From assembly GCF_009671205.1 (NCBI RefSeq), contig NZ_CP045309.1, positions 3,844,001 to 3,908,000 on the forward strand: a stretch of 64,000 nucleotides of DNA, given 5' to 3'. This document shows, in pieces, positions 1 to 64,000 of this stretch. The first letter of the stretch is position 1. Each line of letters opens with the position of its first letter. Position numbers and translations under genes: made by a program. The notes below the pieces were generated by a model, which searched no databases, was not told the DNA's origin, and saw only the letters and a program-made list of their open reading frames with translations. Source of the stretch: Micromonospora terminaliae. Lineage in GTDB: Bacteria; Actinomycetota; Actinomycetes; Mycobacteriales; Micromonosporaceae.

Positions 1-1
1 C

Positions 2-214
2 ACCAACGCCGAGTTCACCCGGGAGCTGGCCCGCCAACTGCACCGGCCGGCGATCATGCCGATCCCCGCGCTGGCCCTGAAGGTCGCCCTCGGCGGCTTC
101 GCCCACGAGGCGCTCACCAGCACCCGGGTCCTTCCCGGCGTGCTCGGCAAGGCCGGCTTCGCCTGGACCCACCCGGACCTGCCGGGCGCGCTGCGCGCCG
201 CCCTCGCCGGGTGA
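2..214 (+). CDS. C-terminal end of a TIGR01777-type NAD-dependent epimerase/SDR39U1-like protein (partial)
   Basis: Only the last 70 residues are in the window. They contain the TELxRQLxRP...P.PxxALKxxLG..A.E.LTSxRVLPxxLxxAGFxWxHPDLxxAL pattern that ends TIGR01777 proteins (an SDR-fold family also called YfcH/SDR39U1, cellular substrate unknown). In M. tuberculosis the homologous gene (Rv2216) lies directly before lipB, and lipB is 4.5 kb downstream here, which supports the call. The gene ends 22 nt before the stop of the convergent esterase gene. The N-terminal Rossmann part lies outside the window. Confidence 0.75.
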   Translation, partial: TNAEFTRELARQLHRPAIMPIPALALKVALGGFAHEALTSTRVLPGVLGKAGFAWTHPDLPGALRAALAG

Positions 215-236
215 GCCGGCGAGGGCGACGGCACGG

Positions 237-1448
237 TCAGCAGCCGATCACCCAGTAGGCGGGGCCCGTCTGCTTGAGGGTGCTCGTGTAGAAGGTGTTG
301 TAGAGGCCCATCCGCTGGTTGCTGCCCAGCGCGTAGGCGTAGCCGCCGGACTGGTAGGCGCGGCCCGCCGTGACGTGCGCGTAGTTGCTGGCGGTCACGC
401 AGACCGGCGCGGTGGTCGGGGTCGGGCTCGGGGTCGGCGACGCGGTCGCCGTCGGGGTCGGGGTGCCGCCACCCCCGTTGAGCCCGAAGAACAGCGCGTC
501 CCGGTAGGTCGAGCAGATCGTGTCGAGGAAGTACGCCCCGGCGGTGCCGCACTGGTCGGCCGCCGAACCGGGGTCGACCGGCGTGCCGTGGCCCATGCCG
601 GAGACCCGGTAGAGCCGCACCTGGTCGCTGCCGTAGACCTCCAGGCTGGTGCCGCCCGGCAACGAGGCGGTGCTGGTCGGGGTCTGCGAGACGCCCAGCA
701 CGTTGGTCCACTGGTCCCGCGACTCGGCGGCGTTCAGCGGCGCGACGGTGGTGTCCGAGGTGCCGTGCCAGACGGCCACCCGGGGGCGCTTGCCGGTGTA
801 GCCGGCGTACGCGTTGCGAACGAGGTCGCCCCACTGCGCCGGGGTCTTGTCGACGCCCGGGTTCATGCAGCTGAAGGCGTTGGTCGTGCTCGTGGCGCAG
901 CGGTACGGGATGCCGGCGATGACGGAGCCGGCGGCGAAGACGTCCGGGTAGGTGGCGAGCATGACGGCGCTCATCGCCGCGCCGGCCGACAGGCCGCTGA
1001 CGTAGACCCGGCTGCCGTCGACGGAATAGTTGGCCTTGGCGTAGTCGACCATCTGCTTGATCGACAGCGCCTCGCCCTGGCCCCGGGCGGTGTCCCCGGT
1101 CTCGAACCAGTTGAAGCAGGAGTTGGCGTTGTTGGCCGAGGGCTGCTGCGGCACGATCAGCGCGAACTTCCACTGGTCGGCGTACTTCTGCCAGCCGGAG
1201 TTGGTGAAGTAGGTCGAGGCGTTCTGGGTGCAGCCGTGTAGCAGCACCACGGCCGGGGCGTTGGCCGGCAGGCCGTCGGGGCGGTAGGCGTACATGGCCA
1301 GGTTGCCGGGGTTCGAGCCGAAGCCGGTCACCTGGGTGAGCGCGGCGGCCTGCGCGGGCAGGGCGGCGACGAGGACGGCGGCCGCGGCCAGCACGACCCC
1401 GGCCGCCACCCCGGCCAGGCGGGTGAGAAGGGATGAGGAGCGGCGCAC
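237..1448 (-). CDS. Secreted PHB depolymerase-family esterase (alpha/beta hydrolase)
   Basis: Predicted extracellular esterase of 403 aa in the polyhydroxybutyrate depolymerase/feruloyl esterase family. It has a cationic N-terminus, a hydrophobic stretch and an AQA cleavage site near residue 34. The oxyanion-hole motif HGCTQN is at about 71-76 and the lipase box GLSAG has Ser154. Asp lies in HGTSDTTVAP and His in GMGHGTPVD, so the triad is complete. A Gly/Thr/Pro-rich linker (about 330-350) leads to a small Cys-containing C-terminal domain of the kind found on secreted depolymerases and chitinases, probably for substrate binding. I chose the GTG at 1448 because a perfect AGGAGG (1454-1459, complement) precedes it; a longer frame starting at 1484 lacks such a site. 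The polymer actually cleaved cannot be told from sequence. Confidence 0.85.
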   Translation of the reverse strand: MRRSSSLLTRLAGVAAGVVLAAAAVLVAALPAQAAALTQVTGFGSNPGNLAMYAYRPDGLPANAPAVVLLHGCTQNASTYFTNSGWQKYADQWKFALIVPQQPSANNANSCFNWFETGDTARGQGEALSIKQMVDYAKANYSVDGSRVYVSGLSAGAAMSAVMLATYPDVFAAGSVIAGIPYRCATSTTNAFSCMNPGVDKTPAQWGDLVRNAYAGYTGKRPRVAVWHGTSDTTVAPLNAAESRDQWTNVLGVSQTPTSTASLPGGTSLEVYGSDQVRLYRVSGMGHGTPVDPGSAADQCGTAGAYFLDTICSTYRDALFFGLNGGGGTPTPTATASPTPSPTPTTAPVCVTASNYAHVTAGRAYQSGGYAYALGSNQRMGLYNTFYTSTLKQTGPAYWVIGC

Positions 1449-1637
1449 GGCGACCTCCTGACGGCGAATTGTGAACTGGGTCACCTTCGAGTTGCCGCGA
1501 CGTTACGTCCGCGTTTCACGCTCCCGGAATGGCCGCCGTTCACACATTCATGACCGCCGAAGTGTGCGGGAGGCTTCGGGCCACCCGGGTTTCGTGTCTG
1601 ACCGGCGTGTCCAGGTCCGGTTGGTAACGTCCGCTGC

Positions 1638-3449
1638 GTGCCGTTCTCCCCGTCCCCGGTCACCGGCCCGTCGACCGCCGCCCGGAACCGGCGTGCCGAC
1701 CTCGTGCTGGTGCTCGCCGCGGTGGCCCTCGCCATCTGGGTGACGAGCGGGATGTGGCGGGACCCGAACACCCGCACGATCACCGTGAACTCCAGCGACC
1801 AGGCCCTCTTCGAGTGGCTGCTGGCCTTCGGCGGGCACGCCGTGACCCACGGGGAGAACCCGTTCTTCACCCACCTGATCAACGTCCCGGACGGGGTGAA
1901 CCTGGCGGTCAACACCTCGATCACCGCGTACGCGGTGGTCTTCGCGCCGCTGACGTACCTCATCGGGCCGCCGGCGACGTTCCTGGTGATCCTCACGCTC
2001 AACCTCGCGGCCACCGCGGTGGCCTGGTACTGGCTGCTCAGCCGGCACCTGGTCACCAGCCGGCTGGCCGCCGGGGTCGGTGCCCTCTTCATCGCCTACT
2101 GCCCGGCCATGGTGTCGCACGCCAACGCGCACCTGAACTGGACGGCCGGCTGGCTGGTGCCGCTGCTCGTCTGGGGCGTGTTCCGGCTGCGCCGCCCCGG
2201 GCGCGCGATCGCCGGCGGGGTCGTGCTCGGCGTGCTGGTGGCGCTCGCCTTCTCGATCGCCGCCGAGGGGCTGTTCTTCACGGCCCTGGCGCTCGCCCTG
2301 TTCCTGCTGGTGTGGGCGCTGCACAAGGTCCGCCGGGACGAGGTGCGGGCCGCGCTGCCGAGCTTCCTGCGCGGGCTCGGGGTCACCGCGCTCGTGTCCG
2401 GGGTGCTGCTGGCGTACCCGCTGTGGCTGCACTTCGCCGGGCCGCAGCGGTTCCACGGCACCGGCTTCGACCCGATGATCCACTCCGAGGACATCGCCGC
2501 CTTCGGCTCGTACCCGCGGCGGTCGCTGGCCGGCTGGGCCGGGCTCGGCACCTCCCTCGCGCCCAACCCGACCGAGGAGAACTCCTTCTTCGGCATCCCC
2601 CTGCTGCTGCTCGCCGTGGCCTGCTTCGTCCTGCTCTGGCGGCGCGCCGACCGGGCGTTCCGAGCCACGCTCACCGCGCTCGGGGTGACCGCGCTGGTCT
2701 TCGCGGTGCTGTCCTGGGGGCCCACGGCCAAGTGGAACGGCCGGCGCACCGGCCAGCTGCTGCCGTTCGGGGTGCTGGACAACCTGCCGGTGATCAACGC
2801 GGCACTGCCCTCCCGGCTCGCTCTGGTGGTGGCCCCGGTGATCGGGCTGCTGCTGGCGTACGCCGTGGACACGCTGCGCGCCCGGCCGCCCCGGCACCGC
2901 TCCACCGAGCTGGTCTGGGCGCTCGGCTTCGCCGCCGCCCTGCTGCCACTGCTGCCCACCCCGCTGCTCACCCACGTCCGGGAGCCGGTGCCGGCGTTCA
3001 TCACCACCGGCGCCTGGCAGCGCTACGTCTCCCCCGGCGGGGTGCTCACCCCGCTGCCGCTGACCGTGGACATCTATCCGGACGGCCAGCGCTGGCAGGC
3101 GTACGCCCTGGCACACCGGCAGGGCGAGTTCCGCATCCCGGCCGGCTTCTTCCTCGGCCCCGGCGGGCCGGACGGCCGGGGCCGGATCGGGCCGGTGCCG
3201 CGCACGTTCAGCGCGCTCGTGGACCAGGCCGGGCGGACCGGGCTGGTGCCGATCATCACCGACGGCAGCATCCGGGAGGCCCGCGCCGACCTGCGCTACT
3301 GGGGCGTCGAGACGGTGGTGCTGGCCGACCGGGTGCACGGGGCGAAGTTCGACGTCGACGAGGAGGCGGTGCGCCGTACCGCCACCGCCCTGCTCGGCCC
3401 GCCCGAACGGGTCGAGGACGTCTGGGTCTGGCGGGTGCCGCCTGCCTGA
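1638..3449 (+). CDS. Polytopic membrane protein, GT-C glycosyltransferase-like, function unknown
   Basis: 603 aa with a short basic N-terminus, one early membrane helix, then about ten further hydrophobic segments up to residue 430, followed by a soluble C-terminal domain of about 170 residues. The architecture (acidic/polar first loop, many helices, C-terminal soluble domain) resembles lipid-linked-sugar GT-C glycosyltransferases, but I see no decisive DD/DE motif, so the role is open. A TAACGT hexamer (1625-1630) sits 7 nt before the GTG start, suggesting a leaderless transcript. It is divergent from the secreted esterase, with 189 nt between the starts. Confidence 0.6.
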   Translation: MPFSPSPVTGPSTAARNRRADLVLVLAAVALAIWVTSGMWRDPNTRTITVNSSDQALFEWLLAFGGHAVTHGENPFFTHLINVPDGVNLAVNTSITAYAVVFAPLTYLIGPPATFLVILTLNLAATAVAWYWLLSRHLVTSRLAAGVGALFIAYCPAMVSHANAHLNWTAGWLVPLLVWGVFRLRRPGRAIAGGVVLGVLVALAFSIAAEGLFFTALALALFLLVWALHKVRRDEVRAALPSFLRGLGVTALVSGVLLAYPLWLHFAGPQRFHGTGFDPMIHSEDIAAFGSYPRRSLAGWAGLGTSLAPNPTEENSFFGIPLLLLAVACFVLLWRRADRAFRATLTALGVTALVFAVLSWGPTAKWNGRRTGQLLPFGVLDNLPVINAALPSRLALVVAPVIGLLLAYAVDTLRARPPRHRSTELVWALGFAAALLPLLPTPLLTHVREPVPAFITTGAWQRYVSPGGVLTPLPLTVDIYPDGQRWQAYALAHRQGEFRIPAGFFLGPGGPDGRGRIGPVPRTFSALVDQAGRTGLVPIITDGSIREARADLRYWGVETVVLADRVHGAKFDVDEEAVRRTATALLGPPERVEDVWVWRVPPA

Positions 3450-3498
3450 CCTGGCCCGGGGTGGCACGGGACCACCGGAAGCCGGACGACGACGTCTA

Positions 3499-4746
3499 AT
3501 GGTGCGCGTGATGTCCCTCCGGATCGGTCGACGGGCCGCCCTGCGCGCAGCCCTGTCGATCCTCGCCGCCGCGGCACTGGCTTCCGGCTCGTTCGCCGCG
3601 GCGGCCGCGGCCGCCGCTTCCGACCCGGCGCCGGCCCGGGTCTACGACCCGTGGCTCTGGCAGGCGACGGTCGGTCAGCGTCCCGCCGGCCCAGCCTCGG
3701 TGGTCTTCTTCACCTCGAACACCCGCTACTTCGAGTCGACCGGCGTGCTGGTGGGGCGCGACGGCGCCTACCGGCTGATCCCGCTGCAGGTCGGTGAGGA
3801 TCACGGGCTGCTATCTCCGGACGGGCGGCACTATGTGCGGCCCCACCGAGGGGTGCTGGTCGACCTGACCACCGGTGCGGAAGACCGCACCCACCGGCCG
3901 GGCATCCGCGCGCTGGCCTGGTCACCGGACGGCAGGACGCTGCTCGGCACGCGGGACAACGACGACGCGGTGATCACGTACGGGCCGGACAACCAGCAGC
4001 TCAACGACCCCGCGAAGCCGGACGACCTGCTCGTGGTCGACCCGTACGACGGTGCGGAGCGGGTGCTCGCGGCCGGCACGTTCGCCAGTCACACCACCGG
4101 GGCCTGGTCACCGGACGGCAGCCTGGTGGTGGTCGCCGGCCCGACCGATCCGGCTGTCGAGCGGCAGCGGCTGACGGTCACCGATGCGGCAAGGGGCGGT
4201 GTGCGCTGGCAGCGCGACCTCGACGAACGCCACCTGCTCGCCGGGCGGGGCGCCTGGAGCCCCGACGGCGCGCGGATCGCGCTGCTCGCCTTCGACGGCT
4301 GCGCCGGCCCGGCATGCACCCTCGAGGAGGCGGCCGCCCGGTCCTGGCGGCTCGAGTTCCTCGATGCCGCGACCGGTCAACCGCTCGGCACCTCCGTCCC
4401 GGTCGATGGCTGGGCGACCGAGCTGGTCGGTTGGCGCAACGGCGAAGCGGTGCTGAACCGGCTGTCGCGGGAGACCACCTTCGAGGACCGGCACGCGTCG
4501 CTCGTCGCCGTGGCGGCGGGCGGCCGTGAGCAGGTGCTGGTGACGGGACCCCCGGGCGTCTCCGGCTTCGACGTGCCGGCGGACCTGCTGGCCGACGCCG
4601 TCTTCGCCGGCTCCGCCCCGCGGCCCTCCCCGTGGGCGGCTCCGTGGTGGCTCTACCCCGTGGTCGCCCTGCCGGCTCTGCTGCTCGCCGTCCTGCTCGC
4701 ACGCGCTCTGCTCCGTCGCCGGGAGCGACGAGCCTCACCGGGCTGA
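3499..4746 (+). CDS. Secreted, membrane-anchored beta-propeller-like protein
   Basis: 415 aa. An Arg-rich N-terminus and an Ala-rich hydrophobic segment (about 12-40) form a signal peptide. The exposed part contains three WSPDG repeats (about residues 136, 203 and 252), typical of TolB/WD40-like propeller blades. A final hydrophobic helix (about 380-405) followed by RRRERR would anchor it with the propeller outside. No catalytic signature is visible; the fold often serves protein or ligand binding. The start is uncertain: ATG 3499, GTG 3502 and ATG 3511 are all possible and none has a good Shine-Dalgarno sequence. Confidence 0.6.
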   Translation: MVRVMSLRIGRRAALRAALSILAAAALASGSFAAAAAAAASDPAPARVYDPWLWQATVGQRPAGPASVVFFTSNTRYFESTGVLVGRDGAYRLIPLQVGEDHGLLSPDGRHYVRPHRGVLVDLTTGAEDRTHRPGIRALAWSPDGRTLLGTRDNDDAVITYGPDNQQLNDPAKPDDLLVVDPYDGAERVLAAGTFASHTTGAWSPDGSLVVVAGPTDPAVERQRLTVTDAARGGVRWQRDLDERHLLAGRGAWSPDGARIALLAFDGCAGPACTLEEAAARSWRLEFLDAATGQPLGTSVPVDGWATELVGWRNGEAVLNRLSRETTFEDRHASLVAVAAGGREQVLVTGPPGVSGFDVPADLLADAVFAGSAPRPSPWAAPWWLYPVVALPALLLAVLLARALLRRRERRASPG

Positions 4747-4774
4747 GGCCGTCGGGCACGACTAGGCTGGACGG

Positions 4775-5422
4775 GTGAGCGTGACGACTTCCGGGCTGAC
4801 CGCCGTCCGTGCCGGCCTGCTGGACTACCAGGCCGCGTGGGACGAGCAGCGCCGGCTCCACGAGGCCGTGGTGGCCGGCGAGCGGGGCGACACCGTGCTG
4901 CTGCTGGAGCACCCCAGCGTCTACACCGCCGGCAAGCGGACCGAGCCGTGGGACCGGCCGATGGACGGCACCCCGGTGATCGACGTGGACCGCGGCGGCA
5001 AGATCACCTGGCACGGCCCGGGGCAGCTGGTCGGTTACCCCATCGTCAAGCTGCCCGACCCCGTCGACGTGGTGGCCTACGTCCGGCGCACCGAGGAGCT
5101 GCTGATCGACGTCTGCGCCGAGTTCGGGCTGGCCGCGGGCCGGGTCGAGGGGCGCAGCGGCGTCTGGGTGCCGGAGGACGACCGGGGGCCGGCCCGCAAG
5201 GTGGCCGCCATCGGCATCCGGGTGGCCCGGGGCGTGACCCTGCACGGCTTCTCCATCAACTGCGACTGCGACCTCGGTCACTTCGACCGGATCGTGCCGT
5301 GCGGCATCCGCGACGCCGGCGTCACCTCGCTCACCGCCGAGCTGGGCCGCACCATCACGGTCGCCGACGTGCTGCCGGTGGTCGAGCGGCACCTGCCCAC
5401 CCTGGTCACGGTCCAGGACTGA
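4775..5422 (+). CDS. lipB: Octanoyl-[ACP]:protein N-octanoyltransferase (lipoate biosynthesis)
   Basis: LipB transfers the octanoyl group from acyl carrier protein to the lipoyl domains of 2-oxoacid dehydrogenases and GcvH, the first step of de novo lipoylation in the cytosol. 215 aa, normal length. Motifs seen: [24 protein letters not shown], the catalytic Lys142 in RKVAAIGI and the catalytic Cys176 in IVPCGI. A TAGGCT hexamer (4763-4768) lies 6 nt before the GTG, consistent with leaderless translation. The partner lipA is at 9458; in most actinobacteria the two are adjacent, so five genes have been inserted here. The next gene starts 4 nt after the stop. Confidence 0.95.
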
Positions 5423-5426
5423 CCGG

Positions 5427-5819
5427 GTGCGGATCGATCTCGTCACCCTGGTCGTCGCCGACTACGACCCGGCCATCGCCTTCTTCACCGAGGTGCTCGG
5501 CTTCGAGCTGACCGAGGACACGCCGTCCCTGACCAACGACGGCCGCCCGAAGCGCTGGGTGGTGGTCCGCCCGCCGGGCGGCGGCACCGGGCTGCTGCTG
5601 GCCCGCGCCGACGGCGAGCGGCAGGCGGCCGCGGTGGGCGACCAGACCCACGGCCGGGTCGGCTTCTTCCTCCAGGTCGACGACTTCGACGCCACCTACC
5701 GGCGGATGGTCGAGGCGAAGGTCGAGTTCGTGAAGCCCCCGCGCACCGAACCGTACGGGCGGGTCGCCGTCTTCCGCGACCTCGCCGGCAACCCCTGGGA
5801 CCTGCTCGGTCCCGCCTGA
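5427..5819 (+). CDS. VOC (glyoxalase/bleomycin-resistance fold) family protein
   Basis: 130 aa, one complete VOC unit with two beta-alpha-beta-beta-beta modules: [18 protein letters not shown] at the N-terminus and [15 protein letters not shown] at the C-terminus. VOC proteins are metal-dependent lyases, isomerases, dioxygenases or drug-binding proteins; the substrate cannot be assigned. It starts 4 nt after lipB and 16 nt before nadE, so the three are probably co-transcribed. The start is GTG; no close alternative exists. Confidence 0.8.
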
Positions 5820-5835
5820 CGAGGAGAGGACCCCG

Positions 5836-6660
5836 ATGACCGACGTGATGTCGACCCAGCAGCGGATCGCCGAGGAGCTGCGGGTGCCGGCGACCTTCGA
5901 CGCCGCCGAGGAGATCGAGCGCCGCGTCGTCTTCCTCGCCGACCGCCTGGTCGACACCGGTCTGACCACGCTGGTCCTGGGCATCAGCGGCGGCGTCGAC
6001 TCCACCACGGCCGGCCGGCTCTGCCAGCTCGCGGCGGAACGGGCCCGCGCCGCCGGACACCCGGCCGTCTTCGTCGCCATGCGCCTGCCGTACGGGGTGC
6101 AGGCCGACGAGCACCACGCCCAGGCGGCGCTGGCGTTCATCCGCCCGGACCGGGTGCTCACGGTCGACGTCAAGCCGGCCGCGGACGCCGCCCTGGCCGC
6201 GCTGGTCGCCGGCGGGCTGACCTTCCGCGACGCCGCCCAGCAGGACTTCGTGCTCGGCAACGTCAAGGCGCGGCAGCGCATGATCGCCCAGTACGCGGTG
6301 GCCGGCGCCGAGGGCGGGCTGGTGGTCGGCACCGACCACGCGGCCGAGGCGGTCACCGGCTTCTTCACCAAGCACGGCGACGGCGCGGCCGACCTGATCC
6401 CGCTGACCGGGCTGACCAAGCGGCGGGTGCGCGCGCTGGCCGCCGCGCTCGGCGCACCCGCCGAGCTGGTCGGCAAGGCGCCCACGGCCGACCTGGAGAG
6501 CCTGGCCCCGGGCAAGCTCGACGAGGACGCGCTCGGCCTGGCCTACGCGCACATCGACGACTACCTGGAGGGCCGGCCGGTGCCGGCCGAGGTGGAGGCC
6601 GCGCTGGTGGCCCGCTACCGCGCCACCGAGCACAAGCGCCAGCTCCCGGTCGCGCCCTAG
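5836..6660 (+). CDS. nadE: Ammonia-dependent NAD+ synthetase
   Basis: Amidates deamido-NAD (NaAD) to NAD+ using ATP and free ammonia. 274 aa, the length of the single-domain NadE class (no nitrilase domain). The ATP pyrophosphatase P-loop reads [11 protein letters not shown] (about residues 49-59). Further family motifs are [27 protein letters not shown] and [16 protein letters not shown] (key residues D-H-A-E, F-x-K-x-G-D, K-x-P-T-A-D). The Shine-Dalgarno GAGGAGAGG ends 7 nt before the ATG. Its last 4 nt (CTAG) are shared with the stop of the convergent FUSC gene. A second, glutamine-dependent NAD synthetase is at 34079. Confidence 0.95.
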
Positions 6661-7691
6661 GTCGGACCAGCGCCGTCGTGCGGGCCGGCGGCGAACCGAG
6701 CCCGCAGCCACGGCTCGCAGAGCACGATCGCGCCGCCGACGATCCCGCCGATCACCGTCTCCACGCCCCGGTCGTAGAGCAGCTGCCCGGCCGGCCGGGC
6801 CACCGCGAGCTGGCCCATGAGCAGGGCCATCGGCGTGATGAACAGCAGCGCCAGCCCGTAGTTGCGGCCCACCAGCAGCTCGGTGACGATCTGCAGCACC
6901 GCGACCACCAGCACGACGGCGTACGGCGACAGCGCGGGAGCGAGCAGCGCCGCGCTGGTGAGCAGCCCGAGCAGCGTGCCGAGGATCCGGTGCGCGGCGC
7001 GGACCAGCTGGGCCGTGACCCCCACCGCGCTGAGCGGGGCGACGGCCGCCACCATGGCCCAGTACGGGTGGCCGATCCCGACGGCGGTCGCCACGCCCCC
7101 GGCCACCACCACGGCCAGGGCGTAGCGCACCGGCTGCCAGGTCCACACGTGCGCGAGGCGGGCCGGCCGGCTCCGCTGCCGCCGCAGCACGCTGCCCACG
7201 TTGCCGACCAGCAGCGAGAACAGCGCGCTGGCCCCGGCCAGCGCGGCGGCGACCGGCACGTCCGACACCGCGTGCGGCGCCGAGGCGACCGCGCCGAACG
7301 CGAACACCAGGAACAGCGGGCCCGGCGGGTGCCAGTCCTGGGCGGCGGCCAGCACCGCGCCCAGCGCCGCGACGCCCGCGGCCACCGGCACCGCGACCCA
7401 CGCCCGGGACGGCAGCGAGCCGACCAGCACGCCGAGGACGACCGTCCCGGTGAGGGCCGCCCCGGCGCTGGCCTGCATGACGGCCCGGGACAGGTGCACG
7501 TGGTTGCGGCCGTAGAGCGAGGTGAACGCCCCGAAGACCGCGTACACGGACCAGCCCGGCCGGCCGGCGGCGAGCACCGCGAGCAGCGGCACGAGGACGC
7601 TGATCCCGGCCCGCAGCGCGACCCGGTGCGCGCCGGCCGCCGGCCGGACGTGCAGCAGGCCGCGCAGCGTCGCCCGTACCTGCTCACCCAT
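6657..7691 (-). CDS. FUSC-family integral membrane protein (putative aromatic acid/efflux transporter)
   Basis: 344 aa with about ten hydrophobic segments in two groups separated by a basic loop ([10 protein letters not shown]). This is the layout of FUSC/ArAE proteins such as AaeB and YccS halves, which export aromatic acids. Motifs include [17 protein letters not shown] and [16 protein letters not shown]. The ATG at 7691 has GGTGAGG 6 nt upstream; the GTG four codons earlier would have none. It lies 67 nt downstream of aspS on the same strand. The substrate is unknown. Confidence 0.75.
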
Positions 7692-7758
7692 GCCGCCCCT
7701 CACCTTCCGGCCGCCGCCGCGACGCGGGGTACCCGGATCGCGGCGGCGTGATCCCCGG

Positions 7759-9045
7759 TCAGGGCGTGAGGCGGTGCAGGTCCCGGGGGAAGGCGGTCAC
7801 CTCCCGCACGTTGGCCGCGCCGGTGAGCCGGGCCACGAAGCGTTCCAGCCCGATGGCGAAGCCCCCGTGCGGCGGCATGCCGTGCCGGAACGCGTCCACG
7901 TACCCGGCGTACGGCTCCACGGGCTCGCCGCGGGCCGCCAGGGCGGCCAGGTAGTCCTCGTGGCGGTGCAGCCGCTGCCCGCCGGTGACCAGCTCCATCC
8001 CCCGGAACAGCAGGTCGAAGCCGTTGGAGTACGCGGGCCGGGCCGGGTCCGGGTGGGTGTAGAACGGCCGCTTCGCCATCGGGTACCCGGTCACGAAGAG
8101 GAAGTCCGAGCCGTGCTCGCGCAGCGCCCACTCCCCCAGCGCCCGCTCGTGCGCCGGGGCGAGGTCCGGCTCGTCGGCCGGCGCTCCGGCGATCTTCAGC
8201 GCCTCGGTGAAGTGCACGGCCGGGATCTCGGCGGGCACCTCCGGCAGGGCCAGGCCCAGGGTGGCGAGCGCCCCGTCGGCCCGCCCCGCGACCTCGGCCA
8301 GCATCCCGGCCAGCGTCTCCCGCAGCACGGCCATCACGTCCCGGTGGTCGGTGACGAAGCCCAGCTCGACGTCGAGCGAGGTGTACTGGGCCAGGTGCCG
8401 GACCGTGTCGTGCGGCTCGGCCCGGAACACCGGCCCGACCTCGTAGACCCGCTCGAAGACGCCGACCATGAGCTGCTTGTAGAACTGCGGCGACTGGGCC
8501 AGGTACGCGGGCCGGCCGAACCAGTCCAGCGCGAACACGTTCGCCCCGCTCTCGGTGGACGACGCCACCACCTTCGGGGTGTGGACCTCCACGAACCCGC
8601 GGGCGTCCAGGGCGGCCCGGAAGCCGGCCACGGCCGCCGCCGAGATCCGCAGCGCGGCGGCGCGGGCCGGGTGGCGCAGCGCGGTCGGCGCGTGGTCGAG
8701 CTGGGTGGGCAGGGTGGCGGTGAGCACCGGCCGGTACAGGTCGAACGGCGGCGGGACGGCGGGCGGGCCGAGCGGTCGTACCGCCGGCTCGGCCAGCTCG
8801 ACCCCGGCGGGCGCGGTGGCGTTCGCGACCACCGTGCCGGTGACCTCGACGACGGTCTCCTCGGGCAGCGACTCGACGGCCGCGCGCACGGCGGCGTCGG
8901 TGACCACCACCTGGGCCAGGCCCGCGGCGTCCCGGACGATCAGGAAGGCCACCGACTTGAGCAGCCGGCGGCGGTGCACCCAGCCGGCGATCCGCACGGT
9001 CGCGCCGACGTGGTGGGTGAGCTGGGAGGACAGGATGCGTTGCAC
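7759..9045 (-). CDS. aspS: Archaeal-type aspartate--tRNA(Asp/Asn) ligase
   Basis: 428 aa class IIb synthetase that charges tRNA with aspartate. It has an N-terminal OB-fold (VRIAGWVHRRR...FLIVRD) and the class II core: VEVHTPKVVASSTESGANVF, YLAQSPQFYKQ, motif 2 FRAEPHDTVRH and motif 3 GGFAIGLERF. It lacks the ~100-residue GAD insertion and the ~590-aa length of the bacterial AspRS, so it is the archaeal/eukaryotic type and probably a second AspRS of this genome. His24 (GWVH) and Pro79 (TAPAGVE) stand where discriminating archaeal enzymes have Trp and Lys, so it may also aspartylate tRNA-Asn (inference). The GTG at 9045 has GAGGAGG 8 nt upstream; longer frames would run into the T-box leader. 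Confidence 0.9.
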   Translation of the reverse strand: MQRILSSQLTHHVGATVRIAGWVHRRRLLKSVAFLIVRDAAGLAQVVVTDAAVRAAVESLPEETVVEVTGTVVANATAPAGVELAEPAVRPLGPPAVPPPFDLYRPVLTATLPTQLDHAPTALRHPARAAALRISAAAVAGFRAALDARGFVEVHTPKVVASSTESGANVFALDWFGRPAYLAQSPQFYKQLMVGVFERVYEVGPVFRAEPHDTVRHLAQYTSLDVELGFVTDHRDVMAVLRETLAGMLAEVAGRADGALATLGLALPEVPAEIPAVHFTEALKIAGAPADEPDLAPAHERALGEWALREHGSDFLFVTGYPMAKRPFYTHPDPARPAYSNGFDLLFRGMELVTGGQRLHRHEDYLAALAARGEPVEPYAGYVDAFRHGMPPHGGFAIGLERFVARLTGAANVREVTAFPRDLHRLTP

Positions 9046-9324
9046 GGCGGTTACCTCCTCGATCAATCGCAACGCGATCCCCGGGAGGTGTGGGCGAGCG
9101 GGAAACCTCGCGGTGCCACCACACCTTCGCCCCGCGCGTGGCGGGGCCTCGTTCGGTCGCCTTTTCACCGGGGCCAGCCGGGCGGGTTCTACTGGGCGCG
9201 GACGCCGTTCTTCCCGCAGCTCGGGAGGGTCTTCGCGGCCCGGCGCCAGACCGCCTTCCAGCAACCGGCGGCTCTCTGCGCTGGCGGGTCGGGTCGCTAC
9301 TCGGCTCCGTCGCAGCTCTGCCGG
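9046..9324 (-). promoter_or_regulatory. T-box riboswitch leader of aspS, predicted translational type, Asp specifier
   Basis: Read on the minus strand. Stem I has the specifier-loop AGTA (9301-9298), a distal arm with AGAGAG...GCTGGAA (9276-9255) and the return strand GCGAA-GAC-CCTCCCGAGC. GAC (9231-9229) aligns with the specifier of B. subtilis glyQS, at the same distance from GAGC. The antisequestrator is exact: AGGTGTGG (9126-9119), bulge TGGCACC (9118-9112), GCGAG, 8-nt loop, CTCGC, CCACACCT (9093-9086). The bulge TGGC pairs with tRNA ending GCCA, that is discriminator G, as in tRNA-Asp. ACCTCC (9089-9084) can instead pair with the Shine-Dalgarno GGAGGT (9058-9053), and this competes with the antisequestrator. 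No U-run is present, so control is probably at translation. The 5' end is a guess from a TAGCGT -10-like box. Confidence 0.85.
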
Positions 9325-9457
9325 GCACGCTAGCACCCTTCCGCGGCTCTTGTGACGGGGATTTCTGGTGGCTCGTGTCCGGTGTCACATCGTTCGGGGC
9401 GTGACGCCGGTCGCCCGACGTTCATCGACGGCCGCCGACCGGCGTAGGCTCGGTTTC

Positions 9458-10447
9458 GTGACGATCGAGCACTCCGCGCCGACGACTGAGCAGGCAGCGC
9501 CCACCGCGACGGTTGCACCCGAGGGGCGGCGCATGCTGCGGATCGAGGCGCGCAACGCCGAGACGCCGATCGAGCGCAAGCCGCCGTGGATCAAGGTCAA
9601 GGCCAAGATGGGCCCGGAGTACACCCAGCTGCGCGGGCTCGTCTCGCGCGAGGGGCTGCACACCGTCTGCCAGGAGGCCGGCTGCCCCAACATCTACGAG
9701 TGCTGGGAGGACCGGGAGGCCACCTTCCTCATCGGTGGCGACCAGTGCACCCGGCGCTGCGACTTCTGCCAGATCGACACGGGCAAGCCCGCCGAGTTCG
9801 ACGCCGACGAGCCCCGCCGCGTCGCCGAGTCGGTCGCCGCCATGGGCCTGCGCTACGCCACCATCACCGGCGTGGCCCGCGACGACCTGCCCGACGGCGG
9901 CGCCTGGCTCTACGCCGAGACGGTCCGGCAGATCCACGCCCTGCAGTCCGGCTGCGGCGTCGAGCTGCTGATCCCCGACTTCAACGCGGTGCCCGAGCAG
10001 CTCGCCGAGGTCTTCGGGTCCCGGCCCGAGGTGCTCGCGCACAACGTGGAGACCGTGCCGCGGATCTTCAAGCGGATCCGCCCGGCGTTCCGCTACGAGC
10101 GTTCCCTCGACGTGATCCGCCAGGCGCGCGCCGACGGCCTGGTCACCAAGAGCAACCTGATCCTCGGCATGGGCGAGGAGCGGGCCGAGGTCTCCCAGGC
10201 ACTGCGCGACCTGCACGAGGCCGGCTGCGAGCTGATCACCATCACGCAGTACCTGCGCCCCTCCCCCCGGCACCACCCGGTCACCCGCTGGGTCAAGCCG
10301 GAGGAGTTCGTCGAGCTGCGCGAGGAGGCCGAGGAGATCGGCTTCGCCGGCGTGATGAGCGGCCCGCTGGTCCGCTCGTCGTACCGGGCCGGACGGCTCT
10401 ACCAGCAGGCGCTCGCTGCCCGCGACGAGGTCGTGGCCGCCGGCTGA
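9458..10447 (+). CDS. lipA: Lipoyl synthase (radical SAM)
   Basis: Inserts two sulfurs into protein-bound octanoyl groups, completing lipoate made by LipB. 329 aa. The auxiliary cluster cysteines are Cys71, Cys76 and Cys82 ([12 protein letters not shown]) and the radical-SAM cluster is Cys97, Cys101 and Cys104 (CTRRCDFC). The C-terminal RSSY motif is present (VRSSYRA). I chose the GTG at 9458 because TAGGCT (9445-9450) lies 7 nt upstream, a leaderless arrangement; a longer frame from 9368 would have 30 extra unconserved residues. It is divergent from the aspS T-box leader. Confidence 0.97.
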
Positions 10448-10507
10448 GGCCGGCCGTCCACCGCGTCACCCACCGCCGGCCGCCCGCCGGATGCCATGAT
10501 CCCAGGG

Positions 10508-12457
10508 ATGACCGCCGGGGTACGCCAGCAGCCACGCGAGGCCACCCGCCCGCGTACGCCCCGGCGTACCCGGCTGCCGGCGCTGCTCGCCCTGCTGGTC
10601 GGGGTCGCCGGGGTCGGCTACCGGCTGGCGCTGCTGCTCGCCGACGTGCCGCCCGGCAACAGCGACGAGGCGACCATGGGGCTGGCCGCCCTGCACATCG
10701 CCCGCGGTGAGGACTTCCCCGTCTGGTTCTACGGGCAGGCCTACATGGGCACGCTCGAGGCGTACCTGGCCGCGCCGCTGGTCGCCCTGTCCGGGCCGTC
10801 GGTGCTGGTCCTGCGGCTGCCCACCCTCGCCCTGTACGCCCTCTTCCTCGCCCTGTCCTGGCAGCTCACCCGCCGGCTCGGCGGCGACCGCTGGTACGCC
10901 CTGCTGGTCGTCGCCGTGCTCGCGCTCGGCTCCGACCGGGTGATCAAGAACCAGCTCATCGCCGGCGGCGGCTACCCGGAGCTGAACCCGGCCGGGGTGG
11001 CGCTGGCGCTGCTCACTGTGAGGCTGTGCGCGGGCGGCTCGCGGGGGCTCCCCCGCCGGGCGTCCGCGGGCGGCCCGGCGGCGCGCCTGCCCCGTCCGGC
11101 GGACGCGGACAGGCCGGCTGCCGCGGGCGGGTCAGCGGCGCCGTTGTCCCCCTGGGCGGCCTGGGGGCTCGTCTCCGGGGTGCTGCTCTGGGTCGATCCG
11201 CTGATCCTGCCGTTCGTGCTGGCGCTCGGCGCCGTGCTGGTGGGGTGGCGCCGGCGAGAGCTGGTCGGGCGGGCCGGGGCGGTCCTGGCGGGAGGCCTGC
11301 TGCTGGGCGCGGCGCCGATGCTGCTGGACAGTCTCCGGCACGGCCGCAACCCGCTCGCCGCCGTGCTGACCGCCAGCGGGGCCGATGCGGCGGCGAGCTG
11401 GGGCGAGCGCCTGTACGGCGGGCTGGTGCTCGGGCCGCCGCTTGCCCTGGGCTTCTGCTCCCCCGGCCGCTGTGCCGGGTGGCAGCTCTGGTGGGCGCCG
11501 ACGTTCCTCGCCCTGCTGCTGCTGGCGGCGATCACCGCCTGGCACACCCTCCGCCGAGCGGTCCCGCCCGCGTCGCCCGCGTCGCCCGCGCCGCCAGGGC
11601 GGTCCGCAGATCTTGGAGAGTTTCCGTTCGCTGCGAACGACAAGTCTCCAAGATCTGGCGATGGTCCCGCTGAGGTGCCGGGCGGGCGGGTCTCGGCGGC
11701 GGTGCGGCTGGCGCTGCTCGCCGCGGCGGCGGCGGTGCTGGCGGCGTATGCGCTGAGCACCGCGGCCGGGCGGGCCCCGATGGAGAGCGCCCGCTACCTG
11801 TCGATCCTCGCGGTCGCCATGCCCGCCCTGCTCTGGCCCCTCTGGTCCGCCGCCCGCCGGGCCGGCCTGTGGCCCCGCCCCGCCGAGCCGCCCCACCACC
11901 CCGGCGAGCCGGCGGAATCCCACCGATCCGGCCACCACCTCGGCGAGCTGGCGGGATCCGACCGGCCTGGAGACCGCCACCTCGGCGATCCGGAGTCGAT
12001 CAGCCGGACCGCGGGCGGCCGGAAGCGCATCCGGGCGGCCGGGGTGGCGGCGGTCGCGGTGCTGGCGGGGATGCTGGGCACCGGGGTGGTCGCCACGGCG
12101 GGGGCGGTCGGGACCGTGCCTGCCACCCACGCGGAGGCCGAGCGACACCGGATGCTCGTCGACGCCCTCGGTGACCTGAACCTGCGCCACGTCCGCGCCG
12201 GCTACTGGACCTGCAACCGGCTCGCCTTCGCCAGCGGCGAGGAGGTGCGCTGCGCGGTGGTCGACGACGAGCTGCGCCCCGGGTTCGACCGGCTGCCCGG
12301 ATACCGGCGGGCGGTGGACGCCGACCCGGGCGCGGGCTGGGTGGCCCCGCCCGGGTCGCCGCTGGCCGCCCGGCTGGACCGCCGGCTCGGGCCCGGCCCG
12401 GACGGGCTCCGGGTGGTCGACGTCCCGGGCTGGCGGATCTACCTGCCCCGCCGCTGA
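10508..12457 (+). CDS. Polytopic membrane glycosyltransferase-like protein (GT39/ArnT-like) with inserted repeats
   Basis: 649 aa. The first periplasmic loop contains NSDEATMGLAALHIARGEDFP and WFYGQAYMGTLEAYLAAP, the acidic-loop signature of polyprenyl-phosphate-sugar-using GT-C enzymes. About ten hydrophobic segments follow. Three low-complexity inserts interrupt the protein: about residues 175-212, a palindrome-derived stretch near 365-390, and a His/Pro/Gly-rich repeat near 460-505. The sequence resumes its normal membrane pattern after each, so they look like tolerated insertions in loops. The ATG at 10508 is preceded by CATGAT 7 nt upstream. The last 19 nt overlap the convergent LuxR gene. 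The sugar donor and acceptor are unknown. Confidence 0.65.
   Translation: MTAGVRQQPREATRPRTPRRTRLPALLALLVGVAGVGYRLALLLADVPPGNSDEATMGLAALHIARGEDFPVWFYGQAYMGTLEAYLAAPLVALSGPSVLVLRLPTLALYALFLALSWQLTRRLGGDRWYALLVVAVLALGSDRVIKNQLIAGGGYPELNPAGVALALLTVRLCAGGSRGLPRRASAGGPAARLPRPADADRPAAAGGSAAPLSPWAAWGLVSGVLLWVDPLILPFVLALGAVLVGWRRRELVGRAGAVLAGGLLLGAAPMLLDSLRHGRNPLAAVLTASGADAAASWGERLYGGLVLGPPLALGFCSPGRCAGWQLWWAPTFLALLLLAAITAWHTLRRAVPPASPASPAPPGRSADLGEFPFAANDKSPRSGDGPAEVPGGRVSAAVRLALLAAAAAVLAAYALSTAAGRAPMESARYLSILAVAMPALLWPLWSAARRAGLWPRPAEPPHHPGEPAESHRSGHHLGELAGSDRPGDRHLGDPESISRTAGGRKRIRAAGVAAVAVLAGMLGTGVVATAGAVGTVPATHAEAERHRMLVDALGDLNLRHVRAGYWTCNRLAFASGEEVRCAVVDDELRPGFDRLPGYRRAVDADPGAGWVAPPGSPLAARLDRRLGPGPDGLRVVDVPGWRIYLPRR
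11607..11657. repeat. 51-bp palindromic element inside a coding sequence
   Basis: Perfect 13-bp arms (11607-11619 and 11645-11657, CAGATCTTGGAGA and its complement) enclose an inner palindrome GTTCGC-T-GCGAAC. The element is in frame with the glycosyltransferase-like gene and encodes a stretch around DLGEFPFAANDKSPRSGD. Its composition is poorer in GC than the surroundings. This resembles REP/RPE-type palindromic elements that insert in frame in genes; that identity is an inference. Confidence 0.7.
11894..11990 (+). repeat. Imperfect tandem repeat of 39-42 bp within a coding sequence
   Basis: Units begin at 11894, 11933 and 11975 with the shared core CACCACCTCGGCGAGC (slightly varied), and all lengths are multiples of three, so the reading frame is kept. 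They encode a His/Gly/Glu/Pro-rich cytoplasmic loop of the glycosyltransferase-like protein. Probably a slippage-born expansion. Confidence 0.65.
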
Positions 12458-15400
12458 GCCGGCGTGGCGGGCGGCGCCAGGTCGAGCAGCCCGAGACGGT
12501 GGGCCAGCGCGGCAGCCTCCACCCGGTTGGTCACGTCCAGCTTGGCGATGATCCGGGACACGTGCACGCTCGCCGTCTTCGGCGAGATGAAGAGTCGCTC
12601 GGCGATCCGGCTGTTGCTGTGCCCCTCGGCCACCAGCCGGAGCACCTCCTGCTCGCGGCTGGTGAGCAGGTCCGGCCCGGGCCGGCCGGTGCCGCGCAGC
12701 CCGACCCGGCGGGCCAGGGTGGCGGCCTGCTCGCCCAGCGGGGTGGCGCCCAGCCGGGTGGCGATGTCGGCGGCCTCGCGGACGGCGTCGGCGACCTCGT
12801 CCCGCTCGCCGGCCGCCGCGGCGGCCTCGGCCAGCGCGAGCAGCGCCCGGCCCAGCGGGTACGGCTGCCCGACCGCCCGCCACCGCGCCACCGCCGCCCG
12901 CCACGCGGGCAGCGCCGCACCGTCCCGACCGGCCGGGGCGCCCTGCCGCTGAACCGGTGCGACGGGAGCGCCGCCACCCGCACCAAGGTCGGACGCGGGA
13001 CCACCGCCGGAGACAAGACCGCCACCAGAGACGGGACCACCACCGGAAGCAGGGCCACCGCCGGAGGCAGGGCCCGGCCCGACGCCCGTGAGGATCGCCG
13101 TGACCTGGGCGGCGTGGGCCTCCTCCGCCGGGTAGCGGACGGGCAGCTCGGCGGCCACCGCGGACGCCTCGGCGGCCAGCCCGGCGTCGCCGACCAGTGC
13201 GGCGGCGCGGGCCACCGCGCTGAGCACCGGCCAGGCCTCCCGCGGCAGGTCGACCAGGCGCTCGTCGGCCAGGGCGGCCCGGCTCGCGGCGAGCGCGGCC
13301 ACCTTGTCGTCCGCCGCCAGGGCGGCCTCGATGCGCAGCTCGCGCAGGGGCAGCCGGTGGTTCGGCCAGAGGTAGGGCCGGGCCAGGAAGGCCAGCGCCC
13401 GCCCGACCAGCTCGTCGGCGGCGGGATGCGCCCGGGCCAGCCGCAGCCCCGCCCGGAGCTGGAGCCAGTGCAGCCCGGAGACGCCCGGCGGGTCGATCCG
13501 GGCGGCCTCCGCGCAGGCCACGTCGGCCTCGTCCCAGCGGCCCAGCGCGATGAGCGCCTCGGCCCGGTTCGACAGCAGGTACGCCCCGGTCGAGCGGCTG
13601 ATCCCCACCCGGCGCGCCTCGCTCACCCCGGCCGCGGCGGCCTCCTCGCTCTCGGCGTACCGGCCCAGCTCGTAGAGCACGTCGGAGAGGTAGACCAGGG
13701 CGCTCACCAGCGCCGGGGCGTTGCCGGTGGCCCGGGCGAGGGCCTCGGCCCGGCGCAGCTCGGACAGCCCCAGGTCAGGGGCCTTGTCGGTGCGGCAGAG
13801 CAGGGCGATGCGGGTGGGCAGCAGGGCCACGTCCTCGCCGACCGCCTCGGCCGCCGCCATCGCCTCGTCGGCCACCGAGGCGGCCTGCTCGGGGTCGATC
13901 TTGACCAGGTGCGCCGCGATGTCGGCGAGCAGCCGCACCCGCTCCGGCGTGTCCGGCACCCCGGCCGCCAGCCGGTACGCCTCGCGTACCTCGGCGGTGC
14001 CGTCGCTCTTGCCGAGCAGGGCGAGGTGCCGGCCGCGCCGATAGAGCAGGCCGGCGGCGCGCAGCGGCTCGGCTTCGGTGTCCACCTCGGCCAGCCCGGC
14101 CCGGGTCAGGGTGAGCGCCCGGTTGTAGTCCCCGGCCGTGGTGGCCGCGGCCAGGGTCTCCTCCAGCACCCGCAGGTGATCCATGCCGAGACGCTCGGCG
14201 GCGTCGGGCACCAGCTCCCACAGTTCGAGGACCCGTTCCAGCAGCCGGCTCTGCTCGGCGTATGCGTAGCGGTCGGCCGCGGCAGCGGCGGCGGTCCGGG
14301 CGGCGAGGAGGGCGCGGGGGTGGTCGTGTGCCGCGTACCAGTGGTGGGCGATCTCGGCCGGGGCGCGGCCGGCGGCCACCAGGTGCGGCTGGGCCTCGAT
14401 GGCGGCGGCGTACCGGGCGTGCAGCCGGGCGTGCTCGCCCGGGAGCAGGTCGTCGTGTACGGCCTCGCGGACCAGCGCGTGCCGGAACTCGTAGTCGCCG
14501 TCCGGGTCGGCCACCACGAGCTGGCCGGCCACGGCTGCGCGCAACGCGTCCTCCAGCTCGGCCTCCGGCAGCCCGGCCACCTCGGCGAGGAGCTGGTGGG
14601 CGAAGCGGGTGCCACCGGCGGCGGCGATCCGCAGCACCCGCTGGGCCGGCTCGGGCAGCCGGTCCACGCGCGCCAGCAGCAGGTCGCGCAGCGTCTCGGG
14701 CAGCACGGCGCAGCCGACGGGGTCGCCGGCGGCGGCCAGCTCCTCGATGAAGAAGGGGTTGCCCTGGGTACGCCCGTGCACGTCGTCGACGGCCCGGGGC
14801 GCCGGCTCGACGCCGAGCAGGTCGGCGAGGACGGCCGCGGTGCCGTCCCGGTCCAGCCGGCCCAGCTCGACCCGGTCCACGCCCCGGGCCCGGTCCAGCT
14901 CGGCGAGGAAGGGCCGCAGCGGGTGGCCACGGTGCAGCTCGTCGGTGCGGTAGGTGCAGACCAGCAGCAGGCGGGTCGCCCGGGCGGCCCGGACCAGGAA
15001 GCCGATCAGGTCCCGGGTGGAGCGGTCGGCCCAGTGCAGGTCCTCGATCAACAGCACCAGCGGCCGCTCCTCGGCGAGCCGCCGGAACAGGTCGGCGACC
15101 AGGTCGAACAGGTAGCCGCGCGGGGTGTCGGAGACGGGCAGCCCGGCCGGTGCGGCGGCCCCCGCCGGCACCCGGGCCAGCTCGGGAAGCAGCCGGGCGA
15201 ACTCCGCCTCGTAGCCGCCGAAGGCCGCCGGGCCGTCGTGGCGCAGCACGTCGCGCAGCGCGGCGGCGAACGGCGCGAAGGGCAGGCCGGCCTCGCCGAG
15301 TTCCAGGCACTGGCCGATGAGCAGCCGCGCGCCGGTCGCGGAGGCGTGCGCGCCGAACTCCTCCAGCAGCCGGGTCTTGCCGACCCCGGCCTCGCCGCCC

Positions 15401-15714
15401 ACCAGCACGGTCGCCGGGTCCCCGGCCCGGGCCCGGCCGAGCGCCTCGCGCAGCCCGGTCAGCTCGGACTGGCGGCCCACGAGGACGGTGCTGGCGGCGC
15501 GTGCGGTCACGCCGTCGAGCATGCCATGACGCGCACCCGCTCCGGCCCGGCCGACCGGCCCGATCCCCGCCGGCCCGGCCGCCCCCGTGACGGCCGGACC
15601 ATTTCCATCGGAGCTCCCGGTGGAGGCGGCCGGGTCGGTGCCCCTGAGGTCCAACCCGGCCGCATCGGACGAGGTGACGGTGGGCTGCGGCGCGGGCAGC
15701 GCCGGGGCGGTCAC
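12439..15714 (-). CDS. Large LuxR-family ATPase transcriptional regulator (LAL/MalT-like)
   Basis: 1091 aa as called. A Pro/Ala/Gly-rich N-terminus is followed by an AAA/STAND ATPase with Walker A GGEAGVGKTRLLEEF and Walker B LVLLIEDLHWADRST. A long TPR-like helical region follows, then a Gly/Ser linker with short repeats and a C-terminal LuxR HTH (LTSREQEVLRLVAEGHSNSRIAERL...ISPKTASVHVSRI). Such proteins activate transcription when an inducer releases the ATPase/TPR sensor; the inducer here is unknown. The GTG at 15714 overlaps the stop of the small upstream gene as GTGA, suggesting coupling. The ATG at 15522 (1027 aa) is a realistic alternative, since the first 64 residues are low complexity. 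The 3' end overlaps the convergent gene by 19 nt. Confidence 0.85.
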   Translation of the reverse strand: MTAPALPAPQPTVTSSDAAGLDLRGTDPAASTGSSDGNGPAVTGAAGPAGIGPVGRAGAGARHGMLDGVTARAASTVLVGRQSELTGLREALGRARAGDPATVLVGGEAGVGKTRLLEEFGAHASATGARLLIGQCLELGEAGLPFAPFAAALRDVLRHDGPAAFGGYEAEFARLLPELARVPAGAAAPAGLPVSDTPRGYLFDLVADLFRRLAEERPLVLLIEDLHWADRSTRDLIGFLVRAARATRLLLVCTYRTDELHRGHPLRPFLAELDRARGVDRVELGRLDRDGTAAVLADLLGVEPAPRAVDDVHGRTQGNPFFIEELAAAGDPVGCAVLPETLRDLLLARVDRLPEPAQRVLRIAAAGGTRFAHQLLAEVAGLPEAELEDALRAAVAGQLVVADPDGDYEFRHALVREAVHDDLLPGEHARLHARYAAAIEAQPHLVAAGRAPAEIAHHWYAAHDHPRALLAARTAAAAAADRYAYAEQSRLLERVLELWELVPDAAERLGMDHLRVLEETLAAATTAGDYNRALTLTRAGLAEVDTEAEPLRAAGLLYRRGRHLALLGKSDGTAEVREAYRLAAGVPDTPERVRLLADIAAHLVKIDPEQAASVADEAMAAAEAVGEDVALLPTRIALLCRTDKAPDLGLSELRRAEALARATGNAPALVSALVYLSDVLYELGRYAESEEAAAAGVSEARRVGISRSTGAYLLSNRAEALIALGRWDEADVACAEAARIDPPGVSGLHWLQLRAGLRLARAHPAADELVGRALAFLARPYLWPNHRLPLRELRIEAALAADDKVAALAASRAALADERLVDLPREAWPVLSAVARAAALVGDAGLAAEASAVAAELPVRYPAEEAHAAQVTAILTGVGPGPASGGGPASGGGPVSGGGLVSGGGPASDLGAGGGAPVAPVQRQGAPAGRDGAALPAWRAAVARWRAVGQPYPLGRALLALAEAAAAAGERDEVADAVREAADIATRLGATPLGEQAATLARRVGLRGTGRPGPDLLTSREQEVLRLVAEGHSNSRIAERLFISPKTASVHVSRIIAKLDVTNRVEAAALAHRLGLLDLAPPATPAQRRGR
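12996..13067 (-). repeat. Four 18-bp tandem repeats in the LuxR-family gene
   Basis: Units at 12996, 13014, 13032 and 13050, each 18 bp with a few changes, encode six-residue repeats of the type GPASGG in the linker just before the C-terminal part of the regulator. The frame is preserved. Probably a flexible linker of variable length. Confidence 0.7.
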
Positions 15715-15881
15715 CGGCGGGTGTCGGAGACGCGGGCGGCGTGCTGCCGGCGGCCCAGCCAGCCGCGCGGGTGCCGGCGGGGCAGGGACCGGGCGAGCCG
15801 GTCCCGGGCCGCGTCGGCCTGCAGCTCGGAGGCGTGGCTGCGGTGGATGCTGAGGAGCAGGTCTGCGTCGTTGCCGAACAT
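15711..15881 (-). CDS. Small basic conserved protein coupled to the LuxR-family regulator
   Basis: 56 aa, starting MFGNDADLLLSIHRSHA and ending in an Arg-rich tail (RSLPRRHPRGWLGRR). The ATG at 15881 has a good Shine-Dalgarno AGGAGA 6 nt upstream. The stop overlaps the GTG of the next gene (GTGA), so the two are probably translated together. No known domain is evident; the amphipathic N-terminus and basic C-terminus could bind membrane, nucleic acid or the regulator. No function is assigned. Confidence 0.65.
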   Translation of the reverse strand: MFGNDADLLLSIHRSHASELQADAARDRLARSLPRRHPRGWLGRRQHAARVSDTRR

Positions 15882-16094
15882 CTTGGTTCTCCTGTCGTGC
15901 GGTGTCTGTCGCTGTCGACACTGACTTTCCGCGCGAAGGTGCCCCCGGGGCATGGGTACGCTGCCTGATCTTCGGCCGCTCCCCCTCCTTACCCGGGGGC
16001 CTCAGGGGGCCGGCGGCGACGTAAGGTACTCAGCCGCGCGGCTAGGGGCGGCCACGGATCAACAGGCTGCGCGCCGACCACTAGACTCTGCGGC

Positions 16095-16784
16095 ATGGCA
16101 AAGCCCCAGGAGAAGGTCTCGTTCGGCCAGCGGCTGAAGCAGATCGGGATGGTGTTCCAGTTCACCGCCAAGCAGGACCGGTGGTTCGCGCCACTGACGG
16201 CGGCGGCGGTGCTGATTCCGCTCGCGCTCACCGTGGTGGCGGTGCTCCTCTGGGGTTGGATCTGGCTGCCGATCGGCATCCTGTTCATCCTGCTCGCCGT
16301 GCTGATCGTGCTCAACCTGCGGTCCAACAAGGCGATGATGAACGCCGCCGAGGGGCAGCCCGGCGCGGCAGCCCAGATCATGGAGAGCATGCGGGGCGAC
16401 TGGCGGGTCACCCCGGCGGTCAGCTCCACCACACAGATGGACATGGTGCACCTCGTGATCGGCCGGCCGGGGGTGATCCTGCTGGCCGAGGGCAATCCGC
16501 AGCGGGTGCGCGGCCTGCTCGGCCAGGAGAAGCGCCGGCTCGCCAAGGTGATCGGTTCCGCCCCGCTGCACGACTACGTGATCGGGCAGGGCGAGGGCGA
16601 GCTGCCGATCCGCAAGCTGCGGATGACGCTGATGCGGCTGCCCCGCAGCCTCGCCCCGAAGGACGTCAACGCCCTCGACAAGCGGCTCAAGGCGCTCACC
16701 GCCCGCCCGCAGATGCCCAAGGGCGCGATCCCGAAGAACATGCGGCCGCCGCGGGGCGCGTTCCGCCAGACCCGGGGTCGCTGA
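16095..16784 (+). CDS. DUF4191 family membrane protein
   Basis: 229 aa. A cytoplasmic N-terminus (QRLKQIGMVFQFTAKQDR) leads to two adjacent membrane helices (about 32-75). A cytoplasmic domain with VHLVIGRPGVILLAEGNPQRVRGLL follows, then a basic C-terminal tail. This is the actinobacterial DUF4191 family, which almost always lies between lipA and glnA (Rv2219 in M. tuberculosis); its biochemical role is unknown. TAGACT (16082-16087) lies 7 nt before the ATG, a leaderless pattern. A strong terminator follows the gene. Confidence 0.9.
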   Translation: MAKPQEKVSFGQRLKQIGMVFQFTAKQDRWFAPLTAAAVLIPLALTVVAVLLWGWIWLPIGILFILLAVLIVLNLRSNKAMMNAAEGQPGAAAQIMESMRGDWRVTPAVSSTTQMDMVHLVIGRPGVILLAEGNPQRVRGLLGQEKRRLAKVIGSAPLHDYVIGQGEGELPIRKLRMTLMRLPRSLAPKDVNALDKRLKALTARPQMPKGAIPKNMRPPRGAFRQTRGR

Positions 16785-16800
16785 CCCCCGTCGTACGCGA

Positions 16801-16834
16801 GAAGGAGCCGGCCCCGCGCGGGGCCGGCTCCTTC
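16801..16834. terminator. Bidirectional terminator between convergent genes
   Basis: Perfect 34-bp palindrome (17-bp arms, GAAGGAGCCGGCCCCGC and its complement) placed between the stops of the DUF4191 and RDD genes. AAGG/CCTT at the arm ends gives a short A/T edge on both strands. Confidence 0.85.
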
Positions 16835-16850
16835 GTCGTGGGTGCCCGGG

Positions 16851-17261
16851 TCAGCGGCGAGCGGGGCGGGGGGCGTCGGCGATGACCGACCCGGTGAGGC
16901 GGTCGTGCAGGCCGCGCCGGTGCCCGTCCATGATCAGCGCGGGGACGACGAGGGCCAGCAGCACGCCGCGCAGCAGCGCCCGGACCAGCCCGATCCGGCC
17001 CCCGTCGGCCCAGGACAGGCAGCGGATCCGGGTGATGTACATGCCGGGGGTCTGGGTGAAGAGGCCGAGGAAGAAGCCGTACTCCAGGATCAGCACCAGG
17101 ACCGGCGCCCAGCCGTCCCGGACCGGGTCGGCGAAGAGGTTGGCGATCAGCAGGCAGAGCACCCAGTCGATGAGCAGGGCGCCGAAGCGGCGGCCGATGC
17201 TCGGGGGCGTGAAGGTCGGGTCCGCGGCGGGCGGCACCGGCGCGGCGGCGGTATCGGTCAC
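16851..17261 (-). CDS. RDD family membrane protein
   Basis: 136 aa. After a Pro-rich N-terminus come the R-R-F-G-A-L-L-I-D-W motif of RDD proteins (helix 1), a second helix (VLVLILEYGFFLGLF), TPGMYITRIR, a third helix near 95-115, and GLHDRLTGSVI. RDD proteins have been linked to Na+/H+ exchange and to membrane-protein assembly, but this one is uncharacterised; it corresponds to Rv2219A in the conserved block. The GTG at 17261 has TACCCT 7 nt upstream. It is divergent from glnA. Confidence 0.9.
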   Translation of the reverse strand: MTDTAAAPVPPAADPTFTPPSIGRRFGALLIDWVLCLLIANLFADPVRDGWAPVLVLILEYGFFLGLFTQTPGMYITRIRCLSWADGGRIGLVRALLRGVLLALVVPALIMDGHRRGLHDRLTGSVIADAPRPARR

Positions 17262-17397
17262 AGCGGCCAGGGTAGCCAGCGACCGGCGCCGGACTGCCCG
17301 GGTACGCCGGTCGGCACGGAGCGGGAAACGGGACCAAAGACCCAAACAGCGCCAGACGGGAGGCGCTGAGCGGCCGGGATGACGCTCCGCGAGGGAC

Positions 17398-17413
17398 GTA
17401 ACACGGCGGAAAC
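17398..17413 (+). promoter_or_regulatory. GlnR box upstream of glnA
   Basis: GTAAC-acggcg-GAAAC matches the actinomycete GlnR consensus gTnAc-n6-GaAAc exactly, 82 nt before the glnA start. GlnR is the OmpR-like global nitrogen regulator that activates glnA on nitrogen limitation. A second half-box at the usual 22-bp spacing is not clear. Confidence 0.7.
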
Positions 17414-17494
17414 AGAGGAGACACGACCGGGCAACCCCGCGGCCATAGCGTCGCCAGGTAGACAGCGACCGGAGTGGACCCGCCAGGAGGACCT

Positions 17495-18919
<1,425 letters not shown>

Positions 18920-18973
18920 GCTGACAACCCTCTGACCGGGGGTTCATGCGCCCTGCGCCCCCTGGGTTCATCC

Positions 18974-19016
18974 GACGGGCCGTCGATCGCCGCGTACGAG
19001 CGATCGACGGCCCGTC
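18974..19016 (+). terminator. Rho-independent-type terminator of glnA
   Basis: 17-bp perfect arms (GACGGGCCGTCGATCGC and its complement) around a 9-nt loop, 54 nt after the glnA stop. There is no U-run, as is common in high-GC actinobacteria. Confidence 0.8.
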
Positions 19017-19064
19017 GTGCTCGGTCTGCCGGGCAGCCGCCGTCCTGGCCGTGCGTGGCAGGCC

Positions 19065-19361
19065 TCAGCCGGCGGTTTTGGCGATGATGCCGGCCATCTC
19101 GTCCTGACTGAAGGCCCGCATGGTCGTGGTACGGACGTTGCCCGCCCCGCCCAGCTGCAGGAGCGCCGCAGCGGCGGTCTCCTCGTCGGGTGCCTCGACG
19201 ACGGCCACGAGGTCGTACGGACCGACGGTCCACTGAAGGTTCACGAGCTTCGCCCCGACCTTCTGGGTCGCTGCGGCGAAGGCATCGGCGCGCTTCGGGG
19301 TGTCCTTGTAGGCGCGGATCCCCTGATCGGTCCAGTTCAGCAGGGCGATATACGTCGGCAT
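19065..19361 (-). CDS. GYD-domain protein
   Basis: 98 aa, begins MPTYIALLNWTDQGI and contains VGPYDLVAVVEAPD near residue 47, which matches the GYD family (small ferredoxin-like alpha/beta proteins of unknown function). GGAGGTG is positioned 9 nt before the ATG. It lies alone between terminators, convergent with glnA. Confidence 0.85.
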   Translation of the reverse strand: MPTYIALLNWTDQGIRAYKDTPKRADAFAAATQKVGAKLVNLQWTVGPYDLVAVVEAPDEETAAAALLQLGGAGNVRTTTMRAFSQDEMAGIIAKTAG

Positions 19362-19450
19362 GGCCCTTCACCTCCACGAAGAGATCTCATCGTAAGGCTA
19401 ATTCTGGGCAAAACGGTCTGAATCTGCCCAGCGCCCGCCACCAGGGTCGC

Positions 19451-19483
19451 GGCCGGGCCCGCTCCGCGACAGCGGGGCCGGCC
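19451..19483 (-). terminator. Terminator downstream of the ArsR/AHSA1 operon
   Basis: 13-bp arms (GGCCGGGCCCGCT against AGCGGGGCCGGCC, one mismatch) with a 7-nt loop, 20 nt beyond the stop of the AHSA1-type gene. Confidence 0.6.
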
Positions 19484-19502
19484 CGGCCGGTGCGCGTACC
19501 CC

Positions 19503-19967
19503 TCAGCGGGCGAGCAGCGCGTCCAGCTTGGTGAAGGAGCTGCCCCAGCCCTGCTCGGCGCCGGACCGCATCTCCGGTGCGAACGGGCCCTGGCGCAGCA
19601 CCAGCCGGGTCCGATCGCCGGGCTCGGCGTGGAACTCCATCCGCAGCGTGAACCGGGTGCCGTCGGGCACGCCCGGCACGCCGTGCGCCTCCTCGTAGCC
19701 CACCAGCAGCTCGTGCTCCACCACCTCGGCAAACGTGCCGTCGGCCGGCGAGGTCATCGCCGGGTCCTCGTCGTTGACCATCACGAACCGCTGGTGGCCG
19801 CCGACCCGGACGTCCATGTCGACGGTGTCCCGCGGCACGGACCAGCCGACCGGGGCGAACCACTCGGCGAACTGGTCCGGGTCGGTGAACGCGCGCCAGA
19901 CCAGCTCCCGCGGGGCGTCGAAGACCCGGGTCATGACGAGTTCCTGGGTCGCCTGCGTGTCGGTCAT
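19503..19967 (-). CDS. SRPBCC/AHSA1-type START-fold protein
   Basis: 154 aa, with VMTRVFDAPRELVWRAFTDP at the N-terminus and RTRLVLRQGPF and GWGSSFTKLDALL at the end. This is the standard AHSA1 (activator of Hsp90 ATPase-like) SRPBCC fold, which in bacteria binds a hydrophobic ligand. Pairs of an ArsR-type regulator with such a protein are very common in actinobacteria; the ligand is unknown. I chose the ATG at 19967, with GAGAGGA 8 nt upstream; the ATG at 19985 overlaps the stop of the ArsR gene (ATGA) and is the alternative. Confidence 0.85.
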   Translation of the reverse strand: MTDTQATQELVMTRVFDAPRELVWRAFTDPDQFAEWFAPVGWSVPRDTVDMDVRVGGHQRFVMVNDEDPAMTSPADGTFAEVVEHELLVGYEEAHGVPGVPDGTRFTLRMEFHAEPGDRTRLVLRQGPFAPEMRSGAEQGWGSSFTKLDALLAR

Positions 19968-19981
19968 GCTGCTGTCCTCTC

Positions 19982-20326
19982 TCATCGGTCGTTCCGTTCG
20001 GTCTGCGCCTGGATCCGCCTGAGGTGCGCGTCGAGCCGGTCGAAGTTGGCGTCCCAGAACTGCCGGTAGCGCTCCATCCAGGCCGTCGCCTCGCGCAGCG
20101 GCTCCGGGTTGAGGCTGCTGGACCGCCACTGCGCGCTCCGGCTCCGGGTGATCAACCCGGCGTGCTCCAGCACCTTCAGGTGCCGGGAGATCGCCGGCAG
20201 GCTGATCGCGAACGGCTCGGCGAGCTCCGAGACGGTGGCGTCCCCTTCCGCAAGCCGGGCGAGGATCCCCCGGCGGGTCGGGTCGGCCAGCGCCGCGAAG
20301 ATGACGCTGAGTCGATCCTCGGCCAT
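19982..20326 (-). CDS. ArsR/SmtB-family winged-helix repressor
   Basis: 114 aa with FAALADPTRRGILARLAEGDATVSELAEPF and the recognition helix LPAISRHLKVLEHAGLI. It has no cysteine metal site, so this is the metal-independent type found with SRPBCC genes, probably autoregulating the pair. The AT-rich sequence TTAATTAACGGATGCGTTAA (20343-20362), just upstream of the start, contains TTAA half-sites and is the likely operator. Confidence 0.9.
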   Translation of the reverse strand: MAEDRLSVIFAALADPTRRGILARLAEGDATVSELAEPFAISLPAISRHLKVLEHAGLITRSRSAQWRSSSLNPEPLREATAWMERYRQFWDANFDRLDAHLRRIQAQTERNDR

Positions 20327-20404
20327 TGCTTAACCACCTCGTTAATTAACGGATGCGTTAAACATAGAGGCCGGGTGGGGCGGCGTCAACCAATTCGGGA
20401 AAGT

Positions 20405-21895
20405 TCAGCGGGTGCGGCGGGCGCGGACCGCGGCCGCCACGACGGCCAGCACGAGCGCGGTCATCAGGATCGCCCCCGGCGCCTTGGTGAAGCGGGCCAG
20501 GTTGGTGCCGTCCGGCAGGGTGAGCAGCGCGGCCACCGCGCAGGGCGCCACGAACCACACCGTCCGCGCCACGGCGACGGTCGCCACCGCGAGCAGCGCG
20601 AGGGGCCAGGTCGCGTACCAGGGGTGGAAGACCGGGGCGAGCAGCACGGTGGCGGCCAGCGCCAGGCCGGCCCCTGCCAGGGCCACGCGCGGCCGGGCGG
20701 CAGCCAGCAGGGCCGCCCTATGCCGGACGTCGCCCAGCCGGCGCAACGCCGTCCACGACCGCCACCAGAGCAGGACCAGCAGCACGGCGAGCACAGCGAG
20801 CGCCACCGCCCGGACCACCGGTACGGCTCCCGGGTCCCGGCCGGCCAGGGCGCCCGCGTAGTCGACCACCAGACCGACCGCGGTCGGTGGGGAGGTCCAC
20901 TGCTCGGAGTCGCCGCTGCGGGCCAGGCCGCGTACCCAACCCACGCCCAGGCCGGTGGCCAGGCTCGTGAGCACCAGCGTGGCCAGCACTCCCCCGGCCA
21001 GCCAGCCGCCGTCGCGCAGCAGCGCCCGCCACGTGTGGCGGCCGAGTACGGCGGCCAGCGCCGCGAACGGCAGCACCACCACGGCGACCGCCTTCACCGC
21101 CACCGCCAGCCCGAGCAGTACGCCGGCCGCGACCAGCGCCCGCGGCCGGCCGGGCCGGCGGACCAGCACCAGCAGACCGAACAGCAGCAGCCCGAGCCCC
21201 ACGGCGTCGTTGTGCGCACCGGCCACCAGGTGCACCCCGACCAGCGGGCACGCCAGCGCCAGCCAGGCCGCCCGGCGGGTCGGCACCCCGGCGGCCCGGG
21301 CCAGCCCGGGCAGGCAGAGCGCGGCCAGCAGCACCCCGGCCAGGGCCACCACCCGCAGCAGCGCGATCGCGCCCGTCAGGCCGCCCCCGAGCAGCACGGC
21401 CAGGCCGGCGAGCAGCACGAAGAACGGCCCGTACGGCGCCGGGGTGTCCCGCCAGATCGGCGACACGCTCTCCGCCCACGGGCAGCCCGCCGCCGCCACA
21501 CCGACCCGGTAGGGGTCGACGCCCTGCGTCCAGGACCAGCCCTGGCAGGCGTACGAGTAGACGTCCCGGCTGCCCAGCGGCGGCGCGGCCAGCAGCGGGA
21601 CCAGCCAGAGCCCGGCGGTCAGGTACGCCCACCGGCCCGACGGCGCGCCCCACCGCAGGGACCACCACGCCCCGACCAGCAGCACCGTGCCGGCCAGCCA
21701 GCAGCCGAGCACCGCGGGCCCGTGCGGGGCGCGCCAGGCGGCGCCGAGGCTCGTCACGGCGGGGGTGTCGGGCAGCGCGCCGCCGAGCCAGCCGGCCACG
21801 GTCAACAGCACCGCCCCGGCGAGTCCGGCGTACCGGGCGAGCGCCGGCGCCACCGGCCGGACCGGTCCGTCGGGCAGCGCGCCGGGCTCGCTCAC
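20405..21895 (-). CDS. MptA/MptB-like polyprenol-phosphomannose alpha-1,6-mannosyltransferase (copy 2)
   Basis: 496 aa, about 12-13 membrane helices. The first big loop carries PPLGSRDVYSYACQGW, VDPYRVG and WRDTPAPYGPFF, the signature of the GT-C family of MptA/MptB (GT87), which elongates the mannan backbone of lipomannan-type glycolipids. GAHNDAVGLGLLLFG is another conserved block. The GTG at 21895 comes 11 nt after the stop of the paralogous upstream gene, with GAGAGGTG before it. The two genes are tandem paralogues and probably act on the same glycan. Confidence 0.8.
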   Translation of the reverse strand: MSEPGALPDGPVRPVAPALARYAGLAGAVLLTVAGWLGGALPDTPAVTSLGAAWRAPHGPAVLGCWLAGTVLLVGAWWSLRWGAPSGRWAYLTAGLWLVPLLAAPPLGSRDVYSYACQGWSWTQGVDPYRVGVAAAGCPWAESVSPIWRDTPAPYGPFFVLLAGLAVLLGGGLTGAIALLRVVALAGVLLAALCLPGLARAAGVPTRRAAWLALACPLVGVHLVAGAHNDAVGLGLLLFGLLVLVRRPGRPRALVAAGVLLGLAVAVKAVAVVVLPFAALAAVLGRHTWRALLRDGGWLAGGVLATLVLTSLATGLGVGWVRGLARSGDSEQWTSPPTAVGLVVDYAGALAGRDPGAVPVVRAVALAVLAVLLVLLWWRSWTALRRLGDVRHRAALLAAARPRVALAGAGLALAATVLLAPVFHPWYATWPLALLAVATVAVARTVWFVAPCAVAALLTLPDGTNLARFTKAPGAILMTALVLAVVAAAVRARRTR

Positions 21896-21906
21896 CGGCA
21901 CCTCTC

Positions 21907-23331
21907 TCAGTCGGCTCCTCGGTCGGCGGGGACCGGCCGGCGGGCCGCCCGAGCCGAACGTACCAACCGGACCACCACCACGATCACCAACAGCGTCATG
22001 AGGGGCGCGCCCGGCATCTTGCTCCACCGGGGCAGGCCGGTGCCGTCGGCCAGGACCAGGAACGCCGACACCAGCGCCACCAGCGCGAACCACCCGGTCC
22101 GGCGGGCGGTGGCGGCGAGCACGGTGAGGGGCCACATCCAGTACCAGGGGTGGAACAGCGGCGACAGCGCGACCGTCGCGGTCAGCGCCAGGCCGGCGTG
22201 CCAGAAGGGCTCCCCGCGGCGCAACGCCCGGAACCAGAGCCAGACCAGCACCCCCACCAGCACCACCACGGCGATCCCCCGGGTGACCGGCAGCGCGTCG
22301 ATGTGCGCCCCGAAGATCGCCGCGACGTACCCGGCGGTCTGCCCGACCGCGGTGGGCGGCGAGGTCCAGGCCACGACGAGGCCGCCCTGTTCGAGGCCGC
22401 TGATGAAGCCGAAGTTGAGGCCCGCCGCGAGGGTCACGGTGACCACGGTGGCCACCGCCGCGCCGACCACCCATGCGCCGTCGCGGACCAGCGACCGGAT
22501 CCGGTACGGCCCGACGACCGCGGCCAGCGCGGCGAACGGCACCACGACCAGCGCGGTGACCTTGACGGCGGCGGCCAGGCCCAGCAGCAGCCCCCCGGCG
22601 AGCAGCGGCAGCGGCCGGCCGGGCCGGGCCGCCACCACGGCCAGCCCGGCGACGAGCAGGCCCACCATGAGCGCGTCGTTGTGCGCCCCGGAGACCAGGT
22701 GCACGGGCACCAGCGGGCAGGCCAGCGCGAGCCAGAGCGCCCGCTGCGGCGGCACCCCGCAGCGGCGGGCCAGCACCGGCAGGGCCCAGGCGGTCAGCGC
22801 CACCCCGGCCACCGCGAGCAGCCGGAACAGCGCCACGCTGCCGGCCAGCGACCCGGCCGCCGACACCACGGCACCGGAGAGCACCACGAACAGCGGCCCG
22901 TACGGCGCCGGGGTGTCCCGCCAGATGTAGGAGATGGTGTCCAGCCAGGGGCAGGGCAACGCCGACACGCCCTGCTCGTAGGGGTTGATCCCGGCCGAGT
23001 AGCTGGCACCCTGGCAGGCGTAGGCGTAGGCGTCCCGGCTGCCCAGCGGCGGGGTGAACAGCATCGGCAGCAGCCAGAGCGCGACCGTCACGAGCACCCA
23101 GCGGGTCGACGGCGCGCTGTCGCGCAGCGACCACCAGGCCCCGGCCAGCAGGGCGGTGCCGACCAGCCAGAGACCGATGATCAAGGGCCCGTTCGGGCCC
23201 TGCCAGATGCTGACCGGGGTGGGGCGCAGGTCTCCGTGCGGCAGCGCGCCGCCGAGGTAGGCGGCCACGGCGAGCAGCACCGAGCCCGCCAGGCCGATCC
23301 AGCGCGAGAGGTGGTGAGGCACGCCGGACAT
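21907..23331 (-). CDS. MptA/MptB-like polyprenol-phosphomannose alpha-1,6-mannosyltransferase (copy 1)
   Basis: 474 aa, about 12 membrane helices. It has the same motif series as its downstream neighbour: PPLGSRDAYAYACQGA, INPYEQG, WRDTPAPYGPLF, GAHNDALMVGLL, VKVTALVVVPFAALAAV and LFHPWYWMWPL. It is clearly a tandem duplicate that has diverged mostly at the ends. The ATG at 23331 is 36 nt from the ATG of the divergent membrane protein, so the promoters overlap. The acidic residue following GSR in loop 1 is the presumed catalytic position (family inference). Confidence 0.8.
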   Translation of the reverse strand: MSGVPHHLSRWIGLAGSVLLAVAAYLGGALPHGDLRPTPVSIWQGPNGPLIIGLWLVGTALLAGAWWSLRDSAPSTRWVLVTVALWLLPMLFTPPLGSRDAYAYACQGASYSAGINPYEQGVSALPCPWLDTISYIWRDTPAPYGPLFVVLSGAVVSAAGSLAGSVALFRLLAVAGVALTAWALPVLARRCGVPPQRALWLALACPLVPVHLVSGAHNDALMVGLLVAGLAVVAARPGRPLPLLAGGLLLGLAAAVKVTALVVVPFAALAAVVGPYRIRSLVRDGAWVVGAAVATVVTVTLAAGLNFGFISGLEQGGLVVAWTSPPTAVGQTAGYVAAIFGAHIDALPVTRGIAVVVLVGVLVWLWFRALRRGEPFWHAGLALTATVALSPLFHPWYWMWPLTVLAATARRTGWFALVALVSAFLVLADGTGLPRWSKMPGAPLMTLLVIVVVVRLVRSARAARRPVPADRGAD

Positions 23332-23367
23332 GCTGCCAGTACGGTGGGTCGCGATCAGGAGGTGGGC

Positions 23368-25059
23368 ATGCGGGGCGGTCGGGTGGTGGCGGTGTCCGCC
23401 GCGTCCGCGCTGGTCCTCGCCGTGCTGTATCTCACCCTGCCGGCCACCGGCTCGGACCTGTCCGCCCAGGTGGCCCGGGCCGGGTTCTTCGCCGCGCACG
23501 GGCCCGCCCTGGTCGACCTGCGCTGGTACGGCGGGGTCCACCCGTGGGGCTACAGCCTGGTCTCACCACCGCTCATGGCCCTGCTCGGGGTCCGCCCCAC
23601 CGGCGCCCTCACCCTGCTCGCCTCGGCCACCGCGTTCGCCGCCCTGCTGGTGCGGACCCGGGTGCCCCGGCCGCTGCTGGGCAGCCTCGTCGGTGTGCTC
23701 ACGATCGCCGGCAACCTGGTCTCCGGCCGGGTCACGTACGCCCTCGGGGTCACCTTCGGCCTGGCCGCGCTGCTGGCGCTGACGCTGCCCGCCGGCGCCG
23801 CCGGCCGCGCCCGGTGGTGGCGTCCCGTGCTGGCCGGGCTGGCCGCCCTGCTCGCCTCGGCGGCCAGCCCGGTGGCCGGGCTCTTCGTCGGCCTGGCCGG
23901 CGCCGCGCTGCTGCTCACCCGCCGGTACGCCGACGGCCTGCTGCTGGCCGTGCCGGCCGCCGCGCCCCTGGCCGTGACCGGGCTGCTCTTCGGCGAGGGC
24001 GGCTGGATGAACATCAGCCGCACCGACACCGTGCACGCCGTGGTGACCAGCCTGCTGGTGGCCGCGCTGGTGGCCTACCGGCCGGTGCGGGTCGGCGCGC
24101 TGCTGTCGGCGGCCGGGGTGCTGGCCGCCGCGCTCCTGCACACCCCGGTCGGTCTGAACGCCACCCGCCTCGTGGTGATGTTCGCGCTGCCCGTGCTGGC
24201 CGCCACGGCCACGCTCCCCCGCCGGCTGGCCGCCCGCCGGCTAGCTGCCCGCCGCGCCGGACACAACCCCGCCGGCCCGACGGGCGACCCGAGGCCGACG
24301 GACGAGCCGAGAGCGACGGACGAGCCGAGAGCGACGGACGAGCCGAGGCCGACACGACGGCGGCGGACCGTGGCGGCGGTGGCGCTGGCCGCGCTGCTGG
24401 CGGCGGTCTGCGTGTGGCAGCCGCCCGTGGTCACCGCGGACCTGGCCAGCGCGGACGACCCCACGGCCGATGCGGGGTACGTCGCGCCGCTGCGCGCCGA
24501 GCTGGAGCGGCGCGGGCTCACCGGGCGGGTGGAGGTGCCGCCGACCCGCAACTACTGGGAGGCCGCGCACCTCGGCGAGGTGCCGCTGGCCCGGGGCTGG
24601 CTGCGCCAGGCCGACATCGCCCGCAACCCGCTCTTCTTCACCACCGTTCCCGGCGCGTCCGGCACCGGCGTCCCACTGACCGCCGACACCTACCGCGCCT
24701 GGCTGACGGAGAACGCGGTGCAGTACGTCGCCGTGCCCGACGTCGAACTGTCCTGGGTGGGCCGGCCGGAGGCGGACCTGGTCCGGACCGGCCTGCCGTA
24801 TCTCACCGAGGTCTGGTCGGCCCCGCACTGGCGGCTCTACGCGGTGGCCGACCCGGCCCCGCTGGTCGGCCCCCCGGGCGAGCTGGTCCGCCAGGACGCC
24901 GCCACGGTGACCTTCCGCGCCCCCGGCCCCGGCCGGGTGCCCCTACGGGTACGCCACGACCGCTGGCTGTCCGTCTCCGGCGGCGCCACCCTCGCCCCCG
25001 ACGGCGACTGGACGACCGTGACGGTGCCGCATGCGGGCACCTACACCGTCGGCAGCTGA
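23368..25059 (+). CDS. Polytopic membrane protein, probably GT-C-like, with Asp/Glu/Pro repeats
   Basis: 563 aa. An N-terminal helix and a first loop with DLRWYGGVHPWGYSLVSPPL are followed by about nine helices. A charged loop with an 18-bp repeat then encodes ATDEPR units (residues about 305-330), and a last helix precedes a soluble C-terminal domain of about 200 residues with TRNYWEAAHLGEVPLARGW. The family is known mainly from actinobacteria as hypothetical; the layout fits a sugar transferase. AGGAGGTG lies 5 nt before the ATG. It is divergent from, and probably functionally tied to, the mannosyltransferase pair. Confidence 0.65.
   Translation: MRGGRVVAVSAASALVLAVLYLTLPATGSDLSAQVARAGFFAAHGPALVDLRWYGGVHPWGYSLVSPPLMALLGVRPTGALTLLASATAFAALLVRTRVPRPLLGSLVGVLTIAGNLVSGRVTYALGVTFGLAALLALTLPAGAAGRARWWRPVLAGLAALLASAASPVAGLFVGLAGAALLLTRRYADGLLLAVPAAAPLAVTGLLFGEGGWMNISRTDTVHAVVTSLLVAALVAYRPVRVGALLSAAGVLAAALLHTPVGLNATRLVVMFALPVLAATATLPRRLAARRLAARRAGHNPAGPTGDPRPTDEPRATDEPRATDEPRPTRRRRTVAAVALAALLAAVCVWQPPVVTADLASADDPTADAGYVAPLRAELERRGLTGRVEVPPTRNYWEAAHLGEVPLARGWLRQADIARNPLFFTTVPGASGTGVPLTADTYRAWLTENAVQYVAVPDVELSWVGRPEADLVRTGLPYLTEVWSAPHWRLYAVADPAPLVGPPGELVRQDAATVTFRAPGPGRVPLRVRHDRWLSVSGGATLAPDGDWTTVTVPHAGTYTVGS
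24286..24354 (+). repeat. 18-bp tandem repeats inside a membrane-protein gene
   Basis: Units GACGAGCCGAGAGCGACG at 24301, 24319 and 24337 (the last slightly changed), with a degenerate partial copy from 24286. They encode DEPRAT repeats in a charged loop. The frame is preserved. Confidence 0.75.
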
Positions 25060-25234
25060 CCCGGCCCGGCCACCCGCACCCGTGCCCACACCGCGCGGCG
25101 GCACATTCGATCCGGCGACCGATCGTCGCCACGTGGCCGCCACAACCGCGACGCCAGGACCGACCACGGCCAAGCCGCCCGGCCGCACATCCCACCCGTC
25201 GCCTGACCGGGCATGGAGGCCGTGAGCCGCTACA
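25060..25234. other. Gene-free spacer
   Basis: Directly after the stop at 25059. GC-rich, with no good start codon plus Shine-Dalgarno pair and no clear hairpin. It belongs to an 877-bp stretch without a gene (25060-25936) whose rest is filled by the two repeat features that follow. Confidence 0.5.
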
Positions 25235-25310
25235 AACTTGATGACGTTGGATGAGTCGACAGCTCCGGCCGCCGCACGGGGCGCGGGTGATCCGTCTACG
25301 TCATCAAGTT
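25235..25310. repeat. 76-bp element with perfect 13-bp terminal inverted repeats
   Basis: AACTTGATGACGT (25235-25247) and its exact complement ACGTCATCAAGTT (25298-25310) flank a GC-rich centre with a smaller GGAT/ATCC pair. The ends are much richer in A+T than the surroundings. It could be a REP-like palindrome or a very small MITE-like element; no direct target duplication is obvious. Confidence 0.7.
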
Positions 25311-25348
25311 CCCAGGTGCCGGCGAGGCACCGGACGACAACCCGACCG

Positions 25349-25860
25349 GACTCTGGGGGAGCCGCTTTCGAGCTGATGTCGCCGCCGACTCAGCGGCCCC
25401 TACCCGTGAGGCCGGGAGGCCGGCCCGGGTAGCTACCGCGCCTGAGTCGTCGCCAGTAGTGCGAGCTGAGGTCGTTGCCGACTCAGCGCGATCCCAACCC
25501 CTTGCGACCACGAGGGCACCCTGGGCGGCTGCCGCGGCGAGTCGTTCCCGGCAGCTCGAACGAGGTCGCTGCCTACCCAGCGCGACCCCTACCCCTAGAC
25601 GCCGGGACGCCCGCTCCGGGTAGCTGCCGCAGCTGGATCGTTTCCCGCCAGTTCGAGCTGAAGTCGCCGCCGACTCGGCCCGACCGCAACTCCCTGGCGC
25701 GAGGCCAACCCCCGGACGGCTGCCACGGCTGAGTCGTTCCCGGCAGCTCGAACGGAGGTCGCCGCCGACCCAGCCCCACGCCGCCTCTCGGGCCCGGCAG
25801 GCCGCCCGCGTGACGGCCGCCGTTGAGTCGTTCTCGACATCAGCTCGACAGGCGCGAGCG
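25349..25860. repeat. Degenerate tandem array of 94-96-bp units
   Basis: Units start at 25349, 25444, 25539, 25635 and 25731, with a partial one at 25825. A shared core reads GAGTCGTTCCCGGCAGCTCG, then GAGGTCG-CCGCCGACTCAGCG-CGACCCC, and each unit ends in GGGTAGCTGCCGC-like sequence. Unit length varies (95, 95, 96, 96, 94 bp), so no reading frame is kept; a 193-codon frame on the minus strand across it is probably by chance. No gene is called here. Confidence 0.75.
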
Positions 25861-25936
25861 AGAGGTGGACCGACCACGGCCCGGGACAGCGTCAGGCCAG
25901 GTCCAAGGCTCGGCGCCCCGGGCGGCGGACCGACGG

Positions 25937-28900
25937 TCAGGACGGGGCGTCGAGGACCCGTTCCATGGCGGCTCGGGCGCGGCGGCCGGTGCGCAGGTAC
26001 TCGTCGAGGAACTCGCCCGGGTCGTCGCCGCCGAGCAGCCGCACCACGCCGGCCAGTTCCACGCCGTGCCGGGGCAGTTGGTCACCGGCCCGGCCGCGCA
26101 CCAGCATCAGCGCGTTGCGGACCTGGGCGGCCAGCGTCCAGCCGGCCGCCATCTCCGCGGCGTCCTCCGGGTCGACCAGCCCGGCGTCCCGGGCCGCGGT
26201 GAGCGCGGCGAGGGTGCCCGTGCCGCGCAGCTCAGGCAGCCGGCCGGCGTGCCGGAGCTGGAGCAGCTGCACCGCCCACTCCACGTCGGCGAGCCCGCCC
26301 CGCCCCAGCTTCGTGTGGGTGGCCGGGTCGGCGCCGCGGGGCAGCCGCTCGGTCTCCACGCGCGCCTTGATCCGGCGGATCTCCACCACCTGCTCGCGGG
26401 TCAGGCCGTCGGCCGGATGGCGCACCGGCTCGATCATCGCCTCGAACTCGGCGCCCAGGTCGGCGTCGCCGCAGACGAACCGGGCCCGCAGCAGCGCCTG
26501 CGCCTCCCACACCTTCGACCAGCGGGCGTAGTACTGCGCGTACGCGGCGAGGCTGCGCACCAGCGGGCCCTGCCGGCCCTCGGGGCGCAGATCGGCGTCG
26601 ACCCCGAGCGGCGGGTCGGGTGCGGGCGCGGAGAGCAGCCGACGCAGTTCCTCGGCGACGGCGTGGGCGGCGGCCGCCGCGGCCCGCTCGTCCCCGTCCG
26701 GCGGCGGGTCGTAGACGAAGAGCACGTCGGCGTCGGAGAGGTAGTTGGACTCGCGCCCGCCGAGCCGGCCCATGCCGATCACCGCGAAGCGCAGGCCGGG
26801 CGGCCCGGGCTGGGCGGCCCGGGCGGTCCGCAGCGCGGCGGCCAGGGTCGCGTCGGCGACGTCGGAGAGGGCGGCCCCGACCGCCGTGACGTCCGCGAGG
26901 GTGGGCACCCGCCCGCCGCCGTCCGGCGATCGCGGGGTGAGCGGGGCGAGCGCGCCGGCCCGGCTGAGCACGTCGGCGCAGGCGAGCCGCACCAGTTCGC
27001 GGCGGCGCAGCGCCCGGACGGCGCGGGTCGCCTCGACCGGGTCGTCGTGCCGGGCCGCGGCGGCCGTGAAGCCCTCGCCGAGCACCTCGCGCGGGCGCGG
27101 CGTGAGCTCGGTGTCCTCGGCCAGCAGCCGCAGCGCCTCCGGCTCGCGGGCCAGCAGGTCGGCCGCGTACCGGGAGGAGGAGAGGACCCGGGCCAGCCGG
27201 CGGGCCACCGGGCCGGAGTCGCGCAGGAGCCGCAGGTACCAGGGGGTGCTGCCGAGCTTGTCGGAGACCTGCCGGTAGTTGAGCAACCCCCGGTCCGGCT
27301 CGGGTGCGTCGGCGAACTCGCTGAGCAGCACCGGCAGCAGGGTGCGCTGGATGGCCGCCGTGCGGCTGACCCCGCCGGTGAGCGCCTGGAGGTGCCGCAG
27401 CGCCCCGGCGGGGTCGGCGAAGCCGAGGATCTCCAGCCGGTGCCGGGCCGCCTCCGGGGTGAGCCGCAGCCCCTCGGCCGGCACCCGGGCGACCGATTCC
27501 AGCAGGGGGCGGTAGAGCAGTTTGGCGTGCAGCCGGCGTACCTCGGTGGCGTGGGTGACCCACTCGGCGCGGAACTCCTCGACGGCGCTGCGGCCGGGGG
27601 TGGCCGCGTAGCCGAGCGCGGCGGCCAGCCAGCGCAGCGCGGCCGGCTCGGTCGGCACGGTGTGGGTGCGGCGCAGGCCCTGGAGCTGGAGGCGGTGCTC
27701 GACGCCGCGCAGGAAGCGGTAGCCGCGCAGCAGCGCCTCGCCGTCGGCGCGGCCCACGTAGCCGCCGGCGACCAGGGCGCGCAGCGCGGGGATGGTGCCC
27801 GCCGCGCGCAGCGACTCGTCGCCCCGGCCGTGCACGAGCTGGAGCAGCTGGACGGCGAACTCGATGTCGCGCAGCCCGCCCGGGCCTCGCTTGATCTCGC
27901 GTTCCAGCTCCTTGGGCGGGACGTGGTCGATGATCTTCCGGCGCATGGCGCGGACGTCCTCGACCGCCTCGGGCCGTTCGGCGGCGGTCCAGACCAGCGG
28001 GGCGAGCGCGTCGATCCACTCGCGGGCCAGCGGCAGGTCACCGGCGGCCGGCCGGGCCTTGAGCAGGGCCTGGAACTCCCAGGTACGAGCCCAGCGGCGG
28101 TAGTAGGCCAGGTGGCTGGCGAGGGTGCGGACCAGCGGCCCCCGGTTGCCCTCGGGGCGCAGCGCCGCGTCGACCGGCCACGCGACCAGCCCGCAGACGT
28201 GGATCAGCCGGGTGGCCACCTGGGTGGCGGCCGCCAGGTCGTCGTCGGTGGCGGCGACGAAGATGACGTCCACGTCGGAGACGTAGTTGAGCTCGTCGCC
28301 CCCGCACTTGCCCATGGCCACCACGGCCAGGCGGGGCCGGGGCGTGCCCTCGGGCAGCTCGCCGACGGCGATGTCGTAGGCGGCCGCCAGGGTGGCGTCG
28401 GCGAGCCCGGAGAGCGCCGCCATGGTCTGCTCCAGACCGCGCCCGCCGGTCAGGTCGGCCGCCGCGATCCGCAGCAGCGCCAGCCGGTACGCCTGCCGCA
28501 GCACCGGGATGGGGCCGGTGGCGGCGGTCAGCCGGGCGGCCGCGGCCAGGTCGAGCCGGCCGTCGGCGCTGGGCGCGAGCCCGTCCGGCTCGGTGGCCAG
28601 CACGCCCCACTGGTCCGGGTTGGCCACGAGGTGGTCACCGAGCGCCGAGGAGGCGCCCAGGACCGCGACCAGGCGGCGGCGCAGCCCCGGATCGGCGGCG
28701 AGCGCGTCGAGCAGGGCCGGCTTCTCCCCGGTACGCCGTTCCGCCTCGACGACGCGGTGCAGCTGGCGCAGCGCCAGGTCGGGGTCGGCGGCCCGGGACA
28801 GCGCGGCGAGGAGGTCCCCGGCCGCGTCGTCGGCGGGTTCCTGCTCCTCGACGCGCCACAAGCCGAGCCCGTCCGGGCCCAGCAGGTCGGCGGCGCGGGG

Positions 28901-28960
28901 CCCGCCGTCGCCCTCGGCGAAGCCGTAGCGGGCGAGGCGCCCCCGGGCCGGTCGGGTCAT
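25937..28960 (-). CDS. glnE: Bifunctional glutamine synthetase adenylyltransferase/deadenylylase
   Basis: 1007 aa, full length. It adds AMP to, or removes it from, the regulatory tyrosine of GlnA according to nitrogen status. Two nucleotidyltransferase modules are visible: the deadenylylase half with MGKCGGDELNYVSDVDVIFV (residues about 216-235) and the adenylylase half with IGMGRLGGRESNYLSDADVLFV (about 730-750). Each is followed by its helical GlnE-type domain (RGPGGLRDIEFAVQLLQL and LGRGGLADVEWAVQLLQL). The ATG at 28960 is 1 nt downstream of the stop of the amidotransferase gene, so the two form an operon. The target glnA lies 7 kb away in the same conserved block. Confidence 0.97.
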   Translation of the reverse strand: MTRPARGRLARYGFAEGDGGPRAADLLGPDGLGLWRVEEQEPADDAAGDLLAALSRAADPDLALRQLHRVVEAERRTGEKPALLDALAADPGLRRRLVAVLGASSALGDHLVANPDQWGVLATEPDGLAPSADGRLDLAAAARLTAATGPIPVLRQAYRLALLRIAAADLTGGRGLEQTMAALSGLADATLAAAYDIAVGELPEGTPRPRLAVVAMGKCGGDELNYVSDVDVIFVAATDDDLAAATQVATRLIHVCGLVAWPVDAALRPEGNRGPLVRTLASHLAYYRRWARTWEFQALLKARPAAGDLPLAREWIDALAPLVWTAAERPEAVEDVRAMRRKIIDHVPPKELEREIKRGPGGLRDIEFAVQLLQLVHGRGDESLRAAGTIPALRALVAGGYVGRADGEALLRGYRFLRGVEHRLQLQGLRRTHTVPTEPAALRWLAAALGYAATPGRSAVEEFRAEWVTHATEVRRLHAKLLYRPLLESVARVPAEGLRLTPEAARHRLEILGFADPAGALRHLQALTGGVSRTAAIQRTLLPVLLSEFADAPEPDRGLLNYRQVSDKLGSTPWYLRLLRDSGPVARRLARVLSSSRYAADLLAREPEALRLLAEDTELTPRPREVLGEGFTAAAARHDDPVEATRAVRALRRRELVRLACADVLSRAGALAPLTPRSPDGGGRVPTLADVTAVGAALSDVADATLAAALRTARAAQPGPPGLRFAVIGMGRLGGRESNYLSDADVLFVYDPPPDGDERAAAAAAHAVAEELRRLLSAPAPDPPLGVDADLRPEGRQGPLVRSLAAYAQYYARWSKVWEAQALLRARFVCGDADLGAEFEAMIEPVRHPADGLTREQVVEIRRIKARVETERLPRGADPATHTKLGRGGLADVEWAVQLLQLRHAGRLPELRGTGTLAALTAARDAGLVDPEDAAEMAAGWTLAAQVRNALMLVRGRAGDQLPRHGVELAGVVRLLGGDDPGEFLDEYLRTGRRARAAMERVLDAPS

Positions 28961-28961
28961 C

Positions 28962-29729
28962 TCAGTGCCCGAGCAGCGGCAGGGTGGGGCGGGTGGTGAC
29001 GTCCTCCAGCTCGCCCAGCGCGAGGGCGGCGAACCGGATGGCGAACGGCTGCCAGACCTCCTCGACGTCGGCCATCGCCCGGTCGCAGGCGGCCACCACG
29101 AGATCCGGGTCGTAGCCCAGCTCGGCCAGCAGGTCGGAGTCGCGGGCCCAGTCGGCGATCATCGCGGTGTCGCACTCGATGTGGAACTGGAGCCCCCAGG
29201 CCCGGTCGCCGAGCCGGAACGCCTGGTGCGGGTAGCGGGTCGAGGCGGCCAGCAGGGTGGCCCCGTGCGGCAGCTCGGTGATCTCGTCGCTGTGCCACTG
29301 GAGCACGTCCGGCATGAGCGGCACGTACCGGAAGAGCGGGTCGGTCTCGGCGGCGTCCCGCTTGCCGACCACCCCGGGCCCGACCTCGGGCCCGGACGGG
29401 CTGCGCTCGACCTGCCCGGCGTGGGCGGTGGCCAGCAGCTGGCCGCCGAGGCAGACCCCGAGGGTGGGGATCCGCTGCCGGACCGCCTTGCGCAGCAGCC
29501 CTTCGAGGGCCGGGAACCAGGGCGCGCCGGGGGTTCCGTCGGCCTGCGGGTAGGCCTGCTGCTCGCCGCCGAGCACCACGAGCGCCACGTACCCGTCGAG
29601 GTCGGCGGGAAGCTCGTCGCCGGCGTGCGGGCGCAGGACCCACAGGTCCAGGCCCCCCTCGGTGAGCCACTCCCCCAGGCGGCGGAGGTCGTCGGTCGGG
29701 TCGTTCTCGATCACCAGCGCGGTCGCCAC
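28962..29729 (-). CDS. Class I glutamine amidotransferase-like protein (GuaA-type domain)
   Basis: 255 aa, a single GATase1 domain. The nucleophile elbow reads GVCLGGQLLATAHAG (Cys about 99), and His and Glu lie in LQFHIECD. Free-standing proteins of this type are annotated as GMP synthase-like amidotransferases, and some hydrolyse gamma-glutamyl compounds; the acceptor is not known. The GTG at 29729 has TAGCCT (29742-29737, complement) 7 nt upstream, typical of a leaderless transcript, and is preferred over a longer frame. It is co-transcribed with glnE, which suggests a link to glutamine metabolism. Confidence 0.85.
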   Translation of the reverse strand: MATALVIENDPTDDLRRLGEWLTEGGLDLWVLRPHAGDELPADLDGYVALVVLGGEQQAYPQADGTPGAPWFPALEGLLRKAVRQRIPTLGVCLGGQLLATAHAGQVERSPSGPEVGPGVVGKRDAAETDPLFRYVPLMPDVLQWHSDEITELPHGATLLAASTRYPHQAFRLGDRAWGLQFHIECDTAMIADWARDSDLLAELGYDPDLVVAACDRAMADVEEVWQPFAIRFAALALGELEDVTTRPTLPLLGH

Positions 29730-29794
29730 GACGTCGAGGCTATCCGGTACGCCCGGCGACGGCCGTTCCGGCTCCGCCGCACTAGGCTCCCGTC

Positions 29795-30724
29795 GTGCCC
29801 ACCGACGACTGCCTGCGCCCACCGGCCCTGCGCCCCGGCGACCGGGTGATGCTGGTCTCGCCCTCCGGCCCGACCCGCCCGGAGCGGGTGGCCCGCGGCA
29901 TCGAGCTGCTCACCGGCTGGGGGCTGCGCCCCGTGCCCGCGCCGAACGCGTACGCCCGCCAGGGCTATCTGGCCGGCGGCGACGAGCTGCGGGCCGCCGA
30001 CCTGAACACCGCGTTCGCCGACCCGGAGATCCGCGGGGTGATCTGCACCCGGGGCGGCTACGGCGCGCAGCGGGTGGTGGACCTCATCGACATGGCGGCG
30101 GTCCGCCGGGACCCGAAGGTGGTGGCCGGCTTCTCCGACATCACCGCCCTCCAGTTCGCGCTCTGGCGGGGCGCCCGGCTGGCCGGTGTGCACGGCCCCG
30201 GCGCGGCGTGGCGGGACGAGCGCACCCCGCCCCGCTCGGCGGAGTCGCTGCACGCCGCGCTGATGACCACCGAGCCGGTGACCGTCGAGGCGGTGAAGGA
30301 GGAGGAGACATACCCGGTGCGGGTGCCCGGCCGGGCGGAGGGGCGGCTGCTCGGCGGCAACCTGTGCCTCATCACGGCGTCGATCGGCACCCCGGACATG
30401 CCCGACCTGACCGGTGCGGTGCTGCTGGTCGAGGAGGTGCAGGAGCCGCCGTACAAGGTCGACCGGATGCTCACCCACCTACGCCGCTGCGGCGCCCTGG
30501 ACGAGATCGCCGGGGTGGCCGTGGGCCAGTTCACCGAGTGCGCCGACGGCTGGGACACCACGATCACCGACGTGCTCACGGAGCGCCTCGGCGACCTGGG
30601 CGTGCCCGTCCTCGGCGGCCTCCCGATCGGCCACGGCCCCGACCAGCTGACCGTCCCGGTGGGCACCCCCGCTGTCCTGGACGCCACCACCGGCACCCTG
30701 ACAGTGACTCCCGCCGTCCGCTGA
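29795..30724 (+). CDS. LD-carboxypeptidase (peptidase family S66)
   Basis: 309 aa cytoplasmic serine peptidase. S66 enzymes remove the terminal D-Ala from tetrapeptides during murein recycling; some members instead confer immunity to microcin C. Motifs: LRPGDRVMLVSPSGP, CTRGGYGAQR, the nucleophile Ser in VVAGFSDITAL, and RLLGGNLCL. The catalytic Glu lies in LVEEVQEPPYKVDRM and the His in LPIGHGPDQ. TAGGCT (29783-29788) is 6 nt before the GTG (leaderless pattern). It is divergent from the amidotransferase-glnE operon. Confidence 0.9.
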   Translation: MPTDDCLRPPALRPGDRVMLVSPSGPTRPERVARGIELLTGWGLRPVPAPNAYARQGYLAGGDELRAADLNTAFADPEIRGVICTRGGYGAQRVVDLIDMAAVRRDPKVVAGFSDITALQFALWRGARLAGVHGPGAAWRDERTPPRSAESLHAALMTTEPVTVEAVKEEETYPVRVPGRAEGRLLGGNLCLITASIGTPDMPDLTGAVLLVEEVQEPPYKVDRMLTHLRRCGALDEIAGVAVGQFTECADGWDTTITDVLTERLGDLGVPVLGGLPIGHGPDQLTVPVGTPAVLDATTGTLTVTPAVR

Positions 30725-30823
30725 CCGATTGCCAGCGCGCTGACAGGTTCGCCACGGGTTGCGCCCAGCTCCGCCGGTCACTGTCGGTGACGTCATCGCA
30801 CCACCACCGAACAGGAGAATCGC

Positions 30824-31282
30824 ATGATCCGCAGGATGTCGAGGAAGCACCTGCTGGCCGGCCTGGCCACTGCCGGCGTGCTCGGCGTCGGGATCGCCGC
30901 CCCGACGGTGGCGCTCGCCGACGACAAGAGCCCGAGCCCGAGCGCCAGCACGAGCACCGACCAGGGCACCGACCGGCAGCAGCAGCGAGCCGACCGGCAG
31001 GCCGAGTTCGCCGAGTCACTCGCCAAGGAACTGGGCGTGTCGACCGACAAGGTCACCGCGGCCCTGGAGAAGCTGCGCGAGCAGCGCCAGGCCGACCGGC
31101 CCGAGCGGCCGTCGACCGCGGACCGGCAGGCCGCGCTGAAGGACCGGCTGGACCAGGCCGTCAAGGACGGCAAGCTCACCCAGGAGCAGGCCGACGCGGT
31201 GCTGAAGGCCGCCGAGGCCGGGGTCTTCCCGGGTCCGGGTGGTCACGGCCACCGCGGCGGGGACGGCCGCTGGGGCGGGTGA
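30824..31282 (+). CDS. Small secreted, coiled-coil-rich protein of unknown function
   Basis: 152 aa. A signal peptide (MIRRMSRKHLLAGLATAGV... with cleavage after ALA about residue 33) leads to a Ser/Pro/Thr stretch. A charged helical region follows with ELGVSTDKVTAALEKLREQ and KDGKLTQEQADAVLKAAEAG, two helix-turn units also seen in other actinobacterial secreted proteins. The tail is Gly/His-rich (PGPGGHGHRGGDGRWGG) and might bind metal. AGGAG lies 7 nt before the ATG. Function unknown. Confidence 0.75.
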   Translation: MIRRMSRKHLLAGLATAGVLGVGIAAPTVALADDKSPSPSASTSTDQGTDRQQQRADRQAEFAESLAKELGVSTDKVTAALEKLREQRQADRPERPSTADRQAALKDRLDQAVKDGKLTQEQADAVLKAAEAGVFPGPGGHGHRGGDGRWGG

Positions 31283-31285
31283 CCC

Positions 31286-31349
31286 GGGTGGCCCCGCCGA
31301 CCCCGCACCGGCCGCACCTCCCTCCCGGCCGGCACCGGCGGGGCCACCC
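31286..31349. terminator. Hairpin between convergent genes
   Basis: 13-bp perfect arms GGGTGGCCCCGCC (31286-31298) and GGCGGGGCCACCC (31337-31349) with a GC-rich loop that can itself fold. It lies between the stops of the secreted protein and the VOC gene, so it may terminate both. Confidence 0.6.
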
Positions 31350-31364
31350 ACCGCACCCGTACGC

Positions 31365-31736
31365 TCAGCCAGCCGCGGGTGGTGTGAACACGCCGATGCG
31401 GTTGCCCGACGGGTCGAGCAGGTGGGCCCAGATCAGCCCGCTCGGCGCGCTGCGCAGCGGCACCAGCACCTTGCCCCCGGCCGCCTCGGCCCGCCGGCAC
31501 GCCTCCGCCACGTCGGTGACCTCCGCGTAGAAGATCGCGTAGTTCGGCGCGGTGCCGTCGGTGGCCCGGATCGCGCCGGCGACGCCGCGCTCCCCGCCGG
31601 CCGGCGTCTGCCGGTACGACGCCCCCGGGCCGCCCTGCTCCTCGAAGGCCCAGCCGAACAGGTCGGCGTAGAAGCGTTCCACCTCCTCGGGCCGGTCGGA
31701 GCCGATCTCGAACCAGGTCACGGGCGTGCTCGACAT
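31365..31736 (-). CDS. VOC family protein
   Basis: 123 aa, begins TWFEIGSDRPEEVERFYADLFGW and ends LLDPSGNRIGVFTPP, a single-domain VOC/glyoxalase-like protein. It has one Glu-rich metal-site candidate, but the substrate is unknown. AGGAGG lies 4 nt before the ATG. It follows a WYL-type regulator by about 100 nt on the same strand and may be in the same transcription unit. Confidence 0.8.
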   Translation of the reverse strand: MSSTPVTWFEIGSDRPEEVERFYADLFGWAFEEQGGPGASYRQTPAGGERGVAGAIRATDGTAPNYAIFYAEVTDVAEACRRAEAAGGKVLVPLRSAPSGLIWAHLLDPSGNRIGVFTPPAAG

Positions 31737-31841
31737 GCTTCCTCCTGAGGTCCGCGCCAGCCGGTCGGCCGGCGTCGTCGGGAGTCAGCCTCGGCGACCG
31801 GCGCGACAGCGTCCTGTCGGTGTTTCCCGGGAAGCCGGAAA

Positions 31842-32534
31842 TCAGACCAGGCTCAGTGGACGCACCCGCCCGGCGGGGATGTCCAGGTCGTCGGGGCGCA
31901 GCTCCCGGGTCACCGGCTCGGCCAGCGACCGCACCGCGACGATCCGGTCGGTGCGGAAGCAGCGCACCCCGTCGCGCAGCCGGCACCAGGCCACCAGGTA
32001 CCAGTGCGTCCGGTTGCCCAGGTAGGCCAGCGGCTCCACGTCGCGGGCCGAGGCCGCGCCGGCGCGGTCCGCGTACCGCAGGCGGAGCACACGGCGTGCG
32101 GCGACCGCGTCGGCGACGGCGGCCGGGACGGGCGTGGCCGGCCCGCCGCCCATCAGGTGCACCCGGCCGGCGAGGCGGTGCGCCTCGGCGGCGTCGGCCG
32201 GTGGCATCACGGCGACCAGCTTGCGCAGCGCCGCGGCGGCGGCCGGGGCGAACGGCGTGCCGTCCAGCCGGTGCAGCGCCACGGCCATGGCCACCGCCTC
32301 GCCCGGGGTCAGGTTGACCGGGGGCAGGGTGCGGGCACGGTCGACCACGTAGCCACCGGTGCGGCCCGGTTCGGCCCAGATCGGCACGCCGGCGCCCTGC
32401 AGCGCCGTGATGTCCCGCTCGATGGTGCGGGTGCTGACCTCGAAGCGCCCGGCCAGCCACCGGGCGCTGCGCGGCCGCGGCGACACCGCCCGCAGCTCCT
32501 CCACCAGGGCGTAGAGACGGTCGGTGCGGTTCAC
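31842..32534 (-). CDS. HTH/WYL-domain transcriptional regulator (YafY-type)
   Basis: 230 aa. The N-terminal DeoR-like HTH reads SARWLAGRFEVSTRTIERDITALQGAGVPIWAEPG. The WYL domain follows from about 125, with DVEPLAYLGNRTHWYLVAWCRLRDGVRCFRTDRI. WYL proteins sense nucleic acid or nucleotide ligands and repress nearby genes; the probable target is the downstream VOC gene or itself. The GTG at 32534 is the first start; no strong Shine-Dalgarno sequence is seen. Confidence 0.85.
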   Translation of the reverse strand: MNRTDRLYALVEELRAVSPRPRSARWLAGRFEVSTRTIERDITALQGAGVPIWAEPGRTGGYVVDRARTLPPVNLTPGEAVAMAVALHRLDGTPFAPAAAAALRKLVAVMPPADAAEAHRLAGRVHLMGGGPATPVPAAVADAVAARRVLRLRYADRAGAASARDVEPLAYLGNRTHWYLVAWCRLRDGVRCFRTDRIVAVRSLAEPVTRELRPDDLDIPAGRVRPLSLV

Positions 32535-32577
32535 GCCCGGAGGCTATGCCCCGGGTGCGACAGCCCCGGCCCGTGAG

Positions 32578-33945
32578 CTAGAGCGACAGGTAGCGCTGCC
32601 GCTCGTAGGGGGTGACCTCGCGGCGGTACTGCTCCCACTCGGCGCGCTTGTTGCGCAGGAAGAAGTCGAAGACGTGCTCGCCGAGCACCTCGGCGACCAG
32701 CTCGGAGCCGGCCATCACGTCGATCGCCTCGGCCAGGTTCTCCGGCAGCGCCTCGTAGCCCATGGCGCGGCGCTCGGCGCTGCTGAGCGACCAGACGTCG
32801 TCCTCGGCGCCCGGCGGCAGCTCGTAGCCCTCCTCGATGCCCTTGAGGCCGGCGCCCAGCATGACCGCGAAGGCCAGGTAGGGATTGGTCGCCGAGTCCA
32901 GCGAGCGGACCTCGACCCGGGCCGAGTTCGGCTTGCCGTAGGCGGGGACCCGGACCAGCGCGGACCGGTTCAGGTGACCCCAGCAGACGTACGCCGGGCT
33001 CTCGGTGATCCGGTCCGGCAGGTGCTGCGGGAAGAGGCGCTTGTAGGAGTTGACCCACTGGTTCGTGACGGCGGTGTACTCGCGGGCGTGGGTGAGCAGC
33101 CCGGCGATGAACGACTTGGCCACCTTGGAGAGCTTCATGGGGTCGCCGGCGTCGTGGAACGCGTTGCGCTCCCCCTCGAACAGCGACAGGTGGGTGTGCA
33201 TGCCGTTGCCCGGCTGGTCGGTGAAGGGCTTCGGCATGAAGCTGGCCTGCACGCCGGTGGAGAGCGCGACCTCCTTCACCACGTGCCGGAAGGTCATGAT
33301 GTTGTCGGCGGTGGTGAGCGCGTCGGCGTAGCGCAGGTCGATCTCCTGCTGGCCGGGGGCCACCTCGTGGTGGCTGAACTCCACCGAGATGCCGATCCGC
33401 TCCAGGGCCAGCACGGCCTGCCGGCGGAAGTCGCGGGCCACCGCGTGGGTGGTGTGCTCGAAGTAGCCGCCGGTGTCCACCGGGACCGGCACCGAGCCGT
33501 CCTGCGGACCGTTCTCCAGCAGGAAGAACTCGATCTCCGGGTGGGTGTAGAAGGTGAAGCCCTTCTCGGCCGCCCGGGAGAGCGCCCGACGCAGCACGTG
33601 CCGCGGGTCGGCCCAGGAGGGGGTGCCGTCGGGGAGCAGGATGTCGCAGAACATCCGGGCGCTCTCGCCGCTGACCCCGCCCTCGAAGGGGAAGACCTGG
33701 AAGGTGGTCGGGTCGGGCATGGCGACCATGTCCGACTCGAAGACCCGCGCGAAGCCCTCGATGGCCGAGCCGTCGAAGCCGATGCCCTCCTCGAAGGCCG
33801 CCTCCAGCTCCGCGGGCGCCACCGACACGCTCTTGAGCGTGCCGAGCACGTCGGTGAACCACAGCCGGACGAACCGGATGTCCCGCTCTTCCAGCGTACG
33901 GAGGACGAACTCCTGCTGACGGTCCACTTCCACCCCTCGTGACAC
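32578..33945 (-). CDS. glnA2: Glutamine synthetase-like protein GlnA2 (non-adenylylated GSI type)
   Basis: 455 aa GS fold. Motifs: FDGSAIEGF, HPEIEFFLLE, HHEVAPGQQEID, PGNGMHTHLSLF, ESPAYVCWGHLNRSALVR and NPYLAFAVMLGAGLKG. The adenylylation segment reads EDDVWSLSSAE in place of the [10 protein letters not shown] of glnA, so the modifiable Tyr is missing and GlnE should not act on it. The Streptomyces GlnA2 orthologue is reported as a gamma-glutamylpolyamine synthetase; whether this one uses ammonia or amines is not decidable here. The start at 33945 is GTG with no strong Shine-Dalgarno sequence. A GlnR-like box is 57 nt upstream. It corresponds to Rv2222c. Confidence 0.9.
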   Translation of the reverse strand: MSRGVEVDRQQEFVLRTLEERDIRFVRLWFTDVLGTLKSVSVAPAELEAAFEEGIGFDGSAIEGFARVFESDMVAMPDPTTFQVFPFEGGVSGESARMFCDILLPDGTPSWADPRHVLRRALSRAAEKGFTFYTHPEIEFFLLENGPQDGSVPVPVDTGGYFEHTTHAVARDFRRQAVLALERIGISVEFSHHEVAPGQQEIDLRYADALTTADNIMTFRHVVKEVALSTGVQASFMPKPFTDQPGNGMHTHLSLFEGERNAFHDAGDPMKLSKVAKSFIAGLLTHAREYTAVTNQWVNSYKRLFPQHLPDRITESPAYVCWGHLNRSALVRVPAYGKPNSARVEVRSLDSATNPYLAFAVMLGAGLKGIEEGYELPPGAEDDVWSLSSAERRAMGYEALPENLAEAIDVMAGSELVAEVLGEHVFDFFLRNKRAEWEQYRREVTPYERQRYLSL

Positions 33946-34001
33946 GAACGTCCGGGCCGGTCGCGCCGGCCGGGCCTGACCGCCCAGTGTCCACCGGGCG
34001 C

Positions 34002-34017
34002 GTTACGCCGACGTTAC
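34002..34017 (-). promoter_or_regulatory. GlnR-like box upstream of glnA2
   Basis: On the minus strand GTAAC-gtcggc-GTAAC matches the GlnR consensus gTnAc-n6-GaAAc except for one base in the second half. It lies 57 nt before the glnA2 start and 62 nt before the divergent NAD synthetase gene, so either could be controlled. Confidence 0.5.
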
Positions 34018-34078
34018 GCCTCCGGCGTCTCGTGCGTCCGGTCGGATTCGGGCCCTTCCGCTGAGGCAAGATGAGGGC

Positions 34079-35839
34079 ATGCCCACCCTGCGTCTCGCCC
34101 TGTGCCAGGTCGACCCGACGGTCGGCGACATCGCCGGCAACGCCGGCCTGGTCCGCGCCTGGTCCCGCAGGGCCGCCGACGCCGGCGCCCAGCTCGCCCT
34201 CTTCCCGGAGCTGATGCTGACCGGCTACCCGGTCGAGGACCTGGTGTTCCGCCGGTCGTTCGTGGCCGCCTCGCGGGAGGCGCTGCACCGGCTGGCCGCC
34301 GACCTGGCCGCCGACGGCCTCGGTGAGCTGCCGGTCCTGGTCGGCTACCTCGACGCGGACGGCCCGCCGCAGGTCAGCGCCGACGCCGAGCCGGGCAAGG
34401 GAGCCCGCAACGCGGCCGCGCTGCTGCACGGCGGGGCGGTGGTCGCCACCTACTTCAAGCACCACCTGCCCAACTACGGCGTGTTCGACGAGGACCGCTA
34501 CTTCGTCTCGGGCGACGCGCTGACCGTGGTCCGGATCGGCGGGGTGGACGTCGCGCTGACCATCTGCGAGGACCTCTGGCAGGCCGGCGGCCCGTTCGCG
34601 GTGGCCCGGCAGGCGGGCGTCGGGCTGGTGCTCAACATCAACGGCTCGCCCTACGAGCTGAACAAGGACGACATCCGGCTGCCGCTGGTCCGCCGCCGGG
34701 CGGCCGAGGCGGGCGCCGCCATCGCGTACGTGAACATGGTCGGCGGCCAGGACGAGCTGGTCTACGACGGCGACTCGATGATCGTCGACGCGAACGGCAC
34801 GCTGCTGGCCCGGGCGCCCCAGTTCGTCGAGCACCTGCTCGTGCACGACGTGGAGCTGCCGCCGGCCAGGGAGCCGGTCGGCGGCGAGGAGGTCGCCGAC
34901 GACATGCGGATCGTCCGGGCCAAGGTCAGCGACATCCGCCTGCCGGCCCCGGGCGACGGGGTCGCGGTCGGCGGCATCATCGAGCCGGTCGCCGACGAGG
35001 CGGAGGTCTGGCAGGCGCTGGTGCTGGGCCTGCGCGACTACGTCGACAAGAACCGGTTCCCCTCGGTGGTGCTCGGCCTCTCCGGCGGCATCGACTCGGC
35101 GGTGGTGGCGGCGCTGGCCGTCGACGCGCTCGGCGCGAAGCGGGTGGTCGGGGTGTCGCTGCCGAGCCAGCACTCGTCCGAGCACTCCCGGGCCGACGCC
35201 GAGGAGCTGGCCAAGCGCACCGGCCTCGACTTCCGGATCGAGCCGATCCAGCCCATGGTGGACACGTTCCTGGCCAACATGTCGCTCTCCGGCGTGACCG
35301 TGGAGAACCTCCAGGCCCGGGTGCGCGGCGTGATCCTCATGGCGCTGTCGAACCAGGAGGGCCACCTGGTCCTCACCACCGGCAACAAGAGCGAGCTGGC
35401 GGTCGGCTACTCCACCCTGTACGGCGACTCGGTGGGCGGCTACAACCCGGTGAAGGACGTCTGGAAGACGCTGATCTGGCGGCTGGCCAAGTGGCGCAAC
35501 GCCGACGCCGAGCGGCGTGGCGAGACGCCGCCGATCCCGGAGAGTTCGATCGGCAAGCCCCCGTCGGCCGAGCTGAGCCCCGGCCAGCTCGACAGCGACA
35601 GCCTCCCGGAGTACGACGTGCTCGACCCGATCCTGATCGGCTACGTCGACGGCGACCTGGGGCGGGAGGGCCTGGTGGCGTCCGGCCACGACCCGGCGAT
35701 CGTCGACCGGGTGCTGCGGATGGTGGATACCGCCGAGTACAAGCGCCGGCAGTCCGCCCCCGGCACCAAGATCTCCATGAAGGCGTTCGGCCGGGACCGG
35801 CGGCTGCCGATCACCAACCGCTGGCGCGAGGACGGCTGA
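34079..35839 (+). CDS. nadE: Glutamine-dependent NAD+ synthetase
   Basis: 586 aa, two domains. The N-terminal nitrilase-like glutaminase has its triad in [10 protein letters not shown] (Glu), [14 protein letters not shown] (Lys) and LTICEDLW (Cys). The C-terminal ATP-pyrophosphatase domain has the P-loop [13 protein letters not shown] (about 335-347), [18 protein letters not shown] and [11 protein letters not shown]. Ammonia is channelled between the domains. The ATG at 34079 has CAAGAT 6 nt upstream. It is divergent from glnA2. The window also encodes an ammonia-dependent NadE at 5836, so NAD amidation is duplicated. Confidence 0.95.
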
Positions 35840-35961
35840 CCCGCGCCCCCGCCGCCGGGAGTGAAATCCTCCACTCCGCCCTGCCCCCGGCCGGTGCCCC
35901 GGTGCGACGATCGCGGCGGAACCCGGGGACCGCGAACGCGGCCTCGAGGAAGGAGAGAGTC

Positions 35962-36807
35962 ATGGTGGAGTCCACCCCGACCGAGGTGACCGCCCTCTAC
36001 GGCGGGCCGGCCACCCGGCGGGTCCGCACCCGCGACCTGATCGCCGCCAAGGAGCGCGGCGAGCGCTGGGCGATGCTCACCTCGTACGACCAGTACACCG
36101 CCTCGATCTTCGACCAGGCGGGGATCCCGGTGCTGCTGGTCGGCGACTCGGCGGCGAACAACGTCTTCGGCTACGAGACCACGCTGCCGGTGACCGCCGA
36201 GGAACTGCTCCCCCTGGTCCGCGCGGTGGTACGGGCGACCCGGCAGGCGCTGATCGTCGGTGACCTGCCCTTCGGGTCCTACGAGGAGGGGCCGACGCAG
36301 GCGCTGCGGACCGCCGTGCGGTTCATGAAGGAGGGCGGCTGCCACGCGGTGAAGCTGGAGGGCGGCCGGCGCTGCGCCGCCCAGATCGAGGCGATCGTCG
36401 GGGCGGGCATCCCGGTGATGGCCCACATCGGCTTCACCCCGCAGAGCGAGCACACCCTGGGCGGCTACCGGGTGCAGGGCCGGGGCGACACGGCCGAGGA
36501 GGTGATCGCCGACGCCCGCGCGGTGGCCGAGGCGGGCGCGTTCGCGGTGGTGCTGGAGATGGTGCCCGGCGAGGTGGCCAAGCGGATCACCGCCGAGCTG
36601 CACATCCCCACGGTGGGCATCGGCGCCGGCCCGGACACCGACGCGCAGGTGCTGGTCTGGCAGGACATGGCCGGGCTGCGGACCGGCAAGGCGCCGCGCT
36701 TCGTGAAGCGCTACGCCGACCTGGCCGGCGCGCTGACCGACGCCACCCGCCGCTACGCCGAGGAGGTGCGCGGCGGCCAGTTCCCGGCCGCCGAGCACAC
36801 CTTCTGA
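35962..36807 (+). CDS. panB: 3-methyl-2-oxobutanoate hydroxymethyltransferase (pantothenate synthesis)
   Basis: 281 aa TIM-barrel enzyme that makes ketopantoate from alpha-ketoisovalerate and methylene-THF, the first committed step to coenzyme A. Motifs: [37 protein letters not shown] (metal Asp), [20 protein letters not shown] and the catalytic Glu in [18 protein letters not shown] lies 6 nt before the ATG. It sits 122 nt after the NAD synthetase, and both genes feed nucleotide-cofactor synthesis. A terminator follows. Confidence 0.97.
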
Positions 36808-36814
36808 CCGGACA

Positions 36815-36848
36815 CCGGGCGGCGCGGCTCGCGGGCCGCGCCGCCCGG
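36815..36848. terminator. Terminator between panB and the convergent VOC gene
   Basis: CCGGGCGGCGCGGC (36815-36828) pairs perfectly with GCCGCGCCGCCCGG (36835-36848) around a 6-nt loop. It lies 7 nt after the panB stop and just before the stop of the opposite gene. Confidence 0.8.
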
Positions 36849-36853
36849 CCGGG

Positions 36854-37297
36854 TCAGACCACGCAGAACTCGTTGCCCTCCGGGTCGGCCAGCTGCGCCG
36901 AGTAGTAGCCGTTCTCGGGGTCGTCCATCGCGCCGAGCACCCGCGCGCCCAGGGCGGTCAGCCGGGCCACCTCGGCGTCGACCCGGAGCCGCCGCTCGGC
37001 CACCGGCACCCCACGTCCGCCGCCGACCTTCAGGTCGATGTGCAGCCGGTTCTTGATCGTCTTGGCCTCGGGGACGGGCTGGAACCAGATGCGCGGGCCC
37101 GCGCCGGCCGGGTCCTCCAGGCGGTCGGCGCAGTCGCCCTCGCCGAGCTCCTCGGCCGGGACGCCGACCGACAGGTACCAGTCCCGCCAGGTCGGCTGCC
37201 CGTCCGGCGGCGGCTGCGGCCGGTAGCGCAGCGCCTCGGCCCAGAACGCGACGAGCCGCGACGGCTCCCGACAGTCGATCACCAGTTGCCATTCCAT
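36854..37297 (-). CDS. VOC family protein (long-insert, glyoxalase-like domain)
   Basis: 147 aa with MEWQLVIDCREPSRLVAFWAEALRY, RIWFQPVPEAKTIKNRLHIDLKV and QLADPEGNEFCVV. This is the actinobacterial glyoxalase-like subgroup in which the two VOC modules are separated by a longer loop. The substrate is unknown. It is 28 nt downstream of the F420 reductase gene and probably co-transcribed with it. The ATG at 37297 is the first residue aligned with the family. Confidence 0.8.
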   Translation of the reverse strand: MEWQLVIDCREPSRLVAFWAEALRYRPQPPPDGQPTWRDWYLSVGVPAEELGEGDCADRLEDPAGAGPRIWFQPVPEAKTIKNRLHIDLKVGGGRGVPVAERRLRVDAEVARLTALGARVLGAMDDPENGYYSAQLADPEGNEFCVV

Positions 37298-37325
37298 GCG
37301 GCGATCGTGCCGCACGGGTACGACG

Positions 37326-38024
37326 TCACAGGTCGGTGACGCGGATGCCGGCGTGCGCCTTGTAGCGCTTGTTGATCGCGATGAGGTTGGCGGTGAACGC
37401 CTCGATCTGGTGGGCGTTGCGCAACCGGCCGGCGTAGATGCCCCGCATTCCGGGGATCCGGGCGGCGAGCGCGGCGACCACGCCGACGAGGTCCCGGTCC
37501 TCGGTGCAGATGAGCACGTCCAGGTCGATCCGGTCGACCTCCGGGTCGGCGAGCAGGGGCGCGCTGACGTGGTTGAAGGCGGCGCAGACCCGGGAGTCGG
37601 GCAGCAGCCCGGCGGCCTGCTGCACGGCACTCCCCTCGGGAACCGTCAGCGCGTACGGGCCCTGCTTGTCGAAGCCGAGCGGGTTGACGCAGTCGACGAC
37701 GATCTTGCCGGCGAGCGGGCCGGCCAGCGCCCCGACGACGGCCGCGTGCCCGTCCCACGGCACCGCGATGATCACCACGTCGCTGCGGCGGGCGACCTCG
37801 TCGTTGTCCGCTCCGGAGACGGTGGCGCCGGCCGGCACGCCGGGCAGGGCGGCGATCTCGGCGGCGGCCTGGGCGGCCCGGTCGGCGGCACGGGAGCCGA
37901 TCAGCACGGTCTGCCCGGCCCGCGCGAACCGGTAGGCGAGACCCCGCCCCTGGTCGCCGGTGCCACCGATGATGCCGACGGTCAGACCGGAGACGTCGGG
38001 CAGGGTGGTCGCGTCGTAAGCCAT
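37326..38024 (-). CDS. npdG: F420H2:NADP+ oxidoreductase / NADPH-dependent F420 reductase
   Basis: 232 aa. The Rossmann N-terminus reads LTVGIIGGTGDQGRGLAYRFARAG, followed by VLIGSRAADRA (NADP 2'-phosphate binding Ser-Arg) and VVDCVNPLGFDKQGPYAL. This matches the NPDG family that exchanges hydride between NADP(H) and coenzyme F420, a deazaflavin common in actinobacteria. The ATG at 38024 has GAGG 9 nt upstream; the ATG three codons earlier has none at a workable distance. Confidence 0.88.
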   Translation of the reverse strand: MAYDATTLPDVSGLTVGIIGGTGDQGRGLAYRFARAGQTVLIGSRAADRAAQAAAEIAALPGVPAGATVSGADNDEVARRSDVVIIAVPWDGHAAVVGALAGPLAGKIVVDCVNPLGFDKQGPYALTVPEGSAVQQAAGLLPDSRVCAAFNHVSAPLLADPEVDRIDLDVLICTEDRDLVGVVAALAARIPGMRGIYAGRLRNAHQIEAFTANLIAINKRYKAHAGIRVTDL

Positions 38025-38062
38025 ACGGGTCATCCTCGCAAAGGTCCCCGCACGGCGGCGCG

Positions 38063-38093
38063 GCCGGGCGCTGTGACAATCCCCGCGCCCGGC
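38063..38093 (-). terminator. Hairpin after the RNB ribonuclease gene
   Basis: GCCGGGCGC (38063-38071) and GCGCCCGGC (38085-38093), 9-bp perfect stem, 13-nt loop, immediately downstream of the ribonuclease stop and before npdG on the same strand. Confidence 0.55.
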
Positions 38094-38098
38094 GCGCC

Positions 38099-39535
38099 TC
38101 ACGCCTTCTCGAAGGCGACCTTGCGCTGCACCGGGTCGGCGGTGGTCAGGCGTACCCGGACGCGCTCACCGAGCGGCAGGTCGCCCGTGCAGCGGGCGCG
38201 CACCGGCGGATCGTCCAGGGCGACGGTGCCGCCGGGCGGGCGCCCGGGCCGGCCGTTGCCCGCGGGCCGCGGCTCGTCGACGTCCAGGACCGCCGCCTCG
38301 AAGGTCTCCCCCACCCGGTGCGCCAGCAGCACCGCCTCGGCCAGTTCCACCGCGCCCCGGGTGGCCGCGGAGGCGGTCCGGTCGGTGGTGGCCATCACCT
38401 CGGGCAGCTTCGGCAGCGCGGCGCGGACGTGCTCGGGCACCTCCCGGCCCTCGTGCAGGGCCAGGCAGACCTCGGTGGCGTACCGGTCGGCGAGCCGGCG
38501 CAGCGGCGCCGTCACGTGGGCGTACGCGGCGGCCACCCCGCCGTGCTCCGGCTGCTCGGGCAGCTCACCGTCGAACGCCGTGTACGCGGCGCCGCGCATC
38601 AGCTCGGCGGCCTGGTCGACGAAGGCCGCGGCCCGGGGTTGCGAGGCGTCCAGCCCGGCGAGCACCGCGCCGACCGTGGCGCCGGCCGGCCAGTGCACGC
38701 CCAGCGGCCCGGCGGCCAGCCGCAGCCGCTCGACCGCCTCCGGCCGGGGCGGCGGCATGGTGCGCAGCAGGCCGATCCGGCCCGCGAGCATGAGGTCGGC
38801 GGCGGCCATCCCGGTCAGCAGGGAGATCTGGGCGTTGTGCTCCTCCATGGGGCCGGGGCCGCGCAGCACCAGCCGCCAGCCGTCGCCGTCCGGCTCGACG
38901 TCCTGCTCGGGCAACGGCAGGTTGATCGCCCCCCGGTGCAGCCCGCGGGCGGTGAGCAGGGCGCCGATCTCGGGCAGCAGGGCAATGGGCTCCGGCAGGC
39001 GGCCGGCGTCGGCGTCGCGCTGCACACCGGAGTAGTCGAGCTTGGCCCGGCTGCGCACCCGGGCCCGTTCCAGCGTCACGGCCACGGTGGCGCCGTCGGC
39101 GTCGAGGTCGATGGTCCACAGCACCGCCGCCCGGTCGGCGTCGGGCAGCAGGCTCGCCGCCCCCTCGCTGAGCGTGTGCGGGTGCAGCGGCACGTTGCCG
39201 TCGGGCAGGTAGACGGTCTGCCCCCGGCGCCACGTCTCCACCTCGAGCGCCCCGCCGGGGCGGACGTGGGTGAACACGTCGGCGATCGCGTACCGGATGC
39301 GGAAACCACCACCGGGACGGCGGGCGAGGTGCATGGCCTGGTCGAGGTCGCGTGAGGTCGCCGGGTCGACGGTGACGAACGGGACGTCGGTCCGGTCGGC
39401 GGCGGCCGGCAGCGGCGCGGCGGCGGCCGCGTCGGCCTCGCGCTGCGCCGCGGCCGGGAATTCTTCGGGAAGTCCCAGCTCGCGGCGCAGCGCGCCGAAA
39501 TCGATGCGGGGCGCCAGTACGCGTCGGATCACCAC
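38099..39535 (-). CDS. RNB-domain ribonuclease (RNase II/R family)
   Basis: 478 aa, a compact 3'-5' exoribonuclease. The catalytic loop VDPATSRDLDQAMHL supplies the metal-binding Asp residues. YAIADVFTHVRPGGALEVE, NVPLHPHTLSEGAASLLP and HVTAPLRRLADRYATEVCLA complete the RNB domain. It lacks the large cold-shock and S1 array of RNase R; only a short C-terminal beta domain (from about 400) remains, as in the short actinobacterial RNB proteins. The start is GTG at 39535. Confidence 0.88.
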   Translation of the reverse strand: MVIRRVLAPRIDFGALRRELGLPEEFPAAAQREADAAAAAPLPAAADRTDVPFVTVDPATSRDLDQAMHLARRPGGGFRIRYAIADVFTHVRPGGALEVETWRRGQTVYLPDGNVPLHPHTLSEGAASLLPDADRAAVLWTIDLDADGATVAVTLERARVRSRAKLDYSGVQRDADAGRLPEPIALLPEIGALLTARGLHRGAINLPLPEQDVEPDGDGWRLVLRGPGPMEEHNAQISLLTGMAAADLMLAGRIGLLRTMPPPRPEAVERLRLAAGPLGVHWPAGATVGAVLAGLDASQPRAAAFVDQAAELMRGAAYTAFDGELPEQPEHGGVAAAYAHVTAPLRRLADRYATEVCLALHEGREVPEHVRAALPKLPEVMATTDRTASAATRGAVELAEAVLLAHRVGETFEAAVLDVDEPRPAGNGRPGRPPGGTVALDDPPVRARCTGDLPLGERVRVRLTTADPVQRKVAFEKA

Positions 39536-39565
39536 GGGGTCAATCCTGACAGTGCCCCGCGTGAT

Positions 39566-39593
39566 CCGCTGACCGGCGCGCGCCGGTCAGCGG
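39566..39593 (-). terminator. Terminator of the H1-like gene
   Basis: Perfect 28-bp palindrome (14-bp arms CCGCTGACCGGCGC and its complement, no loop bases beyond those unpaired by strain) between the H1-like stop and the start of the ribonuclease gene. Confidence 0.65.
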
Positions 39594-39606
39594 TGGCGCC
39601 CTGCCG

Positions 39607-40257
39607 TCAGGCGGAGGCCCGGCGGGCCGGCGCCTTGCGGGCGGTGGTCTTCTTGGCGGCCGTGGTCTTCTTGGCCGGCGCCTTCTTGGCGGTGGTGGTC
39701 TTCTTCGCGGTGGCCTTCTTGGCGGGGGCCTTCTTCGCGGCCGTCTTGCGCGCGGTGGGGCGCGTCGAGGCGGTGGTCTTCTTGGCGGGCGCCTTCTTGG
39801 CGGGCGCCTTCCTGGCGGCGGTGGTCTTCTTCGCGGCCGTGGTCTTCTTGGCCGGGGCCTTCTTGGCGACCGTGGTCCGCGTCGCCGCGGTCGTCGTCTT
39901 CCGCGCCGCGGTGGTCTTCTTCGCCGCCGTCGTCTTCTTCGCGGTGGTCTTCTTGGCCGGCGCCTTCTTGGCGGTGGTCTTCGTGGCGGGCGCCTTCTTC
40001 GCGGCGGCCTTCTTGGCCGGCGCCTTCTTGGCGGTGGCCTTCGTGGCGGGCGCCTTCTTCGCGGGCGCCTTCCGTGCCGCCGACACAACCTTCCGGGCGG
40101 TCGCCTTCTTCGCGGCGGCCTTCTTCGCCGGCACCCGGCCGGCGCCGGCGCCCGAGGCGTTCGGGGACGCCTTGGTGACCGTCGTCCTGCCCGCGGTGGT
40201 CCTCTTTGCGGTCGTCCGTTTCGCGGCCGGGCGGGTGGCCTGCTGTGCTTCGGCCAT
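39607..40257 (-). CDS. Lys/Ala-rich histone H1-like nucleoid protein
   Basis: 216 aa made almost wholly of AKK, PAKK, TAKK and ARK repeats (for example KKAPAKKAPAKKTT). It has no hydrophobic core, no acidic residues after the first few, and an estimated pI above 12. It resembles the C-terminal tails of actinobacterial HU proteins (HupS/Lsr2-associated, mycobacterial Hlp) and eukaryotic H1 tails, but no HU domain precedes it. It would bind DNA or RNA nonspecifically and could be regulated by acetylation of lysines (inference). The ATG at 40257 has GGGAA upstream. The DNA is strongly repetitive, so the copy number of repeats may vary among strains. Confidence 0.8.
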   Translation of the reverse strand: MAEAQQATRPAAKRTTAKRTTAGRTTVTKASPNASGAGAGRVPAKKAAAKKATARKVVSAARKAPAKKAPATKATAKKAPAKKAAAKKAPATKTTAKKAPAKKTTAKKTTAAKKTTAARKTTTAATRTTVAKKAPAKKTTAAKKTTAARKAPAKKAPAKKTTASTRPTARKTAAKKAPAKKATAKKTTTAKKAPAKKTTAAKKTTARKAPARRASA

Positions 40258-40334
40258 CTCGGTTCCCTTTCCTGGGGACGTGCTCTCGCCCTCGCGGAGC
40301 ACGGATCACCTCGACGCGGGCCGTCCCGCGCCGT

Positions 40335-40541
40335 CTACCTGTCCTCCCCGGCCCAACGGGCGTCCTCGGCGTCCCACGCTTCGTTGCGCTCCCGCACCTG
40401 CTGCAGGGCGTTCTCCGCGTCGGCGGCTGAGGCGTACGGTCCGAGAACGTGCTTCGCGGGGCACACGTCGGCATCGGTCTCGACCCGGTGGTGTCGGGTG
40501 CACCAGTAGTAGTGCCCGCCACCACGTCCGTCGTCGCTCAT
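40335..40541 (-). CDS. Small conserved actinobacterial protein with Cys/His residues
   Basis: 68 aa: MSDDGRGGGHYYWCTRHH, then ETDADVCPAKHVLGPY, then a charged amphipathic helix (AENALQQVRERNEAWDAED). The CxxHH...C arrangement suggests a single metal site, but it lacks a recognised domain name. The ATG at 40541 is preferred to an upstream ATG at 40607 because the conserved part begins here. It is upstream of the H1-like gene on the same strand. Confidence 0.65.
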   Translation of the reverse strand: MSDDGRGGGHYYWCTRHHRVETDADVCPAKHVLGPYASAADAENALQQVRERNEAWDAEDARWAGEDR

Positions 40542-40695
40542 GCGATCACTGTGCACCGCGAACCGCCCGGCCGCCACCGGAACGCCGTAAATAGTCGCCG
40601 ATGTCATCCACAGTAGACCTGGTCAGGGCGGTTTCGGGCCGGATCGGCGAAAGAGGGGGCAGCCGGCCGGCGGGTCGAGGGCGCACAATCCCGGA

Positions 40696-41127
40696 GTGCG
40701 GTTCGGGGGAGGACGGCTGGCGCGCCGGCGGCAGGGGCTGGTGGCCGGCGCGGCGCTCGCGGGCCTCGTGGCGGTCGGCCTGACCCTGGCGGTCCCGCTG
40801 CTGCGCGACCGGTCCCAGCACCGGCTGGAACGCCGGGCCGACCGGGAGGTGGCGGCCACCGCGCAACGCGCCCGGGCCGTCCTGCTGGCCGAGCCCTCGG
40901 CGCGGGAGGCCGACCTGCGGCTCGCCGCCGACACGGTGGACGGCGTCGAGGTCCTCACGGCGGCCGCGGGCGCCGCCGAGGTCCGGCTGGTCTTCCGGGT
41001 ACGCGTGGCGAAGACCGCCGCGTCGGTGTTCGGCTGGCAGCGGGCCGATGCCACCGCGTGTTTCGCCCAGGTGGTGCGGCGGGGAGCCACGCCCGCCCCG
41101 CTGCAACGGCTGCCCTGCCCCCGCTGA
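40696..41127 (+). CDS. Single-pass membrane-anchored hypothetical protein
   Basis: 143 aa. A basic N-terminus (RLARRRQG) and one membrane helix (about 15-37) are followed by an extracytoplasmic domain rich in Arg, Ala and Glu with two cysteines near the end (ATACFAQ and LPCPR) that could form a disulfide. CACAAT lies 6 nt before the GTG start. No family recognised. Confidence 0.6.
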   Translation: MRFGGGRLARRRQGLVAGAALAGLVAVGLTLAVPLLRDRSQHRLERRADREVAATAQRARAVLLAEPSAREADLRLAADTVDGVEVLTAAAGAAEVRLVFRVRVAKTAASVFGWQRADATACFAQVVRRGATPAPLQRLPCPR

Positions 41128-41173
41128 CCGGCGCCTCCCCCGAGCGGCCGCGTCACGCGCCGGCCGGCCGGCG

Positions 41174-42145
41174 TCAGGCGGGTGCCGGCACGGATTCCGG
41201 CGCGGCTTCGGCGGCCGGTGCCGGCCGGGCCGCCGCGACGGCGTAGGCCACCGCGTACGGGGTGCAGGCCAGGTAGAAGACGGGCTCGACGAGCACCCGG
41301 TCGGTGATGAGGAACCGTTCCCAGGCGGTCGGCCGGGGCAGGCCGAGCGACGAGTCGGTCCAGCAGGTCAGCAGCCACAGCGGGGCGGAGACGCGGTCCA
41401 CCGCGTCCGGGGGCGACCCGTCGGCGACCGGTCCCACCGGTGCTCCCGGGATGGCGGAGACCACCGCCAGGACGACCGCGGCGTCGGCGGCGACCAGCGC
41501 GCCGAGCAGCCCGACGGCCCAGGCCAGCCGGGTCCGCCCGCGGCGGGCCAGGATCCCCGCGCCCCAGAGGGCCGGCACCAGCAGGGCGAGCCAGAGCAGC
41601 AGCCCGGGAACGGTGCCGGGCACGCCGCGATCGTCGCGGCCGGCGAGGGCGGTGAGCACCACCGCCACGGTCAGCCCGATCGGCAGCACGACGCCGAGCG
41701 CGGTGGCCAGCGGGCCGGTGCGTACGGTCCGCCGGGCGGCCCGGGTGACGAGGAGGGCGAGCCCCGCGCCCGCCCCGGCCGTGAGGCCGGACCAGAGCGG
41801 CAGCTGTGCCGCGGTCGCCCACTCCACGCGCAGTTCGAGCGCCCCGAACGCCAGGCGCATCACCACGACGGCGAGCACCACGACCGCGACGCACGCCGGC
41901 GGGGTGAGCAGCAGTACCCGTGCGGTGCGCCGCAGCCGCCGGTGGAGCACGGTCCGGTCGACCACCGGCGCACCCGCGCGGCCGACGGCGAGGCTGGCGG
42001 CGAAGCGCAGCATCCGCCGCCGCTCCCCGCCCTCGGCCAGGACGTGCAGCTCGGCGTCCCACTCGCGGACCAGCTCGGCGCGCAGCTCCGCCGGCCAGCG
42101 CCGCGCCGCCGTGCGCAGCAGGAGACCGGCCAGTCGCCGCGTCAC
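41174..42145 (-). CDS. Membrane protein co-expressed with a PadR regulator
   Basis: 323 aa. A cytoplasmic N-terminal segment (RRWPAELRAELVREWDAELHVLAEG) is the motif that begins many actinobacterial membrane proteins paired with PadR regulators. About seven membrane helices follow. The start codon GTG at 42145 overlaps the PadR stop (GTGA), so translation is coupled. No transport or enzyme motif is visible; the pair is probably one envelope-stress or antibiotic-sensing unit (inference). Confidence 0.7.
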   Translation of the reverse strand: MTRRLAGLLLRTAARRWPAELRAELVREWDAELHVLAEGGERRRMLRFAASLAVGRAGAPVVDRTVLHRRLRRTARVLLLTPPACVAVVVLAVVVMRLAFGALELRVEWATAAQLPLWSGLTAGAGAGLALLVTRAARRTVRTGPLATALGVVLPIGLTVAVVLTALAGRDDRGVPGTVPGLLLWLALLVPALWGAGILARRGRTRLAWAVGLLGALVAADAAVVLAVVSAIPGAPVGPVADGSPPDAVDRVSAPLWLLTCWTDSSLGLPRPTAWERFLITDRVLVEPVFYLACTPYAVAYAVAAARPAPAAEAAPESVPAPA

Positions 42146-42474
42146 CACGCCGGGGCTCCCGTCGGCTCGGCCCCGCCCCGGGACGCCCCGCTCTCCGGGG
42201 CGAGAGCGCGCAGCTCGGCCAGCGCCAGCCGGGCGTCCCGCACCCCCTCGCCGGCGAGCCGGTAGTAGCGGCGCGCGGGCCGTCCCGCGGCCGCCGGGTC
42301 GATCGCCTCCCAGTCGGCGGCGAGCCAGCCGGCCGCCCGGAGCCGGTGCAGGACGGGATAGAGGGTGCCGCTGGGCAGGCCGGTGAGCTTCATGAGGTCG
42401 AGCCCGTAGCGCGGGGCCTCGGGGTCGGCGAGGAGCGCGGCGAGCACCTTCGCCACCGGGATCGTCATCCGCAT
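42142..42474 (-). CDS. PadR-family transcriptional regulator
   Basis: 110 aa, subfamily 1 PadR winged helix: KVLAALLADPEAPRYGLDLMKLTGLPSGTLYPVLHRLRAAGWL with the wing RPARRYYRL. Probably a repressor of its own two-gene operon. TACAGT (42487-42482, complement) lies 7 nt before the ATG at 42474 (leaderless pattern) and overlaps the predicted operator. Confidence 0.9.
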   Translation of the reverse strand: MRMTIPVAKVLAALLADPEAPRYGLDLMKLTGLPSGTLYPVLHRLRAAGWLAADWEAIDPAAAGRPARRYYRLAGEGVRDARLALAELRALAPESGASRGGAEPTGAPAW

Positions 42475-42482
42475 GAGGAGGA

Positions 42483-42501
42483 CTGTATCGGAACACTACA
42501 T
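42483..42501. promoter_or_regulatory. Predicted PadR operator
   Basis: On the minus strand ATGTA-gtgttccga-TACAG, an inverted repeat close to the ATGT-N8-ACAT site of PadR proteins, covering the -10 box of the padR gene and the end of the upstream FBP gene. Confidence 0.5.
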
Positions 42502-42993
42502 AGGGGTGTGTCCCCCGACCTGCTGCAGGAAGGCGGCAAGGTTGGCGGTGGTCCGGTCGACCTTCTCGGCCAGCGTGATGGACTCGTCGAGGCGCCGTCC
42601 CGCGCTCTTCCGGCCCCGCAGGTAGAGCGAGCAGGCGAGGTCGGCGCAGAGGTAGCTGCCGACCGAATTGCCCGCCCGCCCGTCCGGGCCGGCCTTGCGG
42701 GCGGTCATCAGCGAGACGCCGTCACCGGTATGCGTGGTCAGGCAGAGCGAGCACATGCTGCGCCGGGTCCGCCCGGCCTGCGACGCCACCCGCAGGGCCA
42801 CCCCGACCAGCCCGGTGCCGGTCTCGGCGACCAGGTACGCCCGGTCGGCGCCGGCGGGGTCACGCCAGCCGAGGAAGTCGAGGTCGGCCCACGGCCGCTC
42901 GGCCAGATCCCGGGGCAGGGCCAGGCGCTTCGCCTCACCCTTGGTGCAATTGACGAAGGAGGCCCGGATGGCGGGCTCGGTAAGGGGTGTCAT
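42496..42993 (-). CDS. FBP-domain treble-clef zinc-finger protein (EF-G-binding-like)
   Basis: 165 aa. An N-terminal helical part (TEPAIRASFVNCTKGEAKRLALP) is followed by a four-Cys treble clef: MCSLC and YLCADLACSLY. This is the FBP family related to FusB, the EF-G-binding protein that rescues ribosomes from fusidic acid, so a ribosome- or EF-G-linked role is likely but not proven. TAGACT (43006-43001, complement) lies 7 nt before the ATG and is inside the operator cluster shared with the divergent TetR gene. Confidence 0.85.
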   Translation of the reverse strand: MTPLTEPAIRASFVNCTKGEAKRLALPRDLAERPWADLDFLGWRDPAGADRAYLVAETGTGLVGVALRVASQAGRTRRSMCSLCLTTHTGDGVSLMTARKAGPDGRAGNSVGSYLCADLACSLYLRGRKSAGRRLDESITLAEKVDRTTANLAAFLQQVGGHTPM

Positions 42994-43001
42994 AGGCGCT
43001 A

Positions 43002-43040
43002 GTCTAGACCCTCTAGGTAAACGGCTAGAGCATCTAGATG
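43002..43040. promoter_or_regulatory. CTAG-rich operator cluster between divergent fbp and tetR genes
   Basis: Three palindromes in a row: GTCTAGAC (43002-43009), CTCTAG-N8-CTAGAG (43011-43030) and CATCTAGATG (43031-43040). Five CTAG tetranucleotides occur within 42999-43038, although CTAG is rare elsewhere in the window. The cluster covers the predicted promoters of both genes, so it is the likely TetR operator. Confidence 0.6.
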
Positions 43041-43053
43041 TGGGGTGGGGCAC

Positions 43054-43632
43054 ATGGCCCGTACGGGGTTGACGGTCGAACGCCTGGCCCTGGCGGCCGC
43101 GGAGATGGCCGACGAGGTCGGCTTCGAGAACGTGACCGTCTCGGCGCTGGCCCGCCGGTTCGGGGTGAAGGACGCCAGCCTGTACTTCCACCTCAAGAGC
43201 GCCCACGACCTGCGCGTCCAGGTGGCGATGCTGGCTCTTCAGGAGATGGCCGACGGGGCCGCCGACGCGCTCGCGGGGCGGGCGGGCAAGGACGCGCTGG
43301 TGGCCTTCGCCAACGCGTACCGCGACTACGCCCTCCGGCATCCCGGCCGGTACGCGGCGGCGCAGCTGCAACTCGACCGGGAGACGGCCGAGGCGAGCGC
43401 GGCCCGGCGGCACGCGGAGATGACCCGGGCGATCCTGCGCGGCTACAAGCTCGCCGAGCCCGACCAGACCGACGCCGTACGCCTGCTGCACGGCACCTTC
43501 CACGGCTACGTGTCGCTGGAACGGGCGGGCGGCTTCCGCCACACCCCGCGTACGACGGACGCCAGCTGGTCCCGTGCCCTGGACGCCCTCGACGCCCTGC
43601 TGCGGAACTGGCCGCCGCGGGAGGAGAGCTAA
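43054..43632 (+). CDS. TetR-family regulator with WHG-type C-terminal domain
   Basis: 192 aa. The HTH reads LALAAAEMADEVGFENVTVSALARRFGVKDASLYFHLKS. The ligand domain ends with LLHGTFHGYVSLERAGGF, the WHG (TetR_C_33-like) signature. It is divergent from the FBP-domain gene and probably represses it. I chose the ATG at 43054, which has GGGGTGGGG upstream, over the GTG three codons earlier. The last 4 nt overlap the convergent phosphatase gene. Confidence 0.88.
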   Translation: MARTGLTVERLALAAAEMADEVGFENVTVSALARRFGVKDASLYFHLKSAHDLRVQVAMLALQEMADGAADALAGRAGKDALVAFANAYRDYALRHPGRYAAAQLQLDRETAEASAARRHAEMTRAILRGYKLAEPDQTDAVRLLHGTFHGYVSLERAGGFRHTPRTTDASWSRALDALDALLRNWPPREES

Positions 43633-44843
43633 CGGGGCAGCCGGCGGACGGCCAGCAGGGCGATGTCGTCCGTCGGGTGCTCGGTGTCCAGGGTGGACAT
43701 GACGGTGTTGGCCACCGCGTCGACGGGCGCCAGCGGGATTGCCGCGGTCAGCCGGGCCACGCCGGCGTCGAACAGCTCCCCCCGCCGCTCGACGAGCCCG
43801 TCGGTGTAGGCGACCAGGACCGAGCCGGGCGGGAAGTCGATCGTCGTGGTGTGCCGTGCCGGGCTGCCCCGGCCGGTGCCGAGCGGGGGGTCGATGTGCG
43901 CGTCGAGCAGACTGTTCGGGTGGCCGGGCAGGGCCAGCACCGGGCGCGGATGACCGGCCACGGAGACGCGCACGGTCTCCCGGTCGGGGGAGATCATCGC
44001 GTACAGCGCGGTCGTCAGGCTGCCGGCCTCGAAGTGGACCACCTTCCGGTCGAGCAGGGTGAGCGCCTCCGCCGGGTCGTCGGAGACCAGCGCGTAGGCC
44101 CGCAGGGCGCTGCGGACCCGGCCCATCACCACGGCGGACTGGAGCCCGTGCCCGGAGACGTCGCCGACGACCACGCCCAGCCAGCCGGACGGCAGGGTGA
44201 AGACGTCGTACCAGTCGCCGCCGACGCCGGAGGCGTGGCCCGGGACGTACCGGCCGGCCAGTTCGAGGTCGGGCAGCTCAGGCAGTTCGGCGGGGATCAG
44301 GCTCCGTTGCAGGGCCAGCGCGGCGGCCTGGTCCAGGGTGCTCGCGCGGGCGCGGGCGGCCAGGCTGACCCGGTCGGCGACCAGTTCGAGGAGGCGGACG
44401 TCCTCGAGGGTGAACTGCCGGGGCGACAGGGTGCCCACGTGCAGGACGCCGACGAGCGAACCGTGGGCCATGATCGGCACACCCAGAAGGGACTGCACCC
44501 CGGTCTCGATCAGCAGCGGGTTGACCACGTTGTCGGAGGTGACGGTCTGGAGGATCACCGGCTGCCGGGTGAGCGCGACCTGGCCGGCGAACCCGCGGCC
44601 GACAGAGACGCGGAAGCCCTGCCGGACCTCCTCCTCTAGCCCGCGGGCGGCGGTCGCCACCAGCTGCTGGGCGCGGACGTCGAGCAGGAGGATCGCGGCC
44701 GTGTCGACCCCCAGGAGGTCACGGACCCGGTCGAGCAGTTCGTCGAAGAGGTCGGCGACATCGAGTCGGGACAGCGTGGCGTCGGTCACCGCCTCGACAC
44801 GGCGCAACCACTGGTCGTCCCGCAGGACCTCCGCCCGAACCAC
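43629..44843 (-). CDS. GAF-domain PP2C-type (SpoIIE/RsbU-like) serine phosphatase
   Basis: 404 aa. The GAF domain spans about 20-170 (LLGVDTAAILLLD..., SLLGVPIMAHGSLVGVLHVG), followed by a linker helix (ALALQRSLIPAELPELPDLELAGRY). The PPM phosphatase domain spans about 195-400 with metal Asp residues in GVGGDWYDVF, VVGDVSGHGLQSA, LVAYTDGLVER and HPTDDIALLAVR. Such proteins dephosphorylate anti-anti-sigma factors in partner-switch cascades (sigma-B/sigma-F type). No anti-sigma partner is adjacent. TAGGAT lies 6 nt before the GTG start (leaderless pattern). Confidence 0.9.
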   Translation of the reverse strand: MVRAEVLRDDQWLRRVEAVTDATLSRLDVADLFDELLDRVRDLLGVDTAAILLLDVRAQQLVATAARGLEEEVRQGFRVSVGRGFAGQVALTRQPVILQTVTSDNVVNPLLIETGVQSLLGVPIMAHGSLVGVLHVGTLSPRQFTLEDVRLLELVADRVSLAARARASTLDQAAALALQRSLIPAELPELPDLELAGRYVPGHASGVGGDWYDVFTLPSGWLGVVVGDVSGHGLQSAVVMGRVRSALRAYALVSDDPAEALTLLDRKVVHFEAGSLTTALYAMISPDRETVRVSVAGHPRPVLALPGHPNSLLDAHIDPPLGTGRGSPARHTTTIDFPPGSVLVAYTDGLVERRGELFDAGVARLTAAIPLAPVDAVANTVMSTLDTEHPTDDIALLAVRRLPR

Positions 44844-45118
44844 CCCACGATCCTAGTTGCGCACCGACAAGTTCTGCTCATGGCGACCCGTGAGACGGCC
44901 GTCCCAGCCGCTGGTCGGAACCGGATGTCCGGCGCGGTAAACGACGGACGGGTCGAGCTATGCGAGAAAATTCTAGTCCCGGACCTGGGAGAGCACCCGC
45001 CCGACGGCTCAGCCTTCGCCTCCGGAAGCGACGCCCAGGCATCCCACCGGACACCGGACCAGCGCGCCGGATACGGTCACAGCGACATCTCCTGGACATC
45101 GCGCTGGGGCGGCGGTCG
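44844..45118. other. Intergenic spacer, no supported gene
   Basis: 275 bp with lower G+C than its surroundings (for example GAGAAAATTCTAG near 44969). An 80-codon frame starting at 44880 lacks a Shine-Dalgarno or -10 signal and has weak third-position GC bias, so I do not call it. It probably holds the promoter of the phosphatase gene next to 44855. Confidence 0.5.
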
Positions 45119-45454
45119 CTAGCCGGCGCGGGGGGCGTACATGATGACGGCGACCCCGACGAGACAGATGGCCGCGCCGACGATGTCATAGCGGTCGGGA
45201 CGGAACTTGTCGACCACCATGCCCCAGGCCAGGGAGCCGGCGACGAAGACGCCGCCATAGGCCGCGAGGATCCGGCCGAAGTTCGGGTCGGGCTGGAAGG
45301 TGGCGACGAAGCCGTAGAACCCGAGCGCGATGACTCCGGCCGCGATCCAGAGCAGCCCCCGGTGTTCCCGCCAGCCCTGCCAGACCAGCCACGCCCCGCC
45401 GATCTCGGCGAGCGCGGCGAGCAGGAACAGCAGGATCGACCGGGCAACCGTCAT
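45119..45454 (-). CDS. YnfA/UPF0060 family small multidrug-resistance-like membrane protein
   Basis: 111 aa, four membrane helices: [63 protein letters not shown] and [16 protein letters not shown]. The conserved [10 protein letters not shown] carries the Glu typical of the family, which is related to SMR efflux transporters. TACGGT (45467-45462, complement) lies 7 nt before the ATG, which defines the start although the frame is open further upstream into a MerR remnant. Confidence 0.88.
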
Positions 45455-45499
45455 ACGTCGGACCGTAGCCTGGCCACCCGGCGCTCCCTCCGATCGCCC

Positions 45500-45766
45500 G
45501 GCCCACGGGAGCCGGCGCGGTCGTTCCGCTCGGCGAGCTCGGCGAACGGCAGGGGGCCGGTGCCGGCCGGCGTCGAGCAGGTCGGCCACTTCGTCGAGGG
45601 TGAACCCGAGGCGCTGCGCGGTCTTGATGACCCGCAGCAGGGTCACCGTGTCCGACGGGTAGAGCCGGTGCCCGCCCGGCGAGCGGCGCGGGGAGGCGAG
45701 CAGTCCCCGGCGCTCGTAGTAGCGGAGGGTCTGCACGTTGACCCCCGGTGCTACGCCTCGCGCCAC
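45500..45766 (-). pseudogene. MerR-family regulator remnant
   Basis: The segment [59 protein letters not shown] (key residues R-Y-Y-E, G-H-R-x-Y, L-G-F-x-L-x-E-V) is a good MerR DNA-binding domain. The first helix with its start codon is replaced by the 3' end of the neighbouring kinase-like gene, and the effector-binding C-terminus is replaced by an Arg-rich stretch that runs in frame into ynfA. A GTG at 45766 could still start it, overlapping the kinase-like gene by 16 nt. I judge it a decayed regulator; a frameshift in this assembly is the alternative. Confidence 0.6.
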
Positions 45767-46485
45767 GCTCGCACGAGGGCCGCCACCGTGTCGTACCGCC
45801 GGGCCGGGTTCTCCCGGGTCGCACGGTCGACCACGGCCCGGTGAGCGGCCGCGCCGCGCCAGGAGTGCGGAGAGTCGAGCAGGTGGTGCACCGTGCGGCC
45901 CAGGACGTGAACGCTGGTTCGTTCGTCGATGACCGAGCCGCGGATCGATTCCTCCGGCGCCATGTAGCGGCGGGACCCGGGGAGCCGGTCGGAGCCGAGG
46001 ACGAAGGGTCCCGGCCGGTACTCGTCGAGGTCGATCAGGCGCATGCGACGGGCGGCGAAGTCGTAGAGGAAGCAACCGTCGTACAGGTCGACGGTGACGT
46101 ATCCGGCGGCGGCCACCGCCAGATGTGCGTCGAGGATCGCATCGAGCGCGGCATGCACCTCGGCGACGGGCAGGCGCTGGAACCTCGCCAGCCCGGAGCG
46201 GTCGGAGCCGTGGGTCGTCGCGTGGTTGAGCAGCGTCCCGTCGCACCAGGGATACACGAGCGCCGGCCCGTCCGTGCCGTCGAAGGCGAGTTCGGGACCG
46301 ACGATCGTCTCGTGGCGTACGGCGGCGTGCAGTCCGCGCGCACGGGCCAGCGAAGCCTGGGCGCGGGGTGTCACCGCCTCCTTGACGAACCACCGGCGGC
46401 CCTCGGCCTCGACGCCGTAGGAGACGCAGCCGGAATCCTGATCGTCGAAGACAGCGAACGCGGCCTCGCGATCGATCCGGAGCAT
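45751..46485 (-). CDS. Atypical protein kinase-like/phosphotransferase-fold protein
   Basis: 244 aa of kinase fold. [10 protein letters not shown] holds the ATP-binding Lys. [14 protein letters not shown] replaces the usual HRD catalytic loop, [14 protein letters not shown] replaces DFG (Asp in IDLDEY), and [30 protein letters not shown] resembles the APE segment and helix F. Its substrate may be a protein or a small molecule. I chose the ATG at 46485, with TACGTT 6 nt upstream; the GTG at 46512 overlaps the stop of the monooxygenase gene and is the alternative. Confidence 0.75.
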
Positions 46486-46508
46486 GGAGCGAACGTAACC
46501 GGTGCGCG

Positions 46509-47633
46509 TCACTCGGCGGGTGCCGGCTCGGTGGGCCGCGCCGTGAAGAAGCGGACGATGTCGTCCGCCGCGGTCGGCGACAGCATCATGGCCTGGACCC
46601 GCGCGGACATCTCGGCGATCCGGTGGGTCCGGGCGAACATCGCCTCCTCGTACGCCCGGATCGCCGAATCCGGGTCGGCGGGGTCGGCGGCGAGTGCGCC
46701 GGCGAGTTCGGCGGCGTCGAGCATGGCCTGGTTGGCCCCCTCGCCGACCGGCGGCATGAGGTGCGCGGCGTCACCGATGAGGGTGAGTCCCGGACGGTGC
46801 GCCCAGCGCGTACCGATGGGCATCGCTTCGATCCGGCGCGGCGTCGGCGCGCTGTCGCCGGCCTCGATGAGTGCGGTGAGGCGCGGGTCCCAGCCGTCGA
46901 ACAGGTCCAGCAGGTCCCGCTTGGTCCGGTACGTGTCGACGTCCCGATCCTCCGCCCGCACCGAGAACCCGACTCGTATGCTGCCGTCGCCGAGGCGTTG
47001 GGCAGCCAGGATCAGGTTCGCGCCGATGCACCACAGGTTTCCCGGGCCGACCAGCTCGGCGATGTCCGGGTGGCGCCGGTCGGCGTCGCTGATGCTCAGT
47101 TCCACCAGGGTGGCCACGTAGGACAGTCTCGCGTCGGTCAGCAGCGAACGGACGACGGAGCGTGCGCCGTCGGCGCCGACGAGAAGGTCGCACTCGGCGC
47201 GGTGGCCACCGTGGAACGTCAGCACGAAGCCCCCGTCGGGTCGCGGGGTCGCCGCGACGAGCCGGTGCCCCCACGCCACCGCGTCGCCCGGGAGGGAATC
47301 GAGCAGGAGATCGCGCAGTGCCCGGCGGTCGATCTCGGGGCGTCCGGAGAACGAGCCGGGATCCGGCGTGTGGTGCACGAGGGTGCGTCCGGCCGGGTCG
47401 AGGATGCGATGCTCCTCGCCCTCGGGCCGCGCCTGCGACCGGAACCGGCCGGCGAGACCCGCCTCGGCCAGGGCGCGTTGCCCGGACTCCGGGTGCAGGT
47501 CGAGCGATCCGCCCTGCGACCGCGCGGATCGGTTCGCCTCGCGCTCGTAGACCACCGCGTCGATGCCGTGCCGGTGCAGGATTCTGGCCAACGTCAGGCC
47601 ACCGAGGCCGCCGCCGGCGATCGCGAGTCGCAT
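46509..47633 (-). CDS. TetX-like FAD-dependent monooxygenase
   Basis: 374 aa class A flavoprotein hydroxylase. [23 protein letters not shown] is the dinucleotide-binding motif, [15 protein letters not shown] the DG motif, and [25 protein letters not shown] the GD/ribityl motif. The overall pattern is close to TetX-type tetracycline-inactivating enzymes, but many relatives act on other aromatic compounds, so antibiotic inactivation is only a possibility. AAGGGAG lies 6 nt before the ATG. It is divergent from a TetR-type regulator, with a shared palindromic operator between them. Confidence 0.85.
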
Positions 47634-47646
47634 CTTCCGCTCCCTT

Positions 47647-47681
47647 ACCGTACGCTGTATCGCGTGGATACGTCGTACGGT
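47647..47681. promoter_or_regulatory. 35-bp TetR operator overlapping the tetR start codon
   Basis: ACCGTACG-ct-GTATC-gcgtg-GATAC-gt-CGTACGGT, a nested inverted repeat with 13 matching bases per arm centred on 47664, exactly at the GTG start of the regulator. It covers the -10 box of the leaderless regulator transcript and lies just upstream of the monooxygenase Shine-Dalgarno sequence, so one dimer could silence both. Confidence 0.7.
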
Positions 47682-48389
47682 AGCGAAGGGTTGCCCGTTT
47701 GGGAACGGCCGGAGCCTCAGCCGCGGGCGGCGCCGGTGCCGCTGAGCCGCGCCAAGATCGCCGCTGCGGCGATCCGCCTGGCCGACGCGCACGGCCTCGA
47801 CGGCCTGTCAGTTCGCAAGATCGCCAAGGAACTCGGCGTCGGTCCCATGCGGCTCTACGACTACGTGACCAACAGGTCCGAACTGCTCGATCTGATGGTC
47901 GACGCCGTCTACGCCGAGATCGCCGAGGCCGGCCAGCACTCCGGATGGCGCGCCACGCTACTGGCCGTCGTGCACCGGACCCGGGACGCCGCCCTGGCGC
48001 ACGAGTGGTTCGCCGACCTGCTCGGCGCAAGACCGCACCTGGGACCCCACGCGCTCGCCGTGGGCGAGACGACCGCGGCGGCGCTCAGCCAGGCCCCCGG
48101 CGTACGCACCATCGAGGAACTCCAGCGAGCCCTGGGCGCCCTCAACGCCTTCCTCGTCGGCGCGCTCCGCAGGGAGGTCACCGAGCGGCGCACCGCCCGT
48201 TCCACCGGCACCGACGAGGCCGCCTGGCAGGCCAGCCTCGGCCCCTACCTCACCCGAATGCTCGAAACGGGGCGCTATCCCACGGTCGCGCGGCTCGTCG
48301 TCGACGGCGCCCACCTCGACGCCGAGGAAACCTTTCACCGCAACCTGACCACCATCCTGGACGGCATCACCGGCCATCCCCACCGATGA
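47664..48389 (+). CDS. TetR-family repressor (TetR_C_1 type)
   Basis: 241 aa. The HTH reads IAAAAIRLADAHGLDGLSVRKIAKELGVGPMRLYDYV, typical of the TetR(B)-like class, and the C-terminal ligand domain has TRDAALAHEWFADLLGARPHLGPHALA. It is the probable repressor of the divergent TetX-like monooxygenase gene. TACGCT (47651-47656) is 7 nt before the GTG, consistent with a leaderless mRNA whose start lies within its own operator. A TTG at 47691 is a less likely start. Confidence 0.88.
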   Translation: MDTSYGSEGLPVWERPEPQPRAAPVPLSRAKIAAAAIRLADAHGLDGLSVRKIAKELGVGPMRLYDYVTNRSELLDLMVDAVYAEIAEAGQHSGWRATLLAVVHRTRDAALAHEWFADLLGARPHLGPHALAVGETTAAALSQAPGVRTIEELQRALGALNAFLVGALRREVTERRTARSTGTDEAAWQASLGPYLTRMLETGRYPTVARLVVDGAHLDAEETFHRNLTTILDGITGHPHR

Positions 48390-48424
48390 CCTGACTCCAT
48401 TGCCGGAGCCTTAGGGTGCGGGAC

Positions 48425-48655
48425 ATGCCTGAGGAGGAGGAAGTCGTTCTTCGCCTTGACCGGCCGACAGCCGCGTCGCTCGCGGACCTCATCTACAACG
48501 TCGGCGAGCACCAGGCCGCCGGCATGCCCATCGCCGAACTGTCGACAGACGACAGCGCACGGCTCGGGCGGGTGCTCCGGGACCTCTGGCGAGCCCTGGG
48601 CGTCCCGCTTCCGTACGGCGGCGGTCCCGACGAGGAACCTCGTCGCCGGATCTGA
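48425..48655 (+). CDS. Small conserved acidic hypothetical protein
   Basis: 76 aa: MPEEEEVVLRLDRPTAASLADLIYNVGEHQAAG, then IAELSTDDSARLGRVLRDLWRALGVPLPYGG. Two amphipathic helices, no metal or catalytic motif, cytoplasmic. TAGGGT (48412-48417) is 7 nt before the ATG, which supports this start over the GTG at 48416. Function unknown. Confidence 0.65.
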   Translation: MPEEEEVVLRLDRPTAASLADLIYNVGEHQAAGMPIAELSTDDSARLGRVLRDLWRALGVPLPYGGGPDEEPRRRI

Positions 48656-48684
48656 TGCCGTTCAATGGGTTCGTCCTCGCCCAA

Positions 48685-48784
48685 GGCGTGGTGGCTCCGG
48701 ATGACCACGCCCCGCAACTCGGAGAGGGTGGCAGCCCGTTCAAGCCGGGCCGAGTCCGGGGGGCTCCGCGGCTGCGGGGCCCCC
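48685..48784 (+). ncRNA. Candidate structured RNA: three consecutive hairpins
   Basis: Downstream of the small gene lie three hairpins in 100 bp: GGCGTGGT...ACCACGCC (48685-48711); ACTCG(48717-48721)...GCCCG-TTCAAGC-CGGGC (48734-48750)-CGAGT(48751-48755); and a strong stem 48758-48784 (GGGGGGCTCCGC with GCGGGGCCCCC, one mismatch) that could act as terminator. The middle loop looks like a tRNA T-arm, but no complete tRNA can be folded. This may be a small RNA or only an elaborate 3' end of the upstream transcript. Confidence 0.35.
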
Positions 48785-49079
48785 AAGCCATTTCGCCTTC
48801 GGCCCGGCGGCCCTCAGCGGTCGATCCCTACTGCGGGCATCAACCGTCACGGCCTTGCATGAACGCGTTCGCGCGCCGGCGCCGTGGACGCCCTACGCGG
48901 AGACCACGCGCATGAGCGAGGGATCGAGCGGCCGGCGAACTCGCTGGTCGCCGCGACCCCTCGGGCGTTTGCCGATCAACGCTGACAGGCCACACCTTTG
49001 CCCCTCGACGAGCCTGGACGCTGGTTAGGCCCGATCCGGGGTCGGCGCGGGGTGGTCCGTCTGTTGTAGCTTCCGCCCC
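48785..49079. other. Intergenic region without a supported gene
   Basis: No convincing coding sequence: the open frames have mixed third-position composition and no start signals. The only clear element is TAGCTT (49067-49072) with a 7-nt spacer before the ATG of the next gene, its presumed -10 box. Confidence 0.5.
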
Positions 49080-49610
49080 ATGAAGTGGACCCGCCGGATC
49101 GCCCTGGCCGGGATCGTCTGGTGCGCAGGGCTGTTAGCGGCCTCGATGGTGCCGGAAGGACTTCCGCTGCCCACGCCCGTCATCCTGGCGTCGGCACTGC
49201 TACTGGCTCTGCCGGCCTTCGTCGTCACCGTCTTCGCCGTCCGGAGGCTCATGATCCGGGAGAACGGCAACGGCAGGGCGGCGGGTGGTGGCCAGGCGAT
49301 GTGGCGTCTGTTGCGCGAGACGATGCCAGGCTGGCTGCTCATCTCAAGCTGGCTGCTGTTCGCCGGGTTCTGGCTGGTCGCGGTTCTCTCCCTCGGTGGC
49401 ACACCGGGTGTGCCGGAGCAGCGTGCCGGAGCGTACGTCGCCAACAACCACGGGCAGGTGACGGTCATCAGCAAGGCCCAGTATCTGACCTTGAAGGCGC
49501 AGGATCAGCGGAGCGCCGTCTCGGTGGCGGGGTGCTTCTGCGTGTTCGCCGCGGTCATCTCGACGGCCCTGCTTCGCCGGGAGGAGCGGCGCGAGGCGGC
49601 CCGTCCGTAG
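49080..49610 (+). CDS. Membrane protein of unknown function (four hydrophobic segments)
   Basis: 176 aa. Helices lie at about 7-24, 32-53, 82-105 and 148-166; a short extracytoplasmic part contains VANNHGQVTVISKAQYLTLKAQDQRSA. The C-terminus is charged (RREERREAARP). A leaderless-type TAGCTT box precedes the ATG. Relatives are scattered hypothetical proteins of actinobacteria; no function assigned. Confidence 0.6.
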   Translation: MKWTRRIALAGIVWCAGLLAASMVPEGLPLPTPVILASALLLALPAFVVTVFAVRRLMIRENGNGRAAGGGQAMWRLLRETMPGWLLISSWLLFAGFWLVAVLSLGGTPGVPEQRAGAYVANNHGQVTVISKAQYLTLKAQDQRSAVSVAGCFCVFAAVISTALLRREERREAARP

Positions 49611-49645
49611 GTCGCCGCGAGCAATCGACATCCGGACCTGGAGAC

Positions 49646-49754
49646 ATGCCGAGCCTTGTTCGCGGCTCCCTTGATGCCACGTCCCTGGAGACTCCGCGGC
49701 TGCTGTTGCGCCGCTGGCGGAGCGATGACCTGGACGGGTTCGCGGCGATCAACG
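49646..49754 (+). pseudogene. Truncated GNAT acetyltransferase (N-terminal fragment)
   Basis: The start MPSLVRGSLDATSLETPRL continues to LLLRRWRSDDLDGFAAINA, which is the beginning of a RimJ/RimL-type GNAT. The similarity stops abruptly at about 49754, and the frame then runs on into unrelated sequence. It is a deletion remnant joined to another gene fragment. Confidence 0.6.
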
Positions 49755-49755
49755 C

Positions 49756-49989
49756 GCAGACGACTACCACCTGGTCGTGTTCTACCACCGGCCCGAACCA
49801 CCGATTGCCGGCTTGCCCGCCGTTGGCGAGTTCGGGTCAGGAGAGACTGCCAGCGGTCACCTGCGTGATCTGACCGCCGCCGAAGCGCTCGCCATCGACC
49901 TTGCCGGCAGCTATGAGCAGGTGTACCTGCACGAGCACCTTGAGCGGACGCTCGCCGAAAATCCTCGTTCCGCACAGCGGCTAGCCCAG
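49756..49989 (+). pseudogene. C-terminal fragment of an unidentified gene
   Basis: In a frame different from the GNAT fragment, residues DDYHLVVFYHRPEPPIAGLP, then GEFGSGETASGHLRDLTAAEALAIDLAG and SYEQVYLHEHLERTLAENP look like real protein with helices, but there is no start signal. I do not recognise the family. The sequence from about 49990 to 50187 holds no clear gene. Confidence 0.45.
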
Positions 49990-50187
49990 GGGAGGCGACA
50001 GCAACGATCCGGGACGAGGCCAACCGCCGGCGGTAGGGCGCGGACAGTCGCCCGAGGTCACAGATGGGGATGGACCCTGCCGGACGGCGCGCCCAGAACT
50101 TACAAGCGAGGGGTCGGCGCACTCGTCGTGAGGAGACCTTCCAGCCGTCGCTTCCCGGACGGAGTGTGAAGAGGCCGGGGTGGTGGC

Positions 50188-51012
50188 TCAGCCGGGAGGG
50201 CCTGCCAGGATGCGGTGCCGCGCGTCGTCGACTCCACCGCGCCACCAGCCCATGGCTTCGATCCACCAGGTCAGTCCGGCGGCGACGTACGGCGCGATGA
50301 CCTCGGGGGCGTTGTCCGGCGACGTCCAACCCTCAAGCCCGACCTCGAACCCATCCAGCGATCCCCGCTCTGAAGCGACGAACTGTACGGCGTCGGCGAA
50401 GTCCTCGACCGGCACGGGAACAGTCCTGCCCGCGTCGGCAAACGTCGCTACCACCCCGTCCCAACGGGCAGCGCGGCGGAAACCGGGTCGGTTGGGCCAC
50501 CGGCCGGCGCACCAGACGGGTATGCGCGGTTGTTGTACTGGTGTCGGCAGCATGCGTACCCGCTCGCCGGATGGCATGGGCACGTCTTGCCCTGACCACA
50601 GGTCCGTGAGCTGAGTCAAGGACTCGTCGAGCCGTCTGCCGCGGCCTCGCAGGTCGGGATTTTCGCCGAAGGCGGCGTACTCGATGTCCATCGAGCCGAT
50701 GCCCGCGCCGAAGACGAGCCGGCCGCCGGAGAGGGTGTCCAGGGTGACGGTCTCCCGAGCCACGGTCTGCACCCGACGTCTGGGTAGAGCGGTCATCAGC
50801 ACGCCGAGCCGGATACGCGACGTCCGGGCCGCGATCGCGGAGGCGACGACGACCGAGTTCATCAGGGGCCAGTCCGCTTGGTGGTACAGCACGTGATCCC
50901 ACAGAAAGACGCCGTCCCAGCCCTGCTCCTCAGCTGCGACGGCCAGATCGACGAGTATCCGGGCGTCCGCGAAAGGTCCGACATTCGGCAGACCCACAGC
51001 GTAGCGAGGCAC
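50188..51012 (-). CDS. LLM-class flavin-dependent (F420/FMN) oxidoreductase
   Basis: 274 aa luciferase-like TIM barrel: YAVGLPNVGPFADARILVDLAVAAEEQGWDGVFLWDHV, RIRLGVLMTALPRRRVQTVARETVTLDTLSGGRLVFGAGIG (SGGR/GxG cofactor loop), PVWCAGRWPNRPGFRRAARWDG. In actinobacteria many such proteins use F420 and an F420 reductase gene is in this window, but the cofactor cannot be settled here. TAGGAT (51025-51020, complement) lies 7 nt before the GTG start. Confidence 0.88.
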   Translation of the reverse strand: MPRYAVGLPNVGPFADARILVDLAVAAEEQGWDGVFLWDHVLYHQADWPLMNSVVVASAIAARTSRIRLGVLMTALPRRRVQTVARETVTLDTLSGGRLVFGAGIGSMDIEYAAFGENPDLRGRGRRLDESLTQLTDLWSGQDVPMPSGERVRMLPTPVQQPRIPVWCAGRWPNRPGFRRAARWDGVVATFADAGRTVPVPVEDFADAVQFVASERGSLDGFEVGLEGWTSPDNAPEVIAPYVAAGLTWWIEAMGWWRGGVDDARHRILAGPPG

Positions 51013-51115
51013 CTCGCTAATCCTAGTTAGCTATCGATCTCACCGACAGCCCGGCATGACTCCACAGCGCCGACCAATGACGACCGACGACAGCCAGCAA
51101 CACCCGCAGAAACAG

Positions 51116-51149
51116 CAGGCCAGCCACCGAGTGAGGGTGGGCTGGCCTG
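51116..51149 (-). terminator. Terminator of the RNase P RNA gene
   Basis: CAGGCCAGCCACC (51116-51128) pairs with GGTGGGCTGGCCTG (51136-51149, one bulged G), just beyond the 3' end of rnpB. On the minus strand it is followed by CTGTTTCTG, a weak U-rich tail. Confidence 0.65.
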
Positions 51150-51153
51150 GTGG

Positions 51154-51578
<425 letters not shown>

Positions 51579-51698
51579 GCCCTCATCCTAACGACGGGAC
51601 CGGTCCGCACATTTCCCAGCCCGGGCGCTCCGCTGATCGTGAGCGGCCCCGGCCGCCGGTCCAAGCGGCGGCCGGAGCCGGCAGCGGGCCCGGGGCCG

Positions 51699-53108
51699 CT
51701 ACCAGGCGGACCTGACCTGCTCGTTGAAGATGCGCTCCCCCGTCGGCTCGTGCAGCTCCTGCGAGGCGAGCAGCTTGCCGCCCGCGCCCAGCACGCGCAG
51801 GGTCACGTCCGCCCCCATCGGCACGGACAGGACCGCGAAGCCGTACTGCACCCGCGCGGCCGAACGGGCGCCAGTGCCGATGGCCTCCACCTCGACAGCC
51901 TCATCGTCCGCCGGGGCCACCAGCAACTGGTCGGTGAGGACGGCGTGCCCACCGGACCGGCCCGGCACGCGTACCGCGGTCAGCTCCGGAGAGCTGGTGA
52001 CGGCGGTGGCCACCAGCGCCCAGTCGACCCGGCTCGCTGCCGACGTCCCGGTGTCGTCGGGGCGGGCGTCGTCCGACGCGGCCATGGCGAGCAGCGCCTT
52101 GGGGCCGGCGCCCACCTGGAGCACGACCGGGCCGACACCGGAGGCCGGGCCGGCGATGGAGGCTGGGAGCCCCTCGCCGGGAATCCGGCCGGACCAGCGG
52201 CGCACCGGGGCGGGGTCCGCCGGTAGTCCGGTGCCCTCGGCGAGCACCTGGTACGAGGCCACCGCCGCCTGCTCCGCCGCCCTGAGCTCGTCGTCGGGCG
52301 CCGGACCGGACGGTTTGCCGGTGAGTTCGCCGGTCCGGAGGCCGACCGGGCCCTGTTCCTGGATTGCGCCGTCGCAGTCGACCCGCCACCAGCCGCGGAT
52401 GCGCTGCTCGGTGAGGAGCAGATAGCCCGGCGTGGGGGCGGGCTGCCAGGTCCGCCGTACGTCGCCGTCGGTGGTCACGGCCGCCGCCGGGGCGGTGGAG
52501 AGGACGCAGCCCGCCGGAGCGAGGCCGAGCAGCCAGGTGGATCCTTCGATGCTGTCGCCGAGCACGGTGAACGGCGCGGCCGGCAGGTTGCTGACGCCGG
52601 CGGCCCGGACCAGCTCCCGGGGTGGGGCCTTGACCGGGCCGGTCTTCGACACCAGGGCCGCGGCGGTGTCGGAGTGGTAGGCGACGACGACCGTGCGTAC
52701 CCCGGCCGTGTCGTCGGCGAAGAGCACCTTGACGGTCGGCAGGGCGTCGCTCATGCCAGCCTCGTCGCGGTCCTGGTCGAACACCCGGGTGATTTCGTCG
52801 ACCAGCGACCGGTCGGCGGCGAGACTGCCCCGGGTGGGCGAGTCGAGGAGCCGCCACACCCAGTCGCTGGTGACCGGGTAACCGGAGCCTCCCTCCGGGT
52901 CCCTCAGCCAGGGGCGGAGGTCACCGACCCCAGGCACGGGCGCGACCAGCGTGGTGGCCAGCAACCCGGCGAGCAACGCGCCCCCGCCGGCCCACCGGGC
53001 TCGTCGGCGCCGCCGGGCGTGGCGCAGCAGCCGACCGTACGGGTCGTCGTCCGGGACCACCGAGGCGGCGATCCGCGCCAGTCCGTTCCGCAGTTCGTCC
53101 ACCGTCAT
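51699..53108 (-). CDS. Transmembrane protein paired with an ECF sigma factor (putative anti-sigma)
   Basis: 469 aa. A short cytoplasmic domain (about 1-40, with DDDPYGRLLRHARRRRRARW) and one membrane helix (about 41-60) are followed by a large extracytoplasmic domain of about 400 residues with two Cys (APAGCVL and RVDCDGA). The start ATG overlaps the sigma stop (ATGA), so the two are co-translated. The layout fits a receptor-like anti-sigma or sigma-regulating protein, but the cytoplasmic part is shorter than a classical zinc-type anti-sigma domain and has no HxxxCxxC. Confidence 0.75.
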   Translation of the reverse strand: MTVDELRNGLARIAASVVPDDDPYGRLLRHARRRRRARWAGGGALLAGLLATTLVAPVPGVGDLRPWLRDPEGGSGYPVTSDWVWRLLDSPTRGSLAADRSLVDEITRVFDQDRDEAGMSDALPTVKVLFADDTAGVRTVVVAYHSDTAAALVSKTGPVKAPPRELVRAAGVSNLPAAPFTVLGDSIEGSTWLLGLAPAGCVLSTAPAAAVTTDGDVRRTWQPAPTPGYLLLTEQRIRGWWRVDCDGAIQEQGPVGLRTGELTGKPSGPAPDDELRAAEQAAVASYQVLAEGTGLPADPAPVRRWSGRIPGEGLPASIAGPASGVGPVVLQVGAGPKALLAMAASDDARPDDTGTSAASRVDWALVATAVTSSPELTAVRVPGRSGGHAVLTDQLLVAPADDEAVEVEAIGTGARSAARVQYGFAVLSVPMGADVTLRVLGAGGKLLASQELHEPTGERIFNEQVRSAW

Positions 53109-53614
53109 GCCGGTTCTCCCTTCAACTCGCCGGCCAGGTCGGCCAGACCGACGCCCAGCACCTCGCGCAGCCGGGCCAGCCCACGTGCCGCCTGGCTCTT
53201 CACCGTCCCGACCGAGCAGCCCATCAGAAGTGCGACCTCGGCTTCTGGCAGGTCCTCCCAGTAGCGCAGCACCAGCACGGTGCGCATCCGGACCGGCAGC
53301 CGGTCCAGGGCGGCGAGCAGTTCGTCTCGAACGGCCACTCCGTCGGTGCTGTCGGGCCCGACCCGCTCCGGCACCGCCGACGTGAGCAGTTCCCGCAGCC
53401 CGAGCCGGCGCCAGCGGCTGGTCCGCTCGTTCACCATCGCCCGCCGCACGTACGCCATCGGCTCGTCGACCCGCCGCCAGTGCCGCATTGCCTTGAGCAG
53501 CGCGTCGTGCACCAGGTCCTGGGCGACGTCGCGGTTGCCGGTCAGCAGGTACGCGGTGCGCAGGAGGTCGGCGTAGCGAACCTGCACGAACTCGCGGAAC
53601 TCCGGGTCATCCAC
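53105..53614 (-). CDS. ECF RNA polymerase sigma factor, SigE family
   Basis: 169 aa. Region 2 reads FREFVQVRYADLLRTAYLLTGNRDVAQDLVHDALLKAMRHW, and region 4 reads LDRLPVRMRTVLVLRYWEDLPEAEVALLMGCSVGTVKSQAARGLARL. This is the actinomycete SigE-type family of ECF factors commonly linked to a large membrane partner. GTG start at 53614 with GGGGG upstream. It probably responds to an envelope signal read by the coupled membrane protein; the target promoter is unknown. Confidence 0.92.
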   Translation of the reverse strand: MDDPEFREFVQVRYADLLRTAYLLTGNRDVAQDLVHDALLKAMRHWRRVDEPMAYVRRAMVNERTSRWRRLGLRELLTSAVPERVGPDSTDGVAVRDELLAALDRLPVRMRTVLVLRYWEDLPEAEVALLMGCSVGTVKSQAARGLARLREVLGVGLADLAGELKGEPA

Positions 53615-53750
53615 CAGCCGACCCCCCTATGTGATCCCGCACCGCACGCTCCCTCCGTCGACCCCTTTGCCTCAACCGACGCGGCAGGGCCGCGAAAGGT
53701 TGAGAGCCGCGCCGGACGAGATGCGTGGCAGGTACTAGCCTCGGGAAACC

Positions 53751-54512
53751 ATGGACCTCTCCGACGTCGCGCTGCTGGTCGCCGCCGGTCTCGCCGCGGG
53801 CACGGTGAACGCGGTGGCCGGGGGCGGCTCCCTCATCACGTTCCCGGCCCTGATCGCGATCGGCCTGCCCCCGGTGCCCGCCAACGTCAGCAACTCGGTG
53901 TCGGTCTTCCCGGGCTACGTGGCCAGCGTGGCGGGCAGCCGGATGGACCTGCCCCGCGGGCGGGCACTCTGGCCCCTGCTGCCCACCGCCGTGGCCGGCA
54001 CGGTCGTCGGCTGCGTGCTGCTGCTGGCCACCCCGGCGCGCGCGTTCGAACTGGTGGTGCCGTTCCTGGTGCTGGGCGCGACCGCCGTGCTGGCCTTCCA
54101 GGATCCGCTGCGCCGGCTGGTCGGCCATCCGGCCGACCTCAGCCCGCGCCGCCGTACCGTCACGGTCCAGGCCATGGTCGCGCTCGGCACGGTGTACGGC
54201 GGTTACTTCGGCGCGGCGCTCGGGGTGATGCTGGTGGCCGGCCTGGCCCTCGTGCTGGACACCACGCTGGCCCGGGTGTCGGCCATCAAGAACCTGCTCT
54301 CGGCCATGGTGGGCCTGACCACGCTGGTGGTGTTCGCGCTGTTCGGCCCGGTCGACTGGGCCGCCGTGGCGGTGGTCGCACCGGCGACGCTGATCGGCGG
54401 GTACGTGGGCGCCCGGCTGGTCCGCCGGCTCCCGTCGGTGGTGCTGCGGACCCTCATCGTGGTCTTCGGCACGGTGATCGGCCTCTACCTGCTCTACCGC
54501 GCCCTGGGCTGA
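53751..54512 (+). CDS. TauE/SafE-family sulfite/anion exporter
   Basis: 253 aa, eight membrane helices in two repeats. The N-terminal signature AGLAAGTVNAVAGGGSLITFPALIAIGLPP is that of TauE/SafE (YfcA) permeases, and the second repeat has GTVYGGYFGAALGVMLVA. The family exports sulfite, sulfoacetate or other organic anions; the substrate here is unknown. TAGCCT lies 9 nt before the ATG. A very strong terminator follows. Confidence 0.88.
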   Translation: MDLSDVALLVAAGLAAGTVNAVAGGGSLITFPALIAIGLPPVPANVSNSVSVFPGYVASVAGSRMDLPRGRALWPLLPTAVAGTVVGCVLLLATPARAFELVVPFLVLGATAVLAFQDPLRRLVGHPADLSPRRRTVTVQAMVALGTVYGGYFGAALGVMLVAGLALVLDTTLARVSAIKNLLSAMVGLTTLVVFALFGPVDWAAVAVVAPATLIGGYVGARLVRRLPSVVLRTLIVVFGTVIGLYLLYRALG

Positions 54513-54516
54513 CCGA

Positions 54517-54553
54517 GCGGGGAGGGGCCCTTCCAGGAAGGGCCCCTCCCCGC
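54517..54553. terminator. Bidirectional terminator between tauE-like and MFS genes
   Basis: Arms GCGGGGAGGGGCCCTTCC (54517-54534) and GGAAGGGCCCCTCCCCGC (54536-54553), 18 bp perfect around a single A, so it forms a long hairpin. It separates two convergent genes whose stops lie 4 nt and 1 nt from it. Confidence 0.85.
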
Positions 54554-54554
54554 C

Positions 54555-55787
54555 TCAGTACGCCTCGCCGACCGGCTCCTCCGGGGCGTGCTCGTTGCGC
54601 CGGGCGGCGGAGTTCCACCGGGACCAGAGCACCCGCTCGCCGTAGCCGGCAGCCATCACGTGGGCGAAGGCGAGGTAGACCAGCACGCCGACGGCGAGGA
54701 CGCCGAAGCCGACCCAGAAGGGCAGGGCGAGCGAGTGCTCGGCCAGCTTGCCGGAGATGATCGGGGCCGGCGCGGCGGCGCCCCAGCGAACCAGGTTGAA
54801 CGCGCCGGTGGCGACCCGCCGGTCGCGGGAGCCGAGGCCCAGGGCCAGGTCGGTGAGGTTGGCGTTGGCCAGGCCCATGAAGAGGCCGGCGAGGACCAGA
54901 ACCACCAGCGACATGGCGGTGCCGGTGGAGGTGGCGAAGAGGACCATGCAGACCAGCAGCCCGGCGATGGCGACGCCGACGGTCTGCACGGCGCCGATCC
55001 GGTGCGCCAGCCGGTGGCCGATCAGCAGGATGCCGGCGGCCAGGCCCAGGCCCCAGCCGGTGAAGGCCAAGCCCAGCGGGATGACGTCGAGGTGCAGGTA
55101 GAGCGGCGTGTAGCCGAGCACCACGAAGAAGACGAAGTTGTAGGCGGCCGTGACCACGCAGAGGGTGACGAACGCCGGCTTGCGGTAGGTCGAGAAGATC
55201 GCGCCGAGGCGTACCGGGGGCTGCTTGTGGGCCGGCTCGCGGAGCTTGCGCGAGGCGACGGCCAGGGCCAGCACCATGAACACGCCGCAGACGAAGAAGG
55301 GCAGTCGCCAGGTCACCTCGCCGAGCAGGCCGCCGATCAGCGGGCCGACGGCGAAGCCGAGACCGAGGGCGGTCTCGAAGAGGCCGACCACCCACTCCCG
55401 GTCGTTGGCGAGGTTGACCAGCACCACCATGGCGGTGGCGAAGAACATCGCGTTGCCCAGGCCCCAGACGCCGCGCAGCACCGACAGCTGCACGATGTTG
55501 TCGCTGAACGACGCGAGGATGGCGGCCAGGCCGACCACCGAGACGCCGGTGATCAGCACCGGCTTGAAGCCGAACTTCCCGCTGGCCAGGGTCGCCGGGA
55601 TCATGCCGACCGCCATCACCGCGATGTACGCGGTGAAGAGCAGCTCGACCTGCCAGGCGGTCACCCCGATGGCCTCGCCGATGGCGGGCAGGATGGGGTC
55701 CACCACGGCGATGCCGGCGATGGCGAGGAAGGCCACCAGCGTGGTGGCGTAGATGGCACTGCGGTTGGGTTCGGATCGCCGATCCAC
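54555..55787 (-). CDS. MFS transporter (drug/multidrug efflux type)
   Basis: 410 aa with 12 membrane helices. Motifs: DPILPAIGEAIGVTAWQVELLFTAYIAVMAVGM (helices 1-2), SGKFGFKPVLITG (loop 2-3 motif A variant) and LRGVWGLGNAMFFATAMVVLVNL (helix 4). The gene is divergent from a MarR-family regulator with two clear operator boxes between them, so the transporter is probably induced by its substrate. The substrate is unknown. GTG start at 55787. Confidence 0.88.
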   Translation of the reverse strand: MDRRSEPNRSAIYATTLVAFLAIAGIAVVDPILPAIGEAIGVTAWQVELLFTAYIAVMAVGMIPATLASGKFGFKPVLITGVSVVGLAAILASFSDNIVQLSVLRGVWGLGNAMFFATAMVVLVNLANDREWVVGLFETALGLGFAVGPLIGGLLGEVTWRLPFFVCGVFMVLALAVASRKLREPAHKQPPVRLGAIFSTYRKPAFVTLCVVTAAYNFVFFVVLGYTPLYLHLDVIPLGLAFTGWGLGLAAGILLIGHRLAHRIGAVQTVGVAIAGLLVCMVLFATSTGTAMSLVVLVLAGLFMGLANANLTDLALGLGSRDRRVATGAFNLVRWGAAAPAPIISGKLAEHSLALPFWVGFGVLAVGVLVYLAFAHVMAAGYGERVLWSRWNSAARRNEHAPEEPVGEAY

Positions 55788-55809
55788 TCCGCGCCTCCAG
55801 ACAGTTAGC

Positions 55810-55842
55810 TGTATCGTACAGGTAAATCAGTTGTATCATACA
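55810..55842. promoter_or_regulatory. Two MarR operator boxes
   Basis: TGTATCGTACA (55810-55820) and TGTATCATACA (55832-55842), two 11-bp palindromes with centres 22 bp apart, that is two helical turns on the same face. The second covers the -10 box TATCAT (55834-55839) of the marR gene; the first lies 22 nt before the MFS start. Confidence 0.75.
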
Positions 55843-55845
55843 GCT

Positions 55846-56313
55846 ATGAGGGACGACGCCAACGCGGAAGACGTCACACTGGGCCGGATCGAGACCGAGG
55901 TCGCGCTGCTCATGCGCCTCGGCGAGGCGACCCGCCGGGCCAGCGGCACGGCCGAGCACCGGGTGCTGGACCGGGCGGCCTACGTGATCCTGCGGCACCT
56001 GGCAGCCGCCGGCCCGCAGAACGTCTCCGCGCTGGCCACGAGACTGAACCTGGACGGGTCCACGGTCACCCGGCAGGTCTCCGCCATGCAGCGGGACGGG
56101 CTGATCGCGCGTACCCCGGACCCGGCCGACGGGCGCGGCACGGTCATCTCCCCCACCGCGGCCGGCCTCCAGCGGATGGCCGCGGTACGGGCGGCCCGCA
56201 CCCGGCTCTACGGCGACATCCTGGCCGGCTGGACCCCCGACGACCGGGAGAGCCTCGCGGACCTGCTGCACCGGCTCAACGACGCCCTCGAATCGCGCAC
56301 CCGCCGCCGCTGA
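55846..56313 (+). CDS. MarR-family repressor
   Basis: 155 aa winged helix. VSALATRLNLDGSTVTRQVSAMQRDGLIARTPDPADGRGTVISPTAAG is the canonical MarR DNA-binding and wing region (Asp-Gly-Arg wing tip), with flanking dimerisation helices. It probably represses the divergent MFS gene and itself via the two TGTATC boxes. TATCAT lies 6 nt before the ATG, so the mRNA should be leaderless. Confidence 0.92.
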   Translation: MRDDANAEDVTLGRIETEVALLMRLGEATRRASGTAEHRVLDRAAYVILRHLAAAGPQNVSALATRLNLDGSTVTRQVSAMQRDGLIARTPDPADGRGTVISPTAAGLQRMAAVRAARTRLYGDILAGWTPDDRESLADLLHRLNDALESRTRRR

Positions 56314-56322
56314 GCGCACGGC

Positions 56323-56357
56323 GAGGCCCCGGCCGCCGACGTGGCGACCGGGGCCTC
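56323..56357. terminator. Terminator between marR and mctP-like genes
   Basis: GAGGCCCCGG (56323-56332) and CCGGGGCCTC (56348-56357), 10-bp perfect stem, 15-nt loop, between two convergent stops. Confidence 0.7.
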
Positions 56358-56366
56358 GGTGTCAGG

Positions 56367-58022
56367 TCAGGCGACCGGTTCGGGGGCGACGTCCGCGTCC
56401 CGCTCCGTGCCGGGGGTGACCCGCGGGTCGCCCTCGTCGGCGAAGTAGTCGTCCGGGGTGGTGCCGTCCACCCCGTCGGCCACCTTCGCGGCCCGCAGCA
56501 CCAGGGTGAGCAGCGCGGCCACCGCCAGGTTGACCAGCACCGCCACGATGCCCACGTAGATCGTCTTCTTCGTGTCGAAGCCGAACTCGGAGAGCGGGAA
56601 GGCCGAGCCGGCGAAGTGCTTCTTGCCGGTCGCCGGGTTCCCGATCTGGTAGAGCATCCACATGCCGAGGCCCATGCCGGCCACCCAGCCGGCGATCAGC
56701 GCGCCCCGGTGGAACCAGCGGGTGTAGAGGCCCAGCGCCACCGCCGGCAGCGTCTGGAGGATGATCACGCCGCCGATGAGCTGGAGGTCGATGGAGAACT
56801 GCGGGTCGAGGAAGACGATGCAGGCGACAGCGCCGACCTTCACCACCAGCGAGGTGATCTTCGAGACGTTCGCCTCCTGCGCCGGGCTGGCGTCCCGCTT
56901 CAGGTACTCCTTGTAGATGTTGCGGGTGAACAGGTTCGCCGCCGCGATCGACATGATCGCCGCCGGCACCAGCGCCCCGATGCCGATGGCCGCGTACGCC
57001 ACGCCCGCGAACCAGTCCGGGAACTGGCTGTCGAAGAGCAGCGGCACCACGGTGTTGCCGTCGACGCTGCCGGCCTTGGCGCCGGGCAGCGGCTTCACGC
57101 CCGCCGCGATGGCCATGTACCCGAGCAGCGCGATGAGCCCGAGCAGCAGGCTGTACGCCGGCAGCGCGGACATGTTCCGCTTGATCACGTCCCGATTCCG
57201 GCTGGCCAGCACGCCGGTGATGCTGTGCGGGTAGAGGAACAGCGCCAGCGCCGAACCGAACGCCAGGGTGACGTACTGGAGCTGGTTGTTGGCGTTGAGC
57301 AGGATGCCGTCCCCGGGAGCGGGTGACGCCTTGAACTTCGCGTCGGCCGCGTCGAAGATGTCGCCCCAGCCGCCCAGCTTGTACGGCAGGTAGACGACCG
57401 CCACCAGGATCACGATGTAGATCAGCGAGTCCTTGACGAAGGCGATCAGCGCCGGCGCGCGCAGCCCGGACTGATAGGTGTAGGCCGCCAGGATCGCGAA
57501 GGCGATGATGATCGGCAGGTGCCGGGCCACCGCACTGTCCCCGGTCACGCCCATCGTCTTCAGCACCGCCTCGATGCCGACCAGCTGCAGGGCGATGTAC
57601 GGCATGGTCGCCACGATGCCGGTGATCGCGATCAGCAGCGCGAGGATCGGCGAGTCGAACCGGTTGCGGACGAAGTCCGCCGGGGTGACGAAGCCGTGCC
57701 GGTGCGAGACCGACCAGAGCCGGCACAGCACCAGGAACACCATCGGGTAGATGACGATCGTGTACGGCACGGCGAAGAAGCCCGCCGCCCCGGCCCCGAA
57801 GATCAGCGCCGGCACCGCCACGAACGTGTACGCCGTGTAGAGGTCACCGCCGACCAGGAACCAGGTGATCCAGCCGCCGAAGCTGCGCCCGCCCAGCCCC
57901 CACTCGTCCAGGTGCGCCATGTCGCGCGGCGCCCGCCACCGGGCCGCCACGAAACCCATGCCGCTGACCAGCAGGAAGAGGAAGCTGAAGATGATGATCT
58001 CGGTGAGGTGGTCGCGCCACAT
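56367..58022 (-). CDS. mctP: MctP-type monocarboxylate/solute:Na+ symporter (SSS family)
   Basis: 551 aa, 13 predicted membrane helices. GGRSFGGWITWFLVGGDLYTAYTFVAVP is the helix 1-2 region of SSS transporters of the MctP subfamily, which takes up lactate, pyruvate, propionate or alanine. Further motifs are DFVRNRFDSPILALLIAITG and FLYPHSITGVLASRN. The preceding DUF3311 gene ends with a 1-nt overlap (TGATG), the usual arrangement of this system. The C-terminal tail is acidic and cytoplasmic. The exact substrate is not assigned. Confidence 0.85.
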   Translation of the reverse strand: MWRDHLTEIIIFSFLFLLVSGMGFVAARWRAPRDMAHLDEWGLGGRSFGGWITWFLVGGDLYTAYTFVAVPALIFGAGAAGFFAVPYTIVIYPMVFLVLCRLWSVSHRHGFVTPADFVRNRFDSPILALLIAITGIVATMPYIALQLVGIEAVLKTMGVTGDSAVARHLPIIIAFAILAAYTYQSGLRAPALIAFVKDSLIYIVILVAVVYLPYKLGGWGDIFDAADAKFKASPAPGDGILLNANNQLQYVTLAFGSALALFLYPHSITGVLASRNRDVIKRNMSALPAYSLLLGLIALLGYMAIAAGVKPLPGAKAGSVDGNTVVPLLFDSQFPDWFAGVAYAAIGIGALVPAAIMSIAAANLFTRNIYKEYLKRDASPAQEANVSKITSLVVKVGAVACIVFLDPQFSIDLQLIGGVIILQTLPAVALGLYTRWFHRGALIAGWVAGMGLGMWMLYQIGNPATGKKHFAGSAFPLSEFGFDTKKTIYVGIVAVLVNLAVAALLTLVLRAAKVADGVDGTTPDDYFADEGDPRVTPGTERDADVAPEPVA

Positions 58023-58267
58023 CAGCGGTCACCTCCCCGCTTCTTCGTCATCTGGTAGACGAGCGTGGTGGTGGCCACGCCGAGGATGATCCAGGCCAGT
58101 TGCAGCCAGTAGAAACGCGGAAACCCGAACAGCCGGGGCGAGTCGGCGTTGAAGAAGGCCGGGATGAGCGGCACCACGATCGGTATGAAGAGCAACCAGT
58201 TCCAGGGACTGTGGTCCTTCGCCCTGGATCGCGCCGTTGTCGGCGCCTCCGGTTCTGGTGCTGCCAT
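58022..58267 (-). CDS. DUF3311 membrane subunit of the MctP-type permease
   Basis: 81 aa. A charged N-terminus is followed by two membrane helices: WNWLLFIPIVVPLIPAFFN and FYWLQLAWIILGVATTTLVY. The DxPRLFGFPRFYWLQ segment is typical of DUF3311, found almost only in front of MctP-like symporters, probably as an accessory subunit. GGAGGT lies 7 nt before the ATG at 58267. Confidence 0.85.
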   Translation of the reverse strand: MAAPEPEAPTTARSRAKDHSPWNWLLFIPIVVPLIPAFFNADSPRLFGFPRFYWLQLAWIILGVATTTLVYQMTKKRGGDR

Positions 58268-58395
58268 GTGACACACCTCCGGGAAGTCGTAACTTGCCAT
58301 GTGACGGCCGGAGGCTACGACCCTGTGAGCGCGGTCACGTTCTCCCGGAGGACGGCGATGCGCCGAGCGGTGTTTGGCGTGCGCCGAACGGCCGC

Positions 58396-59586
58396 TCAGA
58401 GGTCCGCGAGGTGCGAGGTGTCGTTGACCGAGCGGACCGCGACACCGCCGTCTGGGTAGAGGTCGAGCACCGAGACGCCCGCCGTGTCCAGGTAGAGCCG
58501 GTGCAGGAAGGCGTCGCCGGCCGCGAGGGCGTCGCGCAGCACCAGCTTGATCGGCGAGACGTGGGAGACCACCACGACGGTCTCCCCCGGGTACGCCGTG
58601 CGCAGCCGGTCGACCGCCCGGCCGGTCCGCTCGGCGACGGCCACGAACGACTCGCCCTCCGGCGGGGCGATGCTCGTGGAGGCCAGCCAGGCGTCCAGTT
58701 CCCCGGGCCAGCCGTCGCGCACCTCGGCGAAGGTGCGCCCCTCCCAGACCCCGAAGTCGCACTCGATGAGGTCGTCGTCGGGGCGTACCGGCGGGTTGCC
58801 GACCAGCGCGGCGACCGCCTCGGCGGTGGCCAGGCAGCGCGCGAGCGGGGAGCTGACCACGGCCGCGACCGACGGCGCGAGGGCGGCCACCCGGGCGGCC
58901 GTGGCGCGGGCCTGGGCCCGCCCTCGGTCGGTCAGCGGCACGTCGCCGCGCCCCGAGTAGCGCTTCTGCACGGTGCGCTCGGTCTCGCCGTGCCGGACCA
59001 GGATCAGCCGGGTGGCCTCCTCGGTCGGGCGCGGCTCCCACGACGCCGGCGTGGTGGCCGGGTCGGTGCCGGTGGCCCGGCCGGTGGCCGCCCGGGCGGC
59101 CACCTCGCGCACGGCGGGCTCGGGGGCGGCGACCTCGCGCGGCGACTCCGCCACGGGCCCGGCCGGTGCCAGTCCGGCCGCCGCGTCCATGGCCGCGTTG
59201 GCCAGCGCGTCGGCGTGCTTGTTGCGCTCCCGGGGGACCCAGCCGAACCGTACGGTCTCGAACCGCCCGACCAGCGCGGCGGCCTGCGCGGCGAGCGGCC
59301 GCAGCCCGGGGTTCTTGATCTGCCAGCGGCCGCACATCTGCTCGACCACCAGCTTGGAGTCCATGCGGGCGTCCACCTCGGCCGCACCCAGCTCGGCGGC
59401 GGCCTCCAGCCCGGCGATCAGGCCCCGGTACTCCGCCACGTTGTTGGTGGCCGTCCCGATGGCCTCGGCGCGCTCGGCCAGGACCTCGCCGGTCGCCGGG
59501 TCCCGGACCACCGCGCCGTAGCCGGCCGGACCCGGGTTGCCCCGGGACCCGCCGTCGGCCTCGACCACGACCGCGCGCACCGCCAC
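58396..59586 (-). CDS. Bifunctional RNase H1-type / histidine acid phosphatase
   Basis: 396 aa. The N-terminal RNase HI domain (about 1-140) contains VEADGGSRGNPGPAGYGAVV (the first Asp is replaced by Glu in VVEADG or supplied by Asp of ADG), NVAEYRGLIAGLEAA (Glu), ARMDSKLVVEQM (Asp) and RERNKHADALAN (Asp). An Ala/Pro-rich linker leads to a phosphoglycerate-mutase-like domain with LILVRHGETE (catalytic His) and VVSHVSPIK. This is the Rv2228c type, whose phosphatase part can act on alpha-ribazole phosphate. The start is GTG 59586, with GTG 59580 possible. Confidence 0.93.
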   Translation of the reverse strand: MAVRAVVVEADGGSRGNPGPAGYGAVVRDPATGEVLAERAEAIGTATNNVAEYRGLIAGLEAAAELGAAEVDARMDSKLVVEQMCGRWQIKNPGLRPLAAQAAALVGRFETVRFGWVPRERNKHADALANAAMDAAAGLAPAGPVAESPREVAAPEPAVREVAARAATGRATGTDPATTPASWEPRPTEEATRLILVRHGETERTVQKRYSGRGDVPLTDRGRAQARATAARVAALAPSVAAVVSSPLARCLATAEAVAALVGNPPVRPDDDLIECDFGVWEGRTFAEVRDGWPGELDAWLASTSIAPPEGESFVAVAERTGRAVDRLRTAYPGETVVVVSHVSPIKLVLRDALAAGDAFLHRLYLDTAGVSVLDLYPDGGVAVRSVNDTSHLADL

Positions 59587-59591
59587 GACGG

Positions 59592-60329
59592 CTACAGCCC
59601 CGACTCGTTGGTCCGGACCATGATCCGCCGGCACTCCTCGCAGCGGACCACGTCGTCCGGGTCGGCCTTGCGGATCCGGGCCAGGTCGGCGCCGGAGAGC
59701 TCCAGGCGGCAGCCACCGCAACGGGCGCCGGTGAGCAGCGCCGCGCCGAGGCCGGTGTCCGTGCGGATCTTGTCGTAGAGGGCGACCAGATCGGCCGGCA
59801 GGTCGCCGGCCAGGGGCTGGCGGGCCCCGCGCTTGAACTCCTCCTCCTTGGCGATCTCGGCGAGGCTGTCGTCGCGGCGCTGCTCGGCCGCGGCACGCCG
59901 GTCCCGGGCCTCGGCGATCCGCCGCTCGACGCCGTCCAGGACGCCCTGCGCGGTCTCCCGCTGCTCCATGAGCTCCAGCTCGGCGTCCTCCAGGTCGCTC
60001 TGCCGGCGGTTCAGCGAGGCCAGCTCGTGCTGGAGCGCCTCCAGCTCGCGGGCCGGCCCGCTGCCCGCGGCCAGCCGGTCCTCGTCCTTGCTCTTGCGGG
60101 CCCGGACCTGGTCGACGTCCTTCTCCAGCCGCGCGATGTCCCGGTCGAGGTCGTCCACGGCCACCTGGGCGCGGACCCGCTCGTCCTCCAGCGCGGAGAG
60201 TTCGCGCGCCAGGGCCTCCAGCTCGGCCAGCTCGGGCAGCGTCCGGCGGCGGTGGGCGAGCTGGGCGAGCGCGGTGTCGATCGCCTGCAGGTCGAGCAGG
60301 CGGCGCTGCACCTTCGGGTCAGCCTTCAC
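59592..60329 (-). CDS. Coiled-coil zinc-ribbon protein (CT398/DUF164-like)
   Basis: 245 aa. A long coiled coil (about 10-170, rich in Leu, Glu and Arg) is followed by a C-terminal C4 zinc ribbon: ARCGGCRLELSG and VVRCEECRRIMVR. It is orthologous to Rv2229c and always lies between the RNase H/phosphatase and Nif3 genes. The role is unknown; a nucleic-acid tether or flagellar/secretion adaptor has been proposed in other phyla. The GTG at 60329 overlaps the Nif3 stop (GTGA). Confidence 0.92.
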   Translation of the reverse strand: MKADPKVQRRLLDLQAIDTALAQLAHRRRTLPELAELEALARELSALEDERVRAQVAVDDLDRDIARLEKDVDQVRARKSKDEDRLAAGSGPARELEALQHELASLNRRQSDLEDAELELMEQRETAQGVLDGVERRIAEARDRRAAAEQRRDDSLAEIAKEEEFKRGARQPLAGDLPADLVALYDKIRTDTGLGAALLTGARCGGCRLELSGADLARIRKADPDDVVRCEECRRIMVRTNESGL

Positions 60330-61192
60330 GGTCGGGGCTCCTTGTCGTCCGGTCGGGGCGCGGCGGCGTGCACGGTCCACGGGTCGGTGTCCAGGTCGGA
60401 CACCACGGTCTCGACGCCCAGCTCGGCCCGCAGCTGGGCGGCCAGGTCGTCCAGCCAGGGGCGCTCGGTCGCCCAGTGGGCGGCGTCGAGCAGCGCCGGA
60501 CCACCGGCGGCGAGGTGCTCGCCGGCGGGGTGGTGGCGCAGGTCGGCGGTGAGGAACGCGTCCACCCCGGCGGCGGTCGCCTCGGCGAGGAAGCTGTCCC
60601 CCGAGCCGCCGCTGACGGCGAGGGTACGAACCATACGCCCGGGATCCCCGGCGGCGCGAACTCCCCAGGCGGTGACGGGGAGCACTGCGGCGGCGTGCCG
60701 GGTCAGCTCGGCCAGGGTGAGCGGCGTGGGCAGCTCACCGATCCGGCCGATGCCCCGGCCGGGGCCGGCCGCGGGCGAGCCGGGGCGGGGCGGGTGCAGC
60801 GGGCGCAGCCCGGTCAGCCCGAACCGGGCGGCCAGGGCGTCGGACACCCCGGGATCGGCCACGTCGGCGTTGGTGTGTGCCACGTACAGCGCCACGTCGG
60901 CCTTGATCAGCCGGTGCACGATCCGGCCCTTGTACGTCGTGGCGGCCACCGAGGAGACCCCGCGCAGCAGCAGCGGGTGGTGGGCGACGATCATGTCGGC
61001 ACCGGCGGCGAGCGCCTCGGCCACCGTCTCCGGGACCACGTCGACCACGCAGGCGACCCGCCGGACCGGGGCGCCGGGCTCGCCGAGCACCAGGCCGACC
61101 CGGTCCCACTCCTCCGCCCAGGCGGGCGGGTAGCGGCGGTCCAGCGCGGCCACCACGTCGGCGACCGTGGGCGGCGATGCGGTTGTGCTCAC
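60326..61192 (-). CDS. Nif3/YbgI-like dinuclear metal-centre protein
   Basis: 288 aa. Metal ligands: MIVAHHPLLLRG (His-His), THTNAD-like AHTNADVADPGVSDALA (His, Asp) and, near the end, ADLRHHPAGEHLAAG and DAAHWATERPW (His, Glu). Nif3 proteins form hexameric rings; a GTP cyclohydrolase I type 2 function was claimed for some but is not general. It is first in the three-gene operon with the zinc ribbon and RNase H/phosphatase. GTG start at 61192. Confidence 0.93.
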   Translation of the reverse strand: MSTTASPPTVADVVAALDRRYPPAWAEEWDRVGLVLGEPGAPVRRVACVVDVVPETVAEALAAGADMIVAHHPLLLRGVSSVAATTYKGRIVHRLIKADVALYVAHTNADVADPGVSDALAARFGLTGLRPLHPPRPGSPAAGPGRGIGRIGELPTPLTLAELTRHAAAVLPVTAWGVRAAGDPGRMVRTLAVSGGSGDSFLAEATAAGVDAFLTADLRHHPAGEHLAAGGPALLDAAHWATERPWLDDLAAQLRAELGVETVVSDLDTDPWTVHAAAPRPDDKEPRP

Positions 61193-61284
61193 GGCGGGCC
61201 AGCTTACCGGCGTCGGGGGCCTGCGCGGGCCGCCTGGCCCGGACCGGGCCGGCGGGCTGGTCCCGCCGGCCCGGCCGGGGCCGG

Positions 61285-61866
61285 TCAGCCGACCGGGGCG
61301 GCCGGGCGTGGCGCGGCGCGCAGGGCGGCCAGGCCGGCCGCCCACGGGAAGTCGTCCAGGTGCCGCTCGCCGGTGCCCGGCGGATGCAGCGGCACCACGT
61401 GGTCGCCGAAGACCACCCGGACGCCCCACTCGCGGAGCCGGGCCAGGCTGGCCCGGAACGCCGGGTGCGCGGCCATCGCCACGTTGGTGTACGGCACGGC
61501 CGCGATCGGCACCCCCATCCCCTGCCCCTCGATCAGCAGGCCGAGGGCCAGGGTGTCCGCGATGCCGACGGCCCACTTGTTGACCGTGTTGACCGTCGCC
61601 GGGCAGACCAGCATGGCGTCCGCCGCGGGCAGCACGTCCGGGTCGCCGGGGTTCTTGTAGTGGGTGCGGACCGGGTGGCCGCTCTGGCGCGCCAGCGCCG
61701 TCCGGTCGACGAACTTCGCGCCGTCCGGCGTGGTCACCACGCAGACCTGCCAGCCGTCCTGCTGGGCGAGGTCGACCAGCCGGCCGACGTGACGGGCCAG
61801 CGGCGAACCGCAGGCGATGACGTAGAGCACCCGACGGTGCCCGTTGCTGGTGTGCGAACCGCTCAT
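61285..61866 (-). CDS. Flavoprotein of the PPC-decarboxylase (HFCD) fold
   Basis: 193 aa. VLYVIACGSPLARHVGRLVDLAQ, then AAMLVCPATVNTVNKWAVGIADTLALGL is the HFCD FMN-binding pattern (Cys-Pro-Ala-Thr-x-Asn), as in phosphopantothenoylcysteine and lantibiotic decarboxylases. It lacks the CoaB part; the substrate is unknown. It starts 13 nt after the HTH regulator stop, so the two form an operon. ATG 61866 is the first Met in this frame with a usable position. Confidence 0.82.
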   Translation of the reverse strand: MSGSHTSNGHRRVLYVIACGSPLARHVGRLVDLAQQDGWQVCVVTTPDGAKFVDRTALARQSGHPVRTHYKNPGDPDVLPAADAMLVCPATVNTVNKWAVGIADTLALGLLIEGQGMGVPIAAVPYTNVAMAAHPAFRASLARLREWGVRVVFGDHVVPLHPPGTGERHLDDFPWAAGLAALRAAPRPAAPVG

Positions 61867-61879
61867 CCGACGTCCGCGC

Positions 61880-63106
61880 TCATACTCCGACTCCCATGTG
61901 CTCAGCCAACTCCGCGATCGGCGGAGGCGGCGCACCCCGTGTGCGACGGAGTACGTCCGACATCACCTCGTGGGCGATGGGCCGGCAACGGATCTCGGAG
62001 GGCGCGAGCCGGTCGCCGCGGAGCAGCATGTCCCCGGCGTTGGCGACGTCGCCGATCTGGGCGAAGCCGCGGGCGATGTCGAGCAGGTGGTGCGCGCGCC
62101 GCTCGGGCAGCAGCGCGTTGAACGCGGGCACGGCCAGGCGGTGGTGCGTCTCCACGGCCCGGCCGCCGTCGCCCAGCTCGACGGCCGCGGCGGCCCGGTG
62201 CAGCTCCAGGTTGGTCGGGCCGAACGAGGTCCAGTAGTGGTTGTGATCGCCGCCGAGCAGGGTGGCCGCCTCGCCGGCCCCGGTCAGCAGGTCGTCCACT
62301 GTCGCCGAGTCGCCGATGCGGGCGGCGGCCATCGCGCCCTGGAGCAGCAGCATGCCGTAGACGGAGAGCCGCTCCGGCCGGACGTCGTTCTCGCCGCCGG
62401 GCGCCAGCCGGTTGGCGATCCGCACGTTGAGTTCGAGCGCGGGGCGGGGGCGGCCCATCGCGACGAGGGCGTTGCAGACCCGGGTGGTGGCGATGCCGGC
62501 GAGCAGGGGGTCGTCGGCCCGCTGGGCGACCGCCATCGAGCGGTCGGCGGCCAGCCAGGACAGCTCGCACTCGCCGAGCTTGCGCAGCACCGAGGAGGCG
62601 ATCTGGTAGACCTGCCCGAGCAGGTGGGCGGCCTCGCGGGCCTGGTCGCCGCCGTAGCCGGCGTCGGCGGCCTGGGCGTCGCGCAGCAGCTTGGGCAGAG
62701 CGCGGGTGAGCATGCCGTAGCGGCCGTACTGGTAGGTGAGCCAGGCGTGGTTGACCGCCTTGCGCATGTCGGCCAGCGGCGGGGGGCAGGGCGCCGCGTC
62801 GAAGTACGCGCTCATCGAGTCGTAGCGCTCCAGCGCGGCCCGGATCTCCTCGACCTCGACCTGGTCGATGCAGTTGAGGGCGTCGGTGCGCCGCTCCGGG
62901 TCCTTGCCGAGGAGCAGTTGCACGTCGACCTGCAGGATGTCGGCGATCTCGTAGACGACGGAGAACTTGTCCAGCCGCCGGACGCCGCGCTCCACCTTGT
63001 CCACCCAGCTCTTGGACTTGCCGAGCCGGTCGGCGAAGACCTGTTGGGACATCTTGCGCCGGCTCCGCCAGTAGGCGACCCGCCGGCCTATGGGTAGCTC
63101 GTCCAT
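61880..63106 (-). CDS. XRE-type HTH regulator with TPR-like C-terminus
   Basis: 408 aa. The N-terminal HTH reads IGRRVAYWRSRRKMSQQVFADRLGKSKSWVDKVERG, followed by about 300 residues of alpha-helical repeats typical of actinomycete one-component regulators that sense small molecules. It is co-transcribed with the flavoprotein and divergent from the prim-pol gene, so it may control either. The ATG at 63106 is preceded by GGAGGG 8 nt upstream; longer frames into 63244 lack such a site. Confidence 0.88.
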   Translation of the reverse strand: MDELPIGRRVAYWRSRRKMSQQVFADRLGKSKSWVDKVERGVRRLDKFSVVYEIADILQVDVQLLLGKDPERRTDALNCIDQVEVEEIRAALERYDSMSAYFDAAPCPPPLADMRKAVNHAWLTYQYGRYGMLTRALPKLLRDAQAADAGYGGDQAREAAHLLGQVYQIASSVLRKLGECELSWLAADRSMAVAQRADDPLLAGIATTRVCNALVAMGRPRPALELNVRIANRLAPGGENDVRPERLSVYGMLLLQGAMAAARIGDSATVDDLLTGAGEAATLLGGDHNHYWTSFGPTNLELHRAAAAVELGDGGRAVETHHRLAVPAFNALLPERRAHHLLDIARGFAQIGDVANAGDMLLRGDRLAPSEIRCRPIAHEVMSDVLRRTRGAPPPPIAELAEHMGVGV

Positions 63107-63349
63107 CTGACCATCCCTCCCCCTGCCCGTATCCGGTTGATCCCCCCGGTCGACCAATCGCGACGGTCCTTCGGTTTTCAGGTTTTCCCTGGTCGCACAG
63201 TCTGTACGTCGGCCGTACGGCCAGTTCTCGTAGTTTTCGTGCAAGTTGCATGAGCCGTTCGTCAGCTCAACGAGTGTGGGTTACGGCAGTGACGGCCTTC
63301 GAGATGTGGCGTGTGGACAGTCCGGGTGGGGCGAGAAGGGGTGGCACAC
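63107..63349. other. Divergent promoter region
   Basis: 243 bp between the HTH regulator and the prim-pol gene. It contains relatively A/T-rich stretches (CGGTTTTCAGGTTTTCCCTGG near 63170, AGTTTTCGTGCAAGTTGCATGA near 63230, the last with GCAAGTTGC as a small palindrome) that may hold the promoters and operator. No RNA gene is seen. Confidence 0.5.
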
Positions 63350-64000
63350 ATGTGGGGGAATGTCGGACCGCGCGTGGCTCACCTGTCGCCGCTGGAACGG
63401 GTCCGGCTGCGCCGGGTCGCCGTCCGGTACGCCGCGCACGGCTGGGAGGTGACCCCCGGCGCCTGCCTGGCCAACAGCCGCTTCGTCTGCGGCCGGGCCG
63501 GCTGTCCCACGGTCGGCTGCCATCCCGCGCTGGAGAACTGGGAGCACGCGGCGAGCGCCGACCCGGCCCGGGTAGCCACCTGGTGGCGCAGCCGCCCGCA
63601 CGGGGTGCTGCTGCCCACCGGGCGCGCCTTCGACGTGCTGGAGGTGGCGGCCCACCTGGGCCGGCGCGTGCTGGACACGGTCGCCACCCATCCGGCCGGC
63701 TTCGGCGTACGCGGGCCGGTGCTGGTCACCCCCACGGGGCGCTGGATGTTCCTGGTCCGCCCCGGCGACCCGCTGCGCCCCGAACTGGAGCACTGTTTCC
63801 ACGTGGTCCGGCACGGGCCCGGCTCCTGGATCCCGGCCCCGCCGACCCGGTTGCCCGAGGGGACGGTCCGCTGGGCGGTCGCCCCCGAACAGGCGCGGTG
63901 GCGGCTGCCCGACTCGTACCTGGTGCAGAACGCGCTCATCGCGGCGTTACGGGCGGCCGGGATCACGCTCACCTCCGACCTGCTCCCGGGCCAGCTGCCC
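63350..64000 (+). CDS. Bifunctional DNA primase/polymerase-domain protein (N-terminal part, runs off the window)
   Basis: 217 codons are visible and the frame is open at the edge. It starts MWGNVGPRVAHLSPLERVRL, and VRYAAHGWEVTPGACLANSRFVCGRAGCPTVGCHPALENWEHAA is the beginning of an archaeo-eukaryotic primase (prim-pol) domain with three or four Cys that could bind zinc. WWRSRPHGVLLPTGRAFDVLEV holds the acidic cluster. Prim-pol proteins prime or extend DNA in replication, repair or mobile elements; the function of this one cannot be determined. AGAAGGGG lies 9 nt before the ATG. Confidence 0.8.
   Translation, partial: MWGNVGPRVAHLSPLERVRLRRVAVRYAAHGWEVTPGACLANSRFVCGRAGCPTVGCHPALENWEHAASADPARVATWWRSRPHGVLLPTGRAFDVLEVAAHLGRRVLDTVATHPAGFGVRGPVLVTPTGRWMFLVRPGDPLRPELEHCFHVVRHGPGSWIPAPPTRLPEGTVRWAVAPEQARWRLPDSYLVQNALIAALRAAGITLTSDLLPGQLP

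Follow-up and report, generated by a model that had tools for sequence, protein, structure and literature searches.

A predicted translational tRNA-Asp T-box before a second, archaeal-type aspS in Micromonospora

The leader of a second aspartyl-tRNA synthetase gene in Micromonospora terminaliae is very likely a translational T-box that responds to tRNA-Asp and controls an archaeal-type, probably non-discriminating AspRS. The gene, called here aspS2, lies on the minus strand of the window, the whole stretch of 64,000 nucleotides that was analyzed. Sequence comparison brings out the parts of the T-box, a specifier for Asp, a bulge that matches tRNAs with G73, covarying helices, and a link to a redundant AspRS. 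The binding of tRNA, the sensing of its charging, the direction of control, and the physiological trigger are proposed by analogy with known T-boxes.

In the proposed mechanism, ACCUCC would pair with GGAGGU when tRNA-Asp is charged, and translation of aspS2 would be off. Uncharged tRNA-Asp would build up during aspartate shortage or when the housekeeping enzyme, AspRS1, fails or is inhibited. GAC in Stem I would be read by the GUC anticodon of this tRNA, and UGGC in the bulge would pair with its GCCA end. Once bound, the tRNA would stabilize the antisequestrator, which would capture ACCUCC and free the ribosome site. The backup enzyme, AspRS2, would stay silent until charging of tRNA-Asp fails.

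The leader and its synthetase gene

An original prediction, made from the sequence of the region, named an AGTA strand, AGAGAG, GCTGGAA, a GAC codon, an antisequestrator, and the bulge TGGCACC. Each of these can be located in the leader, which has the following features, given from the candidate promoter to the gene:

9327..9332, minus strand: TAGCGT, a -10-like hexamer and candidate leader promoter, from conservation of TAnnnT
9087..9322, minus strand: T-box leader as matched by RF00230 (51.5 bits, E 1.8e-10, model 1-219)
9219..9316, minus strand: Stem I, long form, with base stem; both-side changes in 16 of 26 pairs
9298..9301, minus strand: AGUA, specifier loop, 5' strand; no variation in the 47 aligned leaders
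9272..9277, minus strand: AGAGAG, bulge in the distal part of Stem I, one half of the elbow-binding motif; AGAGA invariant in the 47 aligned
9256..9262, minus strand: GCUGGAA, distal Stem I loop, the other half of the elbow-binding motif, from sequence
9229..9231, minus strand: GAC, specifier codon (Asp) on the 3' specifier strand, aligning with AUC of ileS T-boxes
9182..9217, minus strand: Stem II with S-turn-like AGUAGA (9193-9188), from sequence and the RF00230 alignment
9129..9147, minus strand: Stem III, from the RF00230 alignment
9086..9126, minus strand: antisequestrator, A1 9126-9119/9093-9086 and A2 9111-9107/9098-9094; 99.4% paired, with covariation
9112..9118, minus strand: T-box bulge UGGCACC, whose UGGC can pair with tRNA GCCA; UGGN in 116 of 118 leaders
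9084..9089, minus strand: ACCUCC, anti-Shine-Dalgarno overlapping the A1 3' arm, from complementarity and folding
9053..9058, minus strand: GGAGGU, Shine-Dalgarno (SD), from sequence and folding
7759..9045, minus strand: aspS2, archaeal-type AspRS of 428 aa, start GTG (9045-9043), matching NF003483, best PDB match 1n9w

The specifier codon stands in a GAA-GAC stretch at 9234-9229, and the antisequestrator and the sequestrator have 9089-9086 in common. In the rows of the aligned leaders GCTG of the distal loop can be read by eye, and the last bases of the loop vary. No Stem II with AGUAGA is seen in five Actinoplanes-type leaders. The pattern TAnnnT lies 30-33 nt 5' of AGTA in 72 of the 75 long-Stem-I leaders from the window and the best 80 of 384 relatives, a count made without a shuffle control. 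A consensus scan returned no sigma-70 site at the leader, and the -10 element is therefore proposed from its conservation. The element lies just 5' of Stem I, not inside 9046-9130, where a transcription start would speak against the T-box.

In a covariance-model search RF00230 matches the leader over the full model at 51.5 bits (E 1.8e-10 in a search of 471 bases, E 6.1e-10 in a genome-wide search). This is below the family's gathering score, 93, so no T-box is listed in the default window scan. The sole entry of that scan is a bacterial RNase P class A RNA at 51158-51570 on the minus strand (273.6 bits). No T-box reaches the gathering score in 41 relatives or in 118 genomes of the class, ileS T-boxes included (the two sets overlap, and stricter filters were applied). 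The cut-off says little for actinobacterial T-boxes.

The synthetase downstream is archaeal in type, as had been predicted. In a profile search its product matches NF003483, aspartate--tRNA(Asn) ligase, at 535.5 bits (cut-off 353) and falls just short with TIGR00458 (344 bits, cut-off 368.4); the best match among solved structures is AspRS2 of Thermus thermophilus, 1n9w. Residue H24 is kept in 90 of 90 AspRS2 orthologues and P79 in 88 of 90, and the residues examined in motifs 2 and 3 are nearly unchanged. At the corresponding places 1n9w and 1wyd have His and Pro, and 1b8a has Trp and Lys. This His and Pro pair in the anticodon-binding domain is what we take to be the signature of a non-discriminating AspRS, and aspS2 thus probably encodes an enzyme of that type alongside the housekeeping AspRS1. 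AspRS1 and gatB are both encoded in the M. terminaliae genome, and the matches to AspRS2 there include no AsnRS. With this set of genes AspRS2 is probably dispensable for making Asn-tRNA, and AspRS1 would already have to serve tRNA-Asn.

Specifier, bulge, and the identity of the tRNA

The assignment to Asp draws on a comparison with isoleucine T-boxes and on a broad count of aspS2 leaders. The 37 ileS T-boxes read, out of a longer list of matches, all have the bulge UGGU and all have AUC at the place where the aspS2 leaders have GAC. These comprise 36 with ileS downstream by tblastn and L117, for which TIGR00392 is the best family; AUC was scored by script in 36 of the 37, and L105, which the script missed, was scored by eye. 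The Asp specifier is upheld by this correspondence and by the match between codon and gene: AGUA and GAC in a covarying Stem I are followed by a gene for AspRS. The base 3' of GAC in the window leader is C. Specifier codons of T-boxes are usually followed by a purine. L117 itself (G000:C1:4208016, minus strand) is the ileS T-box of the same M. terminaliae genome, with an ultrashort Stem I and the bulge TGGT, and two Stem I architectures are thus found within one genome.

The leaders counted number 128 (the window, 80 named, 36 from the family, and 11 others), of which 118 differ from one another around the bulge; the count omits L154 and L155 as well as the G046 gene with its interruption, and three of the 36 family leaders duplicate named loci. 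The long Stem I with GAAGAC is present in 98 of the 118 distinct leaders, which supports conservation of the specifier among relatives. GAC is also invariant in the 47 aligned leaders, but these were picked with a pattern that contains GAC. The remaining 20 consist of four losses of Stem I, L266, and 15 leaders with a short Stem I, and there is no case of a long Stem I with another codon. Stem I has been lost in L029, L065, and L078, where the rest of the T-box persists, and in L014, where the bulge is gone as well. The bulge of L078 has changed from ACC to ATC (TGGCATC). In L266 no T-box is found within 430 bases upstream of aspS2.

Several Micromonospora carry a palindromic repeat, some 60-70 bp long (AAGGAAGGGCCCCC...TTAACGCCT...), within the T-box leader or immediately 5' of it. 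A loose pattern for it matches 13 of 80 aspS2 upstream stretches. It occupies the place of the missing Stem I in L029, L065, and L078, and in L014 the antisequestrator is gone too. The repeat resembles a MITE.

UGGN is retained in 116 of the 118 distinct leaders, as UGGC in 103 and UGGU in 13; L014 and L266 have no bulge. The UGGU group (L067, L074, L075, L076, L161, L232, L238, L239, L243, L250, L254, L255, and L257) could pair with G73 only through a U-G wobble. The claim that TGGC calls for a tRNA ending in GCCA agrees with the tRNAs of the same genome, where both tRNA-Asp and tRNA-Asn have G73. A73 is found in the tRNAs for Ile, Glu-UUC, Lys, Arg-UCU, and in two for Pro-UGG, and U73 in three Thr tRNAs. 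When the codons in the neighboring registers are compared (GAA, AAG, AGA, GAC, ACC, and CCC), only GAC fits UGGC among the tRNAs read, a set from which Pro-GGG is excluded. On sequence grounds the bulge would not tell tRNA-Asp from tRNA-Asn, and it is the GAC specifier that does so.

Another explanation, in which the ligand is tRNA-Asn, is very improbable. Such a ligand would share G73 and would suit an enzyme with the non-discriminating His and Pro pair in a genome with gatB and with no AsnRS among the AspRS2 matches. Against this, GAC stands in the long Stem I of the 98 leaders, a long Stem I bearing another codon is absent from the remaining 20, and neither AAC nor AAU occurs at or overlapping the specifier place in the window. 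Leaders from Catellatospora do show a readable AAT, yet they also allow a hairpin that has GAC in its loop.

Hairpins of this kind would extend the tRNA-Asp reading to the 15 leaders whose Stem I is short. A GAC-loop hairpin is possible in most of them, on unrelated stems, such as GGAG-CAGACA-CUCC in L160, GUCAUGG-UGUGACGC-CCAUGAC in L259, and CCGG-UUGACGC-CCGG in L257. In 10 of the 15 a script found UGAC in the loop of a stem with at least four pairs, placed at the Stem I position or close to it. Two further hairpins were found by eye, in L160, where the default fold agrees, and in L163, where it disagrees; no simple GAC hairpin is seen in L247, L254, and L265. The default fold also pairs part of GAC in L070, L073, and L162. 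Single hairpins are not significant against shuffled sequences, with equal or better stability in 4-71 of 200 shuffles for 14 of the 15 leaders and no GAC-loop hairpin in L254, in a test that took the best such hairpin of each leader, sometimes not one at Stem I. The argument from these hairpins is a purely comparative one.

Conservation, folding, and the mode of control

The helices were examined in the window and in the leaders of 80 named loci, those that ranked best among 384 relatives; thinning left 47 of 75 long-Stem-I leaders and 51 of 80 leaders with an antisequestrator. The structures were drawn from the window and from these same alignments, which biases the percentages of pairing towards them and the double changes less so. 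In Stem I, 96.2% of cells are paired (n=47), against 39-47% in slid controls. Changes on both sides are found in 16 of its 26 pairs, against 6.0 in shuffles, and none of 500 shuffles matches this, so the covariation anticipated for Stem I is present in the relatives. The antisequestrator (n=51) has 99.4% of cells paired and both-side changes in 4 of 13 pairs, with 1.0 expected from shuffling and 0 of 500 shuffles reaching that number.

The predicted pairing of ACCTCC with GGAGGT stands in part. Its inner four pairs form in 47-51 of 51 leaders and folding supports it; the outer two pairs form in 28 of 50 and 26 of 51 relatives and are thus missing in about half. In this helix (n=51) 82.3% of cells are paired, with zero both-side changes and a result no better than shuffles. 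The lack of covariation is expected if the ribosome fixes the SD, and it leaves the off state without that kind of support. The off state is a prediction from folding and conservation.

Free folding of the whole leader gives no signal against shuffled sequences (z = +1.05, with 174 of 200 shuffles at least as stable). This makes the minimum free energy uninformative for the whole leader, and comparative analysis was used instead. The 3' part of the leaders was folded with ViennaRNA, with 100 shuffles of the linker for the window. The free fold of the window 3' part has -37.1 kcal/mol, 4.5 kcal/mol better than the -32.6 kcal/mol reached with the antisequestrator, and in it the SD is completely paired. 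The mean unpaired probability of GGAG is 0.00 in the free fold and 0.34 when the antisequestrator is imposed. With the 5' arm of A1 blocked it is again 0.00, against an average of 0.39 with the linker shuffled.

The same calculation for the 80 leaders gives a mean unpaired SD of 0.20 in the free fold and 0.43 with the antisequestrator, falling to 0.09 when the arm is blocked. In 70 of the 80 the gain in SD opening from the A1-arm-blocked state to the antisequestrator exceeds 0.2, and in the other 10 it is 0.2 or less. In the 46 leaders with a short linker the SD is unpaired at 0.04 in the free fold and 0.37 with the antisequestrator. The corresponding values for the 34 with a long linker are 0.42 and 0.52, with an energy gap of 0.8 kcal/mol, and switching in this class is predicted to be weak.

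These folds fit the translational mode that had been proposed. Transcription termination is the common mode of T-boxes in Firmicutes, which would be the reason to expect it here, but 8980-9480 contains no terminator-like site on either strand and the alternative hairpin buries the SD instead, making control by termination very improbable. Equally hard to credit is a decayed T-box that has lost its function: the RF00230 score is below gathering, and among relatives at least Stem I has been lost in L014, L029, L065, and L078 and no T-box is found in the 430 bases upstream in L266, while the window leader has all parts, its helices covary, and UGGN is retained in 116 of 118 distinct leaders, L078 with its changed ACC among them.

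Distribution, known systems, and possible role

The tRNA-Asp T-box follows the redundant AspRS across the class. An enzyme like AspRS2 (E <= 1e-60) is encoded in 17 of 197 genomes, with an identity of at least 64% in 13, of 40% in one, and of 36-37% in three. The T-box lies directly before the gene in 12 of the 13 high-identity genomes and likewise in the one at 40%. In the 13th, G046, the T-box and the start of the gene are cut off from the remaining gene by an interruption. At this locus (G046:C895; L165 and L214) aspS2 appears to break off near residue 91 and to resume a few kb later, and the T-box lies upstream. All 14 genomes with a T-box encode a bacterial-type AspRS1 above the cut-off as well. 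In the three genomes at 36-37% there is no AspRS1 above the cut-off and no T-box in the 380 bases upstream. The T-box goes with a redundant AspRS2 (14 of 14) and not with a sole archaeal-type AspRS (0 of 3). Within the family, aspS2 is found in 91 of 121 genomes (E <= 1e-100), which marks it as common but dispensable. The leaders of 36 of these 91 were sampled, about one per genus, and the T-box core is kept in 35. A search of 396 genomes of the phylum with the pattern GAAGACNCYYCBGAG proved too loose, with matches in 142, and the four hits inspected are unrelated to T-boxes.

The conserved unit is the T-box with aspS2. Neighbors downstream of the gene differ between the 16 loci compared, for which neighboring open reading frames were chosen by third-position GC and at most six shown per locus. 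An efflux or resistance operon with the downstream gene for an FUSC_2 membrane protein (7703-6657, PF13515) was considered and rejected; that gene adjoins aspS2 only at L001, and the 15 other loci have different neighbors, mostly on the opposite strand as judged by eye.

Translational T-boxes upstream of ileS in Actinobacteria were reportedly described by Sherwood et al. in 2015. These elements likewise have an SD-sequestering hairpin in place of a terminator. They differ in having AUC and UGGU where the aspS2 leaders have GAC and mostly UGGC. Stem I is ultrashort in the ileS T-box of the same genome and long before aspS2, although many of the other ileS T-boxes read are long too. Translational T-boxes before ileS are established in Actinobacteria (PMC1262725), PMC7583486 gives a canonical long Stem I to only a few translational T-boxes, and PMC2494555 counts 32 actinobacterial T-boxes.

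A T-box for Asp was called unusual in the original prediction; ileS is the target found described in this group, yet the element is not a one-off, with UGGN kept in 116 of 118 aspS2 leaders. No report of an Asp T-box in Actinobacteria was found in the literature searched, and the element may already stand in the tables of TBDB. This T-box stands before a spare aspS in many relatives, so the role of a familiar class of switch reaches beyond isoleucine here. The T-box repertoire found described for actinobacteria, that of ileS, is extended to a second amino acid, and the switch is tied to a redundant synthetase.

Related arrangements are known outside the phylum. In Bacillus subtilis thrZ encodes a second synthetase that is normally silent and controlled by a T-box. 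As is proposed for aspS2, it is a spare synthetase turned on by the uncharged cognate tRNA; it differs in amino acid, phylum, and its transcriptional control. T-boxes for Asp are known as well: Asp is listed with the two-codon families in PMC7778990, and a T-box precedes one of three aspS genes in Clostridium acetobutylicum (PMC2494555). As in the window, one of several AspRS genes is under a T-box there, but C. acetobutylicum belongs to a different phylum, the Firmicutes, and control in the window is predicted to be translational. The AspRS2 enzymes of T. thermophilus and Deinococcus radiodurans are likewise second and archaeal-type, and 1n9w shares H24 and P79. PMC4206432 states that both organisms also possess AsnRS and calls a second AspRS in bacteria rare. 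M. terminaliae differs from them in that no AsnRS was found and its AspRS2 is under a T-box.

We tentatively suggest, as a possibility less likely to be right than wrong, that actinomycetes carry a widespread and patchy emergency module. A spare AspRS2 would be kept silent under a tRNA-Asp T-box and turned on when AspRS1 fails, for example under an AspRS inhibitor, while, inside a single gene family, Stem I is remodeled from a long, elbow-binding form to an ultrashort hairpin with GAC and the G73-matching bulge kept. A literature search returned nothing specific on resistance to AspRS inhibitors as the trigger. The aspS2 T-box offers a concrete test of why actinomycetes retain a second AspRS, and the long, short, Stem-I-less, and T-box-less leaders form a natural series for finding the parts that a translational T-box requires.

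A separate observation concerns the small second contig of the M. terminaliae genome (G000), which has two inverted copies (C2:5775-5786 and C2:7017-7028) of a stretch of the main contig (C1:171220-171231). The copies L108, L122, and L123 are identical over the approximately 100 bases compared.
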